NCBI RefSeq assembly: GCF_024746835.1
Contig: NZ_CP080530.1
Span: 558,001-622,000 of the forward strand
Origin: Mesorhizobium sp. AR02
GTDB taxonomy: Bacteria; Pseudomonadota; Alphaproteobacteria; Rhizobiales; Rhizobiaceae
Direction of reading: 5' to 3'
DNA: 64,000 bases
Part shown: one piece after another, positions 1 to 64,000 of the stretch
Position numbering within the stretch: the first letter of the stretch is position 1
How the letters are laid out: each line of letters starts with the position of its first letter
Translations under genes and position numbers: made by a program
Notes under the pieces: generated by a model
What the model was told of the DNA's origin: nothing
The model's database searches: none
What the model saw: the letters and a program-made list of their open reading frames with translations, nothing else

Positions 1-877
1 TAGCAGGAAAGCCGGCAAGCACGCGGTCGTTTGCGGCAGTGCCGTGGAAGTAGATGAAGAACAGGCCGCCGGCGCGGTTGAACTCGGCCAGCGCCTTGTC
101 GTAAAAGCCGACCTGTTGGTATGTGGTGATCGCATCCACCGGCCTTGCGTGTTCGGCATAGGTTTCGGCAATCGCATTGGCGCCCGCCGGTGTCGACAGG
201 CGCTCCGATATCACCGCCTCGACAGCTGAGGACAAGTGGCTGGAGAGACCCTGCGCGCAAAGCTGAAGTCGGCGATTCTGTCCCACCCGCGCTATCGGAA
301 AAAGTCCATCACTGCTGCGAGGCGGTAGCGCGGCACCTTCGGCAAGCAGCTTCAGATCTACCAATTCTTCGTCAACCATATCAGCGAGAAACTCGAAGCG
401 CAGGAACTGCGACAGGTTGCCAAAGCTGTCGCCGCGGAAAGCAATGAGCGGCCATCCACCCGAAACCGCCATTATCCGCCTCGCCTGCTTCGGTCCAAAG
501 AATCGCTCGCCCTCCTCGGCGGAAACCAGCAGCATCTCCCGATCCAGCACATGTGCCGCGCCATAGGCGAGAGCGCGGGGCAGGCCTGGTATTTCCGTGT
601 CCGGGCGTTTAGCGATTATGGCCCCGCTGCCGCCGGACAGAAGCTGCTCCGGCAACGGTCCCGCAATCGCATGGGGCGGGATGTCCCACAGCGCAAGCCC
701 GTTGGTTTGCAGCTTCGGCGGGTTGGCGTCGGCATGAACCCTGAGCTTTTTCTGCCGGGCGATCTGGTTCAAAATCACCGACTTGCCCATGCCGGCGGGG
801 GCCTCTAGGACGACAATCGCCTCAGGGCGGCCCAGAATCTGGTGGACGATTGCCGTGCGTGGGAAGACCGCATTCAT
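1..877 (-). CDS. MalT/LuxR-like ATP-dependent transcriptional regulator (3' part beyond left edge)
   Basis: Read on the minus strand from an ATG at 877, the frame stays open to the window edge (292 codons), so the C-terminal part is missing. Near residue 25 there is a Walker A motif (APAGMGKS), as in the STAND-type ATPase domain of MalT-like LuxR regulators. The end of the visible part (FNRAGGLFFIY, then RVLAGFP) resembles the junction between ATPase and TPR-like region in that family. I checked the frame through 180-360 and saw no frameshift. The expected C-terminal LuxR helix-turn-helix lies outside the window, so the family call rests on the ATPase half. The inducer and target genes cannot be told. 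The 228 bases upstream (878-1105) hold no gene and should contain its promoter. Confidence 0.7.
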   Translation of the reverse strand, partial: MNAVFPRTAIVHQILGRPEAIVVLEAPAGMGKSVILNQIARQKKLRVHADANPPKLQTNGLALWDIPPHAIAGPLPEQLLSGGSGAIIAKRPDTEIPGLPRALAYGAAHVLDREMLLVSAEEGERFFGPKQARRIMAVSGGWPLIAFRGDSFGNLSQFLRFEFLADMVDEELVDLKLLAEGAALPPRSSDGLFPIARVGQNRRLQLCAQGLSSHLSSAVEAVISERLSTPAGANAIAETYAEHARPVDAITTYQQVGFYDKALAEFNRAGGLFFIYFHGTAANDRVLAGFPA

Positions 878-1105
878 GCGATATCTATGCGCTCGTGCCC
901 CAGGTGGCGCAATATTTGCGATACTGGATGCCCGACTGACGGCAAGCGATGTCCATCAGGTATGGGTTTTGTCACATTAGGTTCCTGTGCCTGCGAAGCC
1001 TTAAGGCACCTTAGTTTCAGGCAACGCCGCTTTGCCGCCGGTCCAGATACCAAAGATCACCCGGACGCGAGAGCCGGCCATTTGTTTCCATACCGGCTCT
1101 TAAGA

Positions 1106-2713
1106 AGTCGTCCGTGAAGAAGGCCCAATTCGCCGATGGTGAGCTGCGAGCAGGGCTCGGTCGGATGGGGCTAGCAATCGGCACGTCGGTTAGGCTGATC
1201 GTGACTGGAGCGGCAGCGTTGCGGCGGCTGCGAACAGCGCCAGGAAGAAGGCACACAAAAGCCTCAGCCAGTTGAGCAAGAGGCTGAAGTTGTAGCCGAC
1301 GGCGGCGAGCACTGCGTTGTTGGCATCGCCTTCGGCGAAGGCCAGGAAGTTGCGGCCCATGCGATGGTCGTTCTTGAGATGGCCGATGACCGGTTCGACG
1401 GCGGCCCGGCGTCGCAGTGCCCGCTTGATGGTCTTGGTGAGGCCGCGCCTGTAGCCGGCGACATGAACCTTGAACATCTTGTCCTTCGGCGCGTTGTGGC
1501 CGCGATAGCCGGCATCGGTGACGATCTTGCCGAGGGTGACGCCGACCGCGGTCTCGATGGCGGGGATGACGGTGGCCAGCGTGTGGCCATCATAGGGATT
1601 GCCGGGCAGCGCCTTGACGTGGGCGACGAACTGGCCGCCGCGGCTGCGCTGCAGCGTGGTGGCGACCGAGACCTTGACGCCGAACTCATAGGGCTTGTGG
1701 GCCTTGCCCTTGCCGATGCACTCCACCTCGGGAGCATGCAGGGAGTAGAGCTTCTTGCCCCGCTCGCGCTGGCGCTGGTCCCTGACACGTCGGGCCAGCG
1801 ACAGCGGCAGGGCGAAGGGCTGCGACAGTTCCGGCCGCCCGGCGAGCTTGCGGGTGATGTCGCGGATCACCGCACCGAGCATGGTGCGCAGTCGCTTGAG
1901 CGCCCGGTTGGCCCGCTTGAACTGCTTGGCGTGGGCATAACGCTGATGCTTGATCAGCGCGAACTTGCCGACCCGCGCATAGGACTGGCGCAGGCCGATG
2001 CCATGTTTCCTGGCCAGCTTCACCAGCCGCTCGCGGGCGCGATGCATCAGCTTGGCGTCGGTCGGGAAAGTGATGGCCTTCTCCTGCACGGTGGTGTCGA
2101 CGATCACCGCACGGAAGTCCGCCGGTTTGGCCGCGCCCAACCGGGTCGCTGCCGCAAGGCTCTCCTGGAGCAAGGCCATCAGCCGCTCCTCGCCCATGCG
2201 CAGACGCCAGCGCGTCAGCGAGGTGCGGTCGAAGGGCAGGCGGTGCTGGAAGAACTCTTCCCCGCAGAACTGCTGGTAATAGGGGTTCTCCAGCCAGCGC
2301 TCGCACAGCGCCTCGTCGGACAGGTTGTGCATCGACTTGAGGATGGCCCGGCCCGCCATCAGCCGTGTCGGCAGCGGCGGCCGGCCGGGATCGTCGTCAT
2401 AGACCGCGCCAAGCCGTTCTTCCAAAAAGCGCCAGTCGATCGCCTTGGCCAGTTGCACAAGCGCATGATCCATATTGAGGATCTGGTCGAGCCGGGATCG
2501 CAACAGGTCGGTCTGGCCGCTCTCGCGCCGTTCCTTCGGCCGCATCGCTCGCTCCCTCGCAGCTTCGCCACAACAGTCGAATCACGCGTACAGGCACGCT
2601 TTCAAATTGCCGGAAATCGCCGCTCAAAGCCACGAAATTCGGCAAAATCCAGCCCCGTTATGGAACGAAAAAGCAAAATGAATCAAAGCGTTCCGAGTTC
2701 TTCACGGACGACT
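1106..2713 (-). mobile_element. IS5-family insertion sequence, intact
   Basis: A 16-bp perfect inverted repeat (AGTCGTCCGTGAAGAA) lies at 1106-1121 and 2698-2713. It is flanked by a 4-bp direct repeat AAGA (1102-1105 and 2714-2717), which fits an IS5-type target duplication. The roughly 1.6-kb element contains one transposase gene on the minus strand. It sits between the LuxR-like regulator and metC and does not visibly cut a gene. Intact ends, an open transposase frame and a conserved target repeat suggest a recent insertion. Confidence 0.85.
1190..2545 (-). CDS. IS5-family transposase
   Basis: A DDE transposase of 451 residues. Catalytic positions are visible in order: Asp in AVIVDTTVQEK (about residue 148), Asp in KIVTDAGYRG and Glu in AAVEPVIGHLKNDHRM near the C-terminus. 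The N-terminal DUF772-type region (LMAGRAILKSMHNLSDEALC) is typical of IS5-group enzymes. The last 30 residues are unusually hydrophobic. The gene lies wholly between the inverted repeats at 1106 and 2713. The long frame on the opposite strand (1364-2722) is an antisense shadow. Confidence 0.9.
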   Translation of the reverse strand: MRPKERRESGQTDLLRSRLDQILNMDHALVQLAKAIDWRFLEERLGAVYDDDPGRPPLPTRLMAGRAILKSMHNLSDEALCERWLENPYYQQFCGEEFFQHRLPFDRTSLTRWRLRMGEERLMALLQESLAAATRLGAAKPADFRAVIVDTTVQEKAITFPTDAKLMHRARERLVKLARKHGIGLRQSYARVGKFALIKHQRYAHAKQFKRANRALKRLRTMLGAVIRDITRKLAGRPELSQPFALPLSLARRVRDQRQRERGKKLYSLHAPEVECIGKGKAHKPYEFGVKVSVATTLQRSRGGQFVAHVKALPGNPYDGHTLATVIPAIETAVGVTLGKIVTDAGYRGHNAPKDKMFKVHVAGYRRGLTKTIKRALRRRAAVEPVIGHLKNDHRMGRNFLAFAEGDANNAVLAAVGYNFSLLLNWLRLLCAFFLALFAAAATLPLQSRSA

Positions 2714-2818
2714 AAGAACTAAAGACCCCCAGGGACTTGATGTGACAACACCGCGACAGCCATCCGCCGTCATGACAACACCGATGAGTGTGTCGGCTCC
2801 TCGTTCGTAGATGAGAGG

Positions 2819-3994
2819 TCAGCCAGCGGTCGCGCCGGGCCGATTGATGCGCCCGAGAGCCTGCTCGAGATCCGCAATGAGATCGCAAGGCTCCTCCAGG
2901 CCAATATTGAGCCGTACAAGGCGCCCGTCATAGTCCTTGCCCGGTCGGTCAAGCTTTGGATAGAGGATCGCCAGTGCGGTTGTGCCGCCCCAGCTGAAGC
3001 CAATTTTGAACAACCTCAAACTATCAACGAAGGCTTCGACCTGCCCAGGGTCAACCTCACGGCAGAACAGGATCGAGAACACGCTGGCCGAGCCTGTGAA
3101 GTCGCGCTGCCAAAACTTGTGGCCCGGGCATGACGGGAGCGCGGGATGAAAGACGGCTTCGATTCCCGGCTGGGCAACCAGCCAATTGGCGACCTGCAGC
3201 GTCGATGATTCGAGGCGCTCCAGTCGCACGCCGAGCGTCTGTAGCCCACGCAAGGCAAGGCTTGCATCATCCGGGGAGACGGCCGCGCCGAGCTGTTTCA
3301 GCACGGGTCCGACCGCGTCGTACGCCGCTTGCGTCCCAACCGACACCGTGCCGAGCAGAAGGTCGCTGTGGCCCCCTACGTACTTCGTGAGCGCCTGCAT
3401 GCTGACATCTACGCCCTTGGCGAAGGCGTCGAACAGCACACCGGCTGCGTAGGTATTGTCAAGGGCAAGCGGCACCCCCCGGGAATGCGCCGCTGCCACT
3501 ATGGCTGGCACGTCTTGTACCTCCATCGTCACCGAGCCTGGGCTTTCGGTCCAGATCAGCGCCGTGTTGTCACGGATGAGGGCCGAAATGCCGCCGCCGA
3601 TCAGAGGGTCATAGGCTTCGACCTCGATGTTGAGCCGTGCGAGCAGACCGTCCGCGAGCTCGCGGTTCGGCCCATAGGCGGAAGCTGGTACGAGCGCGTG
3701 ACTGCCAGCCTTGCAGAAGGCGAAATAGATCGAGGCAATAGCAGCTTGGCCGCCAGGGACAACAAAGCTGTGGCGTGCGCCCTCCAGTTCCGCAATACGC
3801 GCCCCAAGTTCCAGCACGGTAGGCGTTCCATACAGGCCGTACGTATAACCGACCTCGCTCTGACGCCAATCGTCTGCCGCATCGGCCTGCCGCTCGAACA
3901 GAATGGTCGAAGCCCGATAGGTCGGCGTCACGAGCGAGCGGAACCCCGACGGGGCCTGAGCGGTGGGGTGAATAAGCTTCGAGCGCCAGTGCAT
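2819..3994 (-). CDS. metC: Cystathionine beta-lyase-like PLP enzyme (Cys/Met metabolism family)
   Basis: This 391-residue protein belongs to the Cys/Met-metabolism PLP-dependent family. The PLP lysine is Lys204 in the motif ALTKYVGGHSD, and Asp179 in LALDNTYA would bind the pyridine nitrogen. Length and the TKY-x2-GHSD signature favour cystathionine beta-lyase (cystathionine to homocysteine, pyruvate and ammonia) over gamma-synthase or gamma-lyase. Sequence alone does not settle substrate specificity. The product should be cytoplasmic. An Lrp/AsnC regulator is encoded upstream on the same strand after a 430-bp gap, which makes amino-acid-responsive control plausible. Confidence 0.8.
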   Translation of the reverse strand: MHWRSKLIHPTAQAPSGFRSLVTPTYRASTILFERQADAADDWRQSEVGYTYGLYGTPTVLELGARIAELEGARHSFVVPGGQAAIASIYFAFCKAGSHALVPASAYGPNRELADGLLARLNIEVEAYDPLIGGGISALIRDNTALIWTESPGSVTMEVQDVPAIVAAAHSRGVPLALDNTYAAGVLFDAFAKGVDVSMQALTKYVGGHSDLLLGTVSVGTQAAYDAVGPVLKQLGAAVSPDDASLALRGLQTLGVRLERLESSTLQVANWLVAQPGIEAVFHPALPSCPGHKFWQRDFTGSASVFSILFCREVDPGQVEAFVDSLRLFKIGFSWGGTTALAILYPKLDRPGKDYDGRLVRLNIGLEEPCDLIADLEQALGRINRPGATAG

Positions 3995-4425
3995 GACGGC
4001 GTTTTCCCTGGATTATCTACAAATAGCTATGCCTGGGTGTGAGGTTTGTCAGTGTCTATACTTTTGGCGAGGGCGATCCCTCTTCACCCTTTGCGGGAGA
4101 GAACGTATTGCACGAAGGACGATAAGTGTGCGCGTTTTTTGCCCGGTCAATGAAATTTTTTTGCATTTGCCTGAACAACGATAACCCTATTCATCTTCGG
4201 TCCTCGTAATCCATCAGAACAACGATCAAATCGCTTGGCTGGACTGCGCGGCGCGAACGGAAAAGGAGCAGCGATCCCAATCTCGGTCCGGTGCCAGACC
4301 TTCATCTCAGCAGAGTATCCGGACAACATGCTTGAGGGCTCGCGGCTGCATACATTGGGCGGATGAGCCTCTCGAAAAATCTTGCGCCCGAACGAGAGAA
4401 CACATATCGTAGTGCGTACCCGCAC
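3995..4425. other. Intergenic region between metC and the Lrp-type regulator
   Basis: About 430 bases with no convincing coding region; frames such as the one at 4147-4425 have no recognisable protein character. It should contain the metC promoter. The part next to metC (about 4000-4160) is more AT-rich than its surroundings. I see no clear operator. Confidence 0.5.
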
Positions 4426-4920
4426 TCATTCAGTGGCCAATGGAATAGTAAGGCCAACCTTGACCCGATCCATCACCACCGTGGAGCGAAACCATTTTAC
4501 GTCTTCGCTCGTGTAAAACAGTCGATGTACGACACAGTTATATTCCTCCATCGTTGCTACCGACAAGATGAGAACGAAGTCCGCTTCGCCGGCTACATAG
4601 TAGCATTGCTGCACTTCAGGGCCAGAGAACCGTCTTTTGATTTCGTTTAGCAGGTCTAGCTGCACTCGATCTATGTGGACTTCCACGATCACTGTAATGG
4701 GTTTTCCCACCAAGGTTGAGTCGACGAGCGCAACGTGTGCGGTGATGACGCCAACTTCCTCCAATCTACGAAGGCGGCGCTGGACCGCCGCAGTAGAGCG
4801 GTTCACACGTTCAGCGATAACGCGGAGCGGAGTTTCCCTGTCCCGCTGCACAATATCTAAAATAGCCAGATCAAATTCGTCGAGATCGACTGACCTCTTC
4901 GCACTGTGTGATCTCACCAT
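4426..4920 (-). CDS. Lrp/AsnC-family transcriptional regulator
   Basis: A 164-residue protein with the standard Lrp/AsnC layout. An N-terminal helix-turn-helix (LDEFDLAILDIVQRD, then TPLRVIAERVNRSTAAVQRR, about residues 12-55) is followed by an alpha/beta ligand-binding (RAM) domain from about residue 70 to 155. Length is normal for the family. It lies downstream of phnN on the same strand after 133 bases, and upstream of metC. Regulation of metC is plausible from position only. The effector is unknown. Confidence 0.88.
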   Translation of the reverse strand: MVRSHSAKRSVDLDEFDLAILDIVQRDRETPLRVIAERVNRSTAAVQRRLRRLEEVGVITAHVALVDSTLVGKPITVIVEVHIDRVQLDLLNEIKRRFSGPEVQQCYYVAGEADFVLILSVATMEEYNCVVHRLFYTSEDVKWFRSTVVMDRVKVGLTIPLATE

Positions 4921-5053
4921 GAGATTATTCTCGTTCTCTGCCTCGAATTCACGAGCGCGGGCGCCTTACAACAAAAAACAAAGACACAATCGAGAGAACC
5001 AGAAAATCCGATAACCGTGAGATAGGGTGAGGCGTCTTCGCCAAGGACGCACC

Positions 5054-5626
5054 TCATATGGTCACGCCAAGTTGTGCGGTGAGCACGGCAAGGAGGCGTT
5101 CTCCGGCAATCTCCAGCTGACCGGAATTGTCGATATGCAGCACATCTCCACCTTCGATGCTTTGCTGTTCGCTCCGAAGCAGCCGCTGCCTGATGCTCTC
5201 CAGATTTTCCCGCCCCCGTTCGACCAGACGCAACGCCAAAACGTCCATGGGCGCGGTAATATTGACGACGAGCAATTGCGGGTATTTCCTCCGCGCTTCC
5301 GGCAGGATGGCTCGAGAGCCATTGGCTACCACGACATCGCCGCGTTCGAGCCATTCGTTGATGTCCGATGGGATTCCGTAGGAAAGGCCGTGCGCCTGCC
5401 AATGGAGCGAGAACCCACCTTCGCGAGCACGACGGTCGAATTCGATCGTATCGACAGGTTCGTGATCCTCGCCGATACTTGCCGGGCGGCTGATGATCCG
5501 GCGTACGAAGTGAATACGCGGAACGGCCCGAAGTCGAACGCGCGCAAAGTCGATAAGGGTATCCTTGCCGGCGCCGCTGGGACCGACGACAAGGACAAAG
5601 CCGCCAGACAATTTCATGGGCTTCAA
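5054..5626 (-). CDS. phnN: Ribose 1,5-bisphosphate phosphokinase PhnN
   Basis: PhnN phosphorylates ribose 1,5-bisphosphate with ATP to PRPP, the last step of the C-P lyase pathway. The 190-residue protein has a guanylate-kinase-like P-loop near the N-terminus (VVGPSGAGKDTL, about residues 13-24) and the family segment HFVRRIISRPA followed by HEPVDTIEFD. Its start overlaps the stop of the upstream DUF1045 gene by ATGA, so the two are translationally coupled. It is the last gene of the importer operon that begins at 12821. I see no clear intrinsic terminator between it and the Lrp gene. Confidence 0.92.
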   Translation of the reverse strand: MKPMKLSGGFVLVVGPSGAGKDTLIDFARVRLRAVPRIHFVRRIISRPASIGEDHEPVDTIEFDRRAREGGFSLHWQAHGLSYGIPSDINEWLERGDVVVANGSRAILPEARRKYPQLLVVNITAPMDVLALRLVERGRENLESIRQRLLRSEQQSIEGGDVLHIDNSGQLEIAGERLLAVLTAQLGVTI

Positions 5627-6345
5627 ACCACCGACATAAGGGCCGCGCCGGTCTTCAGTGCGAACTGCGATCGGACCGCGAAATCGGCGCCACGGTGTTC
5701 CTGCACGAAGAGCGACAGGGTATCGATATGGTAATCTTCGGATAGAAACGGCTCGAACCTCTCCTTGAGGCGCGCCCGCGTTGCTGCGCGCCCGTCTTCG
5801 GGCACGCGATCGGTCAAGGTCATGTGGAAGCGAAACCGGTCCAAGACGTAGGGGTAGCCCCAGGTTACGAGGTTAGTCATCTCGACCTCGTCGAGCTGGC
5901 GGCTCATGCGCCGCTCGAGTTCGCCTGCATCCATCGGCGCGCGGAACCGATCGAATTCTTCAACGATCTGCGCCGCAAAACCGCGCAAGGTTGGGATCGG
6001 GTAAACGGGCACGAGTGCGAAGAAGCCACCAATCAGATCGATTTTCAAAGATCCGATCGGGCAGGGCGGCCGGGACGCAGCAAAGCTGCCGAGAGCGTGT
6101 TCTAGTTCCTCGACCGAAGTATCTTCTCTTAATCGGAACGGTGCTTTGAGCGTGGCGTGGAAACCATAGCGGCGCGGCTCCGAGGTGAGAACTGTTTCGC
6201 CCTCGGGTTGGGCAGCGTCGGTGGCATAAATACTTCCAAACGGATCCCGACCAAGCCAATGCACGGCCGCCGTAGCCAGCGGGTGTCTGGGGCTTGGCGA
6301 GTAATATATTGCGTGTCGGCGTTCACTCGGTTGAGCAATACTCAT
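5623..6345 (-). CDS. DUF1045 phosphonate-operon protein, 2H-phosphoesterase fold
   Basis: A protein of about 240 residues from the ATG at 6345; a GTG at 6372 is also in frame, but a better-placed AAGG lies before 6345. Two His-x-Thr motifs, FHATL (about residue 63) and FHMTL (about residue 173), are the hallmark of 2H phosphoesterases. DUF1045 proteins are known to occur beside C-P lyase genes but their function is not established. It is coupled to phnN. 2H enzymes open cyclic phosphates, and the PhnJ product is a ribose 1,2-cyclic phosphate. With no phnP in the window, I infer that this protein may do PhnP's job. Confidence 0.82.
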   Translation of the reverse strand: MSIAQPSERRHAIYYSPSPRHPLATAAVHWLGRDPFGSIYATDAAQPEGETVLTSEPRRYGFHATLKAPFRLREDTSVEELEHALGSFAASRPPCPIGSLKIDLIGGFFALVPVYPIPTLRGFAAQIVEEFDRFRAPMDAGELERRMSRQLDEVEMTNLVTWGYPYVLDRFRFHMTLTDRVPEDGRAATRARLKERFEPFLSEDYHIDTLSLFVQEHRGADFAVRSQFALKTGAALMSVV

Positions 6346-6435
6346 GCTAATGCCTTCAGGGGAACGAACCACTCGGACATCTAAGGATGGACGACCATGC
6401 TGGATACGCTATCTCGGCGTCGTCAGGGCGATCGC

Positions 6436-7326
6436 TCAATGGCCGCTTTCGTTGGTGGGATCGGCCCGGTCCCGCAGCCAATCACCGATAACGGAAATCG
6501 ATAACGCAGTGAGCATGATAACGGCGCTCGGGATGAAGACCAGCCAAGGCGCCCCTTCCATATAATCACGCGCAGCTCCAAGCATGTTGCCAAGGCTCGA
6601 TAGCGGTGGCTGCACACCAAGTCCAAGGAATGACAGGCTCGTTTCGAGCAAGATGACTTCAGGCAGATTGAGCGTCATAGCGACGATCACGCTGGAGGCA
6701 ACGTTAGGGAGGATGTGAAGCGCATACACGCGCATAGGCGAAGCACCGATATCCCGTACTGCAATTGTATAGCCCTGCTCGGATGCTGACAGAGCCAGTC
6801 CGCGGCAGAGGCGGGCGATGCGCTCCCAGCCAAAAAAGCCCAGGAGCACCGTGAAAAGGACGAGACTGTTGCCGAAAAAGGCGAGAACGGCGAGCGCGAC
6901 GATCATGAAGGGAATGGCGGCTTGAGCATCGATCAGCATCAGGATGATCTGTTCGAGACGACCCCGGCTGTGGGCTGCAAGGAACCCGAGACCGATTCCA
7001 ATGGCAGCCGCGATGAATGTCGAAATTAGCCCGATCGTCATGCTCGTTCGGATCGACGAACACAGACGCGAAAGCGTATCGCGGCCCAACTGGTCGGTTC
7101 CAAGAGGATGCGTCCAGTCTCCCCCGACCAGGAAAACGGGAGGGCGAAGGCGTGCACGCAAATCCGTCGCCGCTATGTCAAAGGGAGCGAGATGGTTTGC
7201 CAACAGCGCGATTACACCCATGACCGCGATCCAGAGAACGGCGAGGAGCACTGAAGGAGGAAAACGCCGCGCCACGCGGCGCCAACTGGGCATAGAGCGA
7301 GCCGCAACCGTAGCCATCTGGGTCAT
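6436..7326 (-). CDS. Opp/Dpp-type ABC transporter permease (DppC/OppC-like)
   Basis: A 296-residue inner-membrane permease of the DppC/OppC type. A cytosolic N-terminus and first membrane helix (about residues 25-45) are followed by the family segment HPLGTDQLGRD, then five hydrophobic spans. The EAA-like coupling loop lies in ALSASEQGYTIAVRDIGAS. The start overlaps the upstream permease stop by ATGA. It forms the channel with the DppB-like partner. Membership of this operon suggests the substrate contains phosphorus, but that is inference from context. Confidence 0.9.
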   Translation of the reverse strand: MTQMATVAARSMPSWRRVARRFPPSVLLAVLWIAVMGVIALLANHLAPFDIAATDLRARLRPPVFLVGGDWTHPLGTDQLGRDTLSRLCSSIRTSMTIGLISTFIAAAIGIGLGFLAAHSRGRLEQIILMLIDAQAAIPFMIVALAVLAFFGNSLVLFTVLLGFFGWERIARLCRGLALSASEQGYTIAVRDIGASPMRVYALHILPNVASSVIVAMTLNLPEVILLETSLSFLGLGVQPPLSSLGNMLGAARDYMEGAPWLVFIPSAVIMLTALSISVIGDWLRDRADPTNESGH

Positions 7327-8264
7327 CCTTTGCTTGCGCCGTCGCTCTGCCCGTGCCGCAGACGGGGATCTAGATGCCCATAGAGTAGGTCCACGCCGAA
7401 GTTGGCGAGAACCATGGCGGCGCCTATCATCAGCAGGATCGTCTGAACGACGGCGAGATCCCGGTTTGCGACCGAAGAGACCAGCAATCGACCAATTCCT
7501 GGCCAGGAAAACACGCTTTCAACGACCACCGCTCCCGCCACCAGGCGACCCAGCATCAGTCCAATGATGGTGACGATCGGTAGGGCAGCGTTCGGAACCA
7601 CGTGGAGCAACATAATTTGCGAACGCGGAATCCCTCTGAGCGTCGCGGCCCGCACGTGCGGCTGGCCTAGTACGTCGATGATCGCCGAACGTGTGAATCG
7701 GGCCAGCGTTGCGCCACCGAACACGCCGAGTGTCAGCACGGGCAGGATAACATGCAAGATAGTGCCCGCACCTCCAGAGGGGAGCCAGTGCAATCTGACG
7801 GCAAACAGCATTACCAACAGCAGACCGAGGACGAAGCTCGGCATGGTGAAGCCGACAATCGAACCGGTCATGATGAGCCGATCAGCCCAAGTGTTGCGCC
7901 AAAGGGCACTGAATACGCCAGCCGGAATGCCGATCAGCAATTGCAGGATAAAGCCAGGAACGGTGATCGCCAACGTCGCCGGCAAGCGTTCCATGACGGC
8001 GTCCAATGCGTTGCGCCCGTCAAGCATGGAGCGTCCGAGATTTCCCTCCATGACCGCCTGCAGATATCTGACATATTGAATCCATATGGACTGGTCGAGC
8101 CCCCAGCTTCGGCGAAATTCGCGGATGGCCTCGCCCGAGGCATCGAGGCCCAGAATATTGATGGCCGGGTCGCCTGAGAGGCGAAGGACGACGAAAGTGA
8201 TTGTCACGATCAACAGAAGGGTCGCCAAGGCACGCAAGCAGCGCGCGGAGATATATTCCAACAT
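7323..8264 (-). CDS. Opp/Dpp-type ABC transporter permease (DppB/OppB-like)
   Basis: A 313-residue permease starting at the ATG of MLEYISARC. This ATG overlaps the stop of the upstream ATPase (TGATG), which decides the start over a longer frame open to 8414. It shows the usual DppB pattern: a first helix at residues 8-28, the periplasmic segment LGLDQSIWIQYVRYL, and five further helices. The coupling loop is near VRAATLRGIPRSQI. It pairs with the DppC-like permease and is driven by the two ATPases encoded upstream. Confidence 0.9.
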   Translation of the reverse strand: MLEYISARCLRALATLLLIVTITFVVLRLSGDPAINILGLDASGEAIREFRRSWGLDQSIWIQYVRYLQAVMEGNLGRSMLDGRNALDAVMERLPATLAITVPGFILQLLIGIPAGVFSALWRNTWADRLIMTGSIVGFTMPSFVLGLLLVMLFAVRLHWLPSGGAGTILHVILPVLTLGVFGGATLARFTRSAIIDVLGQPHVRAATLRGIPRSQIMLLHVVPNAALPIVTIIGLMLGRLVAGAVVVESVFSWPGIGRLLVSSVANRDLAVVQTILLMIGAAMVLANFGVDLLYGHLDPRLRHGQSDGASKG

Positions 8265-9271
8265 CACGCGTTCTCCATTTTCCCGCGCGAGGAAACCATG
8301 TCGTCTTGGGGGTGATGGCACGCTACGGAGCGGTTTGGCGCGACGATACGCAGCTCTGGCCGTTCTGTTTGGCACAGCGTCGATGCGCGAGGGCAGCGTG
8401 GATGCAAGACGCATCCGTTCGGGACTTCCATCGGATTGGGCGGATCCCCTTGGATAATAAGGCGGCGCTGAGGCTGTGGTTTCAAGCTGGGGACCGCCGA
8501 AAGCAGCGCTTGCGTATAGGGATGCAGGGGATTCCGGAAAAGTTCTGTGGCGGCTGCTTCCTCCATGATCCTGCCGAGGTACATAACGATCACTCGGTCA
8601 GCGATCTGGCGAACGATCTTCAGATCGTGGCTGATGAACAGATAGGTGAGACCTCTGCTGGCCTGTACATCCTTGAGCAGATTGACCACCTGCGCCCCGA
8701 CAGAGACGTCGAGGGCGGAAACCGGCTCGTCGCATACCAGAAGATCTGGATCGAGGACCAGTGCCCGCGCCAGGATCACTCGCTGCCGCTGACCGCCCGA
8801 GAGTTCGTGAGGGTAGCTGGCAAACTGGTCCGGCCGCAGCCCGACGGTCGACAACAGAGCCTGGGTCTTTTCTCTGCGCTCCGCCATGGAGGAACCTACG
8901 CCGTGCACGACGAGCGGTTCCATGACCTGGCGGCCAATCGGGAGACGTCGATCAAGAAAAGACAAGGGGTCCTGATAGACCATCTGCATTCTTTGTCTTT
9001 GCGCTCGCCAGACGGCATCGCGGCGCGTTTGCACCGGCATGCCGTCAAGCAGGATCGACCCACGTGTCGGCGCCATCATCCCGAGAACGAGGCGGCCGGT
9101 TGTCGACTTGCCGCAACCAGACTCGCCAACGACGCCGAGCGTTTCTCCCCGCTTCAGGGAAAAGGACACGTCATCGACTGCCTTTAACGGAACCTTGGGC
9201 GAAAATGGACCCGCCCGGGATCGGACACTGAAATGCTTCGTCAGCCCCTGCACAGTTAGAAACGATGTCAT
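8264..9271 (-). CDS. Opp/Dpp-type ABC transporter ATPase (OppF/DppF-like)
   Basis: A 335-residue ATP-binding subunit. Walker A is GESGCGKST (about residue 49), the signature motif is LSGGQRQRV, Walker B is LLVCDEP, and the switch His lies in LFISHDL. The C-terminal oligopeptide-transporter domain with its Cys-containing segment (GCVLHPRCPRA) marks it as Opp/Dpp type. The gene overlaps the second ATPase upstream and the permease downstream, so all are one transcript. Confidence 0.92.
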   Translation of the reverse strand: MTSFLTVQGLTKHFSVRSRAGPFSPKVPLKAVDDVSFSLKRGETLGVVGESGCGKSTTGRLVLGMMAPTRGSILLDGMPVQTRRDAVWRAQRQRMQMVYQDPLSFLDRRLPIGRQVMEPLVVHGVGSSMAERREKTQALLSTVGLRPDQFASYPHELSGGQRQRVILARALVLDPDLLVCDEPVSALDVSVGAQVVNLLKDVQASRGLTYLFISHDLKIVRQIADRVIVMYLGRIMEEAAATELFRNPLHPYTQALLSAVPSLKPQPQRRLIIQGDPPNPMEVPNGCVLHPRCPRASTLCQTERPELRIVAPNRSVACHHPQDDMVSSRGKMENA

Positions 9272-10281
9272 GCCGGAACCTTCACCTTATCCGTCTCCGC
9301 GTCGGAGGACTGAGTTCTAAGGCAGGCGACGCAATGACCGTTCGCAACCATGGCCATTGCCGGCGTCATCAGTAAACAACTCGGCATCGCCTCGGCACAT
9401 CGGGCCTCGAATGCGCATCCGCTCGAGATGTCACTTGGTGCCGGAACGTGACCCGGAATCGCTCGTAACCGGCCGACCGGCTCATCGATATCGGGAGCGG
9501 CGGCGAGAAGACCACGCGTATAAGGATGTCGCGCCCTGTGCCAGAAATCAGCCGATGGCGCCATCTCCACGAGTCTTCCCGCATACATTACGGCAATCCG
9601 GTCGCTGGTTTCGCGCACCACGCCTAGATCATGCGAGATGAGGACGATTGATGTACCCGTGTCGCTTCTGATCTCTTTGAGCAGGTCCAAGATTTGGGCC
9701 TGCACCGTAACATCGAGCGCCGTTGTGGGCTCATCTGCGACAAGGAGGTCGGGCTCTCCGGCCAGAGCCATGGCGATTGCGACACGTTGGTTCGTGCCCC
9801 CGGAAAGCTCGTGAGGATATTGACCGAGACGCCGCTGTGCGCCTGGTATGCGAACCCGATCGAGCAATCGCTTTGCTTCGCCGCGCGCGGTGCCCCATCC
9901 GATCTTACGATGCAAAACCAGTGTTTCGGCAAGCTGGAAGCCGATCGTGTGGATCGGATTAAGAGAGGCAGTGGCATCCTGGACAATCATTGCCAAGCGC
10001 CGGCCACGAAGGGCAGCCATGGCTTTTTCGTTGAGATCCAGAAGGTTCGATCCTTCGAAGAGAACGGAACCGGTAGTCTTTGCTTGCCGTCCCAGGACCC
10101 GAAGGATGGCAAGCCAGGTGACACTTTTCCCGCATCCGGATTCCCCGACAAGGCCGAGAATCTCGCCGCGGCCGATATCCAGATCGATGCCCCGCAAAAT
10201 CTCGGTTGATCCGCGTGTCGAATCGATCCGAACGCGAAGGTCCCTGATCTGCAGGAGCGGTGCGACTCTGGTATCGTGCAT
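9268..10281 (-). CDS. Opp/Dpp-type ABC transporter ATPase (OppD/DppD-like)
   Basis: A 337-residue ATP-binding subunit. Walker A is GESGCGKSV, the signature is LSGGTNQRV with an Asn after the Thr instead of the common Gly-Gln, and Walker B is LLVADEPTTALD. The C-terminal Opp-type segment GCAFEARCAEA follows. The start lies 7 bases after the stop of the phosphodiesterase gene. It completes a full importer: binding protein, two permeases and two ATPases. Confidence 0.92.
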   Translation of the reverse strand: MHDTRVAPLLQIRDLRVRIDSTRGSTEILRGIDLDIGRGEILGLVGESGCGKSVTWLAILRVLGRQAKTTGSVLFEGSNLLDLNEKAMAALRGRRLAMIVQDATASLNPIHTIGFQLAETLVLHRKIGWGTARGEAKRLLDRVRIPGAQRRLGQYPHELSGGTNQRVAIAMALAGEPDLLVADEPTTALDVTVQAQILDLLKEIRSDTGTSIVLISHDLGVVRETSDRIAVMYAGRLVEMAPSADFWHRARHPYTRGLLAAAPDIDEPVGRLRAIPGHVPAPSDISSGCAFEARCAEAMPSCLLMTPAMAMVANGHCVACLRTQSSDAETDKVKVPA

Positions 10282-10288
10282 GACCGTA

Positions 10289-11146
10289 TTACCGAGACGC
10301 TGCCAGCGCGGTTTGCTTCCTCATGGAAGCCAGCGCCTGGTAGTTGGGATCGGGGATGTTTTCGTAGGCCGGACCGAACTCTTCGACGAAGACGTTGTGC
10401 GATACGAACCCACTTTCAGGTACCAGCACATGGAGCTTGAATGCCGGGGGCTCATTGATGTTTTTAAAGACCCGTACATCGCCCAACTGAAGGTGACAGG
10501 AGCTTACAACCGACGGCGCTACTGAGGCGAGCGTGCCATGCCATAGGCAGTCGATCGCGCGGTGATGATGGCCACAGAGGAGACGAACGACCTGCTTGTT
10601 GGCTGTGATGATCTCGCCTAGCTCCGTCGCTCCGTCGATCAGCCGCACAGCGTCGTAGATACCCCCACCAAAGGCAAAAGGCGGATGATGAAGAAGAATG
10701 AGGGTAGAAGTATTGGGCCGCTCCTGTAGGCAATCCCGAAGATACGAAAGTCGTTCGGAGCAAAGGCGACCCAGGCCCTCGCCTTCAACAAGGGTGTCCA
10801 GCCCGATGACACGAAGCTTGTCGTGTTCGACGCAAAACTGCACGAAGCCGCCGGGGCCCTTCTTTTCGGGAAAAACAGCCAGGAAATTCTCCCGGATGTC
10901 GTGGTTGCCAAGCGCCAAATGGACCGGGAACGGCAAGCCTTCGATCATCTCCTTGAGCAGCTGATATTCACCGACTTGGCCGCTATCAGCCAGATCCCCG
11001 GTGACGACCATCATGTCCGGCCTTGGATTCATGTTGGCGACGCGCTCGAAGGCTTGCGCCGACCGTGCAGTGCAATCTACGTTTCCGGAAGCCAAGGGTC
11101 TGCCCGTCTCGCGGATATGAAGATCAGTGAGATGCGCTATGATCAT
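10289..11146 (-). CDS. GpdQ/CpdA-like metallophosphodiesterase
   Basis: A 285-residue calcineurin-like phosphoesterase from the ATG of MIIAHLTDLHI; the upstream extension to 11266 has no family character. Binuclear-metal motifs are in order: D-x-H in LTDLHI, GDLADSG, GNHDIRE, H in LLHHPP and GHHHRAI. Order and length match GpdQ-type enzymes, which hydrolyse phosphodiesters and some phosphonate esters. There is no signal peptide, so it should act in the cytosol after import. It lies between the binding protein and the ATPases. A role in cleaving an esterified phosphonate or phosphodiester is my inference. Confidence 0.85.
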   Translation of the reverse strand: MIIAHLTDLHIRETGRPLASGNVDCTARSAQAFERVANMNPRPDMMVVTGDLADSGQVGEYQLLKEMIEGLPFPVHLALGNHDIRENFLAVFPEKKGPGGFVQFCVEHDKLRVIGLDTLVEGEGLGRLCSERLSYLRDCLQERPNTSTLILLHHPPFAFGGGIYDAVRLIDGATELGEIITANKQVVRLLCGHHHRAIDCLWHGTLASVAPSVVSSCHLQLGDVRVFKNINEPPAFKLHVLVPESGFVSHNVFVEEFGPAYENIPDPNYQALASMRKQTALAASR

Positions 11147-11270
11147 GGAGCATTGCCTTTCAGTAGTCGCCACCGACAGCCTCAATCGACCTCGAAACTC
11201 GGTGGATGGATTGGATAATGCATGGGCATCATACGACCTGACGGGCGCATGATGCCCGGTAAGCATTAGA

Positions 11271-12821
11271 CTATGCGGGCATGTTGAATGGACCGAAGTC
11301 CATCATTGGGGTGCGATGCGGCAGCCAGGCAATGTCTCCCCGCTTCCCGTAAAGCATGGGCGTATTGTAGAGCACAGTGCCAGGCGGATCGATCTCGTTG
11401 AAGATTTTCAGCACGCGTTCGTGAAGCGTGCGGCGTTCAGTACGGTCAGTCAGCGTTTGCAGTTTTTTGCCGATCTCGTCGAACTCCGTATTGCTCCAGC
11501 TCTTGGCTTCGAAGCGGATAAAGCCATCTGGCCCGTAGTTGGTCCACAGCGACCCCAATATATCCGGGTAGATCATGTCGGCCGAACCGTCGAAGATCGC
11601 GTAATTTGGCTGAGCGAACATCTGCCCCCAGTTCTCGCAAACCTTGAGCTGAACATTGATGCCGACGGCCTGCCACATCTGCTGGAGCGTCTGCGCCACG
11701 TCGAGCTCAGCGGTATAGTAGTTGGCCAGAATGCGATATTCGATCGGCGCACCGGAATAGCCTGCCTCGGAAAGGAGTTTCTTCGCGGCATCGGGATCGT
11801 AAGCCGGCATCGGAAAATTCTCGACGAACATGTCGCCGTAGGCCTGCCACTGAAAGCCTCTGGGAACATCAACCATGCCTGAGAACAATTGTTTTGCAAT
11901 GGCTTCGCGGTCGATCGAAAGATTAAGCGCCTGACGAATGCGAACATCCTTCAGCGGCCCGCCGAACGTGCCGTAGTTGACGCAACGGATGTTGTTGATT
12001 GGCCCGCCGACCACATCAAGGTTACCGTGTCCCTTGATCGTCGCGATCTGATCCGGCGTAACTTCCGTAATGATGTGGGCGTCGCCCGCCGCGAGCGCGT
12101 TGACGCGGCTCGCCGCTTCCGGCATGACCTTGAAAGTCAGCGAAGAGAACGGCGGCTGGCCGCCCCAGTATTGGTCATGCGCGACCAGTCGGATTCGATC
12201 GCCAGCCTTGACTTCGGCAACGCGATAAGGGCCGGTGCCGACCGGTGATAGCGCCCATTTGTCCCAGTTTCCAGCCTTCTGGAACGCAGCCTTGCTGATG
12301 ATCTGACTTGTCCAGTTGGACAGCCTGAATTCGAAAAGCGGATCGGCCTGTTTGGTTACGAAACGCACAGTGCTTTCGTTGAGGGCGGCCACCTTTTCCA
12401 GCACGCTGAAAAACTGCCGTGATATGCTTTGACCCGGAAGGCCCTCCGTCAACATGCGTTCCGGTCCGAACGTATAGGCAACGTCTTCGCTGGTCATCAC
12501 CGATCCATCATGGAAATGGACCCCTTTGCGGATGACTACATCCCAGGTGCGTGCATCGACCTGGTGCCAAGACTCCGCAAGGCCCGGCACCAGGCGCTCG
12601 CCGTTAAGGTAATCGATACGGATCAGCGTGTCGTAGATGCTTGCCGCAAGACGATATGTGATATTCGTAGTGAGCCTAAGGGGATCGAGTTGGGGCGGAT
12701 TGTCCTGAACCGCAATGATCAAATCGGTTCGGGGCTGTGAGTTGGCAATTCGCGGAGCGATTGTGCCAAGCAGTGGAATGGCACTCATCACCTTAAGGTA
12801 GTTTCGGCGAGTCATATTCAT
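11271..12821 (-). CDS. Family-5 extracellular solute-binding protein (OppA/DppA-like), Tat-exported
   Basis: A 516-residue SBP_bac_5 protein. The N-terminus MNMTRRNYLKVMSA carries a twin-arginine motif followed by a hydrophobic stretch, which predicts Tat export to the periplasm. The family segment around GLAESWHQVDARTWDVVIRK is visible after residue 85. It is the first gene of the importer operon, and its promoter region carries a PHO box and a GACATGTC palindrome. Family-5 proteins bind peptides, opines, nickel chelates or glycosides. The phosphonate context is not predictable from the protein alone. Confidence 0.9.
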   Translation of the reverse strand: MNMTRRNYLKVMSAIPLLGTIAPRIANSQPRTDLIIAVQDNPPQLDPLRLTTNITYRLAASIYDTLIRIDYLNGERLVPGLAESWHQVDARTWDVVIRKGVHFHDGSVMTSEDVAYTFGPERMLTEGLPGQSISRQFFSVLEKVAALNESTVRFVTKQADPLFEFRLSNWTSQIISKAAFQKAGNWDKWALSPVGTGPYRVAEVKAGDRIRLVAHDQYWGGQPPFSSLTFKVMPEAASRVNALAAGDAHIITEVTPDQIATIKGHGNLDVVGGPINNIRCVNYGTFGGPLKDVRIRQALNLSIDREAIAKQLFSGMVDVPRGFQWQAYGDMFVENFPMPAYDPDAAKKLLSEAGYSGAPIEYRILANYYTAELDVAQTLQQMWQAVGINVQLKVCENWGQMFAQPNYAIFDGSADMIYPDILGSLWTNYGPDGFIRFEAKSWSNTEFDEIGKKLQTLTDRTERRTLHERVLKIFNEIDPPGTVLYNTPMLYGKRGDIAWLPHRTPMMDFGPFNMPA

Positions 12822-12874
12822 GGTGCGCTACCCTCCATTGTCAAGTTAGCAGAAGCCGATCTTCGCAACTTGGT

Positions 12875-12886
12875 TAGACATGTCTA
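12875..12886 (-). promoter_or_regulatory. Palindromic operator candidate for PhnF, upstream of the importer operon
   Basis: A perfect 12-bp palindrome, TAGACATGTCTA, 54 bases before the oppA-like start. HutC/UTRA-type GntR repressors bind inverted repeats of the TAGACA/TGTCTA kind. The same GACATGTC core occurs upstream of phnM at 19097-19108, the same distance from a PHO box. Binding by the PhnF of this window is inference. Confidence 0.65.
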
Positions 12887-12909
12887 CATAAGAGCGTTCG
12901 CATGATAGA

Positions 12910-12927
12910 ATGACAGTCGAATGACAA
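12910..12927 (-). promoter_or_regulatory. PHO box upstream of the importer operon
   Basis: On the minus strand this reads TTGTCAT, four bases, CTGTCAT: two 7-mers in the direct-repeat layout of alphaproteobacterial PhoB sites, with one mismatch to CTGTCAT-N4-CTGTCAT. It lies 24 bases upstream of the palindrome and 89 bases before the oppA-like start. It predicts activation by PhoB under phosphate limitation. Confidence 0.75.
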
Positions 12928-12995
12928 ACGGGGCAGAGAGGCTCGACAAAACGGAATCACTGACGAACGAGCTTCTGCGGTGCCCGGCCGCGCTT

Positions 12996-13727
12996 TCAAG
13001 CGCGGGTCGGCTCCGGTATCAAACGTTCCGTCCATTCCGACGAGCGAGGTGTAACTTCGAATAACCTGTCCGCGACAGCCTCGCGCACCTCCTCGTCGTG
13101 GAAGATTCCGACGATGGCGGCACCGCGTGCCTTGGCTTCGTTGATCAGTTCGATGACTGTCTGCCGATTGGTTGCGTCGAGCGAGGCCGTCGGCTCGTCG
13201 AGCAGCAGCACTGGATAGTCGGCGATGAAGCTGCGGGCGATGTTGACGCGCTGCTGCTCGCCACCGGAGAAGGTGGCAGGGGCTAGAGACCAAAGACGCT
13301 CGGGGATGCGCAGCCGGGACAGCAGGGCGTGGGCGGCGGCATGCGCTTTCTCCGGGGTGACGCCGTTGACGATCGCCGGCTCGGCCACGATGTCCAGCGT
13401 CGGCACCCTTGGAATGACACGCAGGAACTGGCTGACATAGCCGATGGTGCGGCGACGGATTTCAACGACTTCCCAGGGTTCGGCAGCCAGGAGATCGACG
13501 GTGTCGCCAATGTGCTGGACGAGGATCTTGCCGGCGTCCGGCTTGTAGTTGGCATAGAGCGAGCGCAGCAGCGTCGATTTGCCAGCACCGGACGGTCCGT
13601 GCAGGCAGACGCATTCGCCGGCCTTTACCGCAAGCTCGATATTGTCGAAGACGGGCAGGATGGTGCCGCCCTGGGTGTGGAGCGTGAAGGTCTTGGCAAG
13701 ACCTTTGGCGTGCAATCGAATGGTCAT
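12996..13727 (-). CDS. phnL: C-P lyase subunit PhnL (ABC-type ATPase)
   Basis: A 243-residue ABC-type ATPase without membrane partner. PhnL works with PhnG, H and I in forming the ribose-1-phosphonate 5-triphosphate intermediate. Walker A is GPSGAGKST (about residue 43), the signature is [13 protein letters not shown], Walker B is [11 protein letters not shown]. It is the last gene of the phnMGHIJKL operon. Its stop codon falls inside a short GC-rich hairpin with no T-run after it, so I do not call a terminator. The importer operon promoter follows within 170 bases. Confidence 0.93.
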
Positions 13728-13744
13728 GGGATGTCCTTTTTGTC

Positions 13745-14548
13745 TTAAACTTGCAGGACAGAGGAGACGAGCAGCTGTGTGTAGGGATGATGGGGGTCGT
13801 CCAGCACCTGGTCGGTCAAACCCTGTTCGATGACGCGACCGCGTTGCATGACCATCAATCGGTCGGCGAGCAGCCGCACGACGGCAAGATCGTGGGTGAC
13901 GATGATGGCGGCGATGCCGAGTTCACGCACCAGCCCACGCAGCAGATCGAGCAGGCGAGCCTGCACCGAGACGTCGAGACCGCCGGTCGGCTCGTCCATG
14001 AAGACGAGGCGCGGCCGTGTGACGAGGTTGCGGGCGATCTGCAGGCGCTGCTGCATGCCGCCGGAGAAGGTGCGCGGTTGGTCATCGGTGCGACCAAGGT
14101 CGATTTCGACCTTCTGCAGCCAGTCCTGCGCCTCGGCCCGGATGTTGCCGTAATGCCGGGCGCCGATGGCCATCGGCCGCTCGCCGATATTGCCGCCGGC
14201 GCTTACATCCATCCTCAGCCCATCGCGAGGGTTCTGATGCACGATGCCCCAGTCAGTGCGTGCAAGCCGCCGGCGCTCGGGTTCAGATAGTGTCAGGATG
14301 TCCACAGGACCGCGGCCACGCATGTCATAAGTGACGGTACCGGTATCGGGCGGCAAATGACCTGCCAGGCAGGCAAGAAGCGTCGACTTTCCGGAACCGC
14401 TTTCGCCGACGATGCCAAGCACCTCACCGGGCCGGATCGTGAACGAAATATCGCGGCACCCAATCTGCCCACCATAGGACTTCGACAGACCGACGACGTC
14501 GAGCAGGGCCGGTTTCGGGGCGAGCTTAGGGATCGCATTCATGGTCAT
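13745..14548 (-). CDS. phnK: C-P lyase subunit PhnK (ABC-type ATPase)
   Basis: A 267-residue ABC-type protein that binds the PhnGHIJ core complex. I chose the ATG at 14548 because it overlaps the phnJ stop (ATGA); the longer frame to 14806 runs antiparallel to phnJ sequence character and lacks family features. Walker A is [10 protein letters not shown], the signature is [14 protein letters not shown] and Walker B is [12 protein letters not shown]. It is separated from phnL by 17 bases. Confidence 0.93.
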
Positions 14549-15435
14549 GACTCCCCTCCGGCGCTGTTCGGTTGCGCCGCAGCCTCGGCCTGACGAGTGT
14601 TGCAGAAATCGGTGTCGGAGCAGACGAACATGCGCGACCCCTTGTCGTCGGTGATCACCTCGTCGAGGTAGCTCACTGTCGACCCACAAAGTGCGCAGCA
14701 TCCTTGCCAGGTCTGCACCTCGAAGGGATGGTCGTCGAAATCGAGGCTGCGGACGGAAGTGTAGGGCGGCACGGCATAGATACGTTTTTCTCGGCCCGCA
14801 CCCCAAAATTGAATAGCGGGGTTGTTTGCCATTTTTGGATTATCAAACTTCGGGATCGGCGATGGCGACATCAGAAACCTGCCGTTGATCATCGCGGGAT
14901 AGTCGTAGGTCTTGGCGATACGGCCGAAACGGGCGATGTTCTCATAGAGCGTCACCTGCATGGCGCCGTACTCGGCATAGGCATGCATTTTGCGAGTTTC
15001 GCTCTCGCGCGGGATCAGCTTGCGCAAAGGCTCAGGTTCCGGAACCTGATATACAAGGATCTGGCGTTCCGTAAGCGGTGCCTCCGGCACACGGTGGCGC
15101 GTCTGAATGATGGTTGCTTCCTCGGTAGATTCGGTGACAGATATGTCGGCGACCGTCTGGAAAAAGCGGCGGATGGAGACGGCGTTGGTGGTGTCGTCGG
15201 CACCTTGGTCAATCACCTTCAGGCGGTCGTTCGGGCCAAGGACGCTCGCCGTAATCTGAATCCCGCCGGTACCCCAACCAGAGGCGAGGGGCATCTCACG
15301 GCCGCCGAATGGTACTTGATATCCAGGGATGGAGAGGGCTTTAAGCAGCGTCCGACGGACCATCCGCTTGGTCTGCTCATCGAGAAAAGCGAAGTTATAG
15401 CCGTCGTCGCTATAATTTGTGGTGATACTGCTCAT
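14545..15435 (-). CDS. phnJ: Carbon-phosphorus lyase PhnJ (radical SAM)
   Basis: A 296-residue PhnJ, the radical-SAM enzyme that breaks the C-P bond of ribose 1-phosphonate 5-phosphate, releasing the alkane and a 1,2-cyclic phosphate. The cysteine pattern is complete: Cys247, Cys250, Cys272 and Cys278 (C-x2-C-x21-C-x5-C), which covers the 4Fe-4S ligands and the catalytic thiol region. The N-terminus YNFAFLDEQTKRMVRR is typical of the family. The start overlaps the phnI stop by ATGA. No damage is visible, so the pathway is probably functional. Confidence 0.96.
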   Translation of the reverse strand: MSSITTNYSDDGYNFAFLDEQTKRMVRRTLLKALSIPGYQVPFGGREMPLASGWGTGGIQITASVLGPNDRLKVIDQGADDTTNAVSIRRFFQTVADISVTESTEEATIIQTRHRVPEAPLTERQILVYQVPEPEPLRKLIPRESETRKMHAYAEYGAMQVTLYENIARFGRIAKTYDYPAMINGRFLMSPSPIPKFDNPKMANNPAIQFWGAGREKRIYAVPPYTSVRSLDFDDHPFEVQTWQGCCALCGSTVSYLDEVITDDKGSRMFVCSDTDFCNTRQAEAAAQPNSAGGES

Positions 15436-16538
15436 TCGGCAGCCTCCCTCGTCTGCGCGGCCGCGCGGGCTGTTTCGTATTCCGCCCGCAATTGCCGCAC
15501 GAGCTGCAGCTCCGCCTGGAAGTCGACGTAGTGCGGCAGCTTGTAGTGGGTTACGAGCCCGTTGGCCTCGACATTGTCCGTGTGAGAGAGGACGAATTCC
15601 TCGTCCTGGGCTGGGTAACGTACGTCTTCGCCGAGTTCCCGGGCACGCATCGCTCGATCGACCAGCGACATGGACATAGCCTTGCCTTCATTATGACCGA
15701 AGGTGAGACCATAGCCGCGCGTGAATTGCGGGGGCTGCTCAGCGCTTCCTCGGAAGCTGTTAATCATCTGGCATTCGGTGACGGTGACCTCCGCGACCAC
15801 GATGGGGAACCCGAGTTCCTCGGGAACGATTTCGACAGTCACTTCTCCGAGCCTGAGTTCGCCAACGAATGGATGGTTGAAGCCGTAACCGCGCGTGGTC
15901 GAGTAGGCGAGGCCGAGCAGAAAGCCCTCATCGGCGCGTGCCAGATTTTGCAGCCGCTGGTCGCGGCCGGCCGGAAAGCTCTTCGGCTGGCGGGTTAGAT
16001 CGAAGACCTCCTCCTGATCGTCATCATTCTCTTCCTGGATCACGCCTTCGTCATCGAGAAGGTCAACGACGCGCGGGACGCTCTGGTCGAGCGGCTCGGC
16101 GGCCGGGACCGCCCGCACCCGCTCAAGACCTTCCGCTGCAAGCGCGAAGTCGAGCAGACGATGGGTATAGTCGTAGGTTGGGCCAAGCACCTGGCCGCCG
16201 GGAAGGTCCTTGAATGTCGCCGAGATGCGCCGGCGGATCCTCATCCTGGATGTATCGATCGGTTCCGACACGGCGATGCGCGGCAGTGTGGTGCGATAGG
16301 CACGAAGAAGGAAGATCGCCTCCATTGCATCGCCTTGCGCCTGCTTGAGCGCCAGCGCGGCGAGCTGGCGGTCATAAACGGAGCCCTCAGCCATGACACG
16401 ATCCACGGCGAGCCCAAACTGCTCGCTGATCTGGGGCAGCGTCAGTTCAGCGATCTCGGGATCGCCTCGACGCGTCTCAGAGATCAGTCTGTGTGTATTG
16501 AGGATGGCCTGCTCGCCACCTTTGACGGCAACATACAT
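15432..16538 (-). CDS. phnI: C-P lyase core subunit PhnI
   Basis: A 368-residue PhnI, the nucleosidase-like subunit that, with PhnGHL, replaces the adenine of ATP with the phosphonate. Family segments include MYVAVKGGEQAI at the N-terminus and YGFNHPFVGELRLG around residue 215. It starts immediately after the phnH stop and overlaps phnJ. Length is normal. Confidence 0.95.
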   Translation of the reverse strand: MYVAVKGGEQAILNTHRLISETRRGDPEIAELTLPQISEQFGLAVDRVMAEGSVYDRQLAALALKQAQGDAMEAIFLLRAYRTTLPRIAVSEPIDTSRMRIRRRISATFKDLPGGQVLGPTYDYTHRLLDFALAAEGLERVRAVPAAEPLDQSVPRVVDLLDDEGVIQEENDDDQEEVFDLTRQPKSFPAGRDQRLQNLARADEGFLLGLAYSTTRGYGFNHPFVGELRLGEVTVEIVPEELGFPIVVAEVTVTECQMINSFRGSAEQPPQFTRGYGLTFGHNEGKAMSMSLVDRAMRARELGEDVRYPAQDEEFVLSHTDNVEANGLVTHYKLPHYVDFQAELQLVRQLRAEYETARAAAQTREAAE

Positions 16539-16539
16539 T

Positions 16540-17175
16540 TTAAGCCTCCACCTTGATTGTACGTGGCAGACCGATCACGGCGTTGCCCGCTGTGAAGATC
16601 ACGTCGATGCCCCGCGGATAAAGTTCGCTGTTGAGATCCCAGTCCGCCCAGAACCAGAATGGCAGTCCGGCAATACCGACTGTAATGCTTCCGTTGACAC
16701 CTGGACCGGTCCAGGTCGTTGTCGGGCCATCGGTGAAGGAAGGGACCTGAATGATAAGCGTCGTCGAGCGATCGGGATATTCGACATCGCCTGGATGGAG
16801 TTCGTAGAGGCGCGGCAGGTTCGCCGGATCGGAAACGATGGCGAAGCGAGCTTCTCCAGCAGTCTCGGTCAGCGGCAGGCTGCAATGAAAACGAAGCCAA
16901 GCGGTCAGCTCGCCACAATCTTGCCTATTGTCGAGCCAGGCCGGTGTTTCGAAATCCATCAGTGACAGGCAGAGAGCAGCGGTTGCCGACGAGAAGGGCC
17001 GCGGCGCCGTCAGCGTCCGGTCGAGCGGCACGACGCGACCGGGATACGCCGTCGCAAGCAGAGCGGCACGAAACACGACTTGGGCGTCGAAGACCGGATC
17101 GGCAAAGCCTGGTTTCAACGAAACGCTGGCGGACGACATGGCGCCCTCGGCAAACGTACCAGATTGGACTGTCAT
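16540..17175 (-). CDS. phnH: C-P lyase core subunit PhnH
   Basis: A 211-residue PhnH of normal length, structural partner in the PhnGHIJ complex. Family features are FDAQVVFRAALLATAYPGRV near residue 28 and LNSELYPRGIDVIFT near the C-terminus. The start overlaps the phnG stop (ATGA) and the stop is one base from the phnI start. Confidence 0.93.
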   Translation of the reverse strand: MTVQSGTFAEGAMSSASVSLKPGFADPVFDAQVVFRAALLATAYPGRVVPLDRTLTAPRPFSSATAALCLSLMDFETPAWLDNRQDCGELTAWLRFHCSLPLTETAGEARFAIVSDPANLPRLYELHPGDVEYPDRSTTLIIQVPSFTDGPTTTWTGPGVNGSITVGIAGLPFWFWADWDLNSELYPRGIDVIFTAGNAVIGLPRTIKVEA

Positions 17176-17654
17176 GGCAGATCCTCCCCGCGCACCATGG
17201 TGAAGAAATCGACTTTGGTGGATGCGGCCTTGCGGCTTTTCTCCATCCGCCGCACTTCGGCTTTTTGGCGCAGCGGCTCGATTACCTTGGCCATGACCTC
17301 GTCATGGCGGTCCGGTTGCTGCAACAGCGCATCGACGATCGCTGCCAGTTCTGCCTGGCGCTTGTCACGTCCCTGCACATAACCATGGCCGACCGTCCCC
17401 TCTTTGAGCTGGACCGAGGCGCGGGCGACCGTCATCTCGCCCAGGTTGAACACATTTCCCGTGCCACCGGCACGGCCCCGAACCATCACCAGGCCGACAT
17501 TGGGAGTCCGAAGCCATTCAAAGAGCACGCCGCTCGCCAAGTCGGTCGCCAAGGCCTCAAGCTCGCTGCCAACACTGCGGGACAAAATCCCGAGCCATTC
17601 GGAGCGCTTTGCAATGGCAACCGACTCGGCTTGCATCTCCATTTTCGAGTTCAT
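17172..17654 (-). CDS. phnG: C-P lyase core subunit PhnG
   Basis: PhnG of 160 residues from the ATG at 17654, which has the Shine-Dalgarno AAGGAAG seven bases upstream. A longer in-frame start at 17705 would overlap phnM and is less likely. Family features include RTPNVGLVMVRGRAGGTG and GYVQGRDKRQAELAAIVDAL. It lies 23 bases after the phnM stop. Confidence 0.92.
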   Translation of the reverse strand: MNSKMEMQAESVAIAKRSEWLGILSRSVGSELEALATDLASGVLFEWLRTPNVGLVMVRGRAGGTGNVFNLGEMTVARASVQLKEGTVGHGYVQGRDKRQAELAAIVDALLQQPDRHDEVMAKVIEPLRQKAEVRRMEKSRKAASTKVDFFTMVRGEDLP

Positions 17655-17677
17655 CAGTTGTCTTCCTTTTGGTGTCC

Positions 17678-18820
17678 TTAGAGATATTGTTTTCCAGCGA
17701 CCCAAATGTTGCGGATCACCGGCACGCCGTCGACGAGGCGCACGCGGATTAGGTCGGCGCGCAGACCAGGAGCGATGCGGCCGCGATCGATAAAGCCAAG
17801 CAAGTCGGCGGGATTTTTCGTCACCATGGCAACCGCCTCCGGGAGATCGAAGCCTTTGGCCGCGAGCGCGAATACGGCATGAAGCAGACTTCCCGGCACG
17901 TAGTCGGAGGTGAGCACGTCAAGCAGACCGTGGTCGGCAAGTTCCATTGCGCTGACATTGCCGTAATGCGAGCCGCCAAGAATGATGTTCGGCGAACCCA
18001 TGACGATCTGCATGCCGAGTTCACGGGCGCGCCGTGCCGCTGTGAGGGTGGTTGGAAACTCACTGATCGTGATGCCGTCGCTATGAGATTCTTCGACGTT
18101 TCCGATCGTCGTGTCGTCGTGACTGGCGATGCGAATATTGTGCTCGCGGCAGAGGCATCCGATTGTCGAACGGCTCTGCGGTACATATTGCTGCTGATGG
18201 TCTCGGCGTTCGGCGATGTAGAGCGCGAACTCGTCCTCGGTCCAGACTCGGGCGTTCTTCTTGGCGCGCCACTCCCGATAGAGCGTCAGATTATGCCACT
18301 GCCGCTGGCCCGGTGTGTGATCCATCATGCTGATCAGCTTCAGCCCGGGATTGTCGATGTGCCGTTCGACCAATGGCAGCAGGGCCGAGTCTGACAGCTC
18401 GCAACGAAAATGGAAATAATGATCGATCTTGAGAAGACCGGCGGCGCGCGCCGTCGTCAGTCCGTTGATCACCTCGTTCAGCATGGCAGTGCGGGCGCGG
18501 CCGCTGTCGTAGTCGCCCAGAGACAGCGCATCGAGCACGGTCGTGATGCCGGCGCCCAGCAACTCCCAATCATGTGCAAGCAAGGCGGCGAGTGGTATGG
18601 GCCATTGGACGCCCGGCCGCGGGTGCATGAACTGCTCAACATTGTCGGTGTGCAGGTCGATCAGGCCGGGCAGAAGGAAGTCGCCCTCGCAATCGAGCAC
18701 ATTGATCCGGCCCGTCGTTGCAGCGCCAATGGAAGACACCATTGCGTCATGGATTTCCAGGGTGCCTTCGGTAACGCGATCTTCCTGGACGATCCGCGCA
18801 TTGCTAAGTTGCAAGCTCAT
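17678..18820 (-). CDS. phnM: Ribose 1-methylphosphonate 5-triphosphate diphosphatase PhnM
   Basis: A 380-residue amidohydrolase-superfamily protein that removes pyrophosphate from the triphosphate intermediate before PhnJ acts. Metal-binding features are GLIDLHTDNVEQFMHPR near residue 55, a His in IASHDDTT and Asp in ILGGSH..NVSA-region sequence. Here phnM is the first identified pathway gene rather than the last, unlike the E. coli order. Its start overlaps the stop of a small upstream frame by ATGA. Confidence 0.94.
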   Translation of the reverse strand: MSLQLSNARIVQEDRVTEGTLEIHDAMVSSIGAATTGRINVLDCEGDFLLPGLIDLHTDNVEQFMHPRPGVQWPIPLAALLAHDWELLGAGITTVLDALSLGDYDSGRARTAMLNEVINGLTTARAAGLLKIDHYFHFRCELSDSALLPLVERHIDNPGLKLISMMDHTPGQRQWHNLTLYREWRAKKNARVWTEDEFALYIAERRDHQQQYVPQSRSTIGCLCREHNIRIASHDDTTIGNVEESHSDGITISEFPTTLTAARRARELGMQIVMGSPNIILGGSHYGNVSAMELADHGLLDVLTSDYVPGSLLHAVFALAAKGFDLPEAVAMVTKNPADLLGFIDRGRIAPGLRADLIRVRLVDGVPVIRNIWVAGKQYL

Positions 18821-19038
18821 TGGCTGTCACCTTCAGCTTGTTTGGCGACAGCAAACGACCCGAGCCTGTCGGCCGATGGGAATAAAATTGTTAGGCGGGT
18901 TAGGTCTTTCGGCGACAGCCTGGCGGCGCGCAACAACGGCTCATCGAGCTCTCCATGGATCAAGTTTTCAGCCGTCATTCTGTCAGGTTGCCGCCGGCTA
19001 GCCTCGAGGAAGACAGCCGGGCTCGGTTTGGTTGCCAT
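18817..19038 (-). CDS. Possible small protein coupled to phnM
   Basis: A 73-residue frame from an ATG at 19038 whose stop overlaps the phnM ATG (ATGA), the same coupling seen at other joints of the operon. It lies downstream of the operator and PHO box, so it would be transcribed first. I recognise no domain. The sequence is mildly basic with no membrane segment. The ribosome-binding site is weak. It may instead be leader sequence. Confidence 0.4.
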   Translation of the reverse strand: MATKPSPAVFLEASRRQPDRMTAENLIHGELDEPLLRAARLSPKDLTRLTILFPSADRLGSFAVAKQAEGDSQ

Positions 19039-19096
19039 GCTACGAAATCCATGGTTGTCGAGTGTGCCTGCTCGGGATAGAATAGCCAACCATGTT

Positions 19097-19108
19097 CAGA
19101 CATGTCAA
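19097..19108 (-). promoter_or_regulatory. Operator candidate (GACATGTC core) in the phnF-phnM divergent region
   Basis: CAGACATGTCAA has a perfect 8-bp palindromic core at 19099-19106 and imperfect outer bases. It matches the core of the perfect palindrome at 12875-12886 and lies 24 bases from the local PHO box. It is placed to control the phnM operon and possibly phnF itself. Confidence 0.6.
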
Positions 19109-19132
19109 CATGAGGGCACATCGCACGGTTTC

Positions 19133-19150
19133 ATGACGGTGAGATGACTA
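19133..19150 (-). promoter_or_regulatory. PHO box in the phnF-phnM divergent region
   Basis: On the minus strand this reads TAGTCAT, four bases, CCGTCAT, a PHO-box layout with three mismatches to the CTGTCAT repeat. It is 16 bases before the phnF ATG on the other strand. PhoB binding here would activate the phn operon and could also affect phnF. Confidence 0.6.
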
Positions 19151-19166
19151 TTCGAAAGAGAAGCGA

Positions 19167-19892
19167 ATGAATGAGATGAGCCACGAGTTGATGAACGAGC
19201 TGCCGCGGTGGAGGCAGATCGAACTGACACTCCTGAAGGAAATCGATGCCGGCGCGTTCAGGGTTGGGCAGAAGCTACCTGGCGAAAATGTCCTTGCGCC
19301 TCATTTTGGCGTCACCAGGACAACGGTCCGGCGGGCATTGGGAGAACTACAGAATAAGGGCGTGCTGCGTATTGAACGTGGACGTGGCGCCTTCGTAGAG
19401 CGTCGGATTCAGTACGGACTTGGCGCCGGGTCTTCCTTTATGGCTAACCTTCGCGACGCGAGCTTGGAGCCCGCGGTAGAGATTCTTGCGAAGTTTGAGG
19501 TGTCTGCCTCTACGGAAATCGCAAATCGACTGCAGATTCCGATAGGTGAGCCCGTCCTGGTCATCGATACGGTTGGTAAGGCAAGCGATCTGACGATCTC
19601 AGTTTCGCGGCATCATTTGCCTTTGCGCCTTTTTCCAGATGCACTCAATCGGATCTCGAGTTTTTCCTGCATCACTGAAGTCTATCGGCTCTTTGGCTAC
19701 GAAAATACGCGTCGCACTCATTGTCATATAGAAGCGCGCTTGCCCTCGTCTGAAGAAGCCAGACGGCTCGAACAGCCAAAAACCGAACCCATCCTTGAAG
19801 TGGAAAGTGTTAAAATGATCGACGAAACCCCGATCGACTACAGCATCGGCCGCTTCTCAGCTGCCCGCGTCTCGGTTTATTTTGATAATTGA
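19167..19892 (+). CDS. phnF: GntR/UTRA-family phosphonate repressor PhnF
   Basis: A 241-residue HutC-subfamily regulator. The N-terminal winged helix-turn-helix (QKLPGENVLAPHFGVTRTTV, about residues 37-56, then LGELQNKGVLRIERGRGAFV) is followed by a UTRA ligand-binding domain from about residue 95 to the end. It is divergent from the phn operon and shares its promoter region. A second ATG three codons in is possible. The ligand is unknown. A group II intron was inserted 22 bases after its stop. Confidence 0.88.
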   Translation: MNEMSHELMNELPRWRQIELTLLKEIDAGAFRVGQKLPGENVLAPHFGVTRTTVRRALGELQNKGVLRIERGRGAFVERRIQYGLGAGSSFMANLRDASLEPAVEILAKFEVSASTEIANRLQIPIGEPVLVIDTVGKASDLTISVSRHHLPLRLFPDALNRISSFSCITEVYRLFGYENTRRTHCHIEARLPSSEEARRLEQPKTEPILEVESVKMIDETPIDYSIGRFSAARVSVYFDN

Positions 19893-20402
19893 AGCCGCTA
19901 ACCCGTCCTATTCAGTGCGCCCCGATGGCGCGTATCACCAGTGGAGGAAGGTTCCACCCAGATAGTAGTCGATTGGTCTGGTAGCTGACGAGCGGCTCGG
20001 TCGGGTAACTGGCCGGGTCGAAGCCTCGTGACAAAGGCCGCCTTGGGCGGTTGAGCAATCCGATGGGCCGTAACGTGAGTGAAGCCTGAGCAGGCCTCGA
20101 AAGTGATGATGTGGATGCCGACCCGCCTGAATTTCGGGGAAGGCCGCGCGAACGGGGAAGCAATCGACATGTGCACCCGTTCGATCCGCCGGGGTAATGG
20201 GCACGGCACGTCGGAAGGGTGATACGGGTAGGGGGAGACCCGCTCGGCATGAGGGTAGCGGCCTCAACGCAGCCGTCAGGGCGGCGGTGCCGGTGGGAGT
20301 CGGACAGGGTCATAATACCGCTGAAGCCGGGTAATGCCGGTGGAGGGAAGGGCCCTGACTTCTGGTGTGCTTTTGACGTTGGTGAGGAGGGGGTGATTGG
20401 CG

Positions 20403-21725
20403 ATGAGCCTCGAAACACCCGAAAAGATCAGGAACCTTCAGAGGAAGCTGTACCGTAAGGCGAAGGCGGAGCCCGCTTTCCGCTTCTACGTGCTCTACGA
20501 CAAGATCTGCCGTGAGGACATGCTGCGCCATGCCTATGCGCTGGCCCGCGCCAATGCGGGTTCGCCGGGCGTGGACAATGTGACCTTCGCGAAGATCGAG
20601 GCGGAAGGCGCGGAGAGGTGGCTGGCGGGCCTGCGCGAGGAACTTGTCTCGAAGACCTATCGGCCGCAGCCGGTGCGACGGGTGATGATCCCGAAGCCGG
20701 GGGGCGGCGAACGTCCGCTCGGCATCCCGACCATTCGGGACCGGGTGGTTCAGACCGTCGCGAAGCTGGTGCTGGAACCGATATTCGAGGCGGACTTCGA
20801 GGATGGTGCCTATGGCTATCGGCCCAGACGCAGTGGGACCGACGCAATCAAGGAAGTGCACCGGCTTGTCTGCCGGGGCCACACGGACGTGGTAGACGCC
20901 GATTTGTCGAAATACTTCGACACGATTCCGCATTCGGACCTCCTCAAATCGGTGGCCCGACGCATTGTCGACCGGCACGTGCTGCGGCTGATCAAGCTGT
21001 GGCTGAAAGCGCCGATCGAAGAGCGGGACGGTGACGGGAAACGGCACGTGAGCGGTGGTAAGAGCAGCACGCGCGGCACGCCGCAAGGTGGGGTCGCAAG
21101 CCCGCTGCTCTCGGTCATCTACATGAACCGGTTCCTGAAACATTGGCGGCTCACCGGACGCGGCGAGGCGTTCCGTGCGCATGTCATCTCCTATGCCGAT
21201 GACTTCGTCATCCTCAGCCGCGGGCACGCGGTCGAGGCGCTGGCGTGGACGCGGACGGTGATGACGAAACTCGGGCTGACACTCAACGAGGCCAAGACCT
21301 CGGTGAAGGATGCCCGCACGGAGCCTTTCGACTTCCTTGGCTATACGTTCGGACCTCACCGCTACCGGAAAGACGGCCATTGGTACCTGGGTGCGAGCCC
21401 ATCCAAGAAGAGCGTGCAACGGATCAAAACGAAGATTGGCGATCACTTGGTAAACGGTAACAAAGAGCCGTGGCCCGTGGTCTGCACCCGGCTGAACAGG
21501 CTTCTGCGCGGCTGGTCAGGCTACTTTGGCTATGGAACACGCTTGCCGGCCTATCGAGCGGTCGACAACCACGTCTATGACCGTGTTCGCACCTTCCTGC
21601 GCAAACGGCACAAGGTGCAGGGACGCGGCACACAGCGTTTCTCCGACGACATTGTCTTCGGAAAACTTGGTGTCCTGCGTCTTCGACGCGTGCACATTGG
21701 ACCGCCGCCGTGTGCCTCACGATGA
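20403..21725 (+). CDS. ltrA: Group II intron-encoded reverse transcriptase/maturase
   Basis: About 440 residues from the ATG at 20403, preceded by the Shine-Dalgarno GAGGAGGGGG. Reverse-transcriptase blocks are clear: PKPGGGERPLGIPTIRDRVV, YGYRPRRS, DADLSKYFDTIPH, TPQGGVASPLLS and the catalytic YADD in SYADDFVIL. The maturase region with LRGWSGYFGYG follows. No C-terminal HNH endonuclease is seen. The frame is intact, but the intron RNA it needs is disrupted in domain V. Confidence 0.93.
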   Translation: MSLETPEKIRNLQRKLYRKAKAEPAFRFYVLYDKICREDMLRHAYALARANAGSPGVDNVTFAKIEAEGAERWLAGLREELVSKTYRPQPVRRVMIPKPGGGERPLGIPTIRDRVVQTVAKLVLEPIFEADFEDGAYGYRPRRSGTDAIKEVHRLVCRGHTDVVDADLSKYFDTIPHSDLLKSVARRIVDRHVLRLIKLWLKAPIEERDGDGKRHVSGGKSSTRGTPQGGVASPLLSVIYMNRFLKHWRLTGRGEAFRAHVISYADDFVILSRGHAVEALAWTRTVMTKLGLTLNEAKTSVKDARTEPFDFLGYTFGPHRYRKDGHWYLGASPSKKSVQRIKTKIGDHLVNGNKEPWPVVCTRLNRLLRGWSGYFGYGTRLPAYRAVDNHVYDRVRTFLRKRHKVQGRGTQRFSDDIVFGKLGVLRLRRVHIGPPPCASR

Positions 21726-21736
21726 AACCAGTCGGA

Positions 21737-21748
21737 AAGCCGGATGCG
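21737..21748 (+). ncRNA. Group II intron domain V, 5' strand (interrupted)
   Basis: AAGCCGGATGCG contains the AGC catalytic triad and the first strand of the domain V hairpin. It joins exactly to GGAAATCCGCACGTCCGG at 28601 once the inserted RIT and one copy of the duplicated hexamer GATGCG are removed, restoring a standard 34-nucleotide domain V. Confidence 0.8.
21743..21748 (+). repeat. Target hexamer GATGCG, left copy, outer RIT
   Basis: GATGCG here and at 28595-28600 flank the outer RIT element in direct orientation. A third, inverted copy (CGCATC) lies at 28569-28574, immediately after the right terminal repeat. Confidence 0.8.
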
Positions 21749-21839
21749 TAATGTGGCTTCGGTAGAGATGTGGCGTCGGCCGCCGCGGGCCAGAAGCGGC
21801 AGGCCGGTGAGGATGCCGAGCGCCACATAACAAAGCGGG

Positions 21840-22835
21840 TTACAGCGACCGAAGGAAGTCCATCAGCGCCGGTTGGTCACGCCATCGTTTTGGGATTTTG
21901 CCGAGACTCGGCGCCTCGCATTTTTCGAGCGCCTTAGCCTTGGTCTCGAAGTCGACCTCTGCATAGACGTTCGTGGTGTCCAGCGAGACGTGCCCGAGCC
22001 ATCCGCGGACTGTGTTGATGTCGACGCCGGCGCGCAGGAGATGGGTCGCCGTGGTGTGGCGGATGGAGTGAGGGCTTACGCGCTTTGTCGCCAACGATGG
22101 CATTTTGGCGACGACCTTGAGGCCATAACGCTCGACGGCGGTATGGATCCCGAAGCGAGTGATGGGTTGGCCGCAGCGATTGAGGAAGACGGATCGAGAA
22201 GGGGCTCCGTCAGCGACGAGTGCCCGTAACTCGACGACGGTGGCGGTCCACAATGGGCAGTATCGCTGCTTGCCGCCCTTGCCATGGATTTTGACGCTGG
22301 GGGCGTTCAGGTCCAGGTCCGCCACCTTGACGCCGACCGCCTCTGACGCTCTCGCACCAGTGTTGTAGAGGAACAGCAGCAGGGCGTAGTCGCGCCGACC
22401 CTGCTCCGTCCGCCGATCTGGAGCGGCGAGCAAGGCGTCGATCTCCGCCTTTTCGAGGTAAGGAACGACCGCCTGATCGGTCTTCTTGAACGGGATCGAA
22501 CGGATCTGGCCCGACCATTCGATGTGGACGGGGCTATGCTCGCCGACAAAGCCAGCGAACGCCCGAACGGCGGCAAGACGTTGATTTCGGGTGGCGATCG
22601 AACATCGACGCGTCACTTCGATATCGGTCAAGAAGGCGCGGATTAGCTCGGCCGATAAATCGACGACATTCAGGCGATCAATAGACTTGCCGACCCGCTT
22701 CGCAACGAACGGGAGAAGCTGACATAAGCCGTCGCGGTAACCCTGCTGGGTGTTGCGGGCGAGATTGCGCTCGGCAACCACGTGTTCGAGTAGGAACCGC
22801 CGGATCCAGGGGCCAAGGAGCGCCTCGTCACGCAT
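21840..22835 (-). CDS. Outer RIT tyrosine recombinase C
   Basis: A 331-residue tyrosine recombinase from the ATG at 22835, which overlaps the ritB stop by eight bases. It has an N-terminal SAM-like core-binding domain (about residues 10-100) and a catalytic domain with Arg in YNTGARASE, His-x-x-Arg in SIRHTTATHLL, His in WLGHVSLDTTNVY and the nucleophile Tyr in that motif. The long frame to 22880 adds no family sequence. It appears intact. Confidence 0.9.
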   Translation of the reverse strand: MRDEALLGPWIRRFLLEHVVAERNLARNTQQGYRDGLCQLLPFVAKRVGKSIDRLNVVDLSAELIRAFLTDIEVTRRCSIATRNQRLAAVRAFAGFVGEHSPVHIEWSGQIRSIPFKKTDQAVVPYLEKAEIDALLAAPDRRTEQGRRDYALLLFLYNTGARASEAVGVKVADLDLNAPSVKIHGKGGKQRYCPLWTATVVELRALVADGAPSRSVFLNRCGQPITRFGIHTAVERYGLKVVAKMPSLATKRVSPHSIRHTTATHLLRAGVDINTVRGWLGHVSLDTTNVYAEVDFETKAKALEKCEAPSLGKIPKRWRDQPALMDFLRSL

Positions 22836-23022
22836 TGGGCATCTCCATGGCGTAATGCTCGAAGCGCGCGCTGGCCTCACGCAGAAGGTCCGGGGTTAGG
22901 GTTAGGTATCGCTGCGTGCCCGAGATGTTGACGTGGCCAAGGTAGGTGGAGAGCTTGGGCAGAAGCCGTTGGACGTCGGCGCCTTGGCGATACCAGGAGA
23001 GGAGGCGGTGAACTGCAAAACT
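22828..23022 (-). pseudogene. Outer RIT recombinase B, 3' fragment
   Basis: Sixty-four codons read in frame from the insertion point: FAVHRLLSWYRQGADV, then YLGHVNISGTQRYL with the catalytic His and Tyr, ending MEMPNA. It lacks a start. It continues directly from the 5' fragment at 26449-27189 when the inner RIT and one CGTCAT hexamer are removed, giving the expected HDLRHSFAVHR catalytic motif. Confidence 0.85.
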
Positions 23023-23056
23023 ATGACGATAATTCCGAACCCGGAATTATCGTCAT
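23023..23056. repeat. 34-bp hairpin at the ritC end of the inner RIT
   Basis: Fourteen-base arms (ATGACGATAATTCC and its complement) enclose the six bases GAACCC. The outer six bases of each arm are the target hexamer ATGACG and its inverted copy CGTCAT. The outer RIT has the equivalent structure at 28569-28600, but at the ritA end. Confidence 0.85.
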
Positions 23057-23138
23057 AACTCCGAGTGCCGGATTATTCCGAGTGACGGTCCGGGAGGCCA
23101 AAGAGTGCGGGCGATCTGTGGCTGTTGGGTCGGCATAA

Positions 23139-24137
23139 TCAGAGGCTCTTCAGGAATGCAAGGAGATGGTCGTCGGGCTTGTAGCGGCCCAACCGGATGT
23201 CGGCCGTGTCGGTCTTCGCCAGAGCTTGCTCCTTGAGCTTCATGTCGGCCTGAAGATAGATGGCGGTGGTTTCGACCGACTCGTGGCCCAGCCACAGAGC
23301 AATGACCGAGCGGTCGACGCCGTGCTGGAGCAGGTCCATTGCCAGGGTATGCCTCAGGACATGCGGCGTTACGTGCTTGCTGGCCAGCGATGGGCAGTGG
23401 CGACGTGCGACGGCGAGGTGCTTGTTCAGCAGATATTGAAGTGCGTCGTGACTCAATGACGTGCCGCTTATCGTCGGGAAGGCAGGATCGGCGCTCCGCC
23501 CGCGTCGCTCGGCAAGCCAGGCACGCAGCACCGTGACCGTATCCTTGCGAAGCGGGGTATTGCGGAGTTTTCGGCCCTTTCCCTGACATTGCACATAGGC
23601 GGCCGGGCCAAGGACAATGTCCTCGCAGCGAAGGCCGACGATTTCGGCAGCACGCAGGCCGGTCTGCACGGCCAGCAACAGAAGCGCCCGGTCACGGCGC
23701 CCGATCCAGCTGCCGAGGTCGGGGGCGGCGAGCAAGGCGGCGACTTCGACGCTACTGAGGAAGGCGACCGGCCGGCGCACGTAACGCTTGCTCGGAATGG
23801 CGAGCACGCGCTGAGCCAATGCGCTGTGTTCCGGCGCATGCAAGGCCACATAGCGGAAGAAGGAATGGATGGCGGCAAGACGGACATTGCGGCTCCTGGC
23901 GCAGTTGTCGCGTTCGTGTTCGAGATGATCGAGGAAGGCGCCAAGGAAGGCGGTGTCGAGATCCGGCAAGGTGACGTGCGAGGCCCCCTTGCGTAGCTGC
24001 CGCTGGGCATAGGCCAGCAGCAGGCAGAAGGTATCGCGGTAGCTCGCCAGCGTATGCGGGCTTGCTTGTCGTTGTCTGATGAGGCGATCGGTGAAGAAGG
24101 CCTCAAGAAGAGCGGGGAACGTTGGGGCGGCGCTCAT
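23139..24137 (-). CDS. Inner RIT tyrosine recombinase C
   Basis: A 332-residue tyrosine recombinase. The start at 24137 overlaps the ritB stop (ATGA), which excludes the longer frame to 24215. Core-binding domain at about residues 8-110; catalytic Arg in QTGLRAAEI, His-Arg in VLRHTLAMDLL, His-Tyr in WLGHESVETTAIYLQ. The C-terminus (KPDDHLLAFLKSL) resembles that of the outer ritC (PALMDFLRSL). Confidence 0.92.
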   Translation of the reverse strand: MSAAPTFPALLEAFFTDRLIRQRQASPHTLASYRDTFCLLLAYAQRQLRKGASHVTLPDLDTAFLGAFLDHLEHERDNCARSRNVRLAAIHSFFRYVALHAPEHSALAQRVLAIPSKRYVRRPVAFLSSVEVAALLAAPDLGSWIGRRDRALLLLAVQTGLRAAEIVGLRCEDIVLGPAAYVQCQGKGRKLRNTPLRKDTVTVLRAWLAERRGRSADPAFPTISGTSLSHDALQYLLNKHLAVARRHCPSLASKHVTPHVLRHTLAMDLLQHGVDRSVIALWLGHESVETTAIYLQADMKLKEQALAKTDTADIRLGRYKPDDHLLAFLKSL

Positions 24138-25072
24138 GGGCGGGATTCCGGCTGAGATTGTTCCGCCCGCAGCAGCGCTTGCTGCAGCAGCTCCGGCGTT
24201 GCCGTCAAATACCAATAGGTGTCGGTGATGTGGGCATGGCCGAGATAGGTCGCCAACTCGGGCAGGTGGCGTTCGACATCGATGCCGTTGCGATACCAGC
24301 GCAGCAATGTTGTCACGGCCAGTCGGTGGCGAAGGTCGTGCAGGCGTGGCCCGCGGGAGTCATTGGCGCCGCGGAGGCCGACCTCGCGCGACAGCTTGAC
24401 GAACGTCCACCGCACGGCCCATTCGGTTAAACGCATGCCGCGCTCGGAAAGGAAGAAGCTGGAGCTCAGGGGATTGGGGCATGACCGGTCTCGGCTGGCC
24501 GCATAGATTTTGAGAGCGTGTTGCGTCGAGGGGTGAAGCGGCACGTAGCGCGACTTGCCGAACTTCGTGTCGCGAACCGTCAGCACGCCATCAACGAGAT
24601 TGGTGTCGCCGCGATCGAGACGCAGCGGTTCGTTACAGCGCATGCCGGTCGCCGCGTACAAGCCGAAGAGCGTGGCATAGGTCTGCGGGCGAAGGCCGAC
24701 TGTCGACGGCAAGCGCTTTGCCGCGTCGATCAGTCGGGTGATCTCTTCGTCGCGGTAAACATAGGGCGACGATGGCCGACGATACCGGTGAGGAAGAAGG
24801 TCGGGCGGCGGGACGACGGTCTGCGGGTCAATGGCGCTGCAATAGCGCGCGAGCCGGCGAACCATCGCCAACCGGTTGGCCCACTGGGCGGGCTGTGCCT
24901 CTGCCGGCTGCATGGCCCAGGCCAGGGCAATCTCGGTGGTGATGACGGTGGCGCCGGAAGATTCGGCAAAGACAACGAAGCGCTGCAGCAACCGTCCGGA
25001 AAGACGCAGCTTATGGCCGAGGGCGCGGCGCGCGGCCGGGTACTCTTCGAGCGCCGCTTGCAACGCGCTCAT
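24134..25072 (-). CDS. Inner RIT tyrosine recombinase B
   Basis: A 312-residue tyrosine recombinase coupled by ATGA overlaps to ritA and ritC. Catalytic Arg in AATGMRCNEPLRL, Lys-containing TKFGKSRYVPLH, His-Arg in LHDLRHRLAVTTLL, His-Tyr in YLGHAHITDTYWYL. This gene is the counterpart of the outer ritB that was interrupted. Confidence 0.92.
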   Translation of the reverse strand: MSALQAALEEYPAARRALGHKLRLSGRLLQRFVVFAESSGATVITTEIALAWAMQPAEAQPAQWANRLAMVRRLARYCSAIDPQTVVPPPDLLPHRYRRPSSPYVYRDEEITRLIDAAKRLPSTVGLRPQTYATLFGLYAATGMRCNEPLRLDRGDTNLVDGVLTVRDTKFGKSRYVPLHPSTQHALKIYAASRDRSCPNPLSSSFFLSERGMRLTEWAVRWTFVKLSREVGLRGANDSRGPRLHDLRHRLAVTTLLRWYRNGIDVERHLPELATYLGHAHITDTYWYLTATPELLQQALLRAEQSQPESRP

Positions 25073-26292
25073 GATGCGACTCCTGGCCAGGGTAGCGCAA
25101 TGGCACGCAACGCCGCGATGTCGACTTTGGCATAGATCTGTGTCGTGTTCGGCTGGCTGTGGCGGAGAAGTTGACCGATTTCAACGAGCGAGGCGCCGCG
25201 GCGCAGCAGATCGGTGGCGAGTGAGTGACGCAACAGGTGCGCACCCTTGAACGCCGGCGTCAGACCGGCGCGCTTGAGCGCACGATGGACGATGCAGCAA
25301 ATAGTCGACGGGCTGACAAAACTCCGTCTGGGCGCCTTTATGCGAATGAAGACGCGGCGTGTTGAGCAAGCAGGCCGATCTTGCCGCAGATAGTCGACCA
25401 AGGCGGCACCGACATCCGCCGGCAGTGGCAGCCGCGCCAGCCGTTGACCCTTGCCATGCACGACGATCTCGCCGCAATCCCAGTCGAGATCGTCCAGGGT
25501 CAAGGCCGAGACTTCGCCACCCCGTAAGCCGAGGCGCGCGAGCAGCATCAGAACCGCGTAGTCCCTGCGGCCGGCCGGTGTTCTCCTGTCGCAAGACGCA
25601 AGGAGCCGTTCGACCTGTTCGGCAGGCAGCGCCTTCGGCAGATGTGCCAAGCGCCAGCCGGCGATCCCAGGCACCGCGACAGCGAGATCGGTGGCAAGCA
25701 ACCCGCGTTGCTGGAGGAAGCGCAGAAACGAACGCAGCGCCGTGACCGCCAACTTGGCGCGGCCGGGCGAACCGGCCTGGGCGCGCCGCACGATGAACCG
25801 ATGAACGTCGCCCACTCGCAAGCGGTCAAAATCCGGATCGTTGCCGCCAAACTGTTCGTCCAGGAACCCACGAACAATCGGCAGATAGTTCGTCAATGTC
25901 GATGCCGAGAGACCACGCTCGGTGCGCAGGAATTCCCCAAATGCGTCGATCAGCTTACCCTTGGCGCTCGTATCGACCTCCAGCAGCGGTACCGGCACGC
26001 CGCCCGTGTCGCGCAGATATCGGAGCAACTGCCGAATGGTCCAGGCATCGCCACGCCTCGGGCGCCGACCAAGTTCCGTCAGAAATCGATCTGCGTCCTC
26101 TTCCCCGAGCAAGCTCAGCGGAACATCCTGCCTCTCCACCCAAGCACTGAAACCAGCCAGGAGCTTAATCTTCTGCTGAACAGTCGTTTTGGGGTATCCC
26201 TGGCCATCGAGCAAAGCCTCGAAACCATCCAGGTGGCTAGCCAATCGGCCTATCCAGCGATCTTTGGCTAGCGCCTCATTCAGATCAATCAT
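25069..26292 (-). CDS. Inner RIT tyrosine recombinase A
   Basis: A 407-residue recombinase from the ATG of MIDLNEALAKD; an in-frame start at 26379 is possible but lies in sequence without family character. It has an N-terminal extension and core-binding domain, then catalytic Arg in LGLRGGEVSAL, His-Arg in AHLLRHSLATDLL, and His-Tyr in LLRHSQPNTTQIYAKV. It is the first gene of the inner trio. Confidence 0.9.
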   Translation of the reverse strand: MIDLNEALAKDRWIGRLASHLDGFEALLDGQGYPKTTVQQKIKLLAGFSAWVERQDVPLSLLGEEDADRFLTELGRRPRRGDAWTIRQLLRYLRDTGGVPVPLLEVDTSAKGKLIDAFGEFLRTERGLSASTLTNYLPIVRGFLDEQFGGNDPDFDRLRVGDVHRFIVRRAQAGSPGRAKLAVTALRSFLRFLQQRGLLATDLAVAVPGIAGWRLAHLPKALPAEQVERLLASCDRRTPAGRRDYAVLMLLARLGLRGGEVSALTLDDLDWDCGEIVVHGKGQRLARLPLPADVGAALVDYLRQDRPACSTRRVFIRIKAPRRSFVSPSTICCIVHRALKRAGLTPAFKGAHLLRHSLATDLLRRGASLVEIGQLLRHSQPNTTQIYAKVDIAALRAIALPWPGVAS

Positions 26293-26448
26293 CGTCTGTC
26301 TCCCTATATCGTGGGAAAGTTCACGCTCAGAAAGAGCAGCCGAATAATGTCGCGCAATCAACGGCCGACGCTGATCCAATTACTTGCAATCATGAGAAAA
26401 TTACGCCGCGGCGATGGCGTCACTCGGAATAATCCGGCACTCGGAGTT

Positions 26449-27189
26449 ATGACGAAGATCATGCAAGCGAGGCTGATGTCGCGGCCCGGCGCCGGCGCAC
26501 ACGACATTCGCTTTGACGCGTAATCGGCAGAACTCCCTCTCAGCGTGTTGCAGGGTCACAGGGGCGCCCTGGCGCGTGAGGAACCAGAGGGATTCTGCAG
26601 ACTGGCCTTCGCGGCGGCGAGAAGCGTGCCGGGATAAGATGCGCACGAGGTCGTGGCCGATCGGAGCCAGTCTGGTCTTGTAAAACTTGCTCTCGCGGAC
26701 GCACAGAATCCCTTCCTCGAGGTCGACGTCGGCTAAGGTGAGGGACAGTGCCTCGCCAAGGCGAAGGCCCGCGCCGTAAAGGAGAAGCAGGAGCGTTCGG
26801 TATGTGTCCGGATCAATAGGACAGCGAGGATGGTCGATCAGGACGACGGCGTCGAGTAAACGACCGATCTCCTCGCGGGAGTAAATGTAGGGAACGAAGG
26901 CTTCCGTCGGCTTGGGGACGGCGCGTGGCAACGGCCATATGTTTGTATGCCCCCGGGCCATCGCGAACCGATAGAAGCCCGCCAGAACAGAATGCTTTCG
27001 TTCCCAGAAACGGGTCACCGGGCCGCGTCCCGCCAGAAAGGCCAACACTCGGTCGGCCGTCACCTCCGGCAGAGGTCTGTCGCCGACGAAGCGACAGAAC
27101 GACTTGAGCGTGCGCACCTCCGTGCGGAAGCGCATTCCGATTGCTTGCCGGTGATCGACAAAGCTGGCGATAATTTCTGAAAGGATCAT
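26449..27189 (-). pseudogene. Outer RIT recombinase B, 5' fragment
   Basis: Starts with an ATG overlapping the ritA stop (27186-27189). It carries the core-binding domain and the catalytic Arg in YGAGLRLGEALSL, then is cut after LHDLRH by the inner RIT. The published-looking frame continues a few codons into the element to a stop at 26401. Its continuation is at 22828-23022. Confidence 0.88.
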
Positions 27190-28436
27190 GCCAGTCCTCC
27201 CAGATCGAACGCCCCGACCTCGCGCAGTCCGGCAAGGTCGACCCTGGCGTAGGTGCGGGTCGCAAAGGCGCTGCGATGGCCGAGATGGTCCCCGATTTCC
27301 TTCAGGCTCAGACCTTGCGCAACAAGGTGGGTGGCGCAGGCGTGGCGAAGTCCATGAGGGCCAAAATGCATCGACTGAACCCCCAGGGCGCTCAGTCGGC
27401 TTGCAACCACATGGTACACTGCGCTCGCCGACAGCGGCCGGAACGGGGCCTTGAGGGTGAGGAAGACCTCATGGCGACGGCAGCGGGGGCGCGCCAGCTG
27501 AAGGTAACTCACAACAGCGTCGCCGACGGAGGTCACCAGGGGGTAGTATTGCATCTTGCGCTGCTTGGACCGGGTCACCTTGATGACCTCTCTCGTCCAA
27601 TCGATGTCTTCGAGACAAAGACCGCGGACTTCGCCGCTTCGCAGTCCGTAGATCGCGAGCAGCTTTAGAATCGCGTGGTCACGGACGTCACGCGCGGTCC
27701 TGTCCCTCGTGCTCTCAAGGAGCCGCTGGACATCGGGCCATGCCGGGCCCATCGGCAAAGCTTCTTCCCTGAACAGTCGCGGCGCGTCGATCGCTGCGGC
27801 GATTCCGGGGCAACACCATTGTCGACGCTGAGCATGGCGGAAGAACGCGCGCAGGGCGTGCGCGCTCGTCGCTACCGACACCCGAGACCACCCGCCACGA
27901 CCCTTCACGTCGAGGAAAGCGTCTACGTCTGCAACGGTGATGTCGGCGATCGACGATTTTTCGACGCCTAAATGTTCGAGGAAAGTCTCTACCTGCCAGC
28001 GCTGGTTGGCTAGGGTGCTCGCCGACAAGCCACGCTCATCATGTTGATAGGCGATGAAGTCGTCGACCTTTTCACAATGGGCCTTCGGTTCGTTGGGAGC
28101 CGGTTCGTCAAGCTGGCCAAGAAAGCAAAGCCACGCTGCGGCGACGTCATGGAACAAACGCCGTGACCACTTCTCACCGCAGGCTCTGTTTCGCGCGTGC
28201 TGGTATCGGGCCCAAGATTGAGCGGCCGCGTCGATCTCGGCCTGCCTGACGCACCTGCCGCCGGACAGGTCCAGCCGCTCCGCAATGACCAGCAGTTCGC
28301 GGGCCGTGCGCAGCAAAGTCTCACGAGCCGCACGCTGATCGGCGAGATGCTTGAGATAGCGCAGCCGCTTCGAGGCCTCGGGCCCGTCATGGTGACGCGC
28401 TACGACCTTCGGGTAGGCGAATAAGTCCTCGAACAT
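27186..28436 (-). CDS. Outer RIT tyrosine recombinase A
   Basis: A 416-residue recombinase from the ATG at 28436 (a GTG at 28472 is also open). It has a long N-terminal region, core-binding domain (SASTLANQRWQVETFLEHLG, about residues 145-165), catalytic Arg in YGLRSGEVRGL, His-Arg in PHGLRHACATHLV and His-Tyr in HLGHRSAFATRTYARVD. It is intact although its partner ritB is not. Confidence 0.9.
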   Translation of the reverse strand: MFEDLFAYPKVVARHHDGPEASKRLRYLKHLADQRAARETLLRTARELLVIAERLDLSGGRCVRQAEIDAAAQSWARYQHARNRACGEKWSRRLFHDVAAAWLCFLGQLDEPAPNEPKAHCEKVDDFIAYQHDERGLSASTLANQRWQVETFLEHLGVEKSSIADITVADVDAFLDVKGRGGWSRVSVATSAHALRAFFRHAQRRQWCCPGIAAAIDAPRLFREEALPMGPAWPDVQRLLESTRDRTARDVRDHAILKLLAIYGLRSGEVRGLCLEDIDWTREVIKVTRSKQRKMQYYPLVTSVGDAVVSYLQLARPRCRRHEVFLTLKAPFRPLSASAVYHVVASRLSALGVQSMHFGPHGLRHACATHLVAQGLSLKEIGDHLGHRSAFATRTYARVDLAGLREVGAFDLGGLA

Positions 28437-28568
28437 GCCTCGGATCTCCAGTGAGGTGGGAAATCCGATCACCTATATCCAGTTTGTTATGTGGCGCTCG
28501 GCATCCTCACCGGCCTGCCGCTTCTGGCCCGCGGCGGCCGACGCCACATCTCTACCGAAGCCACATTA

Positions 28569-28600
28569 CGCATCAAATGTGCTCAAACACATTTGATGCG
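28569..28600. repeat. 32-bp hairpin at the ritA end of the outer RIT
   Basis: Thirteen-base arms (CGCATCAAATGTG and its complement) enclose CTCAAA. The outermost six bases are the inverted (CGCATC) and direct (GATGCG) target hexamers. The inner arm AAATGTG resembles the start of the terminal repeat (TAATGTGG), so the hairpin may be a pair of recombinase core sites around a six-base spacer. Confidence 0.85.
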
Positions 28601-28690
28601 GGAAATCCGCACGTCCGGTTTGATGAGCGGGGAAGGGAAACGGAGCGATGCCAACACGGCCCAAGCCACCGCGCCCTTCCTCGACTCTAC
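28601..28690 (+). ncRNA. Group II intron domain V 3' strand and domain VI
   Basis: GGAAATCCGCACGTCCGG completes domain V. A following hairpin built from GGGGAAGGG and CCCTTCCTC, with an unpaired A region near CGACTC, is the expected domain VI. The intron then ends at about 28690 in CTCTAC. The exact 3' base is inferred from the domain VI position. Confidence 0.7.
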
Positions 28691-28783
28691 TGGGGGTTGG
28701 TGGATGTGGCGCAAGCCGTTGAAATGACTTAGGATTTGGTTGCTTAAGCCGATCCGAACCATTTCCCGGAGACCACACCCACC

Positions 28784-29296
28784 ATGAACGATCTTACGCT
28801 GCCGCTGAGCGGTTTGTCATCAGTCGGCGGCAAGTCCGTCGTCGCCCGTTTCGACGGCGGCATGCTGTCGTCCAACAGCGGCGTTCTGGCTTTGGCCGAG
28901 GTGGAAAAGCGGTTGCGGGTGGCCGAGCGTCTGGCGCGTTGCATCGACGATCCGCGCTGCCCGGACCAGGTCGTCCACAGCCTGGCGGACATGATCGGCT
29001 TTCGCATGAAGATGATTGCCGCCGGCTACGAGGACGGCAACGACGCCAACCGGCTGCGCCGCGATCCGGTCTTCAAGATGGCCCAGGATGCGCTGCCGTC
29101 GGGTCGGGATCTGGCGTCGCAATCGACGCTGTGCCGGCTGGAGAACCTGCCCGGCGTGCGGGAGCTGGTTGCGATGGGGCGGGCGATGGTCGATCTCTAT
29201 TGCGCCTCGTTCCGGCAGGTGCCGAAGCGGATCGTACTCGACATTGACGACACCTTCGACGCTGTGCACGGAGGCCAACAGCTTCGCCTGTTCAAT
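28784..29296 (+). pseudogene. IS1380-family transposase, 5' part, cut by IS5-A
   Basis: 171 codons of an IS1380-family DDE transposase: MNDLTLPLSGLSS at the start, ADMIGFRMKMIAAGYEDGND in the middle and the first catalytic region VLDIDDTFDAVHGGQQLRLF at the end. It is broken at 29297 by an IS5-A copy. The rest of the gene is not found on the other side, so sequence was lost or exchanged after insertion. The group II intron lies directly upstream (3' exon from 28691). Confidence 0.85.
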
Positions 29297-30410
29297 GGCG
29301 TTGGTGCATGGATCCTTTGTCAACGGTTTGGCGATAGGCAGGCAGGATCGAAATCAGCTTGATGCGAGTGCCATGCCGTACAAACACAACGCAGATCGTC
29401 GTCATCACGTCGGAAAGATGAAATTCAGGGTGACGAATTGGCGTGACTACGAAGCAGGTCTGCGCCGGCGTGGTAGCCTGACCTTATGGGTAACGCCGGA
29501 GGCACTTGCGGGATGGCGCGCTCCGCGACGCAAGACCCGCGGCGGCCAAGCCCGGTATTCCGATCTCGCCATTGAGACAGCGCTGACGCTGGGTTGCGTC
29601 TTGGCAATGCGGCTGCGCCAGACCGAGGGATTGCTCCACTCGCTGCTGGATCTCATGGGGCTGAAAGTCCCAGTTCCAGATCATACGACGCTGAGCCGTC
29701 GGGCACAGAAGTGGGAGCCATCAGCCCGACGAAACCCGCCGCTGCCGGACGGCCCGCTGCATGTGCTTGTCGATAGCACGGGATTGAAAGTCTACGGCGC
29801 CGGGCAATGGCTGGAGCAGAAACATGGCGCCAGATCACGTCGCAACTGGCGCAAGCTGCATCTGGCAGTGGATGCCAAAAGTGGCGCGATCATTGCCCAA
29901 AGGCTGACAGATCAGGACACGGATGATCCTTCCCAGGTGGCACCGCTGCTCGATCAGATCGACGGCGAGATCGACCAGTTCACAGCCGACGGAGCCTATG
30001 GCGGCAAGCCAACCTATCGGTCTATCCTGCAGCACAGCGCAACCGCGAACATCGTCATTCCACCGCGTTCCACGGCGGTGGAAAGCGGTGATACCGGACC
30101 GCCTGGTCAAAGGGACAAGCACATTGCCGCAATCGCAAGCGACGGTCGGCTGAAATGGCAGGCAGCCACCGGCTACGGCAAGCGGGCGCTGAGCGAAACA
30201 GCCATCGGACGATACAAGGGGCTGATCGGACGGCGCCTGCGAGCACGCTCTCTTCCGGCTCAACAAACCGAGGTTGCCATCGGTTGCATCGTTCTCAACC
30301 GCATGCTGGCATGGGCACGCCCGGAGTCTATCCGGCGTCAAGTCACGCAGGCATAACCAACTACATTAAAGATCGAAATGCGTTCGATTTCATATCCGCG
30401 CACCAACGCC
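29297..30410 (+). mobile_element. IS5-family element IS5-A, copy 1
   Basis: Ends GGCGTTGGTGC (29297) and GCACCAACGCC (30410) bound a 1.1-kb element. Two other copies lie at 49712-50824 and 59265-60377. This copy differs from them at several bases (for example AAAGATC instead of AATGATC near 30367). The flanks belong to unrelated genes (IS1380 on the left, an oxidoreductase on the right) and show no target repeat, which indicates recombination between copies or a deletion next to the element. Confidence 0.85.
29373..30356 (+). CDS. IS5-A transposase, copy 1
   Basis: A 327-residue IS5-family DDE transposase from the ATG of MPYKHNADRRHH. Catalytic residues: Asp in VLVDSTGLKVYG, Asp in QFTADGAYGGKP and Glu in ALSETAIGRYKG. 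An in-frame extension back to 29016 fuses it to IS1380 coding sequence and is an artefact of the insertion. Confidence 0.92.
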   Translation: MPYKHNADRRHHVGKMKFRVTNWRDYEAGLRRRGSLTLWVTPEALAGWRAPRRKTRGGQARYSDLAIETALTLGCVLAMRLRQTEGLLHSLLDLMGLKVPVPDHTTLSRRAQKWEPSARRNPPLPDGPLHVLVDSTGLKVYGAGQWLEQKHGARSRRNWRKLHLAVDAKSGAIIAQRLTDQDTDDPSQVAPLLDQIDGEIDQFTADGAYGGKPTYRSILQHSATANIVIPPRSTAVESGDTGPPGQRDKHIAAIASDGRLKWQAATGYGKRALSETAIGRYKGLIGRRLRARSLPAQQTEVAIGCIVLNRMLAWARPESIRRQVTQA

Positions 30411-31485
30411 CCACGAATGCCCTCGCGCGGGCAAGCCTACTGTGTTTCGTCCTGAGATCATGAGCGAGCCTATCTCTTATGGCTTCCGGTATCGCCCCCC
30501 GCTGAGATGCGATCTTTAAAACACTCAGCCGGCCGGACAGTTCGGCCGCGTCTGCGCCAAAGATGCCACCTCCATCGCCGACCACCATCAAGTTCGGGAT
30601 CGATGTTTCCTGCCAGGCATCGGTCATCGCCTGCCAGCATAGTTGGCGGCCATTCCACATGTGGTCGGCCCTGACCAATCGCGTGATCTGGGTATTGGGG
30701 ATGACGCCGAAATGCATGAGGACGACATCGCACTCCAGGGCCGTGGTACGTCGACCGATCGTATGTTCAATGCCGGTCACGCAATCTTCTCCGAGAATTC
30801 TTGCGCCTTGCAGCGAGGCGGCAGCGTTAATTCCGATCGTGCGGCCGAGCAGCTTCAATCCCTCCAACAGAACCTTCGGTGCCAGAAATGCGCTCGGAAG
30901 ATTAGGCGTCGCTCGAAGGAAATCGACGAAGGTCGTCGTCTGTAGCAGCGCGACGATGTCGGCTCCCGCGTCCAAAAGCTGCTTTGCCGCAAGAAGGAGG
31001 AGCGGCCCGCATCCCAACAGCGCAACGCGCCCCTTGGGAATGCGTCCAGACTCCTTCAGCATTAGCTGGGCGGCGCCCGCGGTCATCACGCCAGGCAGCG
31101 TCCAACCGGGTATCGGCACGGGTCTCTCAAGGGCGCCGGTCGCAACGACGATGGCTTCAGGCCGTACGGAAACACTGCTGCCTTGGTGCAAATAGCTAAC
31201 CTCGAATGGATCGGCTGCCACGTCCCAGACCGACGCCTGCGCCAAATAAGTGACGCCACTTTCCTGAAAACGCCTCGCGATCAATGCTCCGTGGGCTTCG
31301 TCCTTATCCAGGGCGCCTCCGCTTCCCGTTGCCCGTCGCTCCGCCATTTCGATCGCGCGAAACCTCTGCCCCCCGGGAGCAGGTTGTTCGTCGAGGACCA
31401 GCACGGACAGCCCAAACTCGGCCGCTTTGATTGCCGCGGCCATGCCGGCGGGACCGGCACCGATGACGACGATATCCGGGCTCAT
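30361..31485 (-). CDS. Three-subunit amino/imino-acid dehydrogenase, alpha (FAD/NAD-type) subunit, 3' truncated by IS5-A
   Basis: Starts at the ATG of MSPDIVVIGAGPAGMAA, overlapping the 2Fe-2S gene stop. It has the dinucleotide motif VIGAGPAGMAA at residues 6-16, a second at VALLGCGPLLLLA and the VGDGGGIFGADAA segment. The family (HcnB, OoxA/NoxA and LhpF-type subunits) is usually about 460 residues. Here native sequence ends at 30411 and the last residues (RWCADMKSN...) are IS5-A sequence. The lost C-terminus normally carries a Cys-rich region, so function is doubtful. Confidence 0.82.
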   Translation of the reverse strand: MSPDIVVIGAGPAGMAAAIKAAEFGLSVLVLDEQPAPGGQRFRAIEMAERRATGSGGALDKDEAHGALIARRFQESGVTYLAQASVWDVAADPFEVSYLHQGSSVSVRPEAIVVATGALERPVPIPGWTLPGVMTAGAAQLMLKESGRIPKGRVALLGCGPLLLLAAKQLLDAGADIVALLQTTTFVDFLRATPNLPSAFLAPKVLLEGLKLLGRTIGINAAASLQGARILGEDCVTGIEHTIGRRTTALECDVVLMHFGVIPNTQITRLVRADHMWNGRQLCWQAMTDAWQETSIPNLMVVGDGGGIFGADAAELSGRLSVLKIASQRGAIPEAIRDRLAHDLRTKHSRLARARAFVGRWCADMKSNAFRSLM

Positions 31486-31796
31486 TTCTTCAGCCCCCTC
31501 GGGTCGAGCGGCCGAAGTCCGTTCTGTCTGCGGACAATCATGTTTTCCCGCACCGGCACCAAGCAAGCGCGTTGATTTGGAACGCCGTCGATTTCGACGA
31601 GACACTCGAAACAGACGCCCATCAGGCAGTACGGACCACGACGGCGTCCACTCACCGGGCTGGTGCCTGTGTAGCCCGGATTGGCGGCGAGAAGGGCTGT
31701 GGCTACGGTCTCTCCTTCCCGGGCGGGAATGGTATTGCCTTCGAAGTCCAAACTTATGGAGGAGATCTGATTGGTGGCATCATGCCGGTTGTTCAT
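31482..31796 (-). CDS. 2Fe-2S ferredoxin-like subunit of the amino/imino-acid dehydrogenase
   Basis: A 104-residue protein from the ATG at 31796. The cysteine cluster CLMGVCFECLVEIDG followed by Cys in NQRACLVPV (C-x4-C-x2-C-x11-C) matches the small 2Fe-2S subunits of HcnA/OoxC/LhpE type. It overlaps the large-subunit genes on both sides. It would pass electrons between the two flavoproteins at the inner membrane. Confidence 0.85.
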   Translation of the reverse strand: MNNRHDATNQISSISLDFEGNTIPAREGETVATALLAANPGYTGTSPVSGRRRGPYCLMGVCFECLVEIDGVPNQRACLVPVRENMIVRRQNGLRPLDPRGLKK

Positions 31797-32925
31797 CACG
31801 CAACCTTTCCATTCCGAACGGCTCGAGAAGGCGGTCCCTTGCACCCTCCATGATCCACTGCGGCAGGAGACGCGCATGTAGAGCCGATAGAGTAATACCG
31901 CTGTGGCACGAGACAACGAAGGCCCCCGGCTGCTCGCCTGATTCCTGATAGATCGGATAGCCGTCCTGCGTACGCGGCCTGAGAGCCGCCCAGCTCCGGT
32001 TAATTTGCACGGATCGCAGCAAGGGCAGTCTCTCGACCGCGCCTTTCGCGAGCTCCTTCAGGATTTCAACCGTGGTGCGGTCGTCGCAGCCGGCATATTC
32101 GCTCGAGCTGCCGATCATCACAGTGCCTTCGACGTTCTGTCGCAAGAAGCCGCTGATCGGGTACTTGAACACCTTGTCGATCCTTTCGGTCACGATGATC
32201 TGGCCGCGTTCTGGACGGACTTTCACCCGAAGCCCGACCTGTTCGGCGAGATGCGGAATGCCAAGGCCCGCCGCGATGACCACTTTTGGAGCCGAGAACC
32301 GACCCGCTGATGTCGTCACGGAAAAAGTTGCAGCGTCGCGAGTAACACGATCGACAATATGACCGGAGAGATAATGCCCGCCGCTAACAAGGTAGGCCCG
32401 GAGGAGGCTGGAATAGAATTTCAGGGGGTCGACGGAGCCGTCCAGCGGACTGAAGGACCCCCCACTTACGGTCTCTCCCAGACCGACATGGCCCAACAAC
32501 TCGTCAACGCTTTCTCTGTCGAGAATCTCGTTCCGGTATTCGGCTCCCGCTCGCCGCGAAAACTCTCCAATGTGTCTTCTCTGTTCGTCGAGTTCCCGCT
32601 CTCCCAGAGACAAATAAACCTTGCCCCGGGCGTCGAAATGCGGATCGATACCGGAACATTCGCGTATCTCCTCCGCGAACAAGGGCCATAACTTCCCCGA
32701 GGTCAGCGAAAGGCGGAAATAGGGGATATTGTTGCCCCCCTTGTTCGAGATGGAGATCATTCCGAAATTTCCGCGCGAGGCGCTGAAATCGGCATCGGTA
32801 CCGTCAAGTATAGCGACGCCCAGTTGACTCTTAGCGAGGCCATAGCCAATGCACAGGCCAACAATACCGCCGCCTATGATAACGACATCGTAAGTTCGGG
32901 AGCTTTTCGCTCGGCTCATGTCCAT
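31780..32925 (-). CDS. DadA/OoxB-like FAD-dependent amino/imino-acid dehydrogenase, beta subunit
   Basis: A 381-residue DAO-family flavoprotein: VVIIGGGIVGLCIGYGLAKS at residues 14-33, ERGQIIVTERI in the middle and the C-terminal DGYPIYQE...CHSGITLSALHA region. Its 3' end overlaps the ferredoxin gene by 17 bases. With the two downstream subunits it forms an opine-oxidase/D-hydroxyproline-dehydrogenase-like enzyme. The substrate cannot be told. RidA, which hydrolyses imine intermediates, is encoded divergently. Confidence 0.83.
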   Translation of the reverse strand: MDMSRAKSSRTYDVVIIGGGIVGLCIGYGLAKSQLGVAILDGTDADFSASRGNFGMISISNKGGNNIPYFRLSLTSGKLWPLFAEEIRECSGIDPHFDARGKVYLSLGERELDEQRRHIGEFSRRAGAEYRNEILDRESVDELLGHVGLGETVSGGSFSPLDGSVDPLKFYSSLLRAYLVSGGHYLSGHIVDRVTRDAATFSVTTSAGRFSAPKVVIAAGLGIPHLAEQVGLRVKVRPERGQIIVTERIDKVFKYPISGFLRQNVEGTVMIGSSSEYAGCDDRTTVEILKELAKGAVERLPLLRSVQINRSWAALRPRTQDGYPIYQESGEQPGAFVVSCHSGITLSALHARLLPQWIMEGARDRLLEPFGMERLRDEQPA

Positions 32926-33193
32926 ATGGCGGCTCCATGACTGCCGAAGATATTTGGCTCGCCGTTGTATGTGTAAAGAATCGGCTTTGATTTGTCAGCC
33001 ATCATACGCAATTGTGTCCGGTTCCGTCTGGCATAGTTCTTGAAGAGAACAACACGCTGCGGGATGGTCTTGCGTGGCCATGGACGGCTGGCGGCGGGAT
33101 GATCAGCCGCTGCTATGGTAATCAAGCACCGTTCTTGAGTAAGAACTTTCTTGTTAAGTTATCATTTCTCGAAACATCGAACGGGAGTGCGAG

Positions 33194-33562
33194 ATGAACA
33201 GTTCGTTTCCGATAGAGCGTACGCCGGGGGTCGCTCCCGGACGCAGCTCGGGATCGGCATTTGGCAACCTCGTCTGGGCTGTTGCGACCTCCGACGACAA
33301 GACCCTCGACCTGAAAGGGCAAATCGAGGCGAGCTTCAGCAAGATCGAGGGCGTTCTAGCGCATTTTCGGACCGACAAGCGCTACCTGATTTCCGTAAAT
33401 GTCTTGCTGTCGGACCTCGAGCAGAAGAAAGAGTTCGATGCCGAGTGGAGGGCGTGGGTTGGCGATGACCCGGACAATTGGCCCCAACGCTGCTGCGTCC
33501 AGGCGGTCCTGTCGGCGGGGACGCTCGTCGAAATCACAGTGGTCGCTGCCCGCCCGTCGTGA
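33194..33562 (+). CDS. RidA-family (YjgF/YER057c) protein
   Basis: A 122-residue RidA-family member. Visible features are AFGNLVWAVATSDD near the N-terminus, QIEASFSKIEGVLAHF, VNVLLSDLEQKKEFDAEW and the C-terminal AGTLVEITVVAA. RidA-type proteins hydrolyse reactive enamines/imines. The gene is divergent from the flavin dehydrogenase genes, whose products would be imines, so the two probably serve one pathway. The usual catalytic Arg (GTLVEI preceded by Arg in RidA) is here not conserved in the same form, suggesting an Rid subgroup other than canonical RidA. Confidence 0.8.
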   Translation: MNSSFPIERTPGVAPGRSSGSAFGNLVWAVATSDDKTLDLKGQIEASFSKIEGVLAHFRTDKRYLISVNVLLSDLEQKKEFDAEWRAWVGDDPDNWPQRCCVQAVLSAGTLVEITVVAARPS

Positions 33563-33566
33563 CCGG

Positions 33567-33633
33567 TTATCTCAGGAAGCGCTCTTCGCTGATCTTTGCG
33601 GCTTCCATGAGGGGCACGACTCCTATGGCACGC
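33567..33633 (-). pseudogene. C-terminal fragment of an interrupted gene left of IS5-B
   Basis: About 21 codons (RAIGVVPLMEAAKISEERFLR, stop at 33567) end at the IS5-B border. The frame could belong to the same protein as the fragment at 34752-34883 on the other side of IS5-B, but the pieces are far too short for a full oxidoreductase, so most of the gene is gone. Confidence 0.35.
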
Positions 33634-34751
33634 GGCGTTGGTGCATGGGTCCGGACTTGAGCGGATGTCGATCTTTGAAGCGGCAGGCTATGCCGTGGCC
33701 GCCTTGCGGCGGGCGGATTTCGGGCGTGCGCAGGCAAGCATGCGGTTGAGGACGGCGCAGCCGATGGCGACTTCGGTCTGCTGAACGGGAAGCGACCGTG
33801 CCCGCAAACGCCGCCCGATGGTGGACTTGTATCGCCCTATGGCGGTCTCGACCAGCGAGCGTTTGCCATAACCGTTGGAGACCTGCCATTTCATCCGGCC
33901 GTCTCTGCCGATTGCGGCGATATGCTGGTCCCTTTGGCCGGCAGGTCTATCGTCGAATGGTTCGACCGCGTTGACGCGAGGCGGAATGACGATTGCGGCG
34001 GCAGCGCTATGATCGATGACTGCGTCGTAAGTCGGTTTTCCGTCATAGGCGCCGTCAGCAGTAAACTGTCCGATCGGACCGCCAATCTGGTCGAGTAGTG
34101 GCTCAACTTGAGAGACATCGCCAGTGTCCTGATCAGTCAGGGTATGGGCAATGATCTCGCCGCTGTCGGCATCCAGTGCCAGATGCAGCTTGCGCCAACT
34201 GCGACGGGATCTGGCGCCGTGCTTCTCCTCCAGCCACTGACCCGCGCCGTAGACCTGCAGGCCGGTGCTGTCGACAAGAACATGCACTGGTCCCTCCGGC
34301 GCAACCTGGCGATCATGCCGTTTGTTGGGCGATTGCCATTTCCGCGCCCGACGGCTCAGGGTGGTATGATCGGGGACAGCGAGCGCCAGCCCCATCAGTT
34401 GCAGCACCGATTCCAGCAAGCCTTCTGCCTGGCGCAGCCGCAGGCCAAACACAAGGCCCAGCGTCAAGGTGGTCTCGATCGCCAGATCAGAATAGCGGTG
34501 CTGGCCGCCACGTGTCTTGCGTCTTGGCGCTTGCCACCTGGACAGGGCTTCCGGCGTCACCCACAGGGTCAAACTGCCGCGATGACGAAGTCCTGCCTCA
34601 TATTCTGGCCAGTTCGTCACCCTGAACTTCATCTTCTCAATACGATGGCGGCGGCTGGTATTGTGTTTGAAAGGCATGGCTACGCTACAAAGGCTATTGC
34701 GGTGACCGCTTGCCTAAACCCACACCAATAAACGATCCGTCCACCAACGCC
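33634..34751 (-). mobile_element. IS5-family element IS5-B, complete copy
   Basis: Ends GGCGTTGGTG (33634) and CACCAACGCC (34751) are near-identical to those of IS5-A, but the body is a different, related element. A truncated copy is at 58391-59264 and a 56-bp end remnant at 45172-45227. No target repeat is evident, and sequence is missing between the flanking gene fragments. Confidence 0.82.
33688..34677 (-). CDS. IS5-B transposase
   Basis: A 329-residue IS5-family DDE transposase starting MPFKHNTSRRHR, clearly similar to the IS5-A enzyme. Catalytic Asp in VLVDSTGLQVYG, Asp in QFTADGAYDGKP and Glu in SLVETAIGRYKS. The frame is intact. Confidence 0.92.
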   Translation of the reverse strand: MPFKHNTSRRHRIEKMKFRVTNWPEYEAGLRHRGSLTLWVTPEALSRWQAPRRKTRGGQHRYSDLAIETTLTLGLVFGLRLRQAEGLLESVLQLMGLALAVPDHTTLSRRARKWQSPNKRHDRQVAPEGPVHVLVDSTGLQVYGAGQWLEEKHGARSRRSWRKLHLALDADSGEIIAHTLTDQDTGDVSQVEPLLDQIGGPIGQFTADGAYDGKPTYDAVIDHSAAAAIVIPPRVNAVEPFDDRPAGQRDQHIAAIGRDGRMKWQVSNGYGKRSLVETAIGRYKSTIGRRLRARSLPVQQTEVAIGCAVLNRMLACARPKSARRKAATA

Positions 34752-34883
34752 TTGCGCCACGGCAAACGCAGAATGGCTCCTGTCAATCACGACAACGAAC
34801 GAGTCCGACTGGTCCGCAAGTTGCAGCGCCACTGCCCGACCGACCGGCCCGGCTCCGATGACGACGTGTGATCTCCCGTGCAT
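34752..34883 (-). pseudogene. N-terminal fragment of a Rossmann-fold oxidoreductase, cut by IS5-B
   Basis: Forty-four codons starting MHGRSHVVIGAGPVGRAV carry a dinucleotide-binding motif (GAGPVG) and a following beta strand with an acidic end (VVVIDRSH). It is truncated by IS5-B at 34751. It starts 12 bases after the MFS gene stop and was probably co-transcribed with it. Confidence 0.65.
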
Positions 34884-34894
34884 AGTGCCCTGCT

Positions 34895-36133
34895 TCAGCC
34901 TTTACTGCCAACTACGGTCGGGGTCGGCTTGCGCCGGATCGTGCGATAGCCAAGGAGAGCGATAGCCGTTTGCACTAGAGCCAAGCCGGCAATCAACAGC
35001 GTCAGCGTGTCGTATCCCAGCTGGACTGAGACGAGCCCGGCGGCGAAGGGGAAGAAATACAGTCCAAGAAAATAGGAAAGGCTGAAGATGATCTGCACCA
35101 AAGTCCGGGACTGCGGCGCAGTCACGCGGATGGCTTCTGCCTGCATCAGGGGATAGGATAGCCCATAAGTTATGCCGGTCGCCAGCGATGCCATTGCGTA
35201 AATGACGGGGTGGCCCGGGGAGTAGTGAAAGCCGAGAAGCGAAACAACCATCCCGCCCAGGAGTAGCGGCAAGGTGCGGTCGGCCGCACTGCGGGTTACG
35301 CGCGGACCAATTGCAAATCTGGAGCCGACTACTCCTATGGCCCAAAAGCCAAAGAATATTTCGTACGGAAGACCTGATTTATTCGCAAATATAGCCTGGA
35401 AGTTTATCAAACTAGTGTAAATGCTTGCGGACAACAATACAAGAACAAAAAACAGAGCAGATTTGCTGAAGAGGAGATCGAAAAGGTCGCGCGCAATCGA
35501 GGCGTTATTCGGAATACCGGCTTCGCGGATGTTCGCCGCACGTTGCGCTGCCCACGATGACAACGCTGACCCTGCCGTCGCCGCGAGCATTGCCAGAATG
35601 AACATATCCAGCGTGCCCAAGCCGGCGTACCGGGTAAGGAGGCTGCTCAGCAGCGGTCCGCAGGTTAACCCTAAGGTGGCGAATGCAGAGTAGGCCATGA
35701 AGCTCGATGGCCGGTCTGCATCGCTTGAGAGGGCGGAAATGCATATCGAGCCCATAGTGAAGTGCAGCGCCCATCCGCCTGATTGCAGCATGTAGCTGAG
35801 GAAGTAGGGGAATGTCGCGCGAACCCCCGACAATTCGTTCAAGAGTATGGTCGCGCAGGCTGCTGCACAGAGAAGCCCGCCGATGGGTGCGAGCCTCCGC
35901 ACACTAAACTGGCGTATCAGCGTAGGACTGATCAAAACTATTAATATAGCGACCGCCATGCCTGCTGCTGAGATCGAACCAAAAAATATCTCGTCGCGCC
36001 CAACCGACAACAGGTAGACTGGAAGCAGCGCAAAAACGCCCATCGCGAAGGAAATCAGAGATCGTTCAGCAATGAACATGCGCCTGTACCACAAAAGGCG
36101 CGTATTAGTGATCGAGATGCTGCGAGCGTTCAT
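34895..36133 (-). CDS. MFS transporter
   Basis: A 412-residue major facilitator with about twelve hydrophobic spans in two sets of six. A basic cytosolic N-terminus precedes the first helix (ISFAMGVFALLPVYLL). The loop between helices 6 and 7 (WAAQRAANIREAGIPNN, about residues 195-211) is basic and polar. No substrate can be assigned. It precedes the interrupted oxidoreductase, and the amino-acid dehydrogenase genes lie 2 kb further on beyond IS5-B, so export or import linked to that pathway is possible. Confidence 0.82.
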   Translation of the reverse strand: MNARSISITNTRLLWYRRMFIAERSLISFAMGVFALLPVYLLSVGRDEIFFGSISAAGMAVAILIVLISPTLIRQFSVRRLAPIGGLLCAAACATILLNELSGVRATFPYFLSYMLQSGGWALHFTMGSICISALSSDADRPSSFMAYSAFATLGLTCGPLLSSLLTRYAGLGTLDMFILAMLAATAGSALSSWAAQRAANIREAGIPNNASIARDLFDLLFSKSALFFVLVLLSASIYTSLINFQAIFANKSGLPYEIFFGFWAIGVVGSRFAIGPRVTRSAADRTLPLLLGGMVVSLLGFHYSPGHPVIYAMASLATGITYGLSYPLMQAEAIRVTAPQSRTLVQIIFSLSYFLGLYFFPFAAGLVSVQLGYDTLTLLIAGLALVQTAIALLGYRTIRRKPTPTVVGSKG

Positions 36134-36577
36134 TTTGTTATGCCATGAAAATGTACTTTGCGTCGGTTAGGACGAAGATAAATTATGTACCCAAATATGA
36201 TTCGCGTTTTTGGTGCGACCATTGTCATGGTCGAAGGAATACGTTGCCTTAGATCGAGAGCCTGAAGCATTGCGGTCCTTCGCCTGTTCATCGTGTCTAC
36301 CCGTGACACGAGTTATGGCCGGCAGCTGTTGCCCGCCCGGCAACGAAGGCTCTCAAGAGTCATGCCAGCTTGCTTGATTGAGCTGAAGAAGGAACTTTGT
36401 GGTTGCTTTTCAGTCGATTAGCCCGAAGCAAAGCAAGAGATCGACTGAAAATGGCCATATCGCGAACTCGACAAACCCGACAAAAGATGTCGGATGGCGT
36501 TGTTGAGACTGCTCCGCTCTGACCTCGCCGGTGAGCCACGAACATCGTGCTGTGTCCAAATGGAGCCCGGAGTTGAG
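36134..36577. other. Non-coding region upstream of the MFS gene
   Basis: About 440 bases without a convincing gene. It includes the MFS promoter, and an inverted repeat with 12-base arms (TTTTCAGTCGAT at 36407-36418 and its complement at 36440-36451, 21-base loop). The region ends at the IS66-family element. Confidence 0.5.
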
Positions 36578-36622
36578 GTAATTACCCACCCCCTAGCCCC
36601 CTCGATGCGGCCCGGTGCGTCG

Positions 36623-37054
36623 TCACTCGTCGTCGATGTCCGGGTACTGCGGGGGAGCCTTGCCGATCTTGCTAACGATCCTCGGGTAATTGGCATCGGG
36701 CTGCGCCTGCCCTGTTCCAATAACTTCAACGCGGAAGCGCCACTCGTCACCGTAGTCGTACAAGAAGGTCATTGCCGAGCCCGCCTTCTGGAAGGCTGTG
36801 GTGACGCGCGTGCCCTTCACGCTGCGAGAACCGCTCCCCTCTATGTCGGCGAAGAGTTCGAACCGCTGGGGCGAGTCGAACAGCTTTCCCGTCAGCTTTG
36901 AATAAAAGCCGTAGGCGTGGTCCATGTCGAAGCCGAATGCCGCTACCATGGCTTCGGCCAGATCCGCTAGCGTGCTCGAACTCGACACCTCGATGTCCCG
37001 ATAAAGCCGCGCCCGAAGAGAGGCTCGGAAGATCAAGGTCGCGGGCTCGGTCAT
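36623..37054 (-). CDS. pRiA4b ORF-3-like protein, passenger in an IS66-family element
   Basis: A 143-residue protein from the ATG at 37054. The fold family is recognised by FRASLRARLYRDIEV at the start, FGFDMDHAYGFY near residue 42 and FLYDYGDEWRFRVEV near residue 97. The family's function is unknown. It follows the transposase stop by 8 bases and lies inside the element ends, so it moves with the IS. The longer frame to 37453 overlaps the transposase and is not real. Confidence 0.85.
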   Translation of the reverse strand: MTEPATLIFRASLRARLYRDIEVSSSSTLADLAEAMVAAFGFDMDHAYGFYSKLTGKLFDSPQRFELFADIEGSGSRSVKGTRVTTAFQKAGSAMTFLYDYGDEWRFRVEVIGTGQAQPDANYPRIVSKIGKAPPQYPDIDDE

Positions 37055-37062
37055 AGCGGATT

Positions 37063-38346
37063 TCAGGCGCTGACGGTTTGAAGGATGATTTTGAAGGGGT
37101 TCGTGCCTGGCGCGAGACGAGCCGTGTCGACGACGGTTCGAATGTCGGCTTCGCCCTGGGCGGCCCACATGGCGCGATAGCCGTTGGAGATCTTCCGTTG
37201 AACGACGGCGGGTCTTAGAGCCCGTTCGCAGGCGTTGTTCGTCGCGTCGACCATTCCTGGCCATTGGGCAAAGGTCAAAAGTTGATCGCGAGCTCGCCTG
37301 AACTTGTTTTGGATGTCGCGGGCCAGATCGCACGACGTTGTGGTGGCGAAGATATCGTCCAGACTTCGCTCCAGGGCGCGACGCTTGCCGGTGATGGTCG
37401 AGGCGGCGAAGGTTTCGATACCGTCGGCTAGGGCGAAGGCCCTTTGCAGCCAACGCTTGAGCCGTGAGGGCAGCATGTCCTCACTTGCCTCGTCCGCATA
37501 GGCGACGTCGCGGGCGAGATGCACCAGGCAGGTCTGATGCGCATTTGCGTGACCTTGTTGCGCGGCATAGCGATCGGAACACCAGACGTCGGGCCGATGG
37601 CCGTCCATCAGGGTCCGGACCACGACGGCGCCCCGCGTTGGGACCGCTTGATGAACAACCGCTTCGGCGCAGCGAAACACACAGTGGTAGGCGTTGCTTC
37701 CTTCGATCCGCACGCCGGTCTCATCGGAGGCGATGACCTTGGCCCGGCGCAACGCCGCGACGGCCTTGTCGCACTCGGCCGCGAACGCGCCCTGCGCACG
37801 GCGCAACATGTTCATCAGTCCGCCCTGGCTGATGGTGAGACCGAAAAGGTTCGCGAACGCGCCCTGCAGCCGCTCGTAGGACAGGGCCTGGAAAGTCTTG
37901 AGATAGGTCGCTACGGCGTGCACGCGTGGCCCGAAGGGCGTCCCCTTCGCCGCATCTGGCACAGCCGCGACGACCAGCGTGCCGCAGGACGGGCAACGGA
38001 CTGCCGGACGCCGATGGCGCTCAATCAAAGGCCTGATCGCGGGAAGCTCAATCTTGTCGTGCTCGCTGACGGTTTCGGCAGCAAGGTCGCTCGACAGGCT
38101 GGCGCGGCAGCAAAGGCATTGGTCGGGGTGATGATCGATGATGCGATCGGCATTCTCACTCATGGCGCGGCTGTGACCTTCATGACCCGCCTTGGCGCCG
38201 CCAGGCTTTGCCCTGTCCCGACGCGCCTTGCGATCGCTCGACGGTGGCTTGGACGACGTGCGTGATGTCTTCTCTGGCCGCTGCATCCGCAGCACCAGAT
38301 CGATCAACTCTTCCTTCGTCAGACGCTGCAAATCAGTGCGATCCAT
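37063..38346 (-). CDS. IS66-family transposase (TnpC-like)
   Basis: A 427-residue transposase. An N-terminal basic region with SSKPPSSDRKARRDR, a zinc-binding segment (CLCCRASL and CPSCGTLV) and the DDE domain follow in order: Asp in IASDETGVRIEG, Asp in VWCSDRYAAQQG and Glu in TNNACERALRP. The length matches stand-alone ISBst12-group enzymes. Confidence 0.92.
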   Translation of the reverse strand: MDRTDLQRLTKEELIDLVLRMQRPEKTSRTSSKPPSSDRKARRDRAKPGGAKAGHEGHSRAMSENADRIIDHHPDQCLCCRASLSSDLAAETVSEHDKIELPAIRPLIERHRRPAVRCPSCGTLVVAAVPDAAKGTPFGPRVHAVATYLKTFQALSYERLQGAFANLFGLTISQGGLMNMLRRAQGAFAAECDKAVAALRRAKVIASDETGVRIEGSNAYHCVFRCAEAVVHQAVPTRGAVVVRTLMDGHRPDVWCSDRYAAQQGHANAHQTCLVHLARDVAYADEASEDMLPSRLKRWLQRAFALADGIETFAASTITGKRRALERSLDDIFATTTSCDLARDIQNKFRRARDQLLTFAQWPGMVDATNNACERALRPAVVQRKISNGYRAMWAAQGEADIRTVVDTARLAPGTNPFKIILQTVSA

Positions 38347-38499
38347 ATCCCCATAGATTCAGGGATTCTTGCCCCTGACAAGGGCGTGGGTAATTACGGT
38401 CAATCAGCCATTCATCGTTTCAACCAAGCGGCCGCCAGCGTACAGCCTGCGTAGATCCACGGTTTGCCATGGTGCGCACAATACCGCACACGACCTCCG

Positions 38500-38880
38500 A
38501 AGCCCGGCTTAATTCCGGACAACGACAGATAATTCTGGACGGTACAGTGGAACCGGCTAGCTGCTGGTTGACCCTGGAGGGCGTCAGCACTGGATTGTTG
38601 GCGCAAGGCGAGGCTGGCGCCACGATCGCCGACAAGGGCTATGACGCCGACCACCTACACGAAAAGATCGCTGAAACCGGCCGAAATCGTCATCCCGCCG
38701 AAGCGCAACCGCAAGGTCCAGCGTCCCTACGACACTCACCTCTACAAAGAGCGCAATATCATCGAGCGCTTCTTCAACAAGCTCAAGCAATTCCGCCGTG
38801 TCGCAACTCGCTACGATAAGCTGCTGGCCAAACTTCATGGGCTTCGTTAAACTCGCCGCTATCGCTATCTGGCTCAGATA
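38500..38880 (+). pseudogene. IS5-family (IS427-like) transposase remnant
   Basis: The C-terminal half of an IS5-group transposase in two frames: ATIADKGYDADHLHEKIAE in one, and AEIVIPPKRNRKVQRPYD, then ERNIIERFFNKLKQFRRV with the catalytic Glu in another. The frameshift falls near 38680. No intact ends were found. The stretch from 38881 to 39110 has no recognisable gene. Confidence 0.75.
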
Positions 38881-39110
38881 GTTAAATCGTCACTACGGCC
38901 TAGCTCAAGGGCCCATGCTGGCGCATCCGTTGGCAGCGCCAATTCGCTATGGACGTCCCCCCCGCTTGTTCGAGAGATCGTGGGAACGACCATAGGTCTC
39001 ATTCGTCATGGCAGCGCAATGCCGATAGGCCGCCTCGGTCAAGAAGGTCGAGGTCGTAGTCGCGAGCGGGGGTCGTTGACCGCCCTCTCAAACCGCTTCA
39101 TCCGAAGCCT

Positions 39111-41030
39111 CTAATCGGGAACCACCTGCGGCACGGTACGGTAGTCACCGAGATCCGCCTCCTTCAACAACTTCCAATAATCGACCAGACGCCAAGGGCT
39201 GTTTGTTACGATTCGTCCTCGATCGTTGCGGAAAAAGGTGGACATGCCGGCATGGCTCCAGATCATCTGCTGGTGCATTTGTTGGATTTCCCGGTTGTAA
39301 CGTTCATATACATCTTGCCGGCATTCTACTTCGACAAGCTTATTCTCGCCCATCTGGCGCAGAACACTCAGCACGTAATCGATTTGGCTCTCGATTGTGA
39401 AGATGAAGCTGCCGCGATGGCCGTGCGCCGTATTGGGGCCGTAGAGCATGAAGAAATTCGGGAATCCCGCTACAACGGTGCCAAGGTACGCCTGACAGTC
39501 ATCATCGTTCCAGACCTCACGTACCGTCCGACTATTGCGTCCGATCACCTGAACCGGAAGTAGATAGCGTGTGGTATCGTAGCCCGAGGCGACGATGACA
39601 ACGTCTGCCCCATGCGTTTCACCATTAATCGCATGGATCGACCTGCCCTCAACACGCGCAGCAGCTTCGTCTACCAGGGTAACATGCGGCTTCAGTAGGG
39701 TTCTATACCAGCCGTTGTCTAGGAGCATCCGCTTGCCGAATGGCGGGTACGACGGTATGACCTTGGCGACAAGGTCAGGGCGCCCCGCCAGCTGTCCCTC
39801 GATGTATCGTGTGTAAGTCTCGCGGTCGCCGTCGTTGACCGCATTCACGGAACGGTCCGGATGCGGCCAAGCCGGATCCTTCTGCAGGGCCTCGTGCACT
39901 TCACTGTCGAAAATCCAACTCAGCCGGAGCCTGTACAGCCATTCGTAGTGTGGCACCTCGCGGAAGAAGAACTGCACCGGTTCCGGAACCGGCTTTTGAA
40001 ATTTCGGGAAGGGCGCTGCCCATTGGCGTGAGCGCTGGAAGATTGTCAAGGCACCCACCCGATCTGCGATGGCGGGAACAACCTGCATTGCCGAAGCCCC
40101 ATTACCAATCACGGCCACGCGTTTACCGTCGAGCGCGACTTCTGGATCCCATTCCGAGGTGTGTACCACCGGGCCGTCGAAGTCGCGCAGGCCCGAAACG
40201 TTCGGCCATTTCGGCGTGGTGAAGCCCCCCACGGCCGAGAGGACCACATTGGTCACGAGGGTTTCTTCCGTACCGTTGGGCAAGCGTAACCGGGAGTGCC
40301 AAGTTAGGCTCTCTTCGTCATAGCGGGTGACCAGGCACTCGGTGCCGTAGCGGATGGAGCTCTCGATCCCAAAGTCGCGGGCAACACGGTTGAAGTAGTT
40401 GTCGATTTCCTTTTGTAACGGGAAGAACTTGCTCCAGTCGCCACTGGCAAAAGTGTAGGAGTAGAGATGCCCGGGCGTGTCCACTCCGCAGCCAGGATAG
40501 TGATGTGAGTGCCAGACCCCGCCGGCGCTGTCTTGCTTTTCGATCTGGATGTAGGAGATGCCCAATTGACTTAACCGAATCGCGGCTGCGACACCGGACA
40601 TGCCCGCCCCGATGATGAGCACACGAAACCCCTCCGGCAAGGACACCGGATCCGGAATGGCGCCTGAATATCTCCGCAGCTTATGAAGCATCATTTCAGC
40701 GTATTCTGGCGGGATAGGCTCGGCCTCAGACACAGTTAGCATGCGGATCAACTCTTCTGCCGACAGGTCCTGCCTGGCGACTTGTGCGCCGCGGCGCCAA
40801 GAGATGATGGCGGCCAGTGCTGCATTGCGAATCTTCGTCTGCAATTCGTCCGCGAGCCCCCCTGAATCGTTGTCGCCCCAGCCACTCTTCACGGGAACAA
40901 ACGGCGGGTTGAGCCAGTACTCCTTTCCTGTGAACTGGTACAGAAGGAGTAGTAGGGTTGGGATATTGGCCGAAGGGAGCGCCTCGGCGATGCGTTGGCG
41001 GAACAGGTCGAGGTCCGCAGAGTGAGCCAT
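39111..41030 (-). CDS. Baeyer-Villiger-type flavin monooxygenase
   Basis: A 639-residue class B flavoprotein monooxygenase. An N-terminal extension of about 130 residues precedes the FAD motif GAGMSGVAAA (residues 141-150). The Baeyer-Villiger signature FDGPVVHTSEWD spans residues 284-295 and the NADPH motif GNGASAMQ begins at 309. Such enzymes insert oxygen next to a ketone to give esters or lactones. N-terminally extended forms include steroid and cyclic-ketone monooxygenases. The substrate is unknown. No related pathway gene is adjacent. Confidence 0.9.
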   Translation of the reverse strand: MAHSADLDLFRQRIAEALPSANIPTLLLLLYQFTGKEYWLNPPFVPVKSGWGDNDSGGLADELQTKIRNAALAAIISWRRGAQVARQDLSAEELIRMLTVSEAEPIPPEYAEMMLHKLRRYSGAIPDPVSLPEGFRVLIIGAGMSGVAAAIRLSQLGISYIQIEKQDSAGGVWHSHHYPGCGVDTPGHLYSYTFASGDWSKFFPLQKEIDNYFNRVARDFGIESSIRYGTECLVTRYDEESLTWHSRLRLPNGTEETLVTNVVLSAVGGFTTPKWPNVSGLRDFDGPVVHTSEWDPEVALDGKRVAVIGNGASAMQVVPAIADRVGALTIFQRSRQWAAPFPKFQKPVPEPVQFFFREVPHYEWLYRLRLSWIFDSEVHEALQKDPAWPHPDRSVNAVNDGDRETYTRYIEGQLAGRPDLVAKVIPSYPPFGKRMLLDNGWYRTLLKPHVTLVDEAAARVEGRSIHAINGETHGADVVIVASGYDTTRYLLPVQVIGRNSRTVREVWNDDDCQAYLGTVVAGFPNFFMLYGPNTAHGHRGSFIFTIESQIDYVLSVLRQMGENKLVEVECRQDVYERYNREIQQMHQQMIWSHAGMSTFFRNDRGRIVTNSPWRLVDYWKLLKEADLGDYRTVPQVVPD

Positions 41031-41942
41031 GATTTAGGTTCCTACTGTTGCATGTATCCGGATCCACCCGCCAGACGCTGCACTTCAATGCATGTTTCCT
41101 GCCTCGGCTTCGGCGTAGTTTCCGCTATCGGCAGCAGAGAAGCTTCGACAAGCGAGTTGCGGAATCTCTGATCCAAATCGCGCTTGAGCGCGTCGGCATC
41201 GATCACTTCTCCCACGCCCGCGCCAAGATTGCAGCGCCCGAAACCTGCGTCCTCGTGCCGGTAGCCGGGGCACGACAGCGGAATATGCGCCTGTGCTGCC
41301 TCGACCAGGCGCGAACAGCCAGTTACTTCTGCATCTGAAACGATCCGCTCCTTGATGATCGGAAGTTGGGCTCGGCAGAAACCATTGTGCTAGCATATCG
41401 ATATCTCCGCGCGATAAGTCGGTCCGTGGCGTGTCCTGCAAATGCTAGAAGCAATATGAGTGCCAAAGGAAGAACTCTTTCTAATACAACGAAATGGCTC
41501 AAACAGGCGGTCTCGCATGTCCAGCATTGTCGTACATCGGACAAGCCTAACGCGACATTGACCTACCGCAGTCAACGCACTCCGCGCCCAGGGCCCTGTT
41601 CGACGACGCCGATGTTGGCGGCGAGCGTCTGGACCGTGAACGAATCACGATTTTTGGGGCGCTGCAGCCTTGCGAGATAGGCCTGCTTGAAACTGTGGTT
41701 TTGTGGGGCTCCTAGCATCTGGCGATGCCGGCCGAGGCGCCGTATGTAAATCGGCAAAGCCGACAGAATTGTCGGATCACTCAAAGGCTGAGCGTGGTCG
41801 GACCCGCCTGTATGAATAACGCTGTCGGAACAGCTGCGATGATGCGAGCGCCTTCGCCGAACAACGAGTGGCGCACGATTGTGACCGTTTCTGGGTTTGT
41901 CGACCGTGAACAATGATCGGCGCTAGTGTCGCGTCGCGGTGA
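41031..41942. other. Region without a confident gene, possible degraded coding sequence
   Basis: On the minus strand a start-less frame of about 115 codons runs from about 41392 to a stop at 41042 (segments QAHIPLSCPGYRHEDAGF and EVIDADALKRDLDQRF). It has coding-like composition but I recognise no family; it may be the remains of a gene once upstream of the monooxygenase. From 41400 to 41940 I see only short frames with no protein character. Confidence 0.3.
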
Positions 41943-42600
41943 TTATGACTCTTCGAGAGATGGCGTGGGATAGGATTTTGCCATCTTCGCTCGGGCCTGC
42001 TGTGTGGAGAACATCCAGCGGATACGGGCGCCACTTTCGGTGCGGCGGCGTTCCCAGGTCCGAATCTCTGTTTCAAGGAGGTCGCGGCTAGCGATGCGGC
42101 GATCAAGACATTGGCGGCGCATGACGCCGATTTCGATCTCGACGATGTTGAGCCAACTGGCGTGCCTGGGTGTGTAGTGGAACTCCAGGCGTCGCAAGAT
42201 CCGACGCGCCTCGACTGCTGGAAAGGTCTGATAGACAGCGGAGGCCGTGTGGGTTGATAGGTTATCCATCACGACGCGGACCTTGTCGGCGCCGGGATAG
42301 TCCACGTCGACCAGGTCGCGCATGCAGACGGCGAAGTCCTCGTTGGCGCGCCGGTCGGTGACCTTGACCCTGCGCCACGACCGGTTGGCGTCGACCATGA
42401 CAAAGAGGTTGGCCGTGCCGTTACGTTTGTACTCGGAGTCGTAGCGGTATCGCTTTCCGGGTTTCGGCACGATGGGCACGCGCACCTCGCCGATGAGCTG
42501 GATCGGACTTTCATCGAAGCAGACCACCGGTCGCTTGGGATCATGCGGCTCGGCATAGAGATCGAGGAGATCCTCCATGCGGGCGATGTACTCCCCATCG
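41943..42600 (-). pseudogene. IS630-family transposase, 3' fragment
   Basis: About 215 codons of an IS630 transposase: VVCFDESPIQLIGEVR with the first Asp, KVRVVMDNLSTHTASAVY with the second, and HASWLNIVEIEIGVM with the Glu. The N-terminal DNA-binding region is missing. At about 42600 it joins an unrelated IS5-type fragment in a chimeric frame. Confidence 0.85.
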
Positions 42601-42775
42601 ATATTGGCGGCGCTCGATCTCATCGCCGATGGTTTTCTCGATGTCGGGAATGACGGTCGCCAGCGTGTGGCCGTCATAGGGATTGCCGGGCAAAGCCTTG
42701 GCATACAGCGCGACCTGGCCGCCCTTCGAGCGTTTCAGCGTGGTCGCGACAGAGACTTGACGCCTCCTGGTCATT
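42600..42775 (-). pseudogene. IS5-type transposase fragment
   Basis: About 50 codons reading VSVATTLKRSKGG and KALPGNPYDGHTLATVIPDI, close to the matching part of the transposase at 1190-2545 but not identical, so from a related element. It is joined to the IS630 fragment and abuts the 3' end of the methyltransferase gene. Confidence 0.75.
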
Positions 42776-42786
42776 TTTTTTTCTGT

Positions 42787-43866
42787 TTAATTCACCTTCT
42801 CTAACACGTGAATGTCTGAGCCGGCGTTGTCTGAGAGCACATCGATTGACACAAACCCCGCTCGGTGTGCACATTTTTTGAAAAACAACTCAGAAAAAGA
42901 AAACGAGTTCTTTAGATGAAGTCGATCACCACTTAACAGTATAATCTCTTTACCACCAAGGCAAAAGTCCATATCCCTTTTGACCATCGCAGTGTGTATG
43001 ACTTGCATGAATTGGTCGTCACCTCTTACATCCGACTCATACTCAAATGCCTCTGGCTCGAAATTAGCGTCGACCGGCAGCTCTGCCTTCATTCTATGGA
43101 AAACGTTTAGCTGAAATTCAGGATGCGCTTCATAGTAGGACTTCGCCACATCCCTCCTCAGATCTGAGCCAATTGAGATCGCAACCCAGCACCTCTTCGC
43201 ACTATTCGATATCTTCTTCAGCGTCTCGACGACCGCCTCCACGGGGGGCGTATCATTTATTCGGGCGGGAAGATTTCCAAATGTCCGGCCAAACATGACA
43301 ACAAATGCCGCTTCACCGTCGCAAAAATAGCGTCGCCCAGAGAATATATCGTCGCATATGAACTCGATTTTCAACCCCAAAGCGGACGGCAACTGCGCTA
43401 TGTCCCCGAGGAACTCTTTTGAACGGTCGACGAGCGTGCAACGTGAGGTTTCGCCGCGCAGACCTGCTACAAGGGGAAGCGTTTTCTGTTTGAAGGCTCG
43501 CACTGTTCCGGGCCCATACTCCAGAACCGACACCCCTTTACGACATCGTTCGTCCTGATGATACCATTGAACATAATCTCTCACTCTCTCGTGAAGTTTT
43601 TGGGTCAACTTGAGTTCAGCATCCACCATATTGGTCGTGCCAGTGACGAGCGCATTACTGATCCTCTGAGCTTCAGCCTTAGCCCATAACAATGCGCCAC
43701 TCATTGGATTGCCATCCCGGTCGACTCCAGTGTGGTGAGCGTATTGTTCAGGACCTAAGTCAGGCGCATATTTCTGCTGAAACAGCTGCAAACTCGTTTC
43801 AAGAAAGCTCAAACTGATCTCCTCTCGACCCTTTAGCGGCTCCTCGGATTTCCCCAGTTGGCTCAC
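42787..43866 (-). CDS. EgtD-like histidine-specific SAM methyltransferase family protein
   Basis: A 359-residue protein of the EgtD-like methyltransferase family. The SAM-binding motif is VSVLEYGPGTVRAF (about residues 113-126), followed by CTLVDRSKEFL and VVMFGRTFGNLP, the counterpart of the GSTIGNF-type segment in EgtD. EgtD trimethylates histidine in ergothioneine synthesis. No EgtB or other ergothioneine gene is adjacent, and the sequence looks divergent, so its acceptor is open. Base composition is clearly more AT-rich than the neighbours, a sign of recent transfer. IS fragments lie directly downstream. Confidence 0.75.
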   Translation of the reverse strand: MSQLGKSEEPLKGREEISLSFLETSLQLFQQKYAPDLGPEQYAHHTGVDRDGNPMSGALLWAKAEAQRISNALVTGTTNMVDAELKLTQKLHERVRDYVQWYHQDERCRKGVSVLEYGPGTVRAFKQKTLPLVAGLRGETSRCTLVDRSKEFLGDIAQLPSALGLKIEFICDDIFSGRRYFCDGEAAFVVMFGRTFGNLPARINDTPPVEAVVETLKKISNSAKRCWVAISIGSDLRRDVAKSYYEAHPEFQLNVFHRMKAELPVDANFEPEAFEYESDVRGDDQFMQVIHTAMVKRDMDFCLGGKEIILLSGDRLHLKNSFSFSELFFKKCAHRAGFVSIDVLSDNAGSDIHVLEKVN

Positions 43867-44013
43867 TTACCGCCGTAAACGAAGGTGGTGCGCGCAGTCC
43901 GCGTATGCCGTCACCGATCCCAGGAACCCGCCAAAGCGCGGCTCGCTCGTCAGAGCAGAAGCCCGGCGCAACCGCCAATAAGCACGTTGAGTCTGTTCAT
44001 TGGATATCTCCAT
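43867..44013 (-). pseudogene. Possible short coding remnant downstream of a FixK-like box
   Basis: Forty-eight codons from an ATG at 44013 (MEISNEQTQRAYWRLRR). A second overlapping ATG frame (MNRLNVLIGGCAGLLL) stops after 16 codons. A frameshifted small gene is possible. I recognise no family. It ends one base before the EgtD-like start. Confidence 0.25.
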
Positions 44014-44053
44014 GAACCCAGAGGAGAGGCTACAGGATTGGAAGGAGTAATCC

Positions 44054-44067
44054 TTGACGTAGATCAA
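44054..44067 (-). promoter_or_regulatory. FNR/FixK-type box
   Basis: TTGACGTAGATCAA matches the rhizobial anaerobox TTGAT-N4-ATCAA with one mismatch. It is about 40 bases before the ATG at 44013 and about 190 before the EgtD-like start on the same strand, so oxygen-responsive control of that gene is possible. Confidence 0.45.
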
Positions 44068-44305
44068 GGGCAACCCGAATTCCGGGACGGTGCACCGTCC
44101 GTTTTCGGCTATTCAGGAATCGCCCACCCGACAATCGGACGTGCCGAAGGAAAGCCGTTTACAATATATGCGTAAACGCAGGCGTATCGCATCTTACATC
44201 GACGGCGCCCAGAACGCCCGCCGCTGGTAACGAGCACATTTTAAGAGCGGCCGCACTGAGCCTGCCGGCCAGAACCAAGCCTGAATGGTCAACGCTGGCT
44301 CGCAC
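44068..44305. other. Non-coding gap between the two methyltransferase regions
   Basis: No convincing gene. A short run of purine-rich sequence and the FixK-like box lie at its left side. Frames on either strand lack coding character. Confidence 0.4.
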
Positions 44306-45067
44306 TCAGCCGCGCAACTCACAGCAGAGGAAGATCTGTTCCTCCGGCAGCAAGTCGGCCGCCGCAGGGGCGTAGGCGGAAGACGTCTCCTGCACGATTG
44401 TGAACCCTGCCGCTTCGACCGCCGTACGCAACTCCTCTCGCGGATAGGCTGAGACCCGGATAGTATTTCCGAGGAATGGGACCGGGAAATCGTCCACATC
44501 CGCCTCCACCATCGAGAGGGCGAACAAGCCCCCAGGAGCGAGCAGATGACGGACCGTCGTTAGCGCGAGGGGAATCTCCACTCGTGGAAGCATCAGCAGC
44601 GAGAAGAAGGCCGCAACGGCCTGGAACCGGCCGAGGTCCCTCGGCCCGCCGGGTCGCAAGTCAGCAAGCTCCAGTTGATGGAACGTCGCGCCCTGAACAT
44701 GCTCGCGGGCGAGTTTCACCATCACGGCAGACAGATCGACACCCACGACCTCCAAACCGGCGTCGAGCAATTGACGTGCGGTTGGGACGCCGGTCCCGCA
44801 GCCAAGATCCAGAACCCGTGAACCCGTCGGCAAGGACTTGATCAGCCATTCGCCCGCCAGGACTTGGCCTTCCTTGTGCGGAAAGGCCTCGTCATAGCGA
44901 TCGCCGATGGCGTCGAAGGCTATTGCCTGACCCTCGCGGTGGAGCCGAAGTGTCTCGTATGTCGCGGTCACGAGTGGATGTTTGCCAGGGCTGTTCACGG
45001 AAGTATCCTGCTGGTCGGGAAGTTGTGCATTAGCCAAGCAAATGGCGTACCAATCCAGGAAACCCAT
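44306..45067 (-). CDS. Class I SAM-dependent methyltransferase
   Basis: A 253-residue Rossmann-fold methyltransferase. Motif I is RVLDLGCGTGVPTARQLL (about residue 84), followed by the acidic strand end VVGVDLSAVMV and the post-motif LADLRPG. The first 25 residues look atypical, and a start within MGFLDWYAICLANAQ or further in is uncertain. Neither substrate nor pathway can be told. Immediately upstream is an IS5-B end remnant. Confidence 0.82.
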   Translation of the reverse strand: MGFLDWYAICLANAQLPDQQDTSVNSPGKHPLVTATYETLRLHREGQAIAFDAIGDRYDEAFPHKEGQVLAGEWLIKSLPTGSRVLDLGCGTGVPTARQLLDAGLEVVGVDLSAVMVKLAREHVQGATFHQLELADLRPGGPRDLGRFQAVAAFFSLLMLPRVEIPLALTTVRHLLAPGGLFALSMVEADVDDFPVPFLGNTIRVSAYPREELRTAVEAAGFTIVQETSSAYAPAAADLLPEEQIFLCCELRG

Positions 45068-45171
45068 TTATAACAATGGGACCACTCTGATAGGCTCGCG
45101 CTTGATGTCCGTTGTTGTCATAAAGCCGACAACGAGTGCAACTGCCCACGCGAACCTTTATGGGCGCGCTC

Positions 45172-45227
45172 GGCGTTGGTGCATGGGTCCGGACTTGAGC
45201 GGATGTCGATCTTTGAAGCGGCAGGCT
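45172..45227 (-). mobile_element. IS5-B end remnant (56 bp)
   Basis: Identical to the first 56 bases of the complete IS5-B at 33634, from GGCGTTGGTGC through the transposase 3' untranslated part. The rest of the element is absent. It forms the left border of the truncated integrase and marks an IS-mediated deletion. Confidence 0.82.
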
Positions 45228-46660
45228 GCGCTTTGGCTACAACGTCACAAGCTCGGCGATCCGCCACCGGAACACCCGTTCGACGGCGAGCGCCCCAGCG
45301 CCTTTTCCGGGTTCAACGGGCGCTCGGCCAAACGATGGCCCTTTACCCCCGATGCGGTTGCCGTCCCCCTCATTTCGAGCGCAATTCGCCTTATCGCTCA
45401 ACCGGCCGACGACCTGATCGCGCTTCGCGACCAGGCGGCGAGCCTCTATGAAGAACGACGTGCCCGAGGCCTTACGAGGCCATCGGTGCGGCAACCCGTA
45501 TTGAAGCTGATCGCCGCTTTCAAGTTCACCTGTCTCGATGGTGAAGATGCCCCTTGGCATCCGCCGATCGTCGGCACCAAGCAGGTGCGCTTCCTCGTCG
45601 ACAGGATCTACGAAGCCTGCTTTGTCGTCATTTCCTACCTCGTCGGCGCGAGAGTCTCCGAGATTCTCGCCTTGGCCGATTGCATCGAGCAGCGCTGCTC
45701 TGCCGATGGAACCGAGATATTCTCCTATCTGCGCGGCCGCGTCTTCAAGACCGCCGTCGATGACGCGGGCCAGCCGCATCTATGGGCCGCCCCTCAAGCC
45801 GTCGCGCGGGCCATCGATGTGCTGGAGCGCCTTTCAGCTCCCTTGCGCGAGCAGGCGGGCCGCCGGGAACTTTGGCTCGCCATGCAGGGACATGGATCAT
45901 CGACACGCGCCCCGTCGATGTCGTGACCAGCAGCACATTGGTGTCGCGCCTCAACCGACATTTCGCGCCATTCATCGCGCTTCCCGACAATGCCGATGGC
46001 CGCCCCTGGCATCTGACAACCCATCAGGGCCGAAAAACCTTCGCCCGCTTCGTCGGCAAACGCGACCGCACCGGCCTTCATGCCCTGCAACACCATTTCG
46101 GGCATCTGACACGCATCATGACTGACAGCGCCTACGTCGGGACGGACTTCGATCTCGGCGAACTCGTCGACGACCAGACGCTTGAAGAGACCCGGGCCGC
46201 CCTCGAGGAACTGCTGACCACATCGCGTCTCGGCGGCAAGGCTGGCCGCATGCTGTCGGCGCGATCACGCTTCCGCGGTCGGACTCGCGACGGCGATCTT
46301 GCCGGCTATGTCGATTTCCTGATCGAGGAAAGCGGCATGCGGCTCGGCGTCTGCGATTGGGGATACTGCGTCTACCGTGCCGAGTCCGCCGCCTGCATGG
46401 GCAACGAGCGAGGCCCCAACCCGGTCTGGCGAACCGAGAGCGTCTGCATGAACTGCACCAACTTCGCCGTCACCGAGCGTCATCGGCCGGTCTGGCAGGC
46501 GCGCCTCGACCGCAATCTTGCGCTCATCACCGACCGGCGTCTCGATGACGCGAGCCGCACTCTCGCCAGTACGCGCATCGCCGAATGCGAGCGCATCCTC
46601 TCCGATCTTTCCGCAACAGGGGCATCCCATGGCCAAGCCACCGACTGCAAACCCGGCTGA
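45228..46660 (+). pseudogene. Site-specific integrase, N-terminally truncated and frameshifted
   Basis: A long tyrosine-recombinase-like protein. The first part contains VISYLVGARVSEILALAD with the catalytic Arg. The second, in another frame, has HLTTHQGRKTFARFV and HALQHHFGHLTRIMTDSAYV with the His/Tyr region, then a C-terminal Cys-rich tail (GVCDWGYCVY, CMNCTNF). The frames join if one G is restored in the run at 45887-45889 (CAG GGG ACA TGG). The N-terminus is missing at the IS5-B remnant. Relatives of this type are large plasmid/island integrases. Confidence 0.78.
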
Positions 46661-47105
46661 TACGCGCATGCGGGCCACAGCGCAAAAGCTGCGGGAAGCG
46701 CTCGACCGCCTGATCAGGGACAGCGGATCACGCTCCGCCTCTGCGACCGCGCGCCTTACAGTCGCCGCCCTGGCGCGAGAAGCCGGCGTCGGCCGCAACG
46801 CCATCTACACCAACCATCGCGATATTCTAGATGATCTCACCGGGGCCCGCCAGCGTCAGCGTGCCCCCACCAGCGGCCCCACCGCCGAAGACAAGATCAC
46901 CGAGCAGCGTTGTCTGATTGACGGCATGCAGCAGCAGGTCCGACAACTGGCGACCGAGAATGCCGGGCTTCTGCGGCACGCGATCGAAGCGGAACAGCGC
47001 GCCGACAGGGCGGAACGCCGCAGCGCACAGTTGACGAAGGAGATCTGCAGCCTGCAACGCCCAACGATACTGCAATCGACGAAGGAGGGTTCGGTACAAA
47101 GCTGA
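46629..47105 (+). CDS. Small helix-turn-helix/coiled-coil partner of the integrase
   Basis: A 158-residue protein overlapping the integrase stop by 32 bases. The N-terminal half has a TetR-like helix-turn-helix (LTVAALAREAGVGRNAIYTN, about residues 46-65). The C-terminal half is a predicted coiled coil (about residues 85-145, rich in Gln, Glu and Arg). This pairing recalls the TnpC-type accessory proteins of Tn554-like and related recombinase systems. Function in recombination is inferred from the overlap. Confidence 0.65.
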   Translation: MAKPPTANPADTRMRATAQKLREALDRLIRDSGSRSASATARLTVAALAREAGVGRNAIYTNHRDILDDLTGARQRQRAPTSGPTAEDKITEQRCLIDGMQQQVRQLATENAGLLRHAIEAEQRADRAERRSAQLTKEICSLQRPTILQSTKEGSVQS

Positions 47106-47585
47106 CCTATGATGCTCCCGGTCATTCCATGCGCTTTCCGCCATGCGCTGACAGGCTGGTGTCGTGGGACATGGCGGCGGGGACTGTCTTCCTTCTCGTT
47201 GAAGAGCACGGCCCCGGACTGAGGCTGGTTTTGACCGACCCCGTCATACCGTCATCTCCCCGGTTTCGGCGTCATGAGCCCCAGGCTTCTCCTTCGACCG
47301 CTGACTGAGGTGTGGCCACTGAGGCCTTTCTTTCTGGCGTATCTCACACCGGGTTCGCCTGCTACGCAGCCCGACCTCGATCCCGCAACAGCGCGTTTCC
47401 GACCTTCTTCCCCGCCGTGCTCGGCTGACGCCTGCGCGCGGCTTCCTCGCGAGGCAAGAAGCTCGGCCCCGCGCCGCCCTCCATTGCATTGCGGCCCTTC
47501 GGGTGCGGGCCGGTCGCCCGGTGTTTTCCGATCGCCATCAAGGCCGCGATGGTCGCGACCTGATACAGCAGATGGAGAAGACAAA
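47106..47585. other. Region without a confident gene before the DUF736 pair
   Basis: About 480 bases. A start-less frame on the plus strand near 47140-47330 has fairly coding-like sequence (FPPCADRLVSWDMAAGTVFL) but no recognised family. The frame running into the DUF736 gene from 47274 is spurious. A promoter for DUF736 should lie before 47586. Confidence 0.35.
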
Positions 47586-47882
47586 ATGGCTCAGATCGGC
47601 ACTTTCAACCGCAACGAAGACGGCTCTTTCACCGGAATTATCAAGACACTCAACCTCAATATCAAGGCTCGCCTGGTCGTGTCCGAGAAGGAAAGCGACA
47701 AGTCGCCCGACCTTCGCGCCCTCGCGGGCACCATCGAGATCGGCGCCGGCTGGAAGAAGACCGCCAAGGAGACCGGCCGGGAGTACCACTCGGTCAAGCT
47801 CGATGATCCGAGCTTCCCCGGTCCGATCTACGCCAGCCTCGTCGAGAACGAGGACGCCTACGCCCTCATCTGGTCGCGCTGA
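47586..47882 (+). CDS. DUF736-family protein
   Basis: A 98-residue DUF736 protein, a family common on rhizobial plasmids and islands, of unknown function. Features are [20 protein letters not shown] at the start, then [20 protein letters not shown] and the C-terminal [19 protein letters not shown] chose the ATG at 47586 since earlier in-frame starts precede unrelated sequence. A second, damaged copy follows. Confidence 0.88.
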
Positions 47883-48021
47883 GGCGACCGACCACCGGAC
47901 GCGGTGCTCCATCCGGAGCGCCGCGATCCGGCAAAAGGACACCGGAAAGTGTCATTCAGAGAATCCAGCAACCAGATCAACGGCTTCGACGCAAAAAGAC
48001 AGTTGACAGCTGACCTAATCC

Positions 48022-48297
48022 GGCTTCACCGGCACGATCCGCACTCTCGCCCTCAACGTCAAGGCACGCATCGCCCGCGTCGAAAACCCCTCCGATAAGG
48101 GTCCGCAGTTCCGCATCTACGCAGGCGCCGTCGAGCTGGGTGCCGCCTGGCAGAAGCGCTCAACCGAGAGCGACCGCGACTACCTCTCGGTCAAGCTGGA
48201 TGACCCGAGCTTCCCGGCTCCGATCTATGCAACCCTCACCGAAGTCGAAGGCGAGGATGGCTACCAGCTGATCTGGTCCCGCCAGAACCGGGACTGA
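48022..48297 (+). pseudogene. DUF736-family gene without a start
   Basis: Ninety-one codons from [20 protein letters not shown] to [11 protein letters not shown], clearly a second DUF736 protein. The first ten or so codons, including the start, are lost: an in-frame TAA precedes the first recognisable codon. The copy is diverged from its neighbour, so it is not a recent tandem duplication. Confidence 0.75.
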
Positions 48298-48365
48298 TAC
48301 ATCGAGGCTCCGCCCATCAGGCGGGGCCTTCTCCCTTTCTGCTTTCAAGTCCTCCATACCCATCA

Positions 48366-48439
48366 TCGGATGAAAATGGATGGAAAAATGGACCCCGCCG
48401 TGTCATAACCATTCGGATGAAAACGGATGGGACAATGGA
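48366..48439. repeat. Direct repeats overlapping the fic start
   Basis: TCGGATGAAAATGGATGG (from 48366) and TCGGATGAAAACGGATGG (from 48413) begin two similar 27-bp units, 47 bases apart. The second spans the start codons of the fic gene. They may be binding sites for a regulator, including the winged helix of Fic itself. Confidence 0.6.
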
Positions 48440-49494
48440 TGACGGCTCTCGATCTCTCGACATTGCGTATCACGCCCGAGATCCTGTCACTGATCGCGGA
48501 GATCGACGAGTTCAAGGGCGCATGGCGTGCCCTTGGCCGCATTGCACCTGATCGTCTGTCAAGCTTGCGTCGGGTCGCGACGATCGAGAGCATCGGATCT
48601 TCAACACGCATCGAGGGCGCCAAGCTGAGTGACCGCGAGGTCGAGAGGCTGCTTGCAAACCTCCGGATCGGCTCTTTCTCAAGCCGCGACGAACAGGAAG
48701 TCGCAGGTTATGCCGAGGTGATGGAGACAATCTTCTCAGCCTTCGACGCGATCCCCCTCAACGAAAATCATATACGCCAACTTCATCGGGATCTGCTCGC
48801 GCATTCGACCAAGGATGAGCGACACCGGGGGAACTGGAAGACCCTTGCCAACAATGTGGAAGCTTTCGACGAGAACGGTGTGAGCCTTGGGGTCGTCTTT
48901 GCGACAGCCTCTCCGTTCGATACGCCCGGTCGAATGGCGGAGCTGGTGGCCTGGCAGCAAGCTCAGGAGGCAGATGGGACGTTCCACCCTCTGCTGATCG
49001 TCGCTGTCTTCGTCGTGGTCTTTCTGGAAATCCATCCTTTCCAGGACGGCAACGGCCGTCTGTCGCGAGCGCTCACCACCCTGCTGCTGCTTCGGGCCGG
49101 CTATGCCTACGTGCCCTACAGCTCGCTCGAAAGCATCGTCGAGCAAAACAAGGAGGCATATTATCTCGCGCTACGCCGCACCCAAGGCACGATCCGCACG
49201 GATCGGCAGGACTGGAACCCCTGGATCGAGTTCTTCCTGCGAAGCCTGCAGCGGCAGAAGCAGCGCCTCGAGCGGAAGATGGAGCGTGAGCGCATCCTTC
49301 TGGGCGACCTTCCGGAGTTGTCGGTGTCGATCCTCGAGCTGGCGCGCGAGCGTGGGAGGGTGACCGTGATGGACGCAGCCAAGGCCACGGGCGCAAGCCG
49401 AAACACGGTCAAAGATCATCTGCGCGCGTTGACCGATGAGGGACACCTGACCCTTCACGGGGCGGGTCGCGGAACGTGGTACGGCCTGAGCTGA
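48427..49494 (+). CDS. Fic-family protein (probable AMPylase) with C-terminal winged helix
   Basis: A 355-residue Fic protein; a second ATG four codons in is also possible. An N-terminal inhibitory motif (SSTRIEG, Ser59 to Gly64) is of the S/T-x3-E-G/N class. The catalytic loop HPFQDGNGR starts at His203. The C-terminus (MDAAKATGASRNTVKDHLRAL, about residues 315-335) is a helix-turn-helix. Fic enzymes transfer AMP from ATP to a protein. The inhibitory Glu suggests the enzyme is held off by default. No partner antitoxin is adjacent. Confidence 0.9.
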   Translation: MGQWMTALDLSTLRITPEILSLIAEIDEFKGAWRALGRIAPDRLSSLRRVATIESIGSSTRIEGAKLSDREVERLLANLRIGSFSSRDEQEVAGYAEVMETIFSAFDAIPLNENHIRQLHRDLLAHSTKDERHRGNWKTLANNVEAFDENGVSLGVVFATASPFDTPGRMAELVAWQQAQEADGTFHPLLIVAVFVVVFLEIHPFQDGNGRLSRALTTLLLLRAGYAYVPYSSLESIVEQNKEAYYLALRRTQGTIRTDRQDWNPWIEFFLRSLQRQKQRLERKMERERILLGDLPELSVSILELARERGRVTVMDAAKATGASRNTVKDHLRALTDEGHLTLHGAGRGTWYGLS

Positions 49495-49711
49495 AACCCG
49501 TGTGAGGAGCCAGCCGGCGCACCGGTATCGAAGCCGTCATCCAAACATGCGCGACCGCTATTGCCATGTCCTATCCCCCCTGTTTCCCGGTGCTCCATTG
49601 GCGGGCTCGATGGGGCATGTCGGCACCGTAAACTTAACGCTGTGAAAACAAGATCTGGGAGTGAGGCTTTGGTTCATTCGGCGTGAAGGCGCGCGATTTG
49701 GCGCCATGCTT

Positions 49712-50824
49712 GGCGTTGGTGCGCGGATATGAAATCGAACGCATTTCGATCATTAATGTAGTTGGTTATGCCTGCGTGACTTGACGCCGGATAGACTCCG
49801 GGCGTGCCCATGCCAGCATGCGGTTGAGAACGATGCAACCGATGGCAACCTCGGTCTGTTGAGCCGGAAGAGAGCGTGCTCGCAGGCGCCGTCCGATCAG
49901 CCCCTTGTATCGTCCGATGGCTGTTTCGCTCAGCGCCCGCTTGCCGTAGCCGGTGGCTGCCTGCCATTTCAGCCGACCGTCGCTTGCGATTGCGGCAATG
50001 TGCTTGTCCCTTTGACCAGGCGGTCCGGTATCACCGCTTTCCACCGCCGTGGAACGCGGTGGAATGACGATGTTCGCGGTTGCGCTGTGCTGCAGGATAG
50101 ACCGATAGGTTGGCTTGCCGCCATAGGCTCCGTCGGCTGTGAACTGGTCGATCTCGCCGTCGATCTGATCGAGCAGCGGTGCCACCTGGGAAGGATCATC
50201 CGTGTCCTGATCTGTCAGCCTTTGGGCAATGATCGCGCCACTTTTGGCATCCACTGCCAGATGCAGCTTGCGCCAGTTGCGACGTGATCTGGCGCCATGT
50301 TTCTGCTCCAGCCATTGCCCGGCGCCGTAGACTTTCAATCCCGTGCTATCGACAAGCACATGCAGCGGGCCGTCCGGCAGCGGCGGGTTTCGTCGGGCTG
50401 ATGGCTCCCACTTCTGTGCCCGACGGCTCAGCGTCGTATGATCTGGAACTGGGACTTTCAGCCCCATGAGATCCAGCAGCGAGTGGAGCAATCCCTCGGT
50501 CTGGCGCAGCCGCATTGCCAAGACGCAACCCAGCGTCAGCGCTGTCTCAATGGCGAGATCGGAATACCGGGCTTGGCCGCCGCGGGTCTTGCGTCGCGGA
50601 GCGCGCCATCCCGCAAGTGCCTCCGGCGTTACCCATAAGGTCAGGCTACCACGCCGGCGCAGACCTGCTTCGTAGTCACGCCAATTCGTCACCCTGAATT
50701 TCATCTTTCCGACGTGATGACGACGATCTGCGTTGTGTTTGTACGGCATGGCACTCGCATCAAGCTGATTTCGATCCTGCCTGCCTATCGCCAAACCGTT
50801 GACAAAGGATCCATGCACCAACGC
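49712..50824 (-). mobile_element. IS5-family element IS5-A, copy 2
   Basis: Ends GGCGTTGGTGC and GCACCAACGC; sequence agrees with copy 3 at positions where copy 1 differs (for example AATGATC). It lies in IS6-element sequence. Confidence 0.87.
49766..50749 (-). CDS. IS5-A transposase, copy 2
   Basis: A 327-residue transposase starting at the ATG of MPYKHNADRR (50749), with the same DDE residues as copy 1. The frame to 50914 continues into flanking IS6 sequence and is not part of the gene. Intact. Confidence 0.92.
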   Translation of the reverse strand: MPYKHNADRRHHVGKMKFRVTNWRDYEAGLRRRGSLTLWVTPEALAGWRAPRRKTRGGQARYSDLAIETALTLGCVLAMRLRQTEGLLHSLLDLMGLKVPVPDHTTLSRRAQKWEPSARRNPPLPDGPLHVLVDSTGLKVYGAGQWLEQKHGARSRRNWRKLHLAVDAKSGAIIAQRLTDQDTDDPSQVAPLLDQIDGEIDQFTADGAYGGKPTYRSILQHSATANIVIPPRSTAVESGDTGPPGQRDKHIAAIASDGRLKWQAATGYGKRALSETAIGRYKGLIGRRLRARSLPAQQTEVAIGCIVLNRMLAWARPESIRRQVTQA

Positions 50825-50953
50825 TATCCACCCACCATCGAGAACTGCGAGCAACTGCCATGCAAGCATGGCGCCAAATCGCGCGCCTTCACGCCGAATG
50901 AACCAAAGCCTCACTCCCAGATCTTGTTTTCACAGCGTTAAGTTTACGGTGCC

Positions 50954-51463
50954 ATCGTCACAAGCCCCGAACGCTTCGCGTTCGGCGATGTCCAATTTCC
51001 GACAATGTCGGATACAGTCAGATCTACTGGATTGCGTTTGAATGGTTTCTCCTTTGGCACAGTACATGCTCGTCATCCGCAAACACGTGACCGACCAACA
51101 AGAAGTCGCATGATCACCTCACCAAAACATACAGCCGCCGCGGAACAATCACTTTGCCCCGAACTTGCTTATCGCCCGTCCCGTCACCACAACCGGAGCC
51201 ATCGATGTCTGACGGGCTGCCCAGGATACCTACTGCGACCGCGCTTGCCCGGTGACGAACGCTCCGGCTCCGCCCGTTACCGACCACCGCGCCGGTCGCC
51301 ACTCATATGGTCTGGTTCAGGATCGGCAGCGCGGATGAGCCGCGGGGGAAATCCGGCATCGCGCATGTCTTCGAGCATCTGATGCTCAAGGCGACGGCCA
51401 ATCACGCCTCATGACGAGCAGGGCTCCATCGCCTGGAAAGATTGAACCCAAAGGGAGATTCCA
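50954..51463. other. Non-coding region holding a peptidase remnant
   Basis: About 510 bases between the rearranged IS and the methyltransferase gene. Apart from the M16 peptidase fragment at 51307-51414 I find no gene. The promoter of the methyltransferase should lie within the last 50 bases. Confidence 0.4.
51307..51414 (+). pseudogene. M16-family zinc peptidase fragment
   Basis: Thirty-five codons reading [18 protein letters not shown] and then [11 protein letters not shown]. This is the start of an insulinase-like (M16) peptidase around the zinc motif H-x2-E-H, here HVFEH. It stops after ATANHAS. The rest of the gene is absent. Confidence 0.65.
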
Positions 51464-52522
51464 ATGTCTGAAGCGAGTAAGGAAAAGTTGGACGCATTCT
51501 TAGGGAAAATGGTCGGCGATCTCGGTGCGATCGCTACTGGCGCGGGAGTCGTGCTGGGGGACAGACTCGGCCTGTTCAAGGCATTGCGCGAAGGCGGCAA
51601 GATGACGGCCGCCGAACTTTCGACACGCACCGGCACCCAGGAACGCCTTGTAAGGGAATGGCTTTCCGGGCAGGCGGCGGCGGGCTACGTCGACTACGAT
51701 GAAGCGAGCGACGAGTTCTATCTCAACGCCGAGCAGGAGCTGGTGTTCGCCGATGAAGATAGCCCGGCCTTCATGGCTGGTGCATTCGAGTTCCTGTCCG
51801 CGCTGTGGCTCGATGAAGAAAAGGTGAGGCAGGCATTCCAGTCCGGCAAGGGCGTCGCGTGGCACGATCATAGCGCGTGTCTGTTTCGCGGTACGGAACG
51901 ATTCTTCCGTCCAGGCTACAATGCCAATCTGATCGACTCCTGGCTGCCGGCCTTGGAGGGCGTCGTCGAGAAGCTCGAATGCGGCGTGGACGTTGCGGAT
52001 GTTGGCTGCGGTCATGGCGCATCGACCGTGCTCATGGCGCGTGCTTTCCCCAATTCGCGCTTCGTCGGCTTCGACTATCACGCCCCGTCGATCGAGCGCG
52101 CCCGCAAGGCCGCTGAGGAAGCCGGCGTCGGCGCCAACACGCGCTTCGAGGTCGCAACCGCCAAGACCTATCCCGACACCTATGACCTCGTCGCTTTCTT
52201 CGATTGCCTTCACGACATGGGCGACCCGACGGGCGCCGCCTCCCATGTCCACGGATCGCTCAAGCCGGATGGCACGTGGATGATCGTCGAGCCGTTCGCG
52301 CATGATCATCTGGCGGCGAACCTCAATCCCGTCGGACGCGTCTACTATGCCGCTTCCACGTTCCTGTGTACCCCTGCGTCCGTGTCACAGGAAGTCGGGC
52401 TCGGGCTTGGCGCCCAGGCCGGCGAGGCGAGGCTGCGCAAGGTGGTGACCGGCGGCGGCTTCAAGCGATTCCGTCGCGCCGCGGAGACGCCGTTCAACAT
52501 GGTGCTGGAGGCCCGCCCTTAG
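51464..52522 (+). CDS. Class I SAM methyltransferase with N-terminal winged-helix region
   Basis: A 352-residue protein. Residues 30-75 (TAAELSTRTGTQERLVREWL) form a winged-helix dimerisation-type region. The SAM motif VADVGCGHGASTVLMA follows at about residue 175, then FVGFDYHAPSIE and LVAFFDCLHDMGDP. The layout resembles small-molecule O- or C-methyltransferases. No pathway neighbours help assign it. The start at 51464 has GGGAGA upstream. Confidence 0.85.
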   Translation: MSEASKEKLDAFLGKMVGDLGAIATGAGVVLGDRLGLFKALREGGKMTAAELSTRTGTQERLVREWLSGQAAAGYVDYDEASDEFYLNAEQELVFADEDSPAFMAGAFEFLSALWLDEEKVRQAFQSGKGVAWHDHSACLFRGTERFFRPGYNANLIDSWLPALEGVVEKLECGVDVADVGCGHGASTVLMARAFPNSRFVGFDYHAPSIERARKAAEEAGVGANTRFEVATAKTYPDTYDLVAFFDCLHDMGDPTGAASHVHGSLKPDGTWMIVEPFAHDHLAANLNPVGRVYYAASTFLCTPASVSQEVGLGLGAQAGEARLRKVVTGGGFKRFRRAAETPFNMVLEARP

Positions 52523-52722
52523 CGCGGCCGTCGCCAGAAATTTGCAGCTCATCGGCATTTTATGAAGATCACCACCAAAAATCCGGACGCACGCTTATCG
52601 GGCACATTTTCAAGGCGTCTGAAGTTTACGCAGAGGTCGCTGCCGAGCCGCCTTCTCTAAACCACTGAAGTCATGTCCGGCGGCAGATTCTTTCCCTCGC
52701 TGCGGCCACAAGGCGAGCAGCC

Positions 52723-53538
52723 GGCACCGTAACGTTAACCGGGCATCGATCAAAATGTGGGATCTGGCGGCATGACCAGATTTTCCCGTGATCCTCTTTA
52801 TCGTCGCCACCGATTTCCGGCGCAGGTGATTGCCCATGCCGTTTGGCTCTATTTCCGGTTTCCGCTCAGCCTGCGGATGGTCGAGGATATGCTGGCAGCT
52901 CGTGGCGTCATCGTCTCTCACCAGACCGTGCGACTTTGGGCTGAGAAATTTGGCAGACTTTGCCAATGATATCCGGAAGCGATCGGCCGGCAAGCTCGGC
53001 GACAAATGGCATCTCGATGAGGTTGTCATCACCATCGGTGGAAAGAAACACTGGCTTTGGCGCGCCGTTGATCAGGACGGGTTTGTTCTCGACGTGTTGG
53101 TGCAAAGCCGTCGCAATGCCAAGGCGGCAAAGCGCTTGATGCGAAAGCTTCTGAAAGGGCAAGGCCGTTCGCCGCGTGTGATGATCACCGACAAGCTTCG
53201 ATCCTACGGTGCGGCGAAGCGGGAGATCATGCCAGGCGTCGAGCATCGCTCGCACAAGGGCCTGAACAATCGGGCGGAGAACTCTCATCAACCCGTCCGA
53301 CGGCGGGAGAGGGTCATGAAGCGCTTCAAGTCAGCGCGACATCTTCAGCGTTTCGTTTCCGTCCACGACCCGATCGCCAACCTCTTTAACGTTCCCCGCC
53401 ACGATATTCCATCCACCCACCATCGAGAACTGCGAGCAACTGCCATGCAAGCATGGCGCCAAATCGCGCGCCTTCACGCCAAATGAACCAAAGCCTCACT
53501 CCCAGATCTTGTTTTCACAGCGTTAAGTTTACGGTGCC
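52723..53538 (+). mobile_element. IS6-family insertion sequence
   Basis: Ends GGCACCGTAACGTTAAC (52723) and the near-complement ending TTTACGGTGCC (53538) bound an 816-bp element. No 8-bp target repeat is visible. Its transposase carries a frameshift, so it is probably inactive on its own. Extra copies of its right end are at 49622 and 50953. Confidence 0.82.
52772..53486 (+). pseudogene. IS6-family transposase with frameshift
   Basis: The first part (MTRFSRDPLYRRHRFPAQV to RLWAEKFGRL) and the second part (FANDIRKRSAGKLGDKWHLD onward) are in different frames, with a one-base offset at the CTTTGCC near 52962. The DDE residues are in the second frame: Asp in KWHLDEVVI, Asp in VMITDKLRSY and Glu in RRERVMK region. 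It is a single-indel mutant or, less likely, a programmed frameshift. Confidence 0.82.
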
Positions 53539-53738
53539 TCCCGCGGGCTTCGGCCGGCGGGTTTTTTCGTTCGCCATCGGAACTTCTTTCCCGACGACTT
53601 GTTCATTTCCGGAGGCATCGGGGTCTGCCACAGTTCCCTATGCTCTTGATCGGGTTCTCCTCGCTTATCCCGGTCGGTCCGCGCTTCCCCTACGTTGGCG
53701 CGGCCACGCTTTCTTGCAAGATTAGGATCGAAGAGACT

Positions 53739-53876
53739 ATGACCGTCATCTGGCTCGCGTTCGTTGTTATTCCGATCGTGGTGCTGGTGGTGGCTTGGTG
53801 GACCACGGTGCTAATATATGACCACCGCCTTCAAAAGGCTGCGACACCAGTCCCAACTAACTCACGCACAAACTGA
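53739..53876 (+). CDS. Possible small membrane protein
   Basis: Forty-five residues with one strongly hydrophobic helix (WLAFVVIPIVVLVVAWWTTV, about residues 5-24) and a short polar tail. The ATG at 53739 is preceded by AAGAG. Composition favours a real single-span membrane protein but there is no recognised family. The stretch from 53539 to 53738 has no gene. Confidence 0.45.
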   Translation: MTVIWLAFVVIPIVVLVVAWWTTVLIYDHRLQKAATPVPTNSRTN

Positions 53877-54283
53877 TTGCCGAAGCCAACTCGCTTGGCA
53901 TCAGCCGAGGAGAGCGACGAAGATGTCGACAGCCTCTACCGAATTGACGGGCGGGCCGGTCCAGTTTCAGTAGCGGCGCCAGGACTGACCACTGGTGGTA
54001 GGCCGGCCCATGCAGCCGATCCGATCAGTCGAGCAAGCAGGGCGTATTCCACCATGCCCTAAAGGCGCCTTCCAAGCCCGCGATATTCGTAGCGGGTCGG
54101 AAGTCGGCTAATGCTTCGGACCTTCAATGGCCTCTCGGTGACTCGTATCCAGTCATCCTCACCCATCTAAGCTCGGAAACGGGTCCAGCGAAAGAGTTAA
54201 TCATCTCGAACCTCAATCGTTGACTCTTCCTGCCCACTCGCGCTTAGTAATCAACGTCAGCGACCACTTAAGGGCGTCGCTGC
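53877..54283. other. Region without a recognisable gene
   Basis: About 400 bases with only short frames. No repeats or operators stand out. Confidence 0.4.
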
Positions 54284-54559
54284 TTGAGAGCTAAGAACGC
54301 ACTCTCGCCCGGCTATGAGGCGCAAGAGATGCTGAAACGCTACCTTCCTAGTTGCACGCTATATCCTGCCAACCTAGCGCTGCTTCAGCGTGTGTTTGAC
54401 CAGGTGTGTTGCGAGCGCGCCTACGCGGCACAATCGCTAGATGCGGAGATTGCGGCAACGACATTGCTGCACCTGTTTCAGCATGGGATGACCAATGAGG
54501 CCGCACTTTTGGCGGAAATGCGAAGATGGCAGCAAGAATTCATCCGACGAGCGAGCTGA
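54284..54559 (+). CDS. Hypothetical protein
   Basis: A 91-residue frame from a TTG. An in-frame ATG (MLKRYLPSCTLY) occurs 15 residues in. Segments NLALLQRVFDQVC and AATTLLHLFQHGMTNEAAL look like small helical rhizobial proteins of unknown function. There are no motifs. Confidence 0.45.
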   Translation: MRAKNALSPGYEAQEMLKRYLPSCTLYPANLALLQRVFDQVCCERAYAAQSLDAEIAATTLLHLFQHGMTNEAALLAEMRRWQQEFIRRAS

Positions 54560-55161
54560 GCTGGCGCAATCGCGAGTGAAGCCGACCTTTGATCGCAAGA
54601 GAGAGCGCCAAAGCAGAGATAGTCGGTACACACAAGAATACTTCAAGCATGCCCTGGTGTGCGTCCAGCCCATTTTCGTAAATCCGCTTTAGCACGTCGC
54701 AGGCAGTCTCGGCACGCTGGCGCGCGCAGCCGATAAGCATTTTTCCTCCCAACATCGCAGGCGCACCAGCGATGTCGTCCCATACCGTCCGTTACCAGAC
54801 TGCTCAGGAACGCAGCTAAATCTAGGTTGGCTATCTTCCATCTGCGTAAACGAGTAGGAAGCCTGTTGGTTCAACAGCCGCTCATATTTCGGGGCAGAAA
54901 CGGGTCGTCGGGGGCGACGACGAAGGCAACTGAGAGGCAACCTTATTGAGACAAACCTTTCAACGAATAGCGCGTGGCGGCTAGTCCGGTTGCACGCCCG
55001 CAAACCGCCGCAGTCCTGGTCCCCGGAGTTTCGATGTAAGCCAGGAGGTTTGATCCAACGCGCCGTGCGGCATTCTGAGAACATTCACTATACAATATAA
55101 TCGCATTGCGGCATTGATGGTCTCCGCAGGCGGGAGGTGCCTCTCTGGAGTTCGTCCATTC
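54560..55161. other. Region without a recognisable gene
   Basis: About 600 bases. Minus-strand frames such as 54689-55084 lack protein character. The last 80 bases should carry the promoter of the XRE-type gene; TATACAATATAAT at 55089-55101 is a possible -10 region. Confidence 0.4.
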
Positions 55162-55533
55162 ATGTCGCGCGTCCGCAAGCCCCAGCCGGTCGATCATTCC
55201 ATCCTCAATGAAATGCTGGCGCTGCACCTCCAGCAGCTTGAGATCCAGAATGGTGGGATGGAGGCCTTCCTCTCCAAGACGGGGTTGGCGCGAGGGACCT
55301 ACTACACGATGCTGCGCGGCATCGGAAATCCGACCCTGAAGACAATCGAGCGCATCGCTTCCAAGCTCAATATGACCGTATTCGAGTTGCTGGGCTTCGA
55401 GATTGACGATGCGCGCAGGGCGCTGAAGAAGCGCGGCGTCGACTATGATGAGCTGACCTCAGCCATCCGGAAAAAAGATGAAGCTACCCGGCGTGTAGTG
55501 CGGCAGACCCGGTCGCAGAAGCTATTGGGCTAA
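55162..55533 (+). CDS. XRE-type helix-turn-helix regulator (possible antitoxin)
   Basis: A 123-residue protein from the ATG of MSRVRKPQPVDH. The helix-turn-helix spans ARGTYYTMLRGIGNPTLKTI (about residues 45-64) and is followed by IASKLNMTVFELLGF, typical of XRE/Cro folds. The C-terminus is basic. The 3' neighbour is a PIN-toxin fragment, so it may once have been an antitoxin, though the pairing is unproven. Confidence 0.72.
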   Translation: MSRVRKPQPVDHSILNEMLALHLQQLEIQNGGMEAFLSKTGLARGTYYTMLRGIGNPTLKTIERIASKLNMTVFELLGFEIDDARRALKKRGVDYDELTSAIRKKDEATRRVVRQTRSQKLLG

Positions 55534-55547
55534 ACTAAGCTCGTGTT

Positions 55548-55649
55548 CACGACCTCATCCTTGTTACGCGCAACCTGAAGGATTTCGCTGGCCGCGGTGT
55601 CCGCCTACTGAACCCGTTCAAGGGTCCGCCAGAAGAACACTCAGCGTAG
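55548..55649 (+). pseudogene. VapC-like PIN-domain toxin, C-terminal fragment
   Basis: Thirty-three codons reading HDLILVTRNLKDFAGRG, then VRLLNPFKGPP. The TRN-x2-DF motif with the acidic residue and the LLNP end are typical of VapC C-termini. The rest of the gene is absent. Confidence 0.65.
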
Positions 55650-55762
55650 TCGAGGTGATGGCTCATGGCCGAAAACCCCCGCGCTCAATGCGTGTGTATG
55701 GCCCAGACCAACGAAACCGGGACCTTCTGGCTGCGTCGGCGCGAGGCTATAACGTCCTTTGA

Positions 55763-56818
55763 TCAGGCCGCGTCGGGACCTTCCGATGCAAGGAGCAGCG
55801 CTACTTCGACGCGGTTGCGACCTTTATGCTTGGCCTTGTAAAGGGCGGTGTCGGCGGCGAGAAGCAGGCCTTCCGGCATCCTGATTGTCCCGCCCGATCG
55901 TGACAGTGCGGTCGCTGAACCAATGCTGACTGTGACGCGTCCGCCGCCTTCCGGATTGTCGCCATGAGGCAGGCCGAGGTTTTCGATTGCGCGCCTCAGC
56001 CGTTCCGCTATTTCAAGCGCTCCCTCGCTGTCGGTATCAGGCAAGATGACGGCGAGTTCTTCCCCGCCGTATCGCGACGCCAGATCCCCAGGACGATGAA
56101 GCACGTCTCTTATAGCTGCAGCGACGGCACGAAGACAATCATCGCCTACCTGATGACCGTATTTGTCGTTAAAGCCTTTGAATCGATCGATATCGAGCAA
56201 CAGCAAGGACATCTGTCCAGCGCTGCCAACGGTGCGTCGCCATTCCCTGTCCAAGGTCTCGTCGAAGGCTCGGCGGTTGCCCAGACCGGTCAGTCCGTCC
56301 GTCATCGCAAGCGAGCGGAGTTGTTCTTCGAGCCGTTTGCGTTCTGTGATATCTCTCATGATCAGCACGAAGTCGCCTGGAACGCCAGTTAGCGGATCAC
56401 GGACGATGCGCGCCTTGCTCTCCACCCAGACAGTTTTCCCATCCTTGCGCCGGATCTCGATTGCAAGCGGCTCGCCCTCGTCTGCTCCGGCAAGCAAGAG
56501 TGCGGCTGCCGCAGCGATGTTTTGAAGATGCTCCGGCGGGACGAACATTTCCGGACCATGCCCAACCATTTCCTCCGGGAGCCATCCCAGAAGCCGGGTG
56601 CATGACGGTGAAACGTAGCGTGCCTTCGTGTCCGGCCCGAGTTGCATGATGACGTCACCGCTGTTCTCAGTGAGCATCCGGAAATCCGTTTCTTCCGGAT
56701 GAATGTCCGAACGGATAGCCAGGCCTGCCGATGACTGCCCGGACCCGGGGCGACCGAAAGCCTTGCGAATGAGCTGTGATGCGGATGGCAGGCGCATATT
56801 TGTTTCCTTTTCGGACAC
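55763..56818 (-). CDS. PAS-GGDEF diguanylate cyclase
   Basis: A 351-residue protein. A PAS domain (about residues 45-160, with PAC segment VMRDITERKRLEEQL-like end) precedes a GGDEF domain. The active site is RYGGEELAVILP, an active GGEEL form. Five residues upstream, RPGD matches the RxxD inhibitory site. It would make c-di-GMP from two GTP with product inhibition, responding to a signal sensed by PAS. There is no signal peptide or membrane span, so it is cytosolic. Confidence 0.92.
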   Translation of the reverse strand: MSEKETNMRLPSASQLIRKAFGRPGSGQSSAGLAIRSDIHPEETDFRMLTENSGDVIMQLGPDTKARYVSPSCTRLLGWLPEEMVGHGPEMFVPPEHLQNIAAAAALLLAGADEGEPLAIEIRRKDGKTVWVESKARIVRDPLTGVPGDFVLIMRDITERKRLEEQLRSLAMTDGLTGLGNRRAFDETLDREWRRTVGSAGQMSLLLLDIDRFKGFNDKYGHQVGDDCLRAVAAAIRDVLHRPGDLASRYGGEELAVILPDTDSEGALEIAERLRRAIENLGLPHGDNPEGGGRVTVSIGSATALSRSGGTIRMPEGLLLAADTALYKAKHKGRNRVEVALLLASEGPDAA

Positions 56819-56882
56819 GTTTCTGCGGGGCGCCGCAGCATTCTTATCGGTTGTTCAAGCCACCCCCAGGGAGGGATTTCTG

Positions 56883-58390
56883 TCAGGCGATCCGATCGAT
56901 TGGGTTCGCTATCCCGCTCGCTACCCTAGTCTCCTCAGCAGGCGGTCGCCCGAACCGCTTCAGAAGGCCTTTCGCTATCTGACGTGGTACCGCTTGCGAA
57001 AACAGGTATCCCTGACCCAACTGGCACCCGATCTCCGCAAGTAAGACGGCCTGGGCTTCGTTCTCGATGCCTTCGGCGATGACCTGAATGTCGAGCTTGC
57101 GAGCGATGCCGACCAAGCCCTCGACGATGGCCAGGCTCGGATCTCCCTGGACAAGGCGATCAATGAAGGATTTGTCGATCTTGACGATATCGACCGGCAC
57201 GGTCAGCAGATGCGTGAGCGAAGCGAAGCCCGTTCCGAAATCATCGAGCGCGACGCGCAGGCCATGGGCGCGCAGCGCCTTGATTTCCCGAGCGACGAGG
57301 GGGTCGCGCTGCCCGAGATAGACCGACTCCGTGACCTCCAGAATGATGTGCTTCAACGGAACGTTCTCGCGGCCGAACGCGGCTTCGAGACGCGCATAGA
57401 GCGTTCCGCTGTGGAAATCGGCTGAGGTAATGTTGATACCGACATGCTGCAACGGAATACCTTGATCCAGCCACGAGCGCGCGTCCGCTGCGACGATCGC
57501 CATCATGCATTCCGTCAGATTCGAGGCGACGCTGACATCGGAGGTCGCCTGGTGAAACGCGGCGGCGGAAACGATCTCTCCATCCGGCTTGCGAAGGCGG
57601 CAGAGGGCCTCCATGCCGATGATCTCGCGGGTGTCGAGCCGCAGGATCGGCTGATAGAACGCGTCGATCCGGCCTTCGCGCAAAGCCGCGTCAACATCGC
57701 GGATCACCTCGATCCGGGTCTTGATTGTGCTGCCGATTCCCGGCGAGTACAGCACGAAGCCACCTCGCGAAGTTTCCTTGGCGTGGTAGAGCGCGAAATC
57801 GGCATTTTGGCGCACGCTTTTCGCATCGACGTCCCCCGCCGACAGCACTGCGCCGCCGATGGTGGCCTGTGCCAGGATCATGTGCCCGTCGCAGTTGGCG
57901 GGCACAGCCAGAGTGCCGAGAATATGACGCGCCGTGCTCTGGATGCCGGCGGGCGCTCCGGCTCGCTGAAGGATTACGACGAACTCGTCGCCGCCCATGC
58001 GAAACACACGGTCAGGCGCTACGCTTTCGGCGAGACGTGACCCCACCGCCTGTAGCAAAGCATCGCCGGCAGCATGGCCGAAGGTGTCGTTGATGGTCTT
58101 CAGGTTGTCGAGGTCGATGATCAGGACCGCCCAGGCGCTCGGTTGGCCAAAGGACAGCCGCTCCAGGGCTACGTCCAAACTCGCCCGGTTCGGCAGGTTG
58201 GTGAGCGCATCGACATAGGCGCCGTGCTCTCGCTCGACGACCCGCCGGTGACGCTCAAGCGCGATGGCGCACAGAGAGGTACAAGAGGCGACAACCTTCT
58301 CCTCGCGAGGGGTGGGGCCGCGTTTCTCCGGAAAGTACAGGGCAAAGGTGCCGAGCACAGCGCCCGCGACGTCGCAGATCGGGCTCGACC
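56883..58390 (-). pseudogene. GAF-GGDEF-EAL protein, N-terminus removed by IS5-B
   Basis: About 500 codons remain. The end of a GAF-type domain (AGAVLGTFALYFPEKRG) is followed by GGDEF (RMGGDEFVVIL) and EAL (GMEALCRL, then EVTESVYLG, LDDFGTG and KIDKSF). GGDEF and EAL motifs look intact, with c-di-GMP turnover as the family role. The native start and most of the sensor region are lost at 58390. An open frame continues into IS5-B sequence to 58646, so a fusion protein could be made. Confidence 0.8.
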
Positions 58391-59264
58391 GGCGTTGGTG
58401 CATGGGTCCGGACTTGAGCGGGTGTCGATCTTTGAAGCGGCAGACTATGCCGTGGCCGCCTTGCGGCGGGCGGATTTCGGGCGTGCGCAGGCAAGCATGC
58501 GGTTGAGGACGGCGCAGCCGATGGCGACTTCGGTCTTCTGAACGGGAAGCGACCGTGCCCGCAAACGCCGCCCGATGGTGGACTTGTATCGCCCTATGGC
58601 GGTCTCGACCAGCGAGCGTTTGCCATAACCGTTGGAGACCTGCCATTTCATCCGGCCGTCTCTGCCGATTGCGGCGATATGCTGGTCCCTTTGGCCGGCA
58701 GGTCTATCGTCGAATGGTTCGACCGCGTTGGCACGAGGCGGAATGACGATTGCGGCGGCAGCGCTATGATCGATGACTGCGTCGTAAGTCGGTTTTCCGT
58801 CATAGGCGCCGTCAGCAGTAAACTGTCCGATCGGACCGCCAATCTGGTCGAGTAGTGGCTCAACTTGAGAGACATCGCCAGTGTCCTGATCAGTCAGGGT
58901 ATGGGCAATGATCTCGCCGCTGTCGGCATCCAGTGCCAGATGCAGCTTGCGCCAACTGCGACGGGATCTGGCGCCGTGCTTCTCCTCCAGCCACTGACCC
59001 GCGCCGTAGACCTGCAGGCCGGTGCTGTCGACAAGAACATGCACTGGTCCCTCCGGCGCAACCTGGCGATCATGCCGTTTGTTGGGCGATTGCCATTTCC
59101 GCGCCCGACGGCTCAGGGTGGTATGATCGGGGACAGCGAGCGCCAGCCCCATCAGTTGCAGCACCGATTCCAGCAAGCCTTCTGCCTGGCGCAGCCGCAG
59201 GCCAAACACAAGGCCCAGCGTCAAGGTGGTCTCGATCGCCAGATCAGAATAGCGGTGCTGGCCA
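58391..59264 (-). mobile_element. IS5-B, truncated copy
   Basis: The left 874 bases match the complete IS5-B at 33634. It ends at 59264 where IS5-A copy 3 begins. The transposase lacks its N-terminal 60 or so residues. Confidence 0.85.
58445..59263 (-). pseudogene. IS5-B transposase, N-terminally truncated
   Basis: The C-terminal 272 or so residues, from GQHRYSDLAIETTL on, with the same DDE residues as the complete copy. The apparent start in the frame (MTKDPCTNA) is IS5-A end sequence. Confidence 0.88.
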
Positions 59265-60377
59265 GCGTTGGTGCATGGATCCTTTGTCAACGGTTTGGCG
59301 ATAGGCAGGCAGGATCGAAATCAGCTTGATGCGAGTGCCATGCCGTACAAACACAACGCAGATCGTCGTCATCACGTCGGAAAGATGAAATTCAGGGTGA
59401 CGAATTGGCGTGACTACGAAGCAGGTCTGCGCCGGCGTGGTAGCCTGACCTTATGGGTAACGCCGGAGGCACTTGCGGGATGGCGCGCTCCGCGACGCAA
59501 GACCCGCGGCGGCCAAGCCCGGTATTCCGATCTCGCCATTGAGACAGCGCTGACGCTGGGTTGCGTCTTGGCAATGCGGCTGCGCCAGACCGAGGGATTG
59601 CTCCACTCGCTGCTGGATCTCATGGGGCTGAAAGTCCCAGTTCCAGATCATACGACGCTGAGCCGTCGGGCACAGAAGTGGGAGCCATCAGCCCGACGAA
59701 ACCCGCCGCTGCCGGACGGCCCGCTGCATGTGCTTGTCGATAGCACGGGATTGAAAGTCTACGGCGCCGGGCAATGGCTGGAGCAGAAACATGGCGCCAG
59801 ATCACGTCGCAACTGGCGCAAGCTGCATCTGGCAGTGGATGCCAAAAGTGGCGCGATCATTGCCCAAAGGCTGACAGATCAGGACACGGATGATCCTTCC
59901 CAGGTGGCACCGCTGCTCGATCAGATCGACGGCGAGATCGACCAGTTCACAGCCGACGGAGCCTATGGCGGCAAGCCAACCTATCGGTCTATCCTGCAGC
60001 ACAGCGCAACCGCGAACATCGTCATTCCACCGCGTTCCACGGCGGTGGAAAGCGGTGATACCGGACCGCCTGGTCAAAGGGACAAGCACATTGCCGCAAT
60101 CGCAAGCGACGGTCGGCTGAAATGGCAGGCAGCCACCGGCTACGGCAAGCGGGCGCTGAGCGAAACAGCCATCGGACGATACAAGGGGCTGATCGGACGG
60201 CGCCTGCGAGCACGCTCTCTTCCGGCTCAACAGACCGAGGTTGCCATCGGTTGCATCGTTCTCAACCGCATGCTGGCATGGGCACGCCCGGAGTCTATCC
60301 GGCGTCAAGTCACGCAGGCATAACCAACTACATTAATGATCGAAATGCGTTCGATTTCATATCCGCGCACCAACGCC
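59265..60377 (+). mobile_element. IS5-family element IS5-A, copy 3
   Basis: Ends GCGTTGGTGC (59265) and GCACCAACGCC (60377). It truncates IS5-B on its left. To the right lies unrelated sequence, and no target repeat is present. Confidence 0.87.
59340..60323 (+). CDS. IS5-A transposase, copy 3
   Basis: A 327-residue transposase starting MPYKHNADRR, agreeing with copy 2 where copy 1 differs. The frame extends upstream to 59268 but the earlier start is in the IS end. Intact. Confidence 0.92.
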   Translation: MPYKHNADRRHHVGKMKFRVTNWRDYEAGLRRRGSLTLWVTPEALAGWRAPRRKTRGGQARYSDLAIETALTLGCVLAMRLRQTEGLLHSLLDLMGLKVPVPDHTTLSRRAQKWEPSARRNPPLPDGPLHVLVDSTGLKVYGAGQWLEQKHGARSRRNWRKLHLAVDAKSGAIIAQRLTDQDTDDPSQVAPLLDQIDGEIDQFTADGAYGGKPTYRSILQHSATANIVIPPRSTAVESGDTGPPGQRDKHIAAIASDGRLKWQAATGYGKRALSETAIGRYKGLIGRRLRARSLPAQQTEVAIGCIVLNRMLAWARPESIRRQVTQA

Positions 60378-60579
60378 CCTCGACGCTGACCTTTTCCACA
60401 TTGGCTCGGGCGGCCGGCGTGCACAAGGCCCAAGGGAGGACAGTGTCCATCGTCCTTCCTGGTAGGCGCCGCCCGGACCACCAGTACGCTATGTTATTGG
60501 TCAATCGTTGGGGGTGGGATTCCGCGCCGGCAGCGGACATCGGGGTGGGGCAGGGTTTAGGAAGCTGTACCGTAAGGTG

Positions 60580-61032
60580 GAGGCCTCGCCCGGAAGCCGC
60601 GATCTGTTTCCGTTCAATCACTTCGGCGACGGTGTGGCAAAATTCGCGTTCACACATAGTGTCCCCATCCTCAATGCTCTCAAGGCATGGCTCGACGACA
60701 TCGCCCCAAAAGTCTTGCCGGACAGCAAGCTCGGCGACGCCGTGTCCTACACTCTGAACCAGTGGGAGTACCTGACGCGATACACAGAAGACGGCAGGAT
60801 GCCGATCGACAACAACCTCCTCGAACGCAGAAAATCCTGGCTGTTCAGCGATACCGTGGATGGAGCCAGGGCCAGCGCCGTCATATACAGCCTGATGCTG
60901 ACCTGCCGCGCCTGTGGCGTCGAGCCCTTGGCCTACTTGCGCCACGTCCTCAGCAAATTGCCGCAGCGCGCCACAGACGCCGACATCACCGACCTGCTGC
61001 CCTTCAACTTCGCCAAAACCGCCGCTGCGTGA
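60580..61032 (+). pseudogene. IS66-family TnpC, C-terminal fragment
   Basis: About 150 codons: VPILNALKAWLDDIAPKVLP, NQWEYLTRYTEDGRMPIDNN and SWLFSDTVDGARASAVIYSL. The NNLLER motif with the catalytic Glu is followed directly by RKSWLF; family members normally have about eight more residues (DIRVFATG-like) between them, so a short in-frame deletion is likely. The 200 bases upstream (60378-60579) have no gene. Confidence 0.82.
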
Positions 61033-61061
61033 TCCGATGCAGCCGTCTGACAGCGACCCCG

Positions 61062-61286
61062 TCAAACGGGCCGCGTCAACGCGCATGGAAATGAGCGCTT
61101 ACTGTTGAAACGCTCCAGAAGCTGGGGCGAGAAGTGGACGACCCAACGATGCACGGTGGAGTGGTCGACGTTCAGGCCTCGCTCGGCCATCATCTCTTCC
61201 AGATCACGCAAGCTCAGATTGTAGGCCAGATACCACCGCACGCACTGAAGGATCACGGATCGATCGAAGTGCCTGCCTTTGAACAT
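61062..61286 (-). pseudogene. IS6-family transposase, N-terminal fragment
   Basis: Starts MFKGRHFDRSVILQCVRWYL and continues with YNLSLRDLEEMMAERGLNVD and HSTVHRWVVHFSP, the N-terminus of an IS6-family transposase distinct from the one at 52723. It breaks off after ERFN and joins IS66 sequence. Confidence 0.82.
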
Positions 61287-61317
61287 TGAGCGCTCCCGAA
61301 AATCGAAGAGCTGTCAT

Positions 61318-61352
61318 GCCCCAGTCAAGTTACCGAAAAGTTTGCGACACAT
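61318..61352 (+). repeat. 35-bp inverted copy of cysQ coding sequence
   Basis: This stretch on the plus strand matches cysQ codons PVKLPKSLRHI at about 63533-63567 on the minus strand. Sequence diverges on both sides. It lies directly next to the IS6 fragment. Confidence 0.7.
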
Positions 61353-61683
61353 CCCGATAGCGTGGCGATCAGGCTGATAAAGTGGTGGTCGCGCCGAAAC
61401 CGCAATTCGGACAACAGCTGGGGGCAATCTGCGGCCGGACCGCCAGCGTGATAGTGTCGCGTTCTTCGAGCACAGCCTGGTTGTCTGCGGCAACCCCCAC
61501 ATTCGGATAGCGCGAAGCGAGTTTGCCGCAATCTCTTCGCTGGAAGGCGACAACAAGATCGATACCGGATCGCCCTTGATGGGATTTCAGCCGATAACAA
61601 TGGCGAAGTAAGCGCATGGCTGCCGACGAAGCCAAGTTTGATTGGGTACCCCACGAGCGTTGCTTCTCCGGATGGTCCGGGGA
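61353..61683. other. Region with possible degraded coding sequence
   Basis: A minus-strand frame (61369-61635) contains KLASRYPNVGVAADNQAVLE and ERDTITLAVRPQ, coding-like but unrecognised, without a convincing start. It may be the residue of a gene cut when the IS6 and IS66 fragments arrived. Confidence 0.3.
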
Positions 61684-62568
61684 TCACCATGGCCCCTGCT
61701 CCAGTCTGATCCCGTAATTAAGCGACCGCTTCGCCCCCGGTGCGACCAGCATCAGGCCCGGCTTATCGATGAAGTTGCCATCGAAGTCCACAGGGCTTGC
61801 TATGCCATGCCAGGGTTCGATGCACAGGAACGGGGCGCCGCCAGGCTTTGACCAGATGCCCAGTTCTGAAAATCCCTGCCATGATACTTCGATCGCCGGA
61901 CCACGCTCGGCCGCGTAGCGCACGCTGGTGCTTGCGGGACGATCCAGGATGACGGCGTCGTCATCGAACAGCCGTTCGGATAGTGCAAGCGTCCTGCCTT
62001 CGATGGGCGTCGGCCGCGGTGCTGCGAGCAGGAGGCCATCGCTAAGGCGAGGAACTGGCGCCGGCTCATCATCGGCAAATGTCAGGTGGTAGGCCTCCTT
62101 AGGTAACTCCGACAGCAACGGCCAATTGAACGCCGGGTGCGCGCCGATTGAGGCCGGCAACAGCTCGTCGCCTGTGTTGGTGACCTCGAAGGTCACCCCG
62201 AGTTGCTGGCGTTCCAGCGTGTAAGTCACGGCCAGGCGAAACGCGAAGGGGTAGTGCGCGCGGCTGTCGGCGTCGTCGGTAAGAACCAGCGTGCAGGATC
62301 GAGGTCCCCTGTCCGCCCACACAAAAGGCTTGTCGCGCGCGAAGCCGTGCTGCTTCATCGTATAGGTCTGGCCGCGGTGACGCAGTTGATCGCCCTTCAG
62401 CCGGCCGACAATCGGAAACAGCAACGGAGAATGGCGCCGCCAGGCCGGACCGGCCTGCCAGAGGAACTCAAATCCTTGCGCATCCTGCAGCGACACCAGT
62501 TCGGCGCCCTGGCCGACTATAACAGCCGAGATGCCGTCGCCATGAAGGGTTTGACTGTCTTGTGGCAC
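61684..62568 (-). CDS. Aldose 1-epimerase-like protein (galactose mutarotase fold)
   Basis: A 294-residue protein of the LacX/YeaD-like aldose-1-epimerase group. Features are GAELVSLQDAQGFEFLWQA near residue 20, PLLFPIVGRLKGD, KQHGFARDKPF with the catalytic His, and IGAHPAFNWPL with the second His. The C-terminal Glu lies in FLCIEPWHG. It would interconvert anomers of sugars or sugar phosphates. Between it and cysQ, 62569-62856, is a short frame with CPLCGDSEVTG but no identifiable gene. Confidence 0.87.
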   Translation of the reverse strand: MPQDSQTLHGDGISAVIVGQGAELVSLQDAQGFEFLWQAGPAWRRHSPLLFPIVGRLKGDQLRHRGQTYTMKQHGFARDKPFVWADRGPRSCTLVLTDDADSRAHYPFAFRLAVTYTLERQQLGVTFEVTNTGDELLPASIGAHPAFNWPLLSELPKEAYHLTFADDEPAPVPRLSDGLLLAAPRPTPIEGRTLALSERLFDDDAVILDRPASTSVRYAAERGPAIEVSWQGFSELGIWSKPGGAPFLCIEPWHGIASPVDFDGNFIDKPGLMLVAPGAKRSLNYGIRLEQGPW

Positions 62569-62856
62569 ATATCCTCGCGGGCCGCTGTTGAAGGCCGGTG
62601 CTGTGGCAGACTAGCAAAAGCTCTTGGCGACGCAAGGTGTGGCCGGGTTTTGCGAGAACAAATTGTGGCCGGAGGATCTCTCCGGTTACCTCGCTATCGC
62701 CGCACAACGGACAGTCGCTGCTCACGCTCGCCAGTGAAATTCAGCAGCAACTGGCAGATGTTGATGAAGTGACGAGCGTCTGTTCCACTCCGACCAATCG
62801 GTTGAGTTATTCTCCAGAGTGCGAACTTTGATCAATCGCAGCCGGTGACGTGTCTG

Positions 62857-63615
62857 CTATGAACAGGAATTGGCGAAATCCGCCTCGTCCTGTTGCCCCA
62901 GTTTGCCGTAGCGAAGCGGGCCGCCTTCGAGAAGCGTTGTTCGTCCACCAGCCGCCCGCAGCACGGCATCGCCGGCCGCAGTATCCCATTCCATAGTACG
63001 ACCGAAGCGCGGATAAAGATCAGCCGCTCCGCTCGCCAAAAGGCAGAACTTCAACGAAGAGCCCACAGAGACGATCTCCGCGCCCGGGAACCTAGCGATG
63101 AATTCGTCGGTCTCGGGCGTGCGGTGGGGGCGGCTCGCGACGATGGTAAGCCGCTTGGCTGCCCTTCGTACGGATATCTTGCGGCGGGCCGCCGGCTGGA
63201 AATCCGGCGCAATTGATACCTCGGTCGCTTCGCCCGGACGGCCGGAGTACAACACACCCTTTGCCGGAGCATAAACTACGCCTAATTCCGGAACGCCTTG
63301 GCGGACAAGCGCGATATTCACCGTGAAGTCGCTGTTGCGGTTGATGAATTCCTTGGTGCCGTCGAGCGGATCGATCAGCAGGATCGCATCGCCTTCGAGC
63401 ACCGGCACCACGCCGGCGGCGATTTCCTCTTCCGCCACACAAGTTACGCCGGCCAGCGCCTCGCGCAGCCCTTCAAGGATCACCCGCTCAGCCGCACGGT
63501 CCGCCTCGGTCACCGACGAGGCATCCGCCTGGATGTGTCGCAAACTTTTCGGTAACTTGACTGGGTAGCGTCCCTCTATCCAAGATCGCAACTGACCTGT
63601 TGGCTTGGCCGCCAT
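62857..63615 (-). CDS. cysQ: 3'(2'),5'-bisphosphate nucleotidase CysQ-like (inositol monophosphatase family)
   Basis: About 252 residues from the ATG of MAAKPTGQLRSW; an upstream ATG at 63672 is also in frame. Metal-site motifs of the IMPase family are present: EEEIAAG (first acidic site), LIDPLDGTKEFI and WDTAAGDAVLRAAGG. DPLDGT followed by KEF is characteristic of CysQ, which removes the 3'-phosphate from PAP formed in sulfate assimilation. Thirty-five bases of it are duplicated in inverted orientation at 61318. Confidence 0.85.
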   Translation of the reverse strand: MAAKPTGQLRSWIEGRYPVKLPKSLRHIQADASSVTEADRAAERVILEGLREALAGVTCVAEEEIAAGVVPVLEGDAILLIDPLDGTKEFINRNSDFTVNIALVRQGVPELGVVYAPAKGVLYSGRPGEATEVSIAPDFQPAARRKISVRRAAKRLTIVASRPHRTPETDEFIARFPGAEIVSVGSSLKFCLLASGAADLYPRFGRTMEWDTAAGDAVLRAAGGRTTLLEGGPLRYGKLGQQDEADFANSCS

Positions 63616-63672
63616 GTCTTCACTCCATAGGAAGAATGCCACATTCGGATTGGGGGATATAATTTGATGCAT

Positions 63673-63794
63673 GATCCTGTATCAAGTAGCGCCTGATGAT
63701 CATTATTCTACATCAAGGCCGTTGACGGCGGCGGCATGTCAAGGTAGATACCTCATCCTGATCGTTCGGCCCATTTGATCTAGGATTATGTATC
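63673..63794. promoter_or_regulatory. Divergent promoter region with repeated TGTATCA motifs
   Basis: GATCCTGTATCA (ending about 63682) and GGATTATGTATCA (ending 63795) are similar, and ATGATCATTATT lies between them. The second overlaps the start of the XRE/HipB-like gene. HipB-type proteins bind repeats in their own promoters, so autoregulation is possible. Confidence 0.4.
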
Positions 63795-64000
63795 ATGGCC
63801 TACCAGAGCGAAAGCCTGATAACGCAAACACGCGAGGTCCGCGAGGCCTCCGGTCTTAGTCAGCGCGCCCTCAGTAAGCGCGCCGGGCTGACGCAGAGCC
63901 ATATCTCCCAAATCGAGAGCGGCAAGATGGAGCCTGGGTTGTCGAGTTTCATCGACATAACCCGCGCGCTCGATCTTGAGCTCATGCTCGTGCCGAAGAA
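63795..64000 (+). CDS. HipB-like XRE regulator, cut by the right edge
   Basis: The first 68 codons from an ATG: ITQTREVREASGLSQRALSK and RAGLTQSHISQIESGKMEPG make a standard helix-turn-helix, followed by LELMLVPKK as in HipB-like proteins. A HipA-type kinase toxin might follow outside the window; this cannot be seen. Confidence 0.72.
   Translation, partial: MAYQSESLITQTREVREASGLSQRALSKRAGLTQSHISQIESGKMEPGLSSFIDITRALDLELMLVPK

Follow-up and report, generated by a model that had tools for sequence, protein, structure and literature searches.

RIT elements carry a short palindrome at one end that appears to provide their circular form with two docking sites placed back to back, which would allow entry in either orientation; the elements also appear to carry six-base traces of their earlier targets. 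A circle with two core sites, either of which can be used, is probably the best overall explanation of what we found. Its support, shown at the level of sequence comparison, lies in the anatomy of the element ends, natural empty sites, the positions taken by target and carried hexamers, the constant polarity of the palindrome loop among elements with the same loop, and the exchange of two hexamers between paired copies. All of the evidence comes from finished insertions; no circle or transposition event was observed.

RIT elements have been described as three adjacent, overlapping tyrosine recombinase genes (ritA-ritB-ritC) of about 3.5 kb, with a palindromic sequence overlapping the inverted repeat, and these palindrome and repeat features are said there to fit the usual recombinase sites poorly (PMC3414803). 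Insertions have been published in IS66 tnpA (PMC2864759) and in a Tn6049-related transposase (PMC3414803). The window analysed here, 64,000 nt of Mesorhizobium sp. AR02 (NZ_CP080530.1, positions 558,001 to 622,000), holds two such elements, one inside the other, each with three adjacent overlapping recombinase genes, terminal inverted repeats (TIRs) and a palindrome at the repeat; the length of the inner one is near 3.5 kb. Pfam domain PF00589 was found in all five Rit proteins scanned, the three of the inner element and the ritA and ritC products of the outer. In both elements one flank is followed by hexamer a, the 20-bp palindrome, hexamer b and a TIR; then come the genes, the second TIR, hexamer c and the other flank.

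The outer element (21743..28600) is inserted in a group II intron (20397..21742, forward strand, with a maturase ORF at 20397-21725). Its insertion point lies within AAGCCG-GATGCG-GGAAATCC, close to the intron 3′ end, a stretch that we take to be domain V. Intact introns at two loci (L105, L106) have this same target empty, with the hexamer once. On the forward strand hexamer c (GATGCG, 21743..21748) is followed by the 86-bp TIR of the ritC end (21749..21834; 92 bp if the hexamer is included), in which a 7-bp motif at +0 recurs at +17 with 5/7 letters. The genes lie on the reverse strand: ritC (21840..22880, 346 aa from the ORF-tool start; PF00589, 1e-33), ritB (22828..27189, split by the inner element; intact in homologues L001 and L002, its low end placed from the L001 annotation) and ritA (27186..28472, 428 aa; PF00589, 4.6e-27). 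By position in L001 the annotated start of ritC would be 22835. The palindrome is at the ritA end. There the paired TIR (28483..28568, reverse strand) is followed on the forward strand by the internal spacer b (CGCATC, 28569..28574), then the palindrome AAATGTG-CTCAAA-CACATTT (28575..28594, without strand), then hexamer a on the palindrome side (GATGCG, 28595..28600, forward). TIR, b and palindrome make up one complete core site, and the palindrome supplies the second half-site of both core sites.

The inner element (23024..26455) breaks the outer ritB between 23023 and 26456, at LRH codons, and has its palindrome at the ritC end. Hexamer a (TGACGA, 23024..23029, forward) precedes the palindrome TAATTCC-GAACCC-GGAATTA (23030..23049, without strand), hexamer b (TCGTCA, 23050..23055, forward) and the ritC-end TIR (23056..23087, forward, with the 7-bp motif at +0 and +17). 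All three genes are on the reverse strand: ritC (23139..24215, 358 aa; PF00589, 1.5e-28), ritB (24134..25072, 312 aa; 1.3e-18) and ritA (25069..26379, 436 aa; 1.2e-26). The paired TIR of the ritA end (26418..26449, reverse strand; 38 bp of repeat in all) adjoins hexamer c (TGACGA, 26450..26455, forward), which is identified from empty homologues: the intact outer ritB of L001 and L002 reads AACTA-TGACGA-AGGTC, with the hexamer once. The TIR-to-TIR length is 3394 bp in the inner element and also in L001 and L002. Segmental duplication as the origin of the two nested copies was rejected; a comparison over 27 kb gave homology to the window only at 19895-28692, so the nested copies sit in two intron copies.

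A first-pass annotation of the window, made from its letters, had proposed that the two elements share an end signature of inverted hexamer plus hairpin, with the hairpin at the ritA end in one and the ritC end in the other. Both points held on direct reading, as did the outer hexamer and centre (GATGCG, CTCAAA) and the inner centre (GAACCC); the inner hexamer it had given, ATGACG, was one base off. Taken as TGACGA, it gives outer and inner elements alike a 6-bp spacer and a 20-bp palindrome.

The signature is shared by RIT elements from several phyla. A scan for a palindrome, six bases, a TIR with 17-bp period and a matching far TIR was positive in 32/76 RIT loci and in 0/76 shuffled loci (one letter shuffle per locus), the scan settings having been fixed only after the first hits in these same loci had been inspected. 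With the far TIR no longer required, the counts were 36/76 and 2/76. These 76 are from a set of 80 loci, L114, L120, L128 and L137 being omitted. A shape filter removed seven of 36 hits from a first pass (L129, L134, L153, L156, L170, L179, L191) and kept 29. Of these, 15 have the palindrome at the ritA end and 14 at the ritC end, and its centre is 6 nt in all, the filter itself presupposing a 20-bp palindrome. The 17-bp motif period noted in the first pass recurs throughout: in 29/29, a search at offsets 8 to 23 for a repeat of the TIR's outer 7-mer has its best match at +17. Three of the 29 have palindromes at both ends (L145, L162, L175), two of them adjoining a contig end; L108 and L153 also have a palindrome at each end. 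The strict signature is absent from 14 of the 33 loci with enough flank: three have an imperfect palindrome (L143, L153, L179), two have TIRs but no palindrome (L134, L192), and nine have no inverted repeat clearly above shuffle. A search across the family for the inner-junction pattern matched a single genome (G000, 1 of 297).

What the hexamers are can be read from sites without the element. On the plasmid pRi1724 (L197) an empty site reads GAGCTT-GGCACT-CATGATC; the same place in pRi2659 (L196) is occupied by a RIT whose TIR side is bordered by GGCACT and whose palindrome side by TGCTGT. In 7/7 informative insertions, meaning those where a differs from c and the sequence of an empty homologue could be compared (L196/L173, L002, L001, the inner copy in L022, L110, L109, L111), the target hexamer adjoins the TIR and it is the palindrome side that bears a foreign one. 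Several of these empty sites come from homologues and not from the same strain. Those for L109 are 85–87% identical, one of the two having a third hexamer, TCACGA; those for L002, 93–96% identical, align to just the final 89 and 65 bases of the query. For another locus, L023, a 97% homologue of the target (L199) has TGTCGC, which is hexamer b of L023 and not its hexamer c; the target in that strain may have been different. Searches for two further empty sites gave matches that stopped short of the insertion point (L169) or no match besides the query itself (L003).

A reader of the window by itself could take the hexamers for ordinary target-site duplications and the palindrome for an incidental internal repeat, given that all of the window hexamers are alike and that empty sites have one copy. 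We consider this highly improbable. The flanking hexamers differ in L196, L110, L109, L111, L001 and L002, where only the TIR-side one equals the empty site, and the palindrome recurs across phyla. The natural empty sites contradict target duplication and, as far as sequence can tell, show the hexamers to be strand-exchange spacers, as the first-pass annotation had supposed. That annotation had also placed two core sites and a carried spacer in the hairpin. The palindrome does contribute to both sites, and the spacers do come from earlier targets, but the hairpin centre is not one of them: CTCAAA is unchanged in four outer copies that bear three different spacer pairs, and the centre is therefore element sequence. 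The carried spacers are the hexamers that flank the palindrome. Nor does the match of hexamer and inverted hexamer seen in the window hold as a general rule, all three hexamers agreeing in only 7 of 24 relatives (those of the 29 with all three readable and the palindrome at one end only).

Under the explanation that we favour, a RIT would move via a circle whose junction reads TIR(A), six bases, palindrome, six bases, TIR(C). This junction would contain two complete core sites, head to head, each consisting of one TIR arm and one palindrome arm with a 6-bp spacer between them. A target would recombine with either core site, the palindrome always ending on the same side of the target; since either site would be usable, the genes could enter in either orientation. 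On integration the palindrome side would receive the spacer of the site used (a), the TIR would gain the target's hexamer as its neighbour (c), and the spacer of the unused site would remain internal (b). The next circle would pick up c, so that the used site is overwritten by the hexamer of the donor's target, and the other site would retain the older hexamer. The circle would be the intermediate and the Rit proteins the presumed agents. By analogy with the proposal for SE elements, one specific strand would be exchanged and the product then resolved by replication.

Opposite body orientations at one target are found in the window and L022, for both elements, and in the Acidiphilium loci L208 and L209. 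Bodies of the latter pair are identical at 3339/3339 bases and inserted in the same target gene. L208 has a TGCCCC, loop GACATC, b TGGCCG and c TGCCCC; L209 has a TGGCCG, loop GATGTC, b TGCCCC and c TGCCCC. Hexamers a and b are thus swapped and the loop is reversed, as predicted if a single circle offers two inverted core sites and can use either. The loop is likewise reversed in both Mesorhizobium pairs (window versus L022). More generally, target polarity is fixed and body orientation mixed in the readable target classes: HDLRH-like (8/8), IS66 DDE (3/3), IS66 C-terminal (4/4) and zincin (2/2).

The first-pass annotation had suggested that the body may invert relative to the hairpin, and recombination within an inserted element, with either the two TIRs or the internal and TIR-side core sites as partners, could indeed produce both orientations at one target. 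In favour of this, the paired TIRs are identical and long (92 bp in the outer element, 38 bp in the inner), and the double palindromes of L108 and L153 could arise by internal-site exchange between two elements. Plain inversion should, however, keep the loop and hexamer a fixed relative to the target, and both differ between L208 and L209; the reversed loops of the Mesorhizobium pairs count against it too. So does loop polarity relative to the genes, which is constant in 19/19 cases when counted only in sets whose loops are identical up to reversal, with L003, L094 and L095 kept separate. By set, the figures are 6/6 for the outer element (CTCGAA being a variant loop in two of the six, and the end assignment for L088 coming from an earlier comparison), 3/3 for the inner, 2/2 for Acidiphilium and 8/8 for the G816 family, whose gene ends are told apart only as two distinct sequences. 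The L085 and L086 inner copies are uninformative because their loop is palindromic. One conflict lies outside these sets: L003, a relative of the inner element 97% identical to that of the window, reads GAGTTC toward ritC, opposite to the GAACTC of L094 and L095, and its loop is closer to the reverse of the window GAACCC than to GAACCC. This one copy does look flipped. In-place inversion is on balance improbable, and inversion by TIR recombination was rejected as the main route, loop polarity and hexamers shifting the wrong way.

As to which hexamer the circle takes, the rule that it takes c, and not a, fits three same-genome pairs (L001 to L002, L022 to L023, L086 to L085). Among 14 ordered pairs from five sets, 'takes c' fits six and 'takes a' fits four. 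The rule matches only part of each set's ordered pairs, and the window inner copy requires an unseen intermediate.

A variant of the two-core-site circle, which we hold to be possible if somewhat unlikely, is that it acts as folded single-stranded DNA in the manner of an integron attC. The TIRs would pair, the palindrome would form the tip hairpin, and the two 6-nt spacers would be a central region with no need to pair; a single strand would be exchanged and replication would complete the event. Either strand could fold, allowing both orientations. The fold of the Acidiphilium junction is a single long hairpin, its tip a stem of 8 bp and a loop of 4 nt, at -44.4 kcal/mol, and 0/200 shuffles fold as well, but an equally good fold is expected of any inverted repeat. 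In this one junction folded, 4/6 spacer positions pair, and a central bubble is not clear. The layout of box, six bases, box, loop, box, six bases, box resembles attC as described in PMC2727003, where tip length varies, in contrast to the constant 6-nt centre in 29/29 RITs passing a filter that assumed a 20-bp palindrome. The 7/7 placement bias suggests single-strand exchange, yet the folded and double-stranded readings give the same finished products. A folded hairpin requiring a to equal b is not supported, the two being equal in just 10 of the 24 readable relatives. Larger still is the claim that RITs are self-encoded attC-like systems in which either strand folds with no strand choice, insertion is single-stranded both ways, and a two-slot record of targets is kept; we regard it as unlikely.

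An attC site has, like the RIT junction, two outer and two inner boxes with spacers between them and a terminal loop; it is, as described in the same source, a cassette site with a separate integrase, in which extrahelical bases determine strand choice and their loss partly abolishes it (PMC2727003). The RIT junction differs in being symmetrical, in lacking extrahelical bases by inspection, and in being encoded with its own recombinases. Integron cassettes are recombined by IntI at attI. The CTX phage offers another likeness: its circular genome bears two core-like sites, attP1 and attP2, in inverted orientation, and a folded single strand is the form in which they are used. It differs from RITs in using host XerC/XerD, at dif.

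In mode of movement, and not as members, RITs resemble SE elements (strand-biased circularizing integrative elements), which have 6-bp spacers, send the target hexamer to one fixed end and the carried one to the other, and whose circle, formed by copy-out with no empty site left behind, takes the target-side hexamer (PMC10214605); for RITs the corresponding placement rests on the 7/7 informative insertions. The core genes of SE elements number four (intA, tfp, intB, srap), and their circle is described with one joint site (PMC10214605); a RIT, by contrast, encodes three recombinases and has identical TIRs and two inverted sites. Judged from the ORFs and their Pfam matches, the genes from TIR to TIR are only three tyrosine recombinases and not the set intA-tfp-intB-srap. 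Tn554-related elements encode TnpA, TnpB and TnpC, and the account of them in the relevant part of PMC10214605 mentions neither TIRs nor a shared palindrome; RITs have, by the same Pfam matches, three tyrosine recombinases in place of a tnpA, tnpB, tnpC set. What is added here to the published account of RITs is a division of the palindrome, which may lie at either end, into half-sites for two core sites, together with the 6-bp spacers, the empty sites and a rule for hexamer transfer. The literature searched gave no earlier description of the two-core-site anatomy; Ricker et al. (2013) and Van Houdt et al. (2009), which lie outside it, may hold parts.

RIT elements thus gain a concrete and checkable anatomy, with core sites, a spacer, a destination for the target hexamer and a reason for their two orientations, which should aid in delimiting their insertions in genomes. 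Mode of movement ties them to the SE and Tn554 elements, and their hexamers may allow donor and recipient copies to be told apart from sequence alone.

The outer RIT of the window (21743–28600) is inserted in the 3′ portion of a group II intron, and the inner RIT (23024–26455) lies in the outer ritB, at codons of a conserved LRH stretch. PF00589 was found in all five unbroken recombinases scanned from the two elements, which are thus tyrosine recombinases. Both elements follow one plan: flank, hexamer a, a 20-bp palindrome, hexamer b, terminal inverted repeat (TIR), three genes, TIR, hexamer c and flank. The end signature of hexamers and hairpin proposed in the first-pass annotation is therefore present in both, with a correction to the inner hexamer, which had been placed one base off; read as TGACGA, it makes the spacers 6 bp and the palindrome 20 bp long in both elements, the palindrome centre (the loop) being 6 bp. 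A second nested pair, L022, occupies another intron copy of the same genome. The outer ritB is broken by the inner element, yet the nested composite is present in two different intron copies (window 21743–28600 and L022); its spread would reflect help in trans, movement before the inner insertions, or conversion. Just past hexamer c, the window (26456–26460) and L022 read AGATC, as does the target of a further locus, L023; at the matching position, L001 and L002, with an intact ritB, have AGGTC.

The empty intron site, AAGCCG-GATGCG-GGAAATCC, is found in the intact introns L105 and L106, and the empty site of the inner element, AACTA-TGACGA-AGGTC, in intact outer ritB genes. Each hexamer is single there, without duplication; by comparison with empty sites the hexamers are spacers. 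The cleanest case comes from R. rhizogenes, where pRi1724 is empty with GGCACT once, and the RIT-bearing pRi2659 has GGCACT at the TIR side, TGCTGT at the palindrome side and ACCGCC as the internal hexamer. When other insertions were compared with their empty sites, as had been suggested, the target hexamer was on the TIR side in 7/7 cases with unequal a and c and a readable empty homologue (L196/L173, L001, L002, the inner element of L022, L110, L109 and L111), a count that is not fully independent, since L001 and L002 belong to a single family of one strain. Were both strands exchanged and then replicated, the two placements should be equally frequent; the bias suggests that only one strand is exchanged on RIT integration. 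It matches the bias of the strand-biased circularizing integrative (SE) elements as reported in PMC10214605, and by analogy strand-biased recombination of the SE type is our favoured mode for RITs, a mechanism read from finished insertions.

Relative to the target, both bodies of L022 are reversed with respect to the window, and the palindrome stays on the same target side. The elements of Acidiphilium cryptum pACRY01 (L208) and A. multivorum pACMV1 (L209), with bodies identical over 3339/3339 bases, occupy the same gene but face opposite ways. It had been suggested that the body may invert relative to the hairpin; this was not supported, the loop being reversed as well in L022 and between L208 and L209, and a and b being swapped in the latter pair. 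A single circle, ritA-TGGCCG-[TTATGCC GATGTC GGCATAA]-GGGGCA-ritC, would give L209 if its ritA-side site were used and L208 if its ritC-side site were used. Among sets sharing a loop up to reversal, loop polarity relative to the genes is constant (outer 6/6, inner 3/3, Acidiphilium 2/2), and the same holds for another family, found in genome G816 (8/8), with six members in one orientation and two in the other, L227 and L230 having opposite orientations and one common spacer pair. These eight G816 junctions (L227–L234), of a further RIT-type end, are known from their ends alone, the loci stopping 60–165 bases inside the element. One close inner relative, L003, departs from this constant polarity: its loop, GAGTTC, is opposite to the GAACTC of the inner relatives L094 and L095 and closer to the window's inner loop read in reverse. 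From these alignments we consider it probable that opposite orientations arise from two usable sites of one circle rather than from body inversion.

Double-stranded use of either site is predicted to give the same products as an attC-like hairpin (attC being the integron cassette site) folded from either single strand of the circle junction. The folded form would suit both the single-strand bias and the symmetry of the junction, whose layout was compared with that of attC in PMC2727003; the 6-bp centre of the palindrome favours double-stranded use, and we regard folding as the less likely of the two; in a fold of one junction, 4/6 spacer positions were paired.

With the circle spacers written hA and hC, we examined 14 ordered pairs for whether the first copy could have given rise to the second. 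The pairs came from five sets, four from within one genome and the fifth spanning the two Acidiphilium species. A rule by which c, the TIR-side hexamer, passes into the circle fits 6/14 pairs, including L001 to L002, L022 to L023 and L086 to L085, versus 4/14 and none of these three for a rule by which a does so, the numbers being small. Both rules fit sets with identical pairs (outer window/L022) and L208 to L209, and the window's inner copy requires an unseen step.

A RitB alignment gave the best 80 loci among the listed matches in a genome collection covering bacterial and archaeal species, and 76 were analysed; record titles among the matches include Verrucomicrobia, Acidobacteria, Planctomycetota, Actinomycetota, Dehalococcoidia and Proteobacteria. 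The first finder placed 36 of the 76 above a cut-off of 17, the highest score among shuffled loci (one shuffle per locus), and 29 passed a shape filter. A stricter scan, with criteria derived from the first finder's hits in the same loci, found the signature in 32/76 real and 0/76 shuffled loci; the strict signature was absent from 14/33 loci with enough flank. Of the 29 filtered loci, where the constancy of the 20-bp palindrome and 6-bp spacers is partly built in by filter and parsing, 15 carry the palindrome at their ritA end and 14 at their ritC end. The arm of the palindrome is similar to the TIR outer arm (e.g. TTATGCC in both), whose motif has a second copy at +17 in 29/29, so that the joint reads arm-6-arm-6-arm-6-arm.

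Several variants were seen. Single elements L108 and L153 have the palindrome at both ends in the same orientation, which may have arisen when a second copy recombined through its internal core site. Outer-type TIR, palindrome and hexamer also occur as short solo pieces, probably truncated copies, in further genomes from the window's genus (L081–L084). L127 and several other draft contigs near 3.4 kb hold little beyond one RIT, and one record title gives a coverage of 461, suggesting that multi-copy elements have been collapsed. The sequence GCCAAGCTAAAAACGCTCTG lies directly outside a TIR of two different RITs, L004 (near 1500, reverse strand) and L192 (ritC end); in L004 the annotation places an IS91 family transposase close to this stretch.

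Joined flanks were translated in frame, and in the classes readable in this way the palindrome side is constant relative to the target motif, with genes pointing either way: 8/8 for an HDLRH-like tyrosine recombinase motif (palindrome at the ritA end in three, ritC in five), 3/3 for the IS66 DDE motif, 4/4 for the IS66 C-terminal motif (two each way) and 2/2 for zincin. Pfam confirmed IS66 for L132, L136, L142, L151 and L167, and gave Phage_integrase for L141 and zincin for L189; for L115, L116 and L123, whose 51-residue peptides matched no Pfam family, the class comes from motif reading. L109 is inserted in IS21 istA. Hosts also include zincin/ArdC-type genes and the group II intron 3′ region. 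Judged from the identified flanks, the RIT families studied tend to occupy conserved codons of other genes, mobile or plasmid-borne (loci including L132, L136, L142, L151, L167, L169, L173, L109, L111, L208 and L209).
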